Shown here: positions 1-30,095 of the stretch, piece after piece | Layout: every line of letters starts with the position of its first letter | Numbering within the stretch: position 1 is the first letter of the stretch | From: Ochromonas danica | Taxonomy: Eukaryota > Sar > Chrysophyceae > Chromulinales > Chromulinaceae | Direction: 5' to 3' | Assembly (NCBI GenBank): GCA_015146655.1 | Contig: VKHL01000188.1 | Span: 19,703 to 49,797 of the forward strand | DNA: 30,095 nt | Made by a program: the position numbers and the translations under genes | Notes under the pieces: model-generated | Database searches by the model: none | Seen by the model: the letters and a program-made list of their open reading frames with translations, nothing else | What the model was told of the DNA's origin: nothing

Positions 1-1597
1 ACAGATGGAAGATGTCCTTCACTCGATCCAGATAGATTTCCTCTCGCATATCCTCTGGAATTACCGCAGACAGATCCACTCTCACTGCTCGCTCCACACA
101 TTCCAACGCTGCCGCCGCATTCCCCGCAGGATAGTCGCAGACATGAGATGGCAACTTCTCTGACAGATAGGCATGCTGGGAACGATATCCAGCCTCCAGC
201 TGAGGCTGAGAGTAGACTGGATTGATAAACAGACAACCCACTGACACTGCATCCAGGGCACTGGGACCTAACAGAGGATGACCCAAACCCAACAAGAAGC
301 GAGACCCAGCCAACAGCTCTAACCAAGCTTCAGGTCGCAAGTGACCGGCGAAGGAGATGTTCGCATGCACAGGGAGAACTCCCCGGGACACAGAGGGAGA
401 CAAGGTCGTCACCAAAGGAACATGATCAGCCAGGATCTTGATGAAGGAGGAAGACTGAGCGAAGTGTTTGGGATCCTTACCCCAGATCACCCCCTGGAGC
501 TGTTTGACCTTTCTCCTCCTCTCACTACTGCTGCTACCCTTCTCTACCCCTCCAGATGCGCCACCAGCTGATGAGAACACTGACGGCGACCAGGACAAAG
601 ACAGTCGCTCCTGTGGAATCTTGTAGCCCAGGAAGGTGTTCCAAGGGGTGGGGAAAGCAGTCAAGAAGTGCTTCGGAGAGATCTCGGGCCAGTGACCCTT
701 CAAGCGAGACGCTCCGAAGAAGTCCAGCAAGTAGATCTTCTCCTCCAGACCCAACAACTGCCTCTTCGGCCTCCACCCCTTCATCGCCCACGTCCACGGA
801 TCTAACAAGATGATCCTGTAGTCACGCAACGGAGTGTTGTCGAAGGCCGCGTCACTCCCCAGAACAGTCACACTCAGACCCAACGATGCAAAGGCTTCTT
901 CCAAACTGTGTCGAATGATCAGCTCTCCAGCTGCTCCACCTCGTTTACTGTTCTCCTCATAGGAGGGGATGGAGTCCATGGTGAAGATGCAGACTTTGCC
1001 GTTGCTCTTGACCTTCGCCTTGGAAGGACGAGGAGCAGCAACAGTAGCAGAAGAAGAAGAAGAAGAAGAAGAGAGAAGAGGAGTCTGTGCTGGATCAAGG
1101 ACTGAGGATGATGAGGAAGAGGAAGAGGAGGAGGATCGAGGAGGTCGTTGCCGAGTCAAGGGTTGGACTACTTGCTGACCATCACCAGAGGCTGAAGCTG
1201 AGGCAGAAGGCTTCGATAATGACTCCGTGGGAGGAGTGACGACAGCATCATCAGCCCTGCCTGAAGAGTCCTGCTTAGACTTCATCTCCTTCTTCAGTCT
1301 CTCCAGTCCCTCGCGTAAGCGAAAGAGAGTATCGTTCAGCTCTGCCGCGAGGTTAACTTCACTTGTTTCACTCTGTTGCGCCTTCTGCTTTTGCTGCTGG
1401 CTGGCTGCGCTTGCGCTTGTGCTTGTTCTTGTGCTTGTTCCTGAGCCTGCGACTATCACAGTGTCTATGACTGTGTCTGTAATGGCTGGGTTACTAACTG
1501 GATAGGGAGGATCCAAATGGTGATGAAGAGAAAGGAAGTGGAGAGAAGCTAGGAGAAGGGCTAGGAGGAATAAGGTGATGAGAACATTTCTCATCAT
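1..1597 (-). CDS. MGAT5-like GT18 glycosyltransferase, left copy (3' edge cut by window)
   Basis: This is the inverted copy of the gene at 2197-3795 and encodes the same protein, with its ATG at 1597-1595. All 532 sense codons are present; only the last bases of the stop codon fall outside the window. The domain description is given under the right-hand copy. The two genes diverge from the centre of the palindrome with the tRNA genes between them. Because the arms match so closely, both copies would make the same enzyme if both are really in the genome; a fold-back assembly error would give the same picture. Confidence 0.85.
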   Translation of the reverse strand, partial: MMRNVLITLFLLALLLASLHFLSLHHHLDPPYPVSNPAITDTVIDTVIVAGSGTSTRTSTSASAASQQQKQKAQQSETSEVNLAAELNDTLFRLREGLERLKKEMKSKQDSSGRADDAVVTPPTESLSKPSASASASGDGQQVVQPLTRQRPPRSSSSSSSSSSSVLDPAQTPLLSSSSSSSSATVAAPRPSKAKVKSNGKVCIFTMDSIPSYEENSKRGGAAGELIIRHSLEEAFASLGLSVTVLGSDAAFDNTPLRDYRIILLDPWTWAMKGWRPKRQLLGLEEKIYLLDFFGASRLKGHWPEISPKHFLTAFPTPWNTFLGYKIPQERLSLSWSPSVFSSAGGASGGVEKGSSSSERRRKVKQLQGVIWGKDPKHFAQSSSFIKILADHVPLVTTLSPSVSRGVLPVHANISFAGHLRPEAWLELLAGSRFLLGLGHPLLGPSALDAVSVGCLFINPVYSQPQLEAGYRSQHAYLSEKLPSHVCDYPAGNAAAALECVERAVRVDLSAVIPEDMREEIYLDRVKDIFHL

Positions 1598-1733
1598 CGT
1601 TGGAAAGGAGAAGCTGGAGCTGGATAATTGGTGATAGAAGAGGGAGGGTCATGGAGAGTAAAGTGAACAATTGATGGGAAGGGAAACAGCACTAAGAGTG
1701 TTTGTATTGTGCTGCTGTGTAACGTTTAACATC

Positions 1734-1805
1734 TCCTCGTTAGTCTATCGGTTAGGATATGGCCCTTTCAAGGCTGAGAGCCGGGTTCGATTCCCGGACG
1801 AGGAA
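1734..1805 (+). tRNA. tRNA-Glu (TTC), left copy
   Basis: A full cloverleaf can be drawn. The acceptor stem is TCCTCGT with ACGAGGA, seven pairs. The D arm begins GTCT and has the GGTTAGG loop. The anticodon stem TGGCC/GGCTG (with G-T pairs) encloses loop CTTTCAA, giving anticodon TTC. The T arm is CCGGG-TTCGATT-CCCGG. The B box GGTTCGATTCC fits the Pol III consensus exactly, and an A-box-like sequence overlaps the D arm. The discriminator base is A and no CCA is encoded, as expected for a eukaryotic nuclear tRNA. The gene is intron-less. Confidence 0.95.
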
Positions 1806-1811
1806 AGATCC

Positions 1812-1815
1812 TTTT
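1812..1815 (+). terminator. Pol III T-run terminator of left tRNA-Glu
   Basis: TTTT lies 7 bases after the discriminator base, the usual place and minimum length for RNA polymerase III termination. Confidence 0.7.
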
Positions 1816-1852
1816 GCAATTTTCTGAAGATCCTAGTATATATTTCCAAGAG

Positions 1853-1937
1853 TGTTGTTATTTATGTCAATTTCAATTCTGTCGGTCATAATGAAGACTT
1901 ATGAAAACAGCCATCAAATAAGACTTATAACTAAGAT
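1853..1937. other. 85 bp spacer at the centre of the inverted repeat
   Basis: This single-copy, A/T-rich sequence lies between the two arms. It is not self-complementary, so the junction is asymmetric. It contains a 9-base direct repeat AAGACTTAT at 1894-1902 and 1920-1928. No gene is visible in it. Confidence 0.85.
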
Positions 1938-1978
1938 CTCTTGGAAATAAATATATACTAGGATCTTCAGAAAATTGC

Positions 1979-1982
1979 AAAA
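1979..1982 (-). terminator. Pol III T-run terminator of right tRNA-Glu
   Basis: AAAA on the plus strand (TTTT on the transcribed strand) lies 7 bases past the tRNA end, mirroring 1812-1815. Confidence 0.7.
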
Positions 1983-1988
1983 GGATCT

Positions 1989-2060
1989 TTCCTCGTCCGG
2001 GAATCGAACCCGGCTCTCAGCCTTGAAAGGGCCATATCCTAACCGATAGACTAACGAGGA
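1989..2060 (-). tRNA. tRNA-Glu (TTC), right copy
   Basis: Mirror copy of the tRNA at 1734-1805 with the same sequence and cloverleaf. The two tRNA genes point at each other across the spacer. Each sits head-to-head with its neighbouring GT18 gene, with 136 bases between the tRNA 5' end and the GT18 ATG. Confidence 0.95.
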
Positions 2061-2196
2061 GATGTTAAACGTTACACAGCAGCACAATACAAACACTCTT
2101 AGTGCTGTTTCCCTTCCCATCAATTGTTCACTTTACTCTCCATGACCCTCCCTCTTCTATCACCAATTATCCAGCTCCAGCTTCTCCTTTCCAACG

Positions 2197-3795
2197 ATGA
2201 TGAGAAATGTTCTCATCACCTTATTCCTCCTAGCCCTTCTCCTAGCTTCTCTCCACTTCCTTTCTCTTCATCACCATTTGGATCCTCCCTATCCAGTTAG
2301 TAACCCAGCCATTACAGACACAGTCATAGACACTGTGATAGTCGCAGGCTCAGGAACAAGCACAAGAACAAGCACAAGCGCAAGCGCAGCCAGCCAGCAG
2401 CAAAAGCAGAAGGCGCAACAGAGTGAAACAAGTGAAGTTAACCTCGCGGCAGAGCTGAACGATACTCTCTTTCGCTTACGCGAGGGACTGGAGAGACTGA
2501 AGAAGGAGATGAAGTCTAAGCAGGACTCTTCAGGCAGGGCTGATGATGCTGTCGTCACTCCTCCCACGGAGTCATTATCGAAGCCTTCTGCCTCAGCTTC
2601 AGCCTCTGGTGATGGTCAGCAAGTAGTCCAACCCTTGACTCGGCAACGACCTCCTCGATCCTCCTCCTCTTCCTCTTCCTCATCATCCTCAGTCCTTGAT
2701 CCAGCACAGACTCCTCTTCTCTCTTCTTCTTCTTCTTCTTCTTCTGCTACTGTTGCTGCTCCTCGTCCTTCCAAGGCGAAGGTCAAGAGCAACGGCAAAG
2801 TCTGCATCTTCACCATGGACTCCATCCCCTCCTATGAGGAGAACAGTAAACGAGGTGGAGCAGCTGGAGAGCTGATCATTCGACACAGTTTGGAAGAAGC
2901 CTTTGCATCGTTGGGTCTGAGTGTGACTGTTCTGGGGAGTGACGCGGCCTTCGACAACACTCCGTTGCGTGACTACAGGATCATCTTGTTAGATCCGTGG
3001 ACGTGGGCGATGAAGGGGTGGAGGCCGAAGAGGCAGTTGTTGGGTCTGGAGGAGAAGATCTACTTGCTGGACTTCTTCGGAGCGTCTCGCTTGAAGGGTC
3101 ACTGGCCCGAGATCTCTCCGAAGCACTTCTTGACTGCTTTCCCCACCCCTTGGAACACCTTCCTGGGCTACAAGATTCCACAGGAGCGACTGTCTTTGTC
3201 CTGGTCGCCGTCAGTGTTCTCATCAGCTGGTGGCGCATCTGGAGGGGTAGAGAAGGGTAGCAGCAGTAGTGAGAGGAGGAGAAAGGTCAAACAGCTCCAG
3301 GGGGTGATCTGGGGTAAGGATCCCAAACACTTCGCTCAGTCTTCCTCCTTCATCAAGATCCTGGCTGATCATGTTCCTTTGGTGACGACCTTGTCTCCCT
3401 CTGTGTCCCGGGGAGTTCTCCCTGTGCATGCGAACATCTCCTTCGCCGGTCACTTGCGACCTGAAGCTTGGTTAGAGCTGTTGGCTGGGTCTCGCTTCTT
3501 GTTGGGTTTGGGTCATCCTCTGTTAGGTCCCAGTGCCCTGGATGCAGTGTCAGTGGGTTGTCTGTTTATCAATCCAGTCTACTCTCAGCCTCAGCTGGAG
3601 GCTGGATATCGTTCCCAGCATGCCTATCTGTCAGAGAAGTTGCCATCTCATGTCTGCGACTATCCTGCGGGGAATGCGGCGGCAGCGTTGGAATGTGTGG
3701 AGCGAGCAGTGAGAGTGGATCTGTCTGCGGTAATTCCAGAGGATATGCGAGAGGAAATCTATCTGGATCGAGTGAAGGACATCTTCCATCTGTGA
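2197..3795 (+). CDS. MGAT5-like GT18 beta-1,6-N-acetylglucosaminyltransferase
   Basis: Single exon, 532 residues. An N-terminal signal anchor (residues about 4-24, LITLFLLALLLASLHFL) suggests a type II Golgi membrane protein. A stalk follows with a probable coiled coil (about 78-107) and two poly-Ser runs (155-165, 176-183). The catalytic region spans about 201-532. The best motif is GLGHPLLGPSALDAVSVGC followed by FINP (from 437), which matches the GLGFPYEGPAPLEAIANGC-type segment of animal MGAT5. RGGAAGELIIR and the LLDFFG, LTAFPTPWNTFLGY stretches also fit family GT18. MGAT5 adds a beta-1,6 GlcNAc branch to N-glycans using UDP-GlcNAc; the same reaction here is inference. A hypothetical protein of another GT-B family is possible but less likely. 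Confidence 0.85.
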   Translation: MMRNVLITLFLLALLLASLHFLSLHHHLDPPYPVSNPAITDTVIDTVIVAGSGTSTRTSTSASAASQQQKQKAQQSETSEVNLAAELNDTLFRLREGLERLKKEMKSKQDSSGRADDAVVTPPTESLSKPSASASASGDGQQVVQPLTRQRPPRSSSSSSSSSSSVLDPAQTPLLSSSSSSSSATVAAPRPSKAKVKSNGKVCIFTMDSIPSYEENSKRGGAAGELIIRHSLEEAFASLGLSVTVLGSDAAFDNTPLRDYRIILLDPWTWAMKGWRPKRQLLGLEEKIYLLDFFGASRLKGHWPEISPKHFLTAFPTPWNTFLGYKIPQERLSLSWSPSVFSSAGGASGGVEKGSSSSERRRKVKQLQGVIWGKDPKHFAQSSSFIKILADHVPLVTTLSPSVSRGVLPVHANISFAGHLRPEAWLELLAGSRFLLGLGHPLLGPSALDAVSVGCLFINPVYSQPQLEAGYRSQHAYLSEKLPSHVCDYPAGNAAAALECVERAVRVDLSAVIPEDMREEIYLDRVKDIFHL

Positions 3796-4160
3796 TGATT
3801 TTTTTGTAGTGTACTAGGTTGTGTTTGCGTAGAGTGTGTCTTTGTTTTCTGAGGTATTGGTGATGTATTTCTATAACGGTTGATTATGGAGGAGTTATTA
3901 AGACTTGTGGAATATCATTGTGTAGTGAAAGTTCGCGTCCCTCTCACCCTGTTGTTGCTCCCTTTTTAAATGCGATGGCAATTGTGTAAAAGTCCGTACA
4001 CTATGTCGCTATGTACACTTTGTTTACACTATGTCGCCAAGCCACCACTAACAATATCGACTTAAAAGTTGAGTAATTAAGGTTTTGTTATTGCCAAGTA
4101 AGACTTCCGGCAGCTGCCTGCGTCGTTCCACCATTCATTCAATCGAAATTCTTCACTGTC
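3796..4160. other. Intergenic, GT18 to methyltransferase
   Basis: No gene is visible. A 13-base direct repeat TACACTATGTCGC occurs at 3997-4009 and 4025-4037, within the presumed upstream region of the methyltransferase gene. Confidence 0.6.
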
Positions 4161-4967
4161 ATGACAGCAAAGCAGTCCAACTCTAACTGGGAAACAGAGC
4201 TCTTTCCAAGTGATGAACAAGCTAGTTCTATTCGAGTAGGACAGCGTTTAGGAGTGCCTTATACTCGATCCCTGCAAGAAAGTCTTTCCATCCATTTACC
4301 TGCCTGTCCTCAAAATATGCAACAACTGGTCGTCGCACAGGATGGATTTGGTGTCTTAGCCATTTCTGGGGTAGTCTGGGATTGTGCACTTCTAATGGCT
4401 GACTATCTACATCATCTTCTATCTAGTGGGTCATCTCTTCCATCTATCTCCACTGTATTGGACTTGGGATGTGGCACAGGAATATGTGGATTGATTGCAG
4501 GACATCTCTTCCATCCATCTACTTTGGTCTTCTCTGATAAGCATCAAACATCTAGTCTAGAAAGCAATCGAGATCTTCTATCCTCTGAGCTGAAGGAGTC
4601 TAACCCTGCTGCTGCTACCTATGGTGTATTCATAGCCTATGACTGGAGCGAGCCTTGCTTGCCTTCCCTTTTAGCTGATACTCCATGGGATATCGTGCTT
4701 TGTAGTGACTTACTCTATGATGCCAAATATCACTCTGGTCTACTACATTGCTTACAAAGTCTGTCATTTCAACGCATTCTTCTGACTTACAAGAAACGCC
4801 ATGAGGAAGAAGAGAAGGTCTTCTTCTCTCAATTGGCAACTTTCTGTAGCTTAAGAGTGATTCCAATCGATAGCTTTCCTTCGATTAATCTACCTGATAG
4901 TTGTCGAAGTGCCTTGTATTTGATCGAAGCAATCCCTCTTTCATCCTCCGCCAATCCCACAGTTTGA
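4161..4967 (+). CDS. METTL21-type (Methyltransf_16) protein methyltransferase
   Basis: Single exon, 268 residues, a usual length for this family. Motif I of the SAM-binding Rossmann fold is VLDLGCGTGICGL (residues 99-111). An upstream GVVWDCALLMADYL (70-83) matches the G-x-VWD-x-A-x-x-LA pattern of METTL21/FAM86-type enzymes. DIVLCSDLLYD (177-187) corresponds to the D-x-x-Y substrate-site motif, and LLTYKKRHEEEEKVFF (207-222) to the strand and helix that follow. The family methylates lysines on chaperones, elongation factors or VCP using SAM; which target applies here cannot be told. The protein is probably soluble, with no signal peptide or membrane segment. The ATG at 4161 opens the frame with no in-frame alternative nearby. 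Confidence 0.85.
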   Translation: MTAKQSNSNWETELFPSDEQASSIRVGQRLGVPYTRSLQESLSIHLPACPQNMQQLVVAQDGFGVLAISGVVWDCALLMADYLHHLLSSGSSLPSISTVLDLGCGTGICGLIAGHLFHPSTLVFSDKHQTSSLESNRDLLSSELKESNPAAATYGVFIAYDWSEPCLPSLLADTPWDIVLCSDLLYDAKYHSGLLHCLQSLSFQRILLTYKKRHEEEEKVFFSQLATFCSLRVIPIDSFPSINLPDSCRSALYLIEAIPLSSSANPTV

Positions 4968-5085
4968 AAATAGATACAAGGATATTGGGTCATTACAAGA
5001 ATGATAACACACTACCAAGTCATCTACGAATAATACATTTGAAAATGCTAGAAGAAGAGCAATAAAGTGAAAATTGTCATCTTAT

Positions 5086-5851
5086 CTAAGCCTCCATGGT
5101 AACAGAGAGCACCTTAACAGGTGTACGAGGACGATCATTTCGATCTGAAGAATATCCATGGAATGAGACAGAGTTAGTGTACTGTGTGACCTGGAAGAGA
5201 ATAAGATATAACTTTGTGATTTCACTCACCAGTTGGGGTTCTGTTGATGTTGTTCACCACAGTCATGCCCTCCACTATCTTGCCGAACACAGGGTGCTGA
5301 GAAGGAGTAGACTTGTCCCAGAAATCCAAAAAGCTGTTGTGGACAGTGTTGATGAAGAACTGAGATCCACCAGAGTTAGGTTGACCAGTGTTAGCCATGG
5401 AGAGAGTGCCAGGCTCATTGGAGAGTCTGGGGCAGCCAGGTTCACGGAACTCATCAGGGATGGAGCCATCATGAGTTCTAGTGACAGTCTTGGTGGTGCC
5501 ATCCTTAGCCACATAGGTGTATTGAGTGTTAGGCTTAGGTCCACCAGTGCCAGCACGTGCATTGTTAGCCTCAAAAGAGTAAGGACAGCCAAACTGGTTC
5601 ATGAAGTTAGGAATGACACGGTGGAAGTGCAGACCATTGTAGAAGCCAGAGTTCACCAAGTCAATGAAGTTAGCTATACAGTAAGAGAAGAGATGGTCAT
5701 TGGTCAGCAGATGACAGCCTGGCCTGACATAGACATAGCCTAGCAGAGGTCAGAGGGAGTTCTTACCAGCTGTGAGAGGCATCTGCTCGACATAGACCTC
5801 CACCTTGAAATCTCCCATAGAGGTCTTGAAGACAGCTTTAGGATTGGGCAT
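5086..5851 (-). CDS. Cyclophilin-type peptidyl-prolyl isomerase, copy A
   Basis: Three exons on the minus strand: 5851-5767, 5673-5230 and 5144-5086, joined by GT-AG introns of 93 and 85 bases, giving 195 residues. The protein starts [20 protein letters not shown] and ends [15 protein letters not shown]. The catalytic core is clear: [15 protein letters not shown] holds the Arg, Phe, Met and Gln equivalent to R55, F60, M61 and Q63 of cyclophilin A, followed by [18 protein letters not shown] and [15 protein letters not shown]. The position of cyclophilin A Trp121 is Phe (NSFLDFW), and about seven residues are inserted before the active-site His. No targeting signal is seen, so a cytosolic or nuclear proline isomerase and folding helper is likely. 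It is a tandem duplicate of the gene at 6725-7493, with the same exon lengths. Confidence 0.93.
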
Positions 5852-6045
5852 GATGATGATAGAGACAGAATAAAGAAGAAGAAGAAGAAGAAGAAGGAAG
5901 AACTGAATAAGAAAGTGAAATTGCTTGCTTGCTGTTTGCTTGTTGTTTCCTTCTCCTTCTCTTCTTCACCGTTCTTGCTCACTGCAAGAGGTTGGGGAGT
6001 CACTTCAACTCCACGCAGACATGGATGTGCTCATGAAGTCTGACC

Positions 6046-6197
6046 GTACAGGCTTTTCGTATTTCGGGATTTTCGTGCTGATAAAACGCGTTTAACAAGT
6101 CGTTTTACGTGTGGTTTGTTGGATGAGCTGCTCGTTTTATCCCGAAAATCCCGAAAATCGCGCTAAACGAAAATCCCGAAATACGAAAAGCCTGTAC
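6046..6197. repeat. GTACAGG palindromic element, copy 1 (152 bp, MITE-like)
   Basis: The ends are perfect 31-base inverted repeats, 6046-6076 and 6167-6197, starting GTACAGGCTTTTCGTATTTC. Inside lie further complementary pieces (GATAAAACG near 6079 and CGTTTTATC near 6133, plus GGATTTTCG and CGAAAATCC), so either strand can fold into a long hairpin. It is rich in CpG compared with its flanks and has no coding potential. The palindromic 4-mer GTAC at both ends could be a target-site duplication or part of the terminal repeat; a single locus cannot decide. Confidence 0.85.
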
Positions 6198-6218
6198 GGG
6201 GCGACTTCCAGCGTGTGC

Positions 6219-6333
6219 GTACAGGCCTTTCGTATTTCGGGATTTTCGTGACGATAAAACGCGTTTAACAAGTCGTTTTCCATGTGGTTTGCGCGTTTTA
6301 TCCCGAAAATCGCGCTAAACGAAAAGCCTGTAC
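6219..6333. repeat. GTACAGG palindromic element, copy 2 (115 bp, internally shortened)
   Basis: This is the same element as 6046-6197, in the same orientation, 21 bases downstream. The left end is about 31 bases long with one C/T change. The right end keeps only the last 15 bases because a 16-base segment flanked by ACGAAAA is missing, as expected from slippage between short direct repeats. The inner pair GATAAAACGCG (6253-6263) and CGCGTTTTATC (6292-6302) is perfect over 11 bases. Confidence 0.8.
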
Positions 6334-6724
6334 CGTCCGCGTGAGTGGGGTGGTGTGTGTGTGTGTGTTTGTTCACTTGTTTTCGGTTTTGGGAAAGTGG
6401 CGGTTTCGTGGTGGGATGAGCTGAGCTGAGCTGCTGGTGTTGTGTTGGTGTTTTTGGCTACACTTCAACGGATAGTATTATTGAAGATCTGCTATACTAT
6501 ATATGTTGAGAATAAGGAACTGGTTCATAGTGTTTGGAAAAGAGTCCATCGTCTTGCTTTCAACACACCACATATAATTCAAGGAGAATTCTACACAATG
6601 CAAGCATTGTCCACAACGATCATTATTGACAGATTGCCAAAGTTCAAGAATTAAGATCGAGCGTTCCGACACTGCAGCTACCGCGCTAACGAGAGAGTAG
6701 CTGAGCAAGTCATGAAGGCCCTTT

Positions 6725-7493
6725 TTAAGCCTCCATGGTAACAGAGATGACCTGAACAGGAGTGCGGGGACGATCGTTTCTATCTGTTGAAGTCACAATG
6801 AAAGTTAAGTAATTGAAGAGAAAACAACATCAAGAAAGAGAACAAGCAGCAGACACTCCACACAGACAGAAACAGGTCCACTCACCAGTTGGGGTTCTGT
6901 TGATGTTGTTCACCACAGTCATGCCCTCCACTATCTTGCCGAACACAGGGTGCTGAGAAGGAGTAGACTTGTCCCAGAAATCCAAAAAGCTGTTGTGGAC
7001 AGTGTTGATGAAGAACTGAGATCCACCAGAGTTAGGTTGACCAGTGTTAGCCATGGAGAGAGTGCCAGGCTCATTGGAGAGTCTGGGGCAGCCAGGTTCA
7101 CGGAACTCATCAGGGATGGAGCCATCACGAGTTCTAGTGACAGTCTTGGTGGTGCCATCCTTAGCCACATAGGTGTAGGTGGAGCCACCTTGAGGTCCGC
7201 CAGTACCAGCTCTCTGGGAGGCAGGATCACGGGAGTGAGGGCAGCCAAACTGGTTCATGAAGTTAGGAATGACACGGTGGAAGTGAAGACCATTGTAGAA
7301 GCCAGAGTTCACCAAGGCAATGAAGTTGCCTGATCAAGGAAGATTCAAAGTTGGACAATTAACGTCTCTCTTCACGGAAAACCATCAAATAGAAACGTTT
7401 CTTCTTACCAGCAGTGAGAGGCATTTGATCAACAAACACCTCCACCTTGAAGTCACCCATGGTGGTCTTGAAGACAGCTTTAGGATTGGGCAT
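6725..7493 (-). CDS. Cyclophilin-type peptidyl-prolyl isomerase, copy B
   Basis: Three exons on the minus strand: 7493-7409, 7329-6886 and 6783-6725, joined by GT-AG introns of 79 and 102 bases, giving 195 residues. It starts [20 protein letters not shown], and exon 2 opens with [20 protein letters not shown]. Active-site residues and the Phe in place of Trp121 are the same as in copy A. Exon 2 is nearly base-identical to copy A apart from the loop segment ([19 protein letters not shown] here, [19 protein letters not shown] there), while the introns and flanks are unrelated. It is probably cytosolic or nuclear. Its 3' end faces the upstream region of copy A. Confidence 0.93.
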
Positions 7494-8129
7494 GATTAAT
7501 GATGATAGTTGTTGTTGGATAACAAACTGTGACCATAAAGAGAGAGGGAGGGTTGATCATCACAGACACACACAGACAACAGATGACAACAGGCAGGCAC
7601 ACAACACCACTGCACCACACAAACACCGGAACAGAACAGAGAACACTGCCACACACGCATGCCACATGTCTCCGTTGACACTAACCCCATGCAATAGCAA
7701 TATTCCCAACAATACAAAACAACATTCTTGATTCAAATCTGACACTCCCAAGATTCGAAAAATAAAGAGATTTGGTGTCATTGTAGGAACAACACAATGT
7801 TTTGTGTCGATACATGTGGTTCATAGTGATATATGGATATCTCTTGTGTGGATAAAATGACTGGGACGACCTGTGTAGAAAATGAACTCTTTAGACATGA
7901 AAACGTTTAAGCCTATCCATACTGCTTAACTATCATCATATTCTTAAGCAAGTTAATAAACAAAGATTATTAATCTATGGGAGGGACTTCCCTCAAATAG
8001 CAGCATTTCCTGAGTGATACGATCAGTCAACGAACAGTATATCCTCGTCAACTTATCCCTTTCGATAACTCTATCAGCAAGTAAACAACATGGAAGACAA
8101 CCACTACAGCCTTCACTCACTATGACAGA
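7494..8129. other. Intergenic, cyclophilin B to ENT transporter
   Basis: It contains the presumed promoter of cyclophilin B and the 3' flank of the transporter gene. A CA/AC-rich stretch lies at about 7560-7640. No supported gene is seen. Confidence 0.5.
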
Positions 8130-9524
8130 CTACCAGCTGTCTAACCAAGCTTTCAACACCAAAGCGAAGGTGGAGCCTATTACTAATCCAAAGTTTAAGA
8201 AGAAGCCAGTCAAGCCACCCACTCGACCTTTGTCTTTCACTTCCACCATCTCATTGATCATCATCACGACAAGCGAGCCTATATATCCATTGCTCCAGCC
8301 TAAGAGACTAACCAAGAGAAGAGAGAGAAGGTCATTGCGGAAGAAAGACATCCCCTTCGACGAGCCAATGAGACAGGGAATGAGTAGAAGTCTCAAATAG
8401 ACCCATCGATCAATATTGTCCTTGGTCAGTCCCATACGATGACTTGTCCACCATCTGCCCAGACAGTCCATCACTGCGAAGAGCAACAAGAGTATGAGCG
8501 ACCACCACCGACCTTCTTCCAGAGCTGGGAGGTGGGAGTAGCATGGAATCTCTGTCAAAAGAGGAGGCCAAAGCAAGAGCGTTGAGGCAAAGAGAAGCAC
8601 GACCAAGAACTCGTGATAGCCCACCTTGCCCAACAAAGTCCATTGATCGAGTGGGGCATCAGAAGGTGGGAGAGAAGTGATCGCTTTGGCCGAAGGAGAG
8701 GTAGCAGCGGAGGAGACGCCAGCTGCTGCTACATCCTCTGCATCATCATCCGCCAAGAAGGCAGTCGACTCCTCATCCAGACTGCCATAGGAAGCCACAC
8801 CCCCTCCCCCTCCGCCTGCTCCCACTACAACAAGACTTTGCTCTTCATGATGGTGATCAAGATGCGAGAAATGTCTCTTAGAGATGGGCAGAGCGAGGAG
8901 GTGGTAGAAGACGAAGATACACCCCACGAGAGTGACTGCACCCACATAGAAATACAACAATGATGAGAGAACCACTTGATCTGCTGCGAAGAAGGCCTTG
9001 GTTAGGATGCGGTAGATTGATCCCAATAGTGTGCTTAGGCCAATGCCCAGCTGTAGTCCCTCCTGCACTCGACTGGGATAGTGTGCGGCAAAGCCAATGG
9101 CCACGCTATCCACCAGCGCTGTCACTGTCGCAGCAAAGGCAGTAGCTAGCATGACAGCAAGATAGTAATGATTCTCTGATAGGTGCAAGAAGTAGAGAGA
9201 AGGCACGAGGAGAAGGACGAGGGTTTGTCCTAGGAATCCACCAATAATACGGAAATGATACGATGGTTGTCTACCAAGGAAGACAAGAAAGCCTAAGAAT
9301 AAAAGGTTGACCCACATATAAAGGGTTGTGAGAGGAAACTCGATGTTGAAATCTGGGAATTCGTGTGTCCAATAGTCAACAGGCTGAGTGAGGGCGGAGA
9401 AGGGGAAGAGATAGCCCACGCCTACAATAGCCATGAGCATGGCAGCTGTACTCACTTGCTTTGCTTCATCTTCTTGAGGTAGTTTAGGATTCATGTCATT
9501 TGATCGATTCATTGTGGATGTCAT
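8130..9524 (-). CDS. Equilibrative nucleoside transporter (ENT/SLC29 family)
   Basis: Single exon, 464 residues, a typical ENT length. Eleven or so hydrophobic segments are visible: six before a long hydrophilic loop (about residues 215-298) and five after it. Family hallmarks are GVGYLFPFSALTQPVDYW in segment 1 (residues 35-52), DCLGRWW (353-359), GWSNGYIGSL (409-418) and GLTGFFLNFGLVIGS (437-451). The central loop contains a His-rich run, a poly-Gly run (237-242) and acidic stretches. ENT proteins carry nucleosides or nucleobases down their gradient or with protons; substrate and membrane cannot be told from the sequence. It diverges from the Qa-SNARE gene across 545 bases. Confidence 0.88.
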   Translation of the reverse strand: MTSTMNRSNDMNPKLPQEDEAKQVSTAAMLMAIVGVGYLFPFSALTQPVDYWTHEFPDFNIEFPLTTLYMWVNLLFLGFLVFLGRQPSYHFRIIGGFLGQTLVLLLVPSLYFLHLSENHYYLAVMLATAFAATVTALVDSVAIGFAAHYPSRVQEGLQLGIGLSTLLGSIYRILTKAFFAADQVVLSSLLYFYVGAVTLVGCIFVFYHLLALPISKRHFSHLDHHHEEQSLVVVGAGGGGGGVASYGSLDEESTAFLADDDAEDVAAAGVSSAATSPSAKAITSLPPSDAPLDQWTLLGKVGYHEFLVVLLFASTLLLWPPLLTEIPCYSHLPALEEGRWWSLILLLLFAVMDCLGRWWTSHRMGLTKDNIDRWVYLRLLLIPCLIGSSKGMSFFRNDLLSLLLVSLLGWSNGYIGSLVVMMINEMVEVKDKGRVGGLTGFFLNFGLVIGSTFALVLKAWLDSW

Positions 9525-10069
9525 AGAGAACGAATATCTCTCTCTCTGTGGATGACGGAGATAATATGATTGGCTGGGTGGAATCCGCTTTACTAGTTTC
9601 CTAAGTGGTAACTATGAGATATAAATAAGAATATAATAGATTCAACTTTCCAACAAAGAATAAGTTAAGTTACAACTTAACTTACAACTTTGCGTAAGTT
9701 ACAAAGAATTATGCTTTTACATAATATTCCTAACATTCCAAATTTCTAGAAGGATAGGTAGTTAACTTAATAAGAAGTGTCCAGGAGAGCATCAGCAGAG
9801 AGGGCATGCCATCCCATGCCGTCTGCCTTGTTTGTCGTCAAAACAGATTAGAGAACTAATCTGTGTCATCACTCTCTCTGACATCTTACCCAAGAGATAG
9901 ATAGAGACGACGACGTGACAATAATTCTAATAGCTTATCCATCATCATCATCATCATCATTATAGTCTAACATTGATCATTCTTATCAATTCCATTCTGT
10001 AGGAATCAATTATCTTCACCTTCTCTCTCTTATCCGCCCCCCCTGCTTAATAAGAATTAGAACGATAAG
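9525..10069. promoter_or_regulatory. Divergent intergenic region, ENT / Qa-SNARE
   Basis: This region is shared upstream DNA for two genes that point away from each other. It contains a near-perfect hairpin at 9661-9684 (stem TAAGTTAAGT, loop TACA, stem ACTTAACTTA) followed by another GTAAGTTACA, and an (ATC)n run at about 9940-9960. No gene is seen. Any regulatory role for the hairpin is speculation. Confidence 0.5.
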
Positions 10070-11400
10070 ATGTCATTCGGTGATATGAGTCGTGCTCGCT
10101 TGCCGGACAATCGCTCTCCCTTGGCAGCGTCTTTGTCTCCTAAAGGGTCTTCCGCGCCCACCCCACAGCAACTCAGCCAAGCCATCGCTGCCTTGCAGGT
10201 ACTACTGACTGACTGAACTCCTCCTCCTCCTCCTCCTCCTCCTGTGTCCTATGGCATAGCTTGCACAGCGTGCACTCTCTACCCTTCCCCCCTTCCCCCC
10301 TTCCCCCCTTCCCACTCTATAATACCCTGTGAACACAGTGTGTGTTGACCTCTCTGTCTGTCTTGTGTGTCTCTTCTTGTCCTTTGAATGACAACAGAAG
10401 AAGTGCTCTGTTATAAAAGAGAAAATCTTGATTCTGCGGAGGAAACAAGTCAACCAGCAGGAGAAATTCGAGTAAGAAGTCTCTCTGACTCACACATGCC
10501 TCTCAACTGATCTCATCATGTGCACGTCTGTCTGTCTGTCTGTCTGTCATCTATCTGCTTAGCCTTGATAAAGAACTTACTACCTTGAAGCAAGAAGCTG
10601 GTCTTACTGGAGCACAGGTACTTGAATGATGTCTCTGTGTATATGTACTGTGTGTGTGTGTACTGTGTGTGTATAGTGTGTGTGCTGTGTTTGTGTGTTG
10701 TCTCGTTAACTAATTGATTGATTGTTATGAAATCCATTAGATCGAAGCTCATCGTTTGAAAGTTGACAAATCAGCTACATTACCCAATATAACCAGTGCG
10801 GAAGTCAATATACAACGTGCTGCTTTGAACAAGTTGGTGAAGGACTTCGACCTGGTCAAGACGAACATCGACATCGTGAGCAAAGAGAGTCAGCTAGTCA
10901 AAGTGGCTCTTGTCGATATCACAGCCAAGGATAGCTTTTCCAGAGTGGGTCAAGCTGATGCGAGCAATGGATACACCTCCAGTGCCTATGTGGACGAAGG
11001 GCATGCAAGTGCAGGAGGAGGAGGAGGAGGAGGAGGAGCAGGTGATAGAAGAGATCAATCACCTACACTAATGTACAAACAAGAACAAATTCAAATGACA
11101 GTAGTGGATGTGGATGATCTATTAATCATGGAAAGAGAAAAGGATATCAAACAGCTGCATCATGACCTATCTCTTGTCAAAGACATGTACCAGTAAGTCC
11201 TCCTCCTCCTCCTCTTCTCTGACTCTTGTAATCCAATCCTTTGAATGAATCATAGGGACATGGCCAATCTGGTAGAGCGCTCAGGTGCTCATATTGATGC
11301 GATTTATGAATCCACGGATACTTCTCATGAACAAGCCAAGGCAGGTTTAGAGCAAGTCAAGCAAGCTGCAGCCTATCAACCAGGCTGTGTTACATGCTAA
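10070..11400 (+). CDS. Qa-SNARE (syntaxin 7/Pep12-like) with non-canonical zero layer and CaaX-like C-terminus
   Basis: Five exons: 10070-10198, 10398-10471, 10563-10617, 10741-11192, 11256-11400; GT-AG introns; 284 residues. The N-terminal part (about 34-135) resembles the three-helix Habc domain of syntaxin 7, including LPNITSAEVNIQRAALNKLVKDF. A poly-Gly run links it to a SNARE motif starting MEREKDIKQLHHDLSLVKDMYQ (216-237) and ending QVKQAAAYQ. Aligned without gaps to syntaxin 7, the zero-layer Gln is Ser246 (TCA at 11281-11283) in LVERSGAHID. The usual transmembrane helix is absent; the protein ends PGCVTC, a possible CaaX prenylation site. It should act in endosomal or vacuolar membrane fusion, or as a regulator of it. 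Intron 1 and intron 3 hold triplet and TG repeats. Confidence 0.85.
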
Positions 11401-11849
11401 TCTCCTCCAGCAGGCTGTGTTAGTCTTCATCTCTGTTTGTTGTGGTAGACTATGTTGTGTTTGTGAGGTGTGTATGATGGAGGAGATCGAGATTGTCCAC
11501 ACCTACAGTATCAATACTATCGACTGACTGACTGACTGACTCTTCTAGTTATGTTTCTCGAAACTTGCTGTTGCTTTGCTCAGTAGGTGGTCGAGAATGA
11601 TCGAGTCAACAAGTCTGATCTGCTGCCTAGATATCATGCAGGATGTGACTGACAACACCGCATGACATGACATGCAAGTGAATGATAGTAGTCTGTCTAG
11701 TAGGTAATGTTGTGTAAATATAGTGACTAAGTAAAAGTCTTCATGGAAGAGAACCACTTGCTTGTATTGGTTGAGTCTTAGTTGTTGCCACGGTCTTGTC
11801 TTACAAATACACAAAAGAGGAGAAGAAGTCAAGCTAGACTAGCATGTTC
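11401..11849. other. Convergent intergenic, Qa-SNARE 3' / DDX47 3'
   Basis: Both flanking genes end here. A 12-base repeat CAGGCTGTGTTA at 11381-11392 recurs at 11411-11422, straddling the SNARE stop codon. A short GACT run lies at about 11524-11540. No gene and no membrane-helix exon are evident. Confidence 0.5.
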
Positions 11850-12909
11850 TCATGCGTCTACCTCTTGGTCAGCATCGCCACTTCGATGGCCTCCATCCTC
11901 ACGCTTGCGCTTCTTGCCTTTACCACCTTTGCCTCCGCCTTTCGTCGTCTCTCGTTCCTTAAGCTCTTTGCAGGCCATTCGCTGGGCTTCATTGACACGC
12001 TCGAGCAGCACCAAGACTGCCTCCTCCTCTGCGGGATACTATTAGTCCACATACACACACACACGCAGGCACGCGCACAATACACACATATCACTCAAGA
12101 GGGTACAGGGCAGCATGTTAGATATGAGATGATGATTACCGCGGGTAGCTTCTGTTCTAGCAATGCTTCCAATCGCTGGTATGCCTCTACATCATATTGA
12201 GTAACGAAGCTGACAGCACGACCTGCACGTCCAGCACGTGCTGTTCGACCCACTCTATCCAAAGAGAGAGAGAGAGAGAGAGAGAGTGTGTGTGTGGTAA
12301 CAAAGGAGACGAGGAAGAAGAGGGTAACTAGGTAGACTAGCTAACCTGTGCACATAGTCCTTGGCATTGACAGGAAGATCAAAGTTGACTACTAGATCCA
12401 CCTCAGGAATATCCAAACCTCTCGCAGCAACATCTGTAGCAATGAGAAGGTTTCTCCCTCCTGTCTTGAACTTATTCAATGCACCCAATCGCTTGGCTTG
12501 AGACATTTGGCCATGAAGACAGACTGCACCCCAGCCAAGGTTACGTAATAACAACGTGGTTCTCTCTGCTTGTTGGCAGGTTGCTACGAAGAGAATGGTA
12601 CTTTGTCCTCTCAAGTCATCGAGTAAGTAGGCAAGGTAACAATCCTTCCACTTTGCTGGCATGAAAAGATACTGTTGGACGAGAGCCTTTGGGGTTTGGA
12701 ACTGTGTGGAGACTTCCAATCTCACAGGGTTCTATTATAAGACAGAAGACTCATACTAAGCACGAGTGGTAAAGGAGGGATGAAGAAGGGGGTCTCTACC
12801 TGTAGGGAGGCTTTCTGTAGCTTGGCTACTTTCTGTGTCATGGTAGCACTGTAGAGGAAAGTGCGCCTCTCACTGGGCAGAACAGACAAGATCTCTGTGA
12901 TCTCCTACT

Positions 12910-12990
<81 letters not shown>

Positions 12991-13570
12991 GCACACGGTA
13001 AGCAGATAGCAGTCAGTCAGTCAGTCAGTTAAGCAAGTCCATGGATACCTTCTCAAAGTCCATGGAAAGCATACGATCTGCCTCATCTAATACGAGGAAC
13101 TTGATATTGCGCAGGTTGAAACCTTTCGTGTTCTGCAAATGGTCTACAAGACGACCTGGTGTGGCTGTGATCACATGAGGTCGCTTGGCTAAGGCAATCG
13201 ACTGCTCGACAAAGTCAATTCCTCCTACAATACAAGCAATCGACAAGGCCATGGATGCTCCTAACGCTTCAAACACTTCATTCGTTTGGAAGGCTAACTC
13301 TCTCGTGGGGGAGAGAATCAATGCGAAGTATCGACTAGGTGAAGCTAGTAGAGCATCTAGAATAGGAATAGCAAAGGCACCTGTCTTGCCACTGCCTGTC
13401 TCTGCCAAACCAATAATATCTCGTCCACTCAATGCCTCAGGGATAGCTTTACTTTGAATCTCTGTTGGTTGCTTCCATCCGAGATGATCAATAGCTTGAC
13501 ATAATGCCTTGGAGATACCAAGAGATTCAAAGGTTACTTCTTCACTTTCTTCTTCTGCTGGTGATGACAT
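11850..13570 (-). CDS. DDX47: DEAD-box RNA helicase DDX47/Rrp3
   Basis: Five exons on the minus strand: 13570-13049, 12904-12800, 12731-12346, 12254-12140 and 12038-11850, giving 438 residues. All helicase motifs are present: Q motif GWKQPTEIQ (31-39), motif I AETGSGKT (56-63), Ia PTRELA (88-93), Ib TPGR (137-140), DEAD (162-165), SAT (193-195), [11 protein letters not shown] (307-316) and [13 protein letters not shown] (337-347, split by intron 3). [17 protein letters not shown] and [17 protein letters not shown] match DDX47/Rrp3 closely. The lysine-rich C-terminus (GKKRKRED) fits a nucleolar protein. Yeast Rrp3 and human DDX47 act in 18S pre-rRNA processing. Intron 1 contains a long (TG)n run directly before its 3' splice site. 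Confidence 0.95.
12911..12988. repeat. (CA)n microsatellite in DDX47 intron 1
   Basis: About 39 uninterrupted CA units. On the transcribed strand this is (TG)n ending four bases before the 3' splice-site region GAGTAG. Confidence 0.95.
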
Positions 13571-13726
13571 ATCTCGTTGTTATTTCTTTCACTCTTCTTC
13601 CATACCAACCAAACTCCTTTGACTTGACACGCGCCATTTTGACCCGTTTTACCACTTTTGACTGCTAGGGGTTTACCTCATTTTACCTCATTTTACCTTT
13701 CGTGTTGATTGAGAAGTAAAATAGGT
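13571..13726. promoter_or_regulatory. Short divergent promoter region, DDX47 / 13727 gene
   Basis: 156 bases separate the two start codons. The repeated ACCTCATTTT (about 13675-13696) lies on the side of the plus-strand gene. Confidence 0.5.
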
Positions 13727-14468
13727 ATGAAGAGAATTTGGTCATCTAGTCCACGTCTTCGTCCTCGCTTTGGGAAATCTCTTATAGATGAAGCTAAAAG
13801 CTATGCTAAAGTCTTAGAAAGGTATCCTTACCCTTCTCAAGGCCCTTTATTCGAATTGTCGAAGAATCTCCGCCACCATCTGATGGCTACCACTGCCACC
13901 ACTACCTCTACCTCTTCCTCTACCTTTACCTCTTCCTCTACCACTACCTCTACCACTACCTCGATAGTGAGTCAGGGGACGAAGCAGAAAGACTTCTTCC
14001 TACGAGCAGCACATTATATAGAGACAGTCGAGAAACGACTACTTCCTTCTTCTTCTTCTTCCTCGGAGGAGCAGACCAAGGCCCAGGTTGCCCCCCAGCA
14101 GGTCCCCCCCAAGGAGGGGGCAGTGGTAGCGGCAGTGGCAGTGGCAGGGGGACCTTCCCTCAGCCATACAGACAGTCTCGCCCTGCGCTTGAAACTCTTC
14201 CACTCTAGACATTACTTGCGATGCTTGCATCACTATGTAGAGCAAGACAAAGAGCTTGCAGAGACAGTGTGGCAGTCACTTCATTGGGAGAGATTTCTTG
14301 ATGCTGTGCTGTTAGGCACGGCTTCGGAAAGAATTGCAGGTAGACTAACACTACTGTACCTGTACTGTGTCATATACTAGTAGTTGTGTATATGAGAGAG
14401 AGAGAGGGGGGATGAAACTGAAAAACGTGATCTGCCTCACTGCGTTTTTCACAATCCAAGGGACTAAC

Positions 14469-14515
<47 letters not shown>

Positions 14516-15037
14516 ACATGTCTCTCTTTGGATCGAAGATGACAGAGGAAGGTCTACAACTTTGTCTTCATGCCTGTGCCGAGGCTGATGTACAGACTGG
14601 ACTCTTCCTCATTGATAGCTGCACTACCAATCTACACAAGAAGTGTAGACAACGTGCACAGAAGTTAGCCAAGATCTACCTTCTTGATACTGTGGAGTTG
14701 AATGTGAAGAGTCGAAGTATCTATTCCTGGAGTGGTGAGTCTACTCTTCTACCATTAGTACCTCCCTGATTGACTAACTGATTGTGTGGTGGAGACAGCC
14801 ACAGAGAAAGGCAAGGATGGACTGCCACCGCCCCAGCAAGAGACTTCTGTCTTGCTCTATGGAAGGCGAGCATTCTTCCCCGAGGCTGAGTCACTCGTCA
14901 CTGCCTATCTCAACGAACTGCAGCGAGAAGACGAGGAATTGGATGCTAACGAGGAGGAGTGGAAGGGGTACTACAAGAAGGGGTCAGTCTTCCTGGTCGT
15001 GACCATCTTGTTGGACTGGTTGGTTTGTTCCTTGTAG
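13727..15037 (+). CDS. Unrecognised three-exon protein with hydrophobic C-terminal tail
   Basis: Exons 13727-14339, 14513-14734 and 14799-15037 join in frame to 357 residues. I start at the ATG at 13727; a longer frame upstream would need a non-ATG start. The N-terminus is basic (MKRIWSSSPRLRPRFGK), followed by a Thr/Ser run made of TAC/CTC triplets, a poly-Ser run and a poly-Ala/Val run. The rest appears helical (SLALRLKLFHSRHYLRCLHHYVEQDKE split around residues 150-180, and QLCLHACAEADVQTGLFLID). The last segment, KGSVFLVVTILLDWLVCSL, is hydrophobic and ends the protein, so it may be a tail anchor. Intron 1 ends with a (TG)n run and TAG. Intron 2 has a branch-point-like TGACTAAC 23 bases or so before its acceptor. 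I recognise no family. Confidence 0.7.
14472..14510. repeat. (TG)n microsatellite abutting a 3' splice site
   Basis: About 19 TG units run directly into the AG that opens exon 2 of the 13727 gene, in the place usually taken by a pyrimidine tract. Confidence 0.9.
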
Positions 15038-15635
15038 TAGACTGACTGACTGACTGCTGACTAGTCATCGTCATCGTCATCGTCATCGTCATCATTCACT
15101 AGTCTAGTCTATAAGATAATAATAGAACATGGTAGTAGTAGTAGTAGTAGTAGTGGTACATCACTACCTCTGACACTACCTCTGACACTAGTCTACAGTA
15201 CTACAACTGTCTATAGCTGTACCTCTGTCTACTACAACTATCACTATCATCACTATCACTATCACTATGACTATCATCACTTTGACTATCATCACTATGA
15301 CTATTGCTATTAGAGATAGTGTATGACTATTAGAGATAGTGTATGACTATTAGAGATAGTGTATGACTATTAGAGATAGTGTATGACTATTAGAGATAGT
15401 GTATGACTATTAGAGATAGTGTATGACTATTAGAGATAGTGTATGACTATTAGAGATAGTGTATGACTATTAGAGATAGTGTGTATGTGTTGTCAGTCCA
15501 GGTTAACTTCTTGGGGAAGGTTTAGTTACAACTTTACCTAAACTACACAATGAACAACAAGATATCTCTCATCATCACTATGCCTATGACTATGACTACT
15601 ATGCCTACTATGATAGTAGAAGTAGTAGAAGGTAA
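15038..15635. other. Satellite-rich convergent intergenic region
   Basis: Nothing coding is seen. It contains short GACT repeats, (TCATCG)n at about 15065-15094, (TAG)n at 15131-15154, irregular CACTAT repeats at 15238-15305 and the 20-base minisatellite described separately. It lies between the 3' ends of the 13727 gene and COQ9. Confidence 0.7.
15308..15484. repeat. 20 bp minisatellite, 9 units
   Basis: The unit TATTAGAGATAGTGTATGAC repeats nine times without visible divergence; the last unit grades into GTGTATGTG. The units are directly adjacent with no spacers. Confidence 0.95.
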
Positions 15636-16533
15636 TCAGAATCGCAAGATCATCTTTCTAATATTGCAAATTGCATCTGAAGACGATCTCAAAGCTCTAT
15701 AATTTGACAAATTCTCTACCAGAAATGCCCTAACCAGACAGACAATAGCAACAATAACAACAACAAGTCAGCATAGCATAACACTAGGGTAGGAGGAGGA
15801 GGAGGAGGAGGAGGAGGTCTTACTTGGTATCGGAGAGGTTGTCAGAGTCGTCAGTGAGGAAGAAGAGCTCCGAGGAAGTGTAATAGAAGAAGAGCAAGAG
15901 GCGCTCAGAGTACCAATCCAAGTGACTAGCGCGGATGTTGCCGTAGTCACAGAGGTAGTTGGTGGTGGAGAGCAGAGAGGGTAACACTGTGGACAAGGCG
16001 GAGGGATCCATCGACACTGCCAAGGCCTCAGGCCAACGCTCTCGATAAGGTTGGAGGAAGTCAAAGTGAGACTCCATGGCAATGATCAGTCGACGTTCAT
16101 CGAGGCTGGAGGAGGAGGAGGAGGAGGAGGAGGAGGGAGGGGTAGCTTTCATGACACTGTCCACATAGTGTTGCTTCTTGGCTAGCAAGTGAGTCACCAT
16201 GTCCACAGGCCCGTGAGAGGCGATGGGGTGGGCCAAGGGAGGCAAGCCCAAGTCAAGCGCTGCGAGCGAGAGGCACTCCTTGGACCAGCCGTGGATGTGC
16301 ACGTAATTGAGGGAGACGTCTAACAGAGCCTTCCGCATGGACTCGTCGAAGGAGACCTCCTCACCTCCTCCTCCTCCTCCTCCTCCACCTGCTCCTCCTC
16401 CTCCTCCTGCATGGTGGTAATGATGTTGATGGAAGGACTGGGAAGGAAGAAGAAGAGGAAGAAGAGGAGACTGTTGATAGCGAGGAGAGGAAGAAGAGCG
16501 AAGGTGAAGTAGCAATCTCTTGTTCATCATCAT
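15636..16533 (-). CDS. COQ9: COQ9, ubiquinone biosynthesis lipid-binding protein
   Basis: Two exons on the minus strand, 16533-15824 and 15729-15636, giving 267 residues. The N-terminus MMMNKRLLLHLRSSSSPRYQ looks like a mitochondrial targeting peptide, then comes a poly-Gly run (about 43-57). The COQ9 domain is clear: ALLDVSLNYVHIHGWSKECL (69-88), DMVTHLLAK, a helix with LQPYRERWPEALAVSM (160-175), and HLDWYSERLLLFFYYTSSEL (204-223) with LTDDSDNLSDTKAFL across the intron. COQ9 binds ubiquinone precursors on the mitochondrial inner membrane and presents them to COQ7. A (TCC)n-coded poly-Ser run (134-143) is inserted between helices. The intron contains another (TCC)n run. Confidence 0.92.
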
Positions 16534-16885
16534 ATTGTTGATAACAATAACAATGATAATGAGGTAGCTACTACTACTATAACTAGACTATAACTACTAG
16601 TAACACACTACTGTACTAGTACTACTAGGTCTAGACTAGGTCTACGTGGTTATTGGACAGCCGGCAGTCTTCTTCATGCAGCAGAGGAGATAGTCTAGAT
16701 GATCTAGATCTGGGGATCTGGAAATCTAGCTTATTTACTGATTTCCTTAATAGTTAGTAATAAGGAAATACATAACTTACGTGTCAGTCAAAAGAGTAAT
16801 TCATGTCTGCAGAGTAATTCATTCATCAACGATTCCTATTTTCTCTGACCCATCCATCAATTAGCTATCATCCTAAGCTTCTTCT
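16534..16885. promoter_or_regulatory. Divergent intergenic region, COQ9 / WDR82
   Basis: It contains CTAG/TAC-rich sequence near 16565-16650, a hairpin at 16741-16769 (stems ATTTCCTTA and TAAGGAAAT, 11-base loop) and a repeated AGAGTAATTCAT at about 16792 and 16810. No gene is seen. Confidence 0.5.
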
Positions 16886-18210
16886 ATGATGAGTGAAAGT
16901 GATGGAATAGGATATGGTCTAGCAGCAGTCATTCAAGGAGAAGGAGAAGTCACCAATCTGCACTTCCACAGGTGAGAGATGAGAGACCATCACTGCCACA
17001 CTATCACTATAGCTATAGCTATCACTATCATTTACTAACGTTATCAAATCATCTACTGTTTTCATTTCTCTTCCATTCTATTTTCATTTTTTGATACTGT
17101 TTTCATGTTGTTTTCATGTTGTTTTCATGTTGTTTTCATGTTGTTGGTAATTGTGATGTGAATAGTGAAGGGAAGCATCTATTGGCTAGCTCAGGACAGT
17201 CTTCCATCCACTTCATCGACTGTAACAATGGAGAAGAGAAGAAGAAGATTCACTGCAAGTCAACAGGTGTCGGCCATATCAGCTTCAGTCATCATGACCA
17301 ATGCGTTCTCGTCACTAGCAGATTGAAACCTTTCAACACTTCCTATCTCTGTCTCTATGACAATCGATACCTCATGAAGCTAGAGGGACATGAGGAGTAC
17401 ATCACTTCCTTGTCTATGTCACCTATCAACGACACCTTCCTCACTGCCTCTGAGGATCATACAGTACGGCAATGGGACCTTCTCTCAGGCAAGGAGACTA
17501 TGAAGATTCAATTACCAACGGCTAGTAGTAGCGTTAGTCCCCCAACGGCACACTTCGACTGCTCGGGTCTAGTCTATGGTGTGCATGTGCACACGACTAG
17601 CACGAATCAACTTCAACAACAACAACTTCAACATCAACTGAAACTATACGATGCTCGCTTTACAGGGAAAGGACCTTTTGAAAACATTTCACCGGATATG
17701 AACATGTTTCACAAGTCCTTACAAGAGAACCAGGCAGCGGCAGTAGCGGGTGGTTCCATGGAATCCATGGAACGCTATCTATTAGCCAATTGGACATCGT
17801 TTCAATTTAGTCATGAAGGAAATCATATTTTAATTAATACTGATACAGAGTTAATGTGGATATTAGATGGATTCCGTCGTGATCAAGAGCCTATCCCTCT
17901 GTTATCTCGAAGAAATGAGTTTAGTAATCGATTAGGTTGTTGTTGGTTAACAGATGATCGTCATGTGCTAACAGGTAGTGCGGATAGTGACTGTCTGCTA
18001 GTTGATGCGAAGACAGGGGAGGTAGTGACTAGTTTAGTGGGACATGTCTCTCAAGTGGGTCAGACAGCGAGCAATCCCAAGTACCAAGTCTTAGCGTCTG
18101 GCTGTGTTAACATTGCCTTGTGGTTACCCTTGGCCACGGGGATGACCCCCAATAACTCTTCAGCAGCAGCAGCAGCAGCAGCAGCAGGAAGTGTTGGAGG
18201 ACCACAATGA
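16886..18210 (+). CDS. WDR82/Swd2-like WD40 protein
   Basis: Two exons, 16886-16971 and 17166-18210, give 376 residues. WD40 blades are visible, for example LEGHEEYITSLSMSPINDTF with TASEDHTVRQWDLLSGKE. Family features are LCLYDNRYLMKLEGHEEY, LKLYDARFTGKGPF and the end NPKYQVLASGCVNIALWLP, which match WDR82 (LYDLRSFDKGPF, SACSNMAFWLP). WDR82/Swd2 is a subunit of SET1/COMPASS histone H3K4 methyltransferase and of a transcription-termination phosphatase complex. Compared with human WDR82 (313 residues) there are insertions near the GKGPF loop and a C-terminal tail with a (CAG)n-coded poly-Ala run. The intron contains four tandem copies of an 11-base ATGTTGTTTTC-type unit. Start: two tandem ATGs, the first taken. 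Confidence 0.88.
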
Positions 18211-18616
18211 GGTACTGTAGTTTAGCTGAGCTCTCTGATAACACATGGCATGACATGTTGTTATTGTTATTGTTGTTGTTATAGCTGGACTAATATACTT
18301 CTTGTATACTATTATCTGTAAACTAAATGAATGGCTCACCATAACATCTCTCACACACCATACACTATACACACTATCTCACTCTCTCTGTTAGTGGTGA
18401 GTCTCTCTGGGTGATACAGCACAGCACAATGTAGTAAAGTAGACTACAATACAGTATTGTGGTCAGATAGTTTACACCTAGAGACAGACTAGTCTAACCC
18501 AGTACTAGTACTACTGTAACTAAGCTAACCACACACACTGTACATAGATAACAACCCCCCCCCTGTCTGTCTGTCTCCTCTTCGATAACGACAATAACAA
18601 TAACAACAATAACAAT
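18211..18616. other. Convergent intergenic, WDR82 / senescence-domain gene
   Basis: No gene is seen. It has short TTGTTA, CACTATACA and TACTAG-type repeats and a C9 run near 18554. Confidence 0.5.
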
Positions 18617-21600
18617 CTATGAGATGGGTGCAATCTCAATAGTGAGCAGCAGAGATCCAATCTGCTCCTCCTCCTCCTCCTCACCACCTGCTGCTACTGT
18701 CTTCATCACTGGCAGCCAAATCTCTGTCGAGGGACAAGACTGCACTGTTCTTCTAAGACCAGGGAGGAGGTGCGAGGTAGTGCTGAGAGGTGGAGAGGTA
18801 GTGTTGAGAGGTGGAGAGGTGGTGTTGGGAGGTGGAGAGGTAGTGTTGAGAGGTGGAGAGGTAGTGCTGGGAGGTGGAGAGGCAGTGCTGGGAGGTGGAG
18901 AGGTAGTGGTAGCTTGGCTTAGCGCAGCATTCCCAGTCAGATAGAGCAGGTCATCCCACAGCAACACCACTCGGCCTACTTCCTTCTCACCACTCATTCC
19001 CTTCATAGAGACGACCATATCCAGTCGACTAACATCACCAGACTGGAAGAGATCAATCTTCTCTCCTAGCACTACCCCTCCTCCTCCTCCTCCACCACCT
19101 CTTACCTTCTGCGAAGAACCATATTCCCAGTCTACCACAGCCTTGGGCTTGTCTTCATGTAGCAGTGGTCCATAGAAGAGCAGGAGGTCATGGATGGCTT
19201 CTTGCTCTTCTCTGCCCAGAGGCTCGCGGCTAGTTTGGAACTGCCCGTGCAAGTGGTCGAGCAAGTCTTGGAGAGAGTAAAGCAAAGCAGTCGAGGTCTG
19301 TTTCCTCTCACTGGCTATCTCAATACCTAGTTGATTAACAAGGAGTGTGTGAGTGAGTGAGTCAGCAATAGGTACAGTAGTAGTAGCAGGAGGAGGAGGA
19401 GGTGGTGGAGGAGGAGGTGTAGTAGCTTACCATAAGTAGTGAGAGGCGTGAGAGAAAGGAAGAGCTCTCGATTCCCCCACATCTTGTCTTTCCATCTCTG
19501 TGAAGTAGAGGTAATAGAGGAGGAGGAGGAGGAGGAGGAGGAGACAGTAGCGTCTGGATGTCTGGAGAAGATAATCTGTTTGCTTGTCGCTGTTGTTGTA
19601 TTAGCAGCAGTAGCAGTAGCAGCAGTAGCAGATGATAATAATGCTGATGCTGTAGTTGGTGTCATCACATCACTATTATGTTGTTGTTGACGTGTCTCTG
19701 TCTCTGCCTCTATTGTATTACTAGTAGCAGCTGATGTGTGGCGGAGATGATCTTCTTCTTCTGCTTCGAGTGTCTGTTGAATGGCTTCTTGATCACTCAC
19801 ACTGTAGAACATTGCTCCTTCTCCTTCCTCCTCCTTCTTCATCGATGATGACAAAGGCATTCCATGTCTAGCAGAAGGAAGAAAGGACAACTTCTTCTTG
19901 TTCATCGCCTGCTGTGCTAACAGCGCTCTCTTGACAGTGATGATGACTTGATGACTGCGAGGGAAGAGCTTCAACCTTCTCTCTAGCGCCAAGTCTTCAG
20001 CTCCTGACCTTCTCTTAGCAACTGTCTCTACACGACGACAAGCAAGAGAGAGCTCATCAAACCATCTCTCCATGACAGAGGTAGTGGTAGGACAAGGGTA
20101 GAGCAGGTAGGAAGAGCAATCCACAGTGCACAGCTCGATATGGTCTTCCTCGCCACCTTTCCAATTCTGCCAAACACGTTTCCAACCATTCTTATTCATT
20201 ATTGAGTGATTAGGACGAACAACAGGATCAACATCCTCCTCAAGTAGCATCTGCTCTCTGCTACCATCGTCTACTTCCATTCTCTCCATGACAACAGCAG
20301 CAGCAGATGATGATGACGATGACTCATCATCTACTACAGCTACTGACTCCTCCATAGCAGTAGTTGGTAGGGACAAGGAAGAAGAAGAAGAAGAAGTCAT
20401 TCTGTGTAGTTTGGGAAGTGTGTCTAACATGGAAGTGATAACAATACGTACAGGTTTGCCAATCGTCTCTCTTGGATGGTTATAAAAGGCTAATGACCAA
20501 GGTCTGAGAACTGTCCAATACCTCTTCTTCTGCCATAGAGGAGGTTGAACAACATCCACCCAACCTTGTAATAAGATAGGTCCAAGCAGGTAGTCATACA
20601 GAGCCATGAGCATGCTACCTCCCTCAATAGCTGCATTAACTAACCAACCTGCAACACCTAAACTAGCGACATTGGTTACCTTATACCCGGCTAAGCCTAT
20701 CTCACGAGCTGCTTCAAGGTATCGATCAGTTACCTCGGAAGTGTATTGAGGGCCGTAGAAGGTCTGGGAATGATAAGAGGCTGAGTCACCAATGGCCAGC
20801 CCCACTTCACCTAGTGCTTCTGTTACACCTTTACATACACTAGCCAAACCATTTCCTAATCCTGCGATAGTGTCTAAGAAGAGACGAGAGGATCTGGATG
20901 ATGACGATGATGATGATGATGAGCTACTATTGGCATTAGCCGGAGCACTGCCTGAGGAAGTGGCAGTATTGGAGGATGGACTAATGGCAGCTGCTACAGA
21001 TCCAAAATATCGTATTGGATAAAGTGCAGCAGAGGTGACAGTTCTCGCACCAGAATGAACATCATGTGCCCATTGCCTGCTCTTCTCAGCACGATGGATG
21101 GATCTTGGATCTACCACACCTGCTCCTGCTCCTCCTCCTGCTACAGAGTCACTTTGTTCACTAAAATCTGGAGGTGGCTGGAAGTAACCGTGCAAGTCAG
21201 TATACCCACGGCCCAGAAAGCGTATGGCGTGGCCAGTGTACCTTCCTGTCGACCTCAGCAGAGTTCGCAGTGCTATACCGCTGCCTTCTAGCCCTCTTGC
21301 TAGTACATTAGGTTGAGGATATTCAGCTCCTCCTGGTCCTGCACCCCCCGTCTCTTCCTCGGAGGAGAGGAAGGGCTGGAAGGTGTATTGACTCAAGAGG
21401 AAGTCAAAAGCCAGCAGGTCATCACACACTTGACCCGAGGCATTGTTAGCAATGATGAAGGTCATTCTTTGACCTAGTCGATGGTAGGAATAGGTGAAAG
21501 ACAGCAGTCGACCACTGCTTGGGTCAATCTCTCCGCCCTCCTCGCCCCTGCACACCTTGGCCATGAGGTCGAGCTCGAGGTGGTACTTTGGGTGGAGTGG

Positions 21601-21837
21601 GTTACTTTGATCTACATCACAAGGCAATGGGACGTCATAGAAGTCCAGCCAAGCTGAGGTGTGTGATCGCCAAACAATTTCCAGGCGATAGGACAATGTG
21701 GACGAGCTAGAGGAGGAGGAAGTTGAGGAGGAAGGAATGATTGCCTGTAGTGTAGCAGGAGAGAAGAACACAATAGAAGAGAAGCTCTTATCATCCAATT
21801 CTTCTATCACACCTTCTCCTTCCTCTTTTGTTTCCAT
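18617..21837 (-). CDS. Senescence/spartin-domain protein with PH-like domain
   Basis: Two exons on the minus strand, 21837-19431 and 19326-18617, give 1038 residues. The first in-frame ATG is METKEE at 21837; the open frame runs further upstream but has no ATG there. Residues about 182-405 resemble the senescence domain of spartin and plant ERD7: GSGIALRTLLRSTGRYTGHA, then TIAGLGNGLASVCKGVTEAL and AGYKVTNVASLGVAGWLV. Residues about 438-600 look like a PH domain split by a Ser-rich and acidic insert: KKRYWTVLRPWSLAFYNHPR at the start and the helix VMERWFDELSLACRRVE with its Trp at the end. The exon 2 product ends with a possible C2-like strand set, interrupted by a TTSPPLN-type repeat. Spartin-type proteins act at lipid droplets and membrane contacts. 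Poly-Ser and glutamate runs are frequent. Confidence 0.75.
18778..18918. repeat. 21 bp in-frame minisatellite in the senescence-domain gene
   Basis: Six to seven imperfect copies of GAGAGGTAGTGTTGAGAGGT-type sequence encode, on the minus strand, seven-residue units of the form TTSPPLN/TTSPPPS. The period is a multiple of three, so copy-number change keeps the reading frame. Confidence 0.85.
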
Positions 21838-22092
21838 TCCTGCCTGTCTTTGTGTTAAATGTTGGATTCCTACAGCAGGTCCTGCTCGATCACACAGTCG
21901 TGGCCACACTAACCACGCAACATAATACTTTGTTACGGGGGAAAGTGTGTGCGAAAGTTCAACATCTCTAGTTTCAACTCTCCAAATGCCACCTCCAAAC
22001 CTACACAACACCTCCGCATTCCCCTCTGTTGCTCTTGTTCATTCAAAGAGAAACAACACCAAGAAAGCTGCATAGTCTAGAAGCTAGAAGCC
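21838..22092. promoter_or_regulatory. Divergent promoter region, senescence-domain gene / NTF2-like gene
   Basis: 255 bases separate the two ATGs. The minus-strand frame stays open through much of it, but no ATG lies there, so I treat it as 5' untranslated or promoter sequence. Confidence 0.5.
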
Positions 22093-22929
22093 ATGTTTCA
22101 TGATCATCAATTCGATTGTGAATGGGATGCTGACGCTGATCTTGACTCATTTTTATTTCCAGAGGATGAAGAAGGCAATGCGACAATGTGCTTGCCATTT
22201 AGTCTCACTAACGCCAGTGCTGCTCAGCAGACATCAGATAGTTCCTCTTCCTCGTCGATCACCTCCTCCTCCCCTACTCTTGATAATGAAGTCTCTTTTG
22301 ACAGCACATCTACTGCCTCCAAGACAACAGCTGCCTCTGGCAAAATCAAATCTTCAACTTTGTCTGCTCGACAATTGCGACGACTTGAACACAATCGTCG
22401 AATACGATCAACTTTCCATCGTTTAGTGAAAAATGACACTCGAAGAATCTTCCCCGCTATGTATTGTAATGTGGTCAACAGTGGAGAGATGAACACCTTA
22501 GAGGCAATGATTGGCCAATACATGTCGCCACTGTGCGAATTGAGAAACAACGGACCCGCCGAGTTTGGCTTCCCAGCCTGTCGCACAGGACCATTAGCAT
22601 TTATGGAAGATTTCTATCAAGCAGTTTCTTCAATGCCAGATTATTCTCTCTTACTTTGTGGTGCTCGTGTAATTCGTCAATTGTATGAGGAGAGATCTAT
22701 TGTGGAATTCAATGTTCTTGCAAGAGCGACGAAGCTCATCCTTCCTCAAGATAACCAAGAAGTCAGCAACAGCAACAATAATACCAGGGAAGACACACAG
22801 TTAATAGTTGTCGGCCCTCAATCTCTTCAAAGTGTGTCAATAGAGTTTTCATTAAAGTTTGCCTTTTACTTCAACAAGGAATTGCATGTCGTGAAAGTCA
22901 TGGTCACTCCTTCTCCCCTTTCCCCCTAA
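22093..22929 (+). CDS. Protein with basic region and probable NTF2-like fold
   Basis: Single exon, 278 residues. The first 90 residues are acidic then Ser/Thr-rich. A basic helix ARQLRRLEHNRRIRSTFHRL (92-111) follows; it resembles part of a bZIP basic region but lacks the usual N-x-x-S-A-x-x-S-R pattern and a leucine zipper. Residues about 118-272 (LEAMIGQYMSPLCEL, then FMEDFYQAVSSMPDYSLLL, VEFNVLARATKLIL, IEFSLKFAFYFNKELHVVKV) have the helix and strand order of an NTF2/SnoaL-like cone fold. A nuclear regulatory role is possible but is inference from the basic region alone. I recognise no named family. Confidence 0.75.
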   Translation: MFHDHQFDCEWDADADLDSFLFPEDEEGNATMCLPFSLTNASAAQQTSDSSSSSSITSSSPTLDNEVSFDSTSTASKTTAASGKIKSSTLSARQLRRLEHNRRIRSTFHRLVKNDTRRIFPAMYCNVVNSGEMNTLEAMIGQYMSPLCELRNNGPAEFGFPACRTGPLAFMEDFYQAVSSMPDYSLLLCGARVIRQLYEERSIVEFNVLARATKLILPQDNQEVSNSNNNTREDTQLIVVGPQSLQSVSIEFSLKFAFYFNKELHVVKVMVTPSPLSP

Positions 22930-23560
22930 CGGTGGTGTCAATTCACAACAATTGCTTCCCTATTGTATGAACCCACCATCACATGACTATTCGTAGCATT
23001 GATATTCGCTGCGCTCAACCTTTACATGGATTCCGACGTATTTTGTTTGTTTTTGTTTTCTCTACGATAATGATCTACATAATGTTGTATTTATATAGTA
23101 ATGGTAGTTATTTTAGATTTGAATTCAAGGATGTTGTATTAACTGTAGACACACCATGGAATAGTGTATTACCTGGATTACTGTAAAAGAAGAAAAAGTT
23201 AAACTCCGTGCAAGTTTCATCTGTAATTTTACAGTCTGTTAGTCTTGTTACACTATCCAAGACCATGTTTCGCAGTTATTGTGGGGCGATATCATCTGTT
23301 CTGACATTCTTTGATTGTCCTGCTATGTATAGTATTGGGATAGTATTGGAGTAGACCTCAGCTTGTTGTTGCCGTGTTGTATTTGTTATTGAACAGACTG
23401 AGGTTGATGCTAACCATACACCAAATAGTAGTTCTTTCTTCATGTGCAGACTGTGTTGGTAAGAACTCCAGCCATACTATCTTAGGAGACATGACTGCTC
23501 TGGTTAGATTCACAGCCAAAGCCATGCACAGCAACCACAGTGACTGTCATTTACAGTAAA
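22930..23560. other. Convergent intergenic, NTF2-like gene / LRR gene 1
   Basis: A 67-codon open frame at 22983-23186 encodes one hydrophobic segment, but it sits in A/T-rich sequence without other support. Nothing else is seen. Confidence 0.5.
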
Positions 23561-25336
23561 CTACAAACCTTGTTCATACCCCATGCTAGTCCAACTCTTA
23601 GTCTGTGATTTATAAATGAAGTGATAATCATCTCCTTTCACTTCACCACGTCTCAAAGTCCAATTCTTTCCTTCAAATGGATCAAATAGAAGAGTGATCA
23701 TCATTGCCTTCTCCACTTTGACATTCTCCAAGCAAACTATCCGCACTGTCAAATGATTCCTCACTGCCAAGATACTCTCATGCCCTGCTCCAAGTAGCTT
23801 CAAAGACTCTAACCCTTTGCATGTTCGTATCATCTTGCCAATCATCTCATCACTAAAGTGACAGTGTGGCTTACCAGGGTAATCATGAATAGACAAGACT
23901 TTCAAGTTACTTCTATATTCTGTTATAGCTGCTAAGCTAGCATCACTAAATAGATGTCGACTAACTTCAATCTCAAGCTTCTCTAATCGAGGAAGATCTC
24001 TCACAGCTTCTATTAAGACAGTCTCAGACATGACTGCTTGTATTTCACAGATATAAAGGGATAGTTTAGACTTCACACTTTGCCATTTAACACATTCACT
24101 ACTACTAAAGTCAAAACAATATCCTGTTATGACAAGAGTATAGTAGTGCATTCTATCCAAAACAGTATAAAGAGAATGACACCAATCTGCCATCTCCTCC
24201 ATGGTGGAACTACAATTATCATAGTACTGTACTACATGCCTTTCATCATCTACTTTCATACAAACAGAGAAATAGGAGTAGTCCATCATACATTCAATAA
24301 CAAAGGATTTAAGGTAAGGACATAGTGTATAAAGGTTAGATGGTTTCTTCATGTTCTGTCTCATTGATGTGAAGAGATGTAAAGTCCTCAGTCTCGGACA
24401 AGCTCTTCCTATAGAACCCAGCAATTCATCTGAAACGACTAGGTTGTTACAGACTTGAGAGTCATTTCCTAGTTCGAGTTCTTCCAGGTACATCCCAGCA
24501 ACCTGAAGATAATCCATCACACTGCCATGGATTGCCAAAGACTCACAGGCTAGACTTAATCTTCGTAGTGGACAAGATGTTGTAATAAGAAAAGTCATAA
24601 TTTCATCAAAATAGACGGTTTGTCTAGTAGAAGCAGCAACTATCAAGTTCAGATCTCTCAACGTGGAGAGATGGTGTGTGAGGAAATTACAGATTTGTTG
24701 GTAAAATGGACTGCTCGGGGAGTGGAAGGTGATATCTACCTTGACTAATGTATTCTTCTTGATCTCTCTCAACAAGAGTGAGAGGAGTCTAGATTCTACT
24801 TCAACAAGGTGGTTGATATGATAGTTAGATTGGTCATTATGTTTATCATACATGGTATAGAGGGAAATGCTTTTCAAATGAGAGCATTGGGTGAGAAAGA
24901 GAGAGACAGTCTCTTCTAACCATGAATGGACCCTATCCAGTGATAGAGATGGTAGTGATCTTTCTCTCTGCAGGTCATTAATGATCTCTATTGATTGAAG
25001 GGAAGGACAGTGTGTGTCATTGTCCAACACTGTCAGAAGATTCTCCAAAACGGACAGTCGCACTGGAAAACCTTCCACTAACAACACTTTATGACTGCCT
25101 ACCCACTGATACCACCCAGTCATAGCCTGGTCAGACATTCTTCTGTTGAGTGTTTTAGTCATGCAAAGGCCAGACAAGGAAGTCAACCATGCCTTGCGAT
25201 CACTCTCACCTAGAAAGACAATGTCCAATACTGACAAATCACACCATGATGCCAACCACTCTGAATATAGACAATGCAGAATATCTCTATCCAACTGCCA
25301 TAATGAGGATTGGGCAACAACTCTTTTACTTGTCAT
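23561..25336 (-). CDS. F-box-like/leucine-rich-repeat protein 1
   Basis: Single exon, 591 residues. Near the N-terminus, LWQLDRDILHCLYSEWLASW followed by CDLSVLDIVFLGESDRKAWL (residues about 12-51) has the spacing of an F-box-like helical motif: L-x-x-D-I-L, S-x-W-L, L-D and a terminal R-x-x-x-L. Irregular leucine-rich repeats follow to about residue 510 (for example CPLRRLSLACESL, YLEELELGND, CPRLRTLHLF, LPRLEKLEIEV, NLKVLSIHDY, CKGLESLKLLG). F-box/LRR proteins usually pick substrates for SCF ubiquitin ligases; that role here is inference, since the F-box match is weak. It is the closest relative of the pseudogene at 28201-29673 and diverges from LRR gene 2. Confidence 0.8.
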   Translation of the reverse strand: MTSKRVVAQSSLWQLDRDILHCLYSEWLASWCDLSVLDIVFLGESDRKAWLTSLSGLCMTKTLNRRMSDQAMTGWYQWVGSHKVLLVEGFPVRLSVLENLLTVLDNDTHCPSLQSIEIINDLQRERSLPSLSLDRVHSWLEETVSLFLTQCSHLKSISLYTMYDKHNDQSNYHINHLVEVESRLLSLLLREIKKNTLVKVDITFHSPSSPFYQQICNFLTHHLSTLRDLNLIVAASTRQTVYFDEIMTFLITTSCPLRRLSLACESLAIHGSVMDYLQVAGMYLEELELGNDSQVCNNLVVSDELLGSIGRACPRLRTLHLFTSMRQNMKKPSNLYTLCPYLKSFVIECMMDYSYFSVCMKVDDERHVVQYYDNCSSTMEEMADWCHSLYTVLDRMHYYTLVITGYCFDFSSSECVKWQSVKSKLSLYICEIQAVMSETVLIEAVRDLPRLEKLEIEVSRHLFSDASLAAITEYRSNLKVLSIHDYPGKPHCHFSDEMIGKMIRTCKGLESLKLLGAGHESILAVRNHLTVRIVCLENVKVEKAMMITLLFDPFEGKNWTLRRGEVKGDDYHFIYKSQTKSWTSMGYEQGL

Positions 25337-25612
25337 AATAGCCTACTGATCTTTATAATACAGTGTAAGAGAGATGTTAACTATTGTTGTGTTGCGTGGG
25401 TTGCGCATGCAAATGTCAGTGGCGATGTTGAGATGATGACGATGTGCTTGAGATGAAAACAAAAAGGGAAAGTTCATCCATTCATCTCAGTCACTTTTCC
25501 TTTTCCATAGAGTCTTCTTCTACTTCTCGCTCTTTAGGTGATTGTCGTAGATTCTATCTTGTGGATAGAGGTCTAATCGATCAAACTTTGTCTTTCTCAC
25601 AGACAGACGACC
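25337..25612. promoter_or_regulatory. Divergent region between LRR genes 1 and 2
   Basis: 276 bases separate the two ATGs. No clear motif is seen. Confidence 0.45.
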
Positions 25613-27439
25613 ATGTCACTGTCTGGCACAGTCTTGCGCCTTGTGGTGAGTGATTGGCTGACTGCAGCAGAAGATGTTGCAGCTTTGGATACTGCATTTA
25701 CATCACATAGCATGCGTCCACTCTTCCTGGAGGCTATCTGGGGCCTCTGTTTGCCTGTCCCAAGGGGTGGTGGCAGTCTAGCGCAGTGGCGATGGTTTCT
25801 ACAGCGAGGTCTCTATTGCTCCTCTGCTGCCACTAAGACTACCCCTGCTACCTCCAACCTTGCCTCCAATATACCATCCTCTTCTACTTCTTCTTTGTTA
25901 GTGCATGTCAATCACATCTATAGCCTAATGGAGGTCTTGCCTGTCTTTCGAGAGGTTCGTTCCCTTCGACTATGGCGTGGTCGCGACCTTCGAGCCATAA
26001 CTCCTAGAGCAGGAGCAGCTACGGCAGGAGGAGGAGGAGAGATTGCCAGCCTTGGTAGCGCTATTGGCACCTCCCAACAGGTCCCTCTGAAGAAACCGAA
26101 CAAGTCAGAGCTTGCAAGATTCTTCCAGGCCCTGCCCGACCTCTCTGACCTTGTGCTGCTTGATGGAGATGTCGAGACTGCCAAAGCAATGGATCGCAAA
26201 GTCTTTCAGTTTCTTCTGGATACCTCTCGACATCTCCATCTGCACACGCTCACTCTCATCACATCAGCCTATGAAGAAGATGTCGATCTTGTGGTTAAGT
26301 CTATCAAGCAATGGGGACCCAGATTAGAAAATCTCGACTTGACATACACGCATGTATTGACCAACTCTATCCTTCAGGCTATCTCTTCTTCCTGTCCTCT
26401 ATTGAAGAGACTGACCTTGAGAAACAATGGCAATCGCTTTGCAATCTTGTCTCGTGAGATCTTTATTCACTGTCTGAGCTGTTTAGGTCAGCAGAATCTG
26501 ATTTGGTTGTCTATTACTAGTCAACTTCCTTCTTCTCTCTTGGATGACCAAGTCATTGAGAGTTTCTTGCCAAATATGCTAAATCTGGAAGGATTTGTTT
26601 GTCATATGGCAAGCCATGTTAGTGATGATTATAGTCTATTACCACTCTTCTTGTCATCTTGCCCAAGAATTCGATGTATTGAGTTACACGACCTCTTCGC
26701 CTATCATATGGTAGCAGAAAGAAAAGAATGCTCATTAGCAGCCTACCGTGACACCTCACATATTGAAGCACTGCTCACAGTCGACCTTTCTTATCCTATT
26801 GTTTCGTTAAATCTCTCTATTTTAAATCAACGCCCTGATGTGGGTTCCCATCTATTGAACAAGTATGGCCGTACTTTAACCTCCTTCACCTTCAGTGGCA
26901 AGGAGATGTTAACAGACAGGATGATCCGAGACGTGATGAAGGAAGCTCCCAATTTAAAGGCTTTGCATTTCAAACCATCATGTGATATGACTTTCCCTAT
27001 GAAAGTCTTCCAATCATTGCAATCTAAACAATCACTAGATGGTCAATATGTATGGAGTATCGCCAAGCAGTTGAAGGAGTTGTCCTTCACTCATTTCAAC
27101 ACTATGAAGAATGAAGAGCTAGGGAAGATTCTAAGCCATTGTTGCTCTTTAACGAGTCTAAGTATTGTGCATGGCCACGCTCTGACTGATCAGGCGGTGT
27201 TTCTAATCTTGACATCCTGTCCTGACTTACAACAGCTGGAATTACTGGACCTCCCCAAGATGACTGCTGATGGAGTATGCACAAAACTCTCTCATGCAGG
27301 GCGAGACAGGAAGCCTTTTCTTCTTCGCACAAGTATTGAAGGGATAGGTCGACTGTTGACGAAGCAGGGGCAGTATTCGAGGGAGTCTTCTAACCTTTGG
27401 TCAGCCTTCATAGAAGAGCTTTCATCTACTTCATATTGA
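25613..27439 (+). CDS. F-box-like/leucine-rich-repeat protein 2
   Basis: Single exon, 608 residues. The N-terminus (LSGTVLRLVVSDWLTAAEDV then AALDTAFTSHSMRPLFLEAI) keeps the same pattern as LRR gene 1: hydrophobic helix, S-x-W-L, L-D-x-A-F, R-x-x-x-L. Leucine-rich repeats run from about 130 to 565 (LPDLSDLVLLDGD, GPRLENLDLTYTHVL, CPLLKRLTLRNNG, CSLTSLSIVHGHAL, CPDLQQLELLDLPK). Sequence identity to gene 1 outside the N-terminal motif is low, so the duplication is old. A low-complexity Ala/Gly segment lies at about 125-145. Function is unknown; a substrate-adaptor role is a guess. Confidence 0.8.
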   Translation: MSLSGTVLRLVVSDWLTAAEDVAALDTAFTSHSMRPLFLEAIWGLCLPVPRGGGSLAQWRWFLQRGLYCSSAATKTTPATSNLASNIPSSSTSSLLVHVNHIYSLMEVLPVFREVRSLRLWRGRDLRAITPRAGAATAGGGGEIASLGSAIGTSQQVPLKKPNKSELARFFQALPDLSDLVLLDGDVETAKAMDRKVFQFLLDTSRHLHLHTLTLITSAYEEDVDLVVKSIKQWGPRLENLDLTYTHVLTNSILQAISSSCPLLKRLTLRNNGNRFAILSREIFIHCLSCLGQQNLIWLSITSQLPSSLLDDQVIESFLPNMLNLEGFVCHMASHVSDDYSLLPLFLSSCPRIRCIELHDLFAYHMVAERKECSLAAYRDTSHIEALLTVDLSYPIVSLNLSILNQRPDVGSHLLNKYGRTLTSFTFSGKEMLTDRMIRDVMKEAPNLKALHFKPSCDMTFPMKVFQSLQSKQSLDGQYVWSIAKQLKELSFTHFNTMKNEELGKILSHCCSLTSLSIVHGHALTDQAVFLILTSCPDLQQLELLDLPKMTADGVCTKLSHAGRDRKPFLLRTSIEGIGRLLTKQGQYSRESSNLWSAFIEELSSTSY

Positions 27440-28200
27440 TCGATTGATCGAAGGTAATGAAGGTGGAATACATGGAGACTAAGAATAGGATAGCATAGTG
27501 TTGTGTGGATAGCCTATGAATAGTACAGGACAGATAGAGCACGTTAGACTGAGACTCCTTAGGAAAGGATATGATAGAGTGTGAAGGAATGTTTAGTCTG
27601 TGTTGGAGAGAGAAATCCAAGACTATTGATCAACAAGAAGATGTGCTTGCAATTGTTCAATCTACAGAATTGTTGTGGTATGGAAATCATGCCGATCTTG
27701 CTCTCAGGGGTTTTCTATATTTGTTAGCATACTTCTAGCATAATAGATAGTTTCGTCGACAATTATCATCTACTAAATAATCCTTTTCAAGGCACTCAGG
27801 ATGTAGTAAACTCTGGCTGGCTAAGTTACTTGACTCTGCTTCGATTGTCAAGGGTTATCTCGTCTGTTGTGATCGCCTTGTCTTACAAGAGAGGGGACCT
27901 TTTATTTCTTCTCAAATTAATTGTTGATTTCTTTTGTTTAATAACATTACAACTAACTACTCACCCATTTTTATGCTAGTCATGTTGTGTGACGAAAAAC
28001 TCTTACCATATTTTTGTGTGACGAAAACCGAAAAAGTTGCTTCCCAAGTGCGTTTCAATGAGAAAAAACACTTTCTGATGCTGACTTTTCCGCCTCCGGG
28101 ACCAAAACATTCGATTCAATCCAGATCCGATCGCTGAGATGATTGCTGATGGCGATTGCTCAACCATAATTATCAATATACCAAACCAATCTGAGAAGAG
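27440..28200. other. Intergenic, LRR gene 2 to LRR pseudogene
   Basis: No gene is supported. A 14-base direct repeat TTGTGTGACGAAAA occurs at 27985-27998 and 28014-28027, about 180 bases upstream of the pseudogene's former start. Confidence 0.55.
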
Positions 28201-29673
28201 ATGACTGTCTGGCAATTGCCTGACGATATTCTTCGCAGTGTATATTCAGTGTGGTTGGAATGGAAGGATCTCTCAAGATTGGATATAGCTTGTGCTGGGG
28301 AGAAGAGTGTTCGAGAGATGTGGTTGTCTTCTTTGATTGGTATTCAGATGAGAGGAGGAGGAGGAGGAGGAGGAGGAGGAGGAGGAGGAGGAGGAGGAGG
28401 AGAAACACTTCCTGATAAGAAAATGGCTCAATTCTAATCTTGGTTAAAGAGACGTCTAGTATTTTGTGTGGAGGGCTTTCCTGTGAGATTGGATGTCTTG
28501 CACTATCTTCAACAAGAAGTAGACTTACCATCCTATTGTCCTGTTATTCACTCGGTAACGATAGCAAGAGGATCAAGATTTTATAACTTTGCTGACTGTT
28601 TTCTTTGAAGTGGAAAGTCTTCTAACAGTCTTCTTGAGTCATTGCCATGGTCTACACGAAGTATCAATGAGACTCTATGATGTTTACAGCAGAATACTGT
28701 CTAAGTATCTCAGTGAGGTTGTCTTAGAAGTCTTACTCCTGACATTGAAAGAGAATTCTCTCATCAAGATCGATCTACAGAGTAATGTGAGTTGTGCGGT
28801 CTTGATCGCTAACCTTCTCAGAAAGCATGCTTCCACCATACAAATGCTCCATCTGAGCGTGAGTGAAAGAATGGATTTGATTACATCCACTATGATTGAC
28901 AGTCAGATTTATCTAAGGGTATTGGATGCAAATCTGGGAACGGAAGCATATCAGATGTTGGATATCTGGTTGGGTGCTTATCTCTCATAAGCTGGAGGGT
29001 TGTTGGAGATCCTGAAGGTGAAATGCTGGATTACGACACACTGTATTGATCATCTCTTGATGTCAATAACAACGTCCTGCTCACTGTTAACACAATTAGC
29101 ATTAGATTGTGTTGTGGCGCAAGATGTTCAACCGTGTAGTATAGAGAAAGTTCGTCTTCTTTATGAGCAATGCCCACATCTCCAATATGTGACTATTGAT
29201 GGAACTATATGGACAAACGAGAAGAGCAGATCTGTATCTGTAGCAGTCAATGGCTTCAATGAAGATTGGGCTGCATGTTTATGCTATGCACTGAGAAGAA
29301 GTCAGTGCAAGCAGGCGATCTTAAGACTGAGAGGAGACTACTACCATCCAGTAGAGAATCTGAAGACTGTGTTAGAACCTTACCAACTTCGAGTAGAGTC
29401 TTCAGCGCCTGAGTCCTCCTTGATCGCCTTATTGCAGGATCTTCCCCATTTGAACAGCTTGCGTGTGGAAAACAACAAACATGATCACACACTGATGCAA
29501 CGTTGGATGCTATTGCAGCGCATGCGAAGAGTTTGACAGAGCTGGATATAACAGGCCCTCGTTTCCATATCTATCGTTGGCACTTTTCTGATGAGAAGTT
29601 AAGAGAATTGATCGAGGTGTGCCCGTTATTAACGATGCTAAATGCTGGCCTGGAATTGAGAGATAATAACTGA
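28201..29673 (+). pseudogene. Decayed F-box-like/LRR gene, paralog of LRR gene 1
   Basis: The start keeps the family motif (WQLPDDILRSVYSVWLEWKD, LSRLDIACAGEKSVREMWL), and later pieces align with LRR gene 1: VEGFPVRLDVL with VEGFPVRLSVL, and WHFSDEKLRELIEVCPLL with CHFSDEMIGKMIRTCKGL. A TAA at 28435-28437 sits where gene 1 has Tyr. The frame shifts between about 28560 and 28610, an in-frame TAA follows at 28988-28990, and the frame shifts again near 29490. The product also stops about 70 residues short of gene 1. A pure (GGA)n run (28352-28402) encodes about 16 Gly in a segment where gene 1 has none. No GT-AG introns remove these breaks in an obvious way. Confidence 0.85.
28352..28402. repeat. 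(GGA)n microsatellite inside the LRR pseudogene
   Basis: About 16 uninterrupted GGA/GAG triplets, absent from the matching part of LRR gene 1. Confidence 0.9.
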
Positions 29674-30095
29674 CCATTGTGAATCGAAGCATTCTAATCT
29701 GACATACCGCGAGTTCCTATAATGTCGCTCACAATTCTATTTCGAAGGAGATAATAGTGGGAAAAGTGCGTGAAATATGCGCGTGGCTTTTCACTTAGGA
29801 GTTTGCTGCTTCTCTGTGATACTGAATGTTTGGATAAAAAATGTGGTGGATATCAATTAAGTGGTGCAGAGGGAAGGTAAAATGTCTTTGTAATTGCGTG
29901 TATTTTTAACAAAACTAAAAACTAACGATTTGCTGCAAAACAATTGCCGCCAAAATCGGGTTTCAACATTTTGAGACCCCGTTTCAGTAATTCCGAGGAC
30001 TTTTTATTTTCATTGCGCTGCCGGCTTTCCAGCTCCTCTGTTGATTTTATGTTGAAGCAGAATTCGAAGCATGTAAGGTGCAAGGTCTTAGTATG
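29674..30095. other. Terminal intergenic stretch
   Basis: A/T-rich sequence with no open frame of note, no RNA gene and no clear repeat. Confidence 0.5.

Follow-up and report, generated by a model that had tools for sequence, protein, structure and literature searches.

An inverted duplication of a GT18-like gene around facing tRNA-Glu genes in the genome assembly of Ochromonas danica

In yeast, DNA breaks near natural inverted repeats yield inverted duplications centred on those repeats, as described in PMC10622511, and template switching by replication at short inverted repeats is called frequent in PMC11790251. As reported in PMC10164571, lengthening the spacer of an inverted repeat from 12 to 100 bp lowers recombination in double-stranded DNA by about 300-fold, and spacing matters little in single-stranded DNA. 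Among the titles and abstract openings searched, we found no description of tRNA-seeded inverted duplications in an alga, although absence from such text does not prove that none has been published.

Here we describe a locus in which a GT18-like gene and a tRNA-Glu gene occur as mirror-image copies. The stretch of DNA analysed, referred to below as the window, comprises 30,095 nucleotides of contig C188 (C188:19703-49797) from the assembly of Ochromonas danica (GCA_015146655.1), and genome searches covered 31.19 Mb in 337 contigs. The positions of the features are collected in Table 1.

Anatomy of the mirrored segment

Comparison of positions 1-1845 of the window with positions 1949-3793, both by repeat search and by direct string comparison, shows that they are reverse complements over 1845 nt with 100% identity. 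There are no mismatches, even in the microsatellites of serine codons. This confirms a preliminary description of this DNA, in which a GT18-type gene and a tRNA-Glu gene were said to be duplicated in inverted form, base for base. The gap-free arms reported by the repeat search are 103 nt apart. If one 4-bp indel is tolerated, pairing extends to 1852 and restarts at 1938, leaving 85 unpaired bases (1853-1937), the same centre that had been proposed previously. The asymmetry of the palindrome is limited to this indel and these 85 bases. Everything is mirrored except the loop, and an anatomy of this kind, in which two extended and identical inverted arms enclose a small asymmetric centre, fits a fold-back.

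The arm length of 1845 bp is a lower bound, because window base 1 pairs with base 3793 and C188:1-19702, directly to its left, reads as N at every position, which puts the outward limit of the left arm out of view. In a genome search outside C188:1-19702, the only full-length match to the right flank (positions 3794-8500) is the flank itself. A chance repeat was ruled out by the arm length, with 1845 paired bases lying within 30 kb.

Table 1. Features of the mirrored segment in the window and inverted tRNA arrangements on other contigs.
Feature	Position	Strand	Remarks
Left arm	1..1845	-	100% reverse complement of 1949-3793; outer end out of sight
Right arm	1949..3793	+	100% reverse complement of 1-1845
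Spacer between gap-free arms	1846..1948	.	unpaired centre 1853-1937 if one 4-bp indel is allowed
tRNA-Glu (TTC)	1734..1805	+	ARAGORN; Rfam RF00005, 56 bits
tRNA-Glu (TTC), facing the first tRNA	1989..2060	-	ARAGORN; Rfam RF00005, 56 bits
GT18-like gene, 532 aa in one open frame	2197..3795	+	ORF, Pfam, PDB match
GT18-like mirror copy	1..1597	-	532 codons readable; stop codon beyond window edge
Core tRNA-Glu/spacer/tRNA-Glu, 337 bp	1729..2065	.	identical to C1:138468-138804, opposite orientation
tRNA-Arg	C162		inverted pair; arms 271 bp, 99.6%
tRNA-Met	C155		inverted pair; arms 233 bp, 100%
tRNA-Val	C20		inverted pair; arms 151 bp, 98%
tRNA-Phe	C20		inverted pair; arms 88 bp, 100%
tRNA-Gly	C61		inverted pair; arms 137 bp, 97.8%
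Four copies of one tRNA	C19:132775-143707		alternating orientation; best pair 380 bp, 99.7%

Reading outward from the centre, each arm contains a tRNA-Glu gene followed by the 532-aa GT18-like frame. The two tRNA genes, both of which form a cloverleaf with a TTC anticodon (ARAGORN, Rfam), face each other, and the two GT18-like genes point apart from starts at 1597 and 2197. Their predicted proteins are identical at all 532 of 532 residues. The open frame scores 58 bits against the Pfam profile Glyco_transf_18 (cut-off 28), with the match running from residue 357 to 469 of 532 and from profile position 265 to 376 of 557, and MGAT5A chains in the PDB also match the protein (E 1.5e-7; 5zic, human-type). 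The N-terminal half is of low complexity and serine-rich. No additional GT18 copy was found in the genome, where the two matches correspond to the two arms (11 of 11 candidates scored). The likely outcome is a locus in which both the tRNA-Glu gene and the GT18-like gene are doubled, the GT18-like copies being transcribed divergently from start codons 600 bp apart.

As a single strand the 337-bp core folds far better than shuffled versions of itself (z -32). We found no decayed inner palindrome in the spacer, as positions 1856-1938 fold no better than shuffles (z -0.46). The locus had been called cruciform-prone, a description that is weak for double-stranded DNA given a centre of 85-103 bp, close to the 100-bp spacing that is inefficient in PMC10164571. 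Given the small effect of spacing on single-stranded DNA in that study, a fold-back could still take place here.

The window has several other repetitive features. A fold-back repeat at 6044-6220 (6035-6076 / 6167-6208) has many genomic relatives, up to 98-99% identical, and resembles a family of small non-coding transposons. Positions 5467-5785 have a 76% relative on C21, and parts of this stretch recur on C80 in either orientation. At 12908-12990 and 14470-14514 there are long microsatellites, (CA)n and (TG)n, about 1.5 kb apart and of opposite sense.

The shared core and other inverted pairs

The preliminary description, sound as to the duplication itself, missed both a second copy of the core elsewhere in the genome and the recurrence of inverted tRNA pairs. 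The copy is on contig C1, and the match ends within one base at either side. On C1 the core sits in a separate, smaller palindrome in which 130 bp of that contig's own flank are exactly mirrored on each side; beyond these the two sides differ and the DNA is unrelated. The C1 palindrome is far from the ends of its contig, which is 659,643 bp long, and is bordered on both sides by unrelated DNA; the 4-bp asymmetry of the centre is present there in identical form. A shorter tRNA-spacer-tRNA palindrome is therefore seen on C1 in other flanks, and not as an unduplicated form of the C188 locus. Two further tRNA-Glu(TTC) genes, on C38 and C2, are solitary within the flanks retrieved and have no such spacer. 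An identical core is compatible both with a real event and with an assembly artefact.

Neighbouring tRNA genes of the same type were collected from a partial genome sample (63 of 1363 candidates scored, together with the first 100 of 168 matches), taking genes no more than 6 kb apart, a limit chosen after looking, on contigs taken as nuclear. The window, tRNA-dense contigs, organelle-type contigs (recognised on partial evidence) and self-complementary pattern matches were left out, and a possible pair on C70, about 5.2 kb apart, is outside the count. Ten of the 20 pairs are inverted and ten direct. Inverted pairs share a median of 166 bp of flank beyond the tRNA (15, 17, 65, 73, 158, 174, 188, 199, 200 and 282 bp) and direct pairs 28 bp (2, 4, 8, 13, 27, 29, 37, 40, 60 and 60 bp), a difference with a Mann-Whitney p of 0.005, or 0.006 with one value per cluster, in a comparison devised after seeing the data and in which pairs of one cluster are not independent.

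Identities of the other inverted tRNA pairs range from 97.8 to 100%. The longest tRNA arm match after that in the window is 380 bp, on C19, where flank lengths are bounded by the 600-bp pieces compared; none measured comes near 1845 bp. The tRNA gene concerned is 98 nt long, was found by Rfam and missed by an ARAGORN run without introns, and has long common flanks in its copies. On C155 (27000-34500) there are two nested inverted repeats, both 100% identical: the inner one of 233 bp contains the tRNA-Met genes, and the outer one of 148 bp, without a tRNA, lies around an asymmetric centre. The tRNA-Arg core of C162 was looked for elsewhere in the genome and not found again, so that sharing of cores is no general rule. 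The core common to C188 and C1, taken with the recurring inverted tRNA pairs, points to tRNA genes as the seed of the duplication.

At C94:42200-45450, in the interior of a 109-kb contig, a protein-kinase gene (Pkinase, 84.8 bits) is duplicated in inverted orientation, with arms of 1187 bp that differ by one mismatch and a centre of 659 bp. In a genome search, the kinase arm matches only itself and its mirror. ARAGORN and Rfam detected no tRNA in this duplication, which was dropped from the pair count.

Among the organelle-type sequences in the assembly, C202 and C303 carry plastid-type genes, each including one for a plastid-type ribosomal protein L1. The two L1 sequences are different, and on this basis the one assembly may contain a mixture of two plastid genomes. 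C303 also encodes members of the psaF, cytochrome c550 and rubrerythrin families (the rubrerythrin-family gene is presumably acsF-like), and NADH dehydrogenase genes of mitochondrial type are found on C214. Such a gene content would suggest a photosynthetic eukaryote with a plastid of the red line, or a culture in which one is present.

Origin of the duplication

The preliminary description had named a recent event, gene conversion and an assembly fold-back as possible causes and left the choice between them undecided; we judge this to be the right set. We lean towards a recent and real inverted duplication in the nuclear genome, formed by fold-back or template switching and seeded by facing tRNA genes. 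Two tRNA-Glu genes facing across a spacer of about 100 bp would constitute a ready-made inverted repeat. A nearby broken or stalled DNA end could fold back at the tRNA stem, or a new strand could switch template there, and synthesis would then copy the adjoining GT18 gene in mirror image, with the spacer staying as the sole asymmetric part. Given the same core on C1, either C188 would already have carried such a facing pair, or a break would have occurred at a single tRNA-Glu gene, with the spacer and second tRNA copied from C1 before the fold-back. We infer the fold-back or template switch, the order of events and the presence of the structure in the chromosome.

Counting for a real event are the perfect arms around an asymmetric centre, the C1 core with mirrored flanks of its own, the bias towards longer shared flanks in inverted tRNA pairs, and the duplication on C94. 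Counting against it, the left arm has no visible unique DNA on its outer side, and the 100% identities are also predicted by mis-assembly. The arms of the other measured tRNA pairs are far shorter, the C162 core is not shared, two of the ten inverted pairs have only 15-17 bp of flank in common, and the flank test is post hoc.

The principal rival is that the assembler passed through a C1-like 337-bp core, with its spacer and second tRNA, and exited into the same arm reversed. The true locus would in that case have one GT18 gene and one tRNA-Glu gene, or else the tRNA pair with other left-hand DNA. We give this explanation substantial weight, while thinking it somewhat improbable. It agrees with a C188 core that is letter-identical to that of C1, with arms free of mismatches over 1845 bp including the serine-codon microsatellites, and with a left outer junction that is out of sight; in one other locus (L014), a gap of precisely 10 N may in addition signal short-read scaffolding. 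However, it demands both a join at the tRNA and double use of the entire arm, and a contig break is the commoner outcome when an assembler meets such a repeat. Imperfect inverted pairs and one kilobase-scale inverted duplication also sit inside other contigs, and the imperfect copies indicate that structures of this kind exist in this genome. Because an assembler leaving the core into a mirrored arm predicts the same two perfect identities, we hold a real duplication to be probable only to a modest degree.

A wider form of the preferred reading, that facing tRNA pairs act as recurrent seeds, is more speculative and in our view rather unlikely. A broken tRNA locus would borrow the spacer and second tRNA of C1 and fold back, and the tRNA-spacer-tRNA core would in this way move among loci, mirroring the local flank each time and on occasion whole protein genes.

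We consider it very unlikely that the inverted duplication is older and that gene conversion has held its arms identical and homogenised the cores of C1 and C188 as well. Conversion among tRNA copies would account for the identical core, and the 97.8-100% identity of other inverted tRNA pairs is in keeping with it, but the C94 kinase and C162 pairs already differ at one to two positions in shorter arms, so conversion is not holding every pair identical. A turned-back single read or an amplification chimera in the consensus can be set aside almost entirely. Whole-genome amplification is known to produce palindromic chimeras (PMC6218980), but a simple turn-back has no 85-base unpaired centre, whereas the centre here does not pair and recurs on C1 with the same 4-bp asymmetry.

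Comparison with described systems

If the structure is real, it is a fresh natural inverted duplication that has doubled a protein gene around tRNA genes, in a genome whose series of inverted pairs, varying in length and identity, could allow the successive steps to be traced. If it is an artefact, it cautions that an assembler can be led to mirror a gene by tRNA palindromes present at more than one locus.

The encoded protein resembles the GT18/MGAT5 N-acetylglucosaminyltransferases in passing the Glyco_transf_18 cut-off and matching MGAT5A chains, and differs from them in matching only part of the profile and in its serine-rich N-terminal half. As to the duplication, it shares with the fold-back duplications of yeast described in PMC10622511 a position centred on an inverted repeat, one that at this locus is presumed to pre-date the event, and a spacer that is the only unique centre. 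In the yeast strains tested, the seed was an imperfect repeat of 11 bp with a spacer of 6 bp, whereas the seed proposed here would consist of two facing tRNA genes and a centre of 85-103 bp. Origin-dependent inverted-repeat amplification (ODIRA) offers a second parallel, in that template switching at an inverted repeat likewise leaves an inverted junction. However, ODIRA typically produces three copies, the triplication being inverted and having two junctions that surround a replication origin, whereas at the locus described here, whose left side reads N, the visible sequence shows a single junction and two copies.
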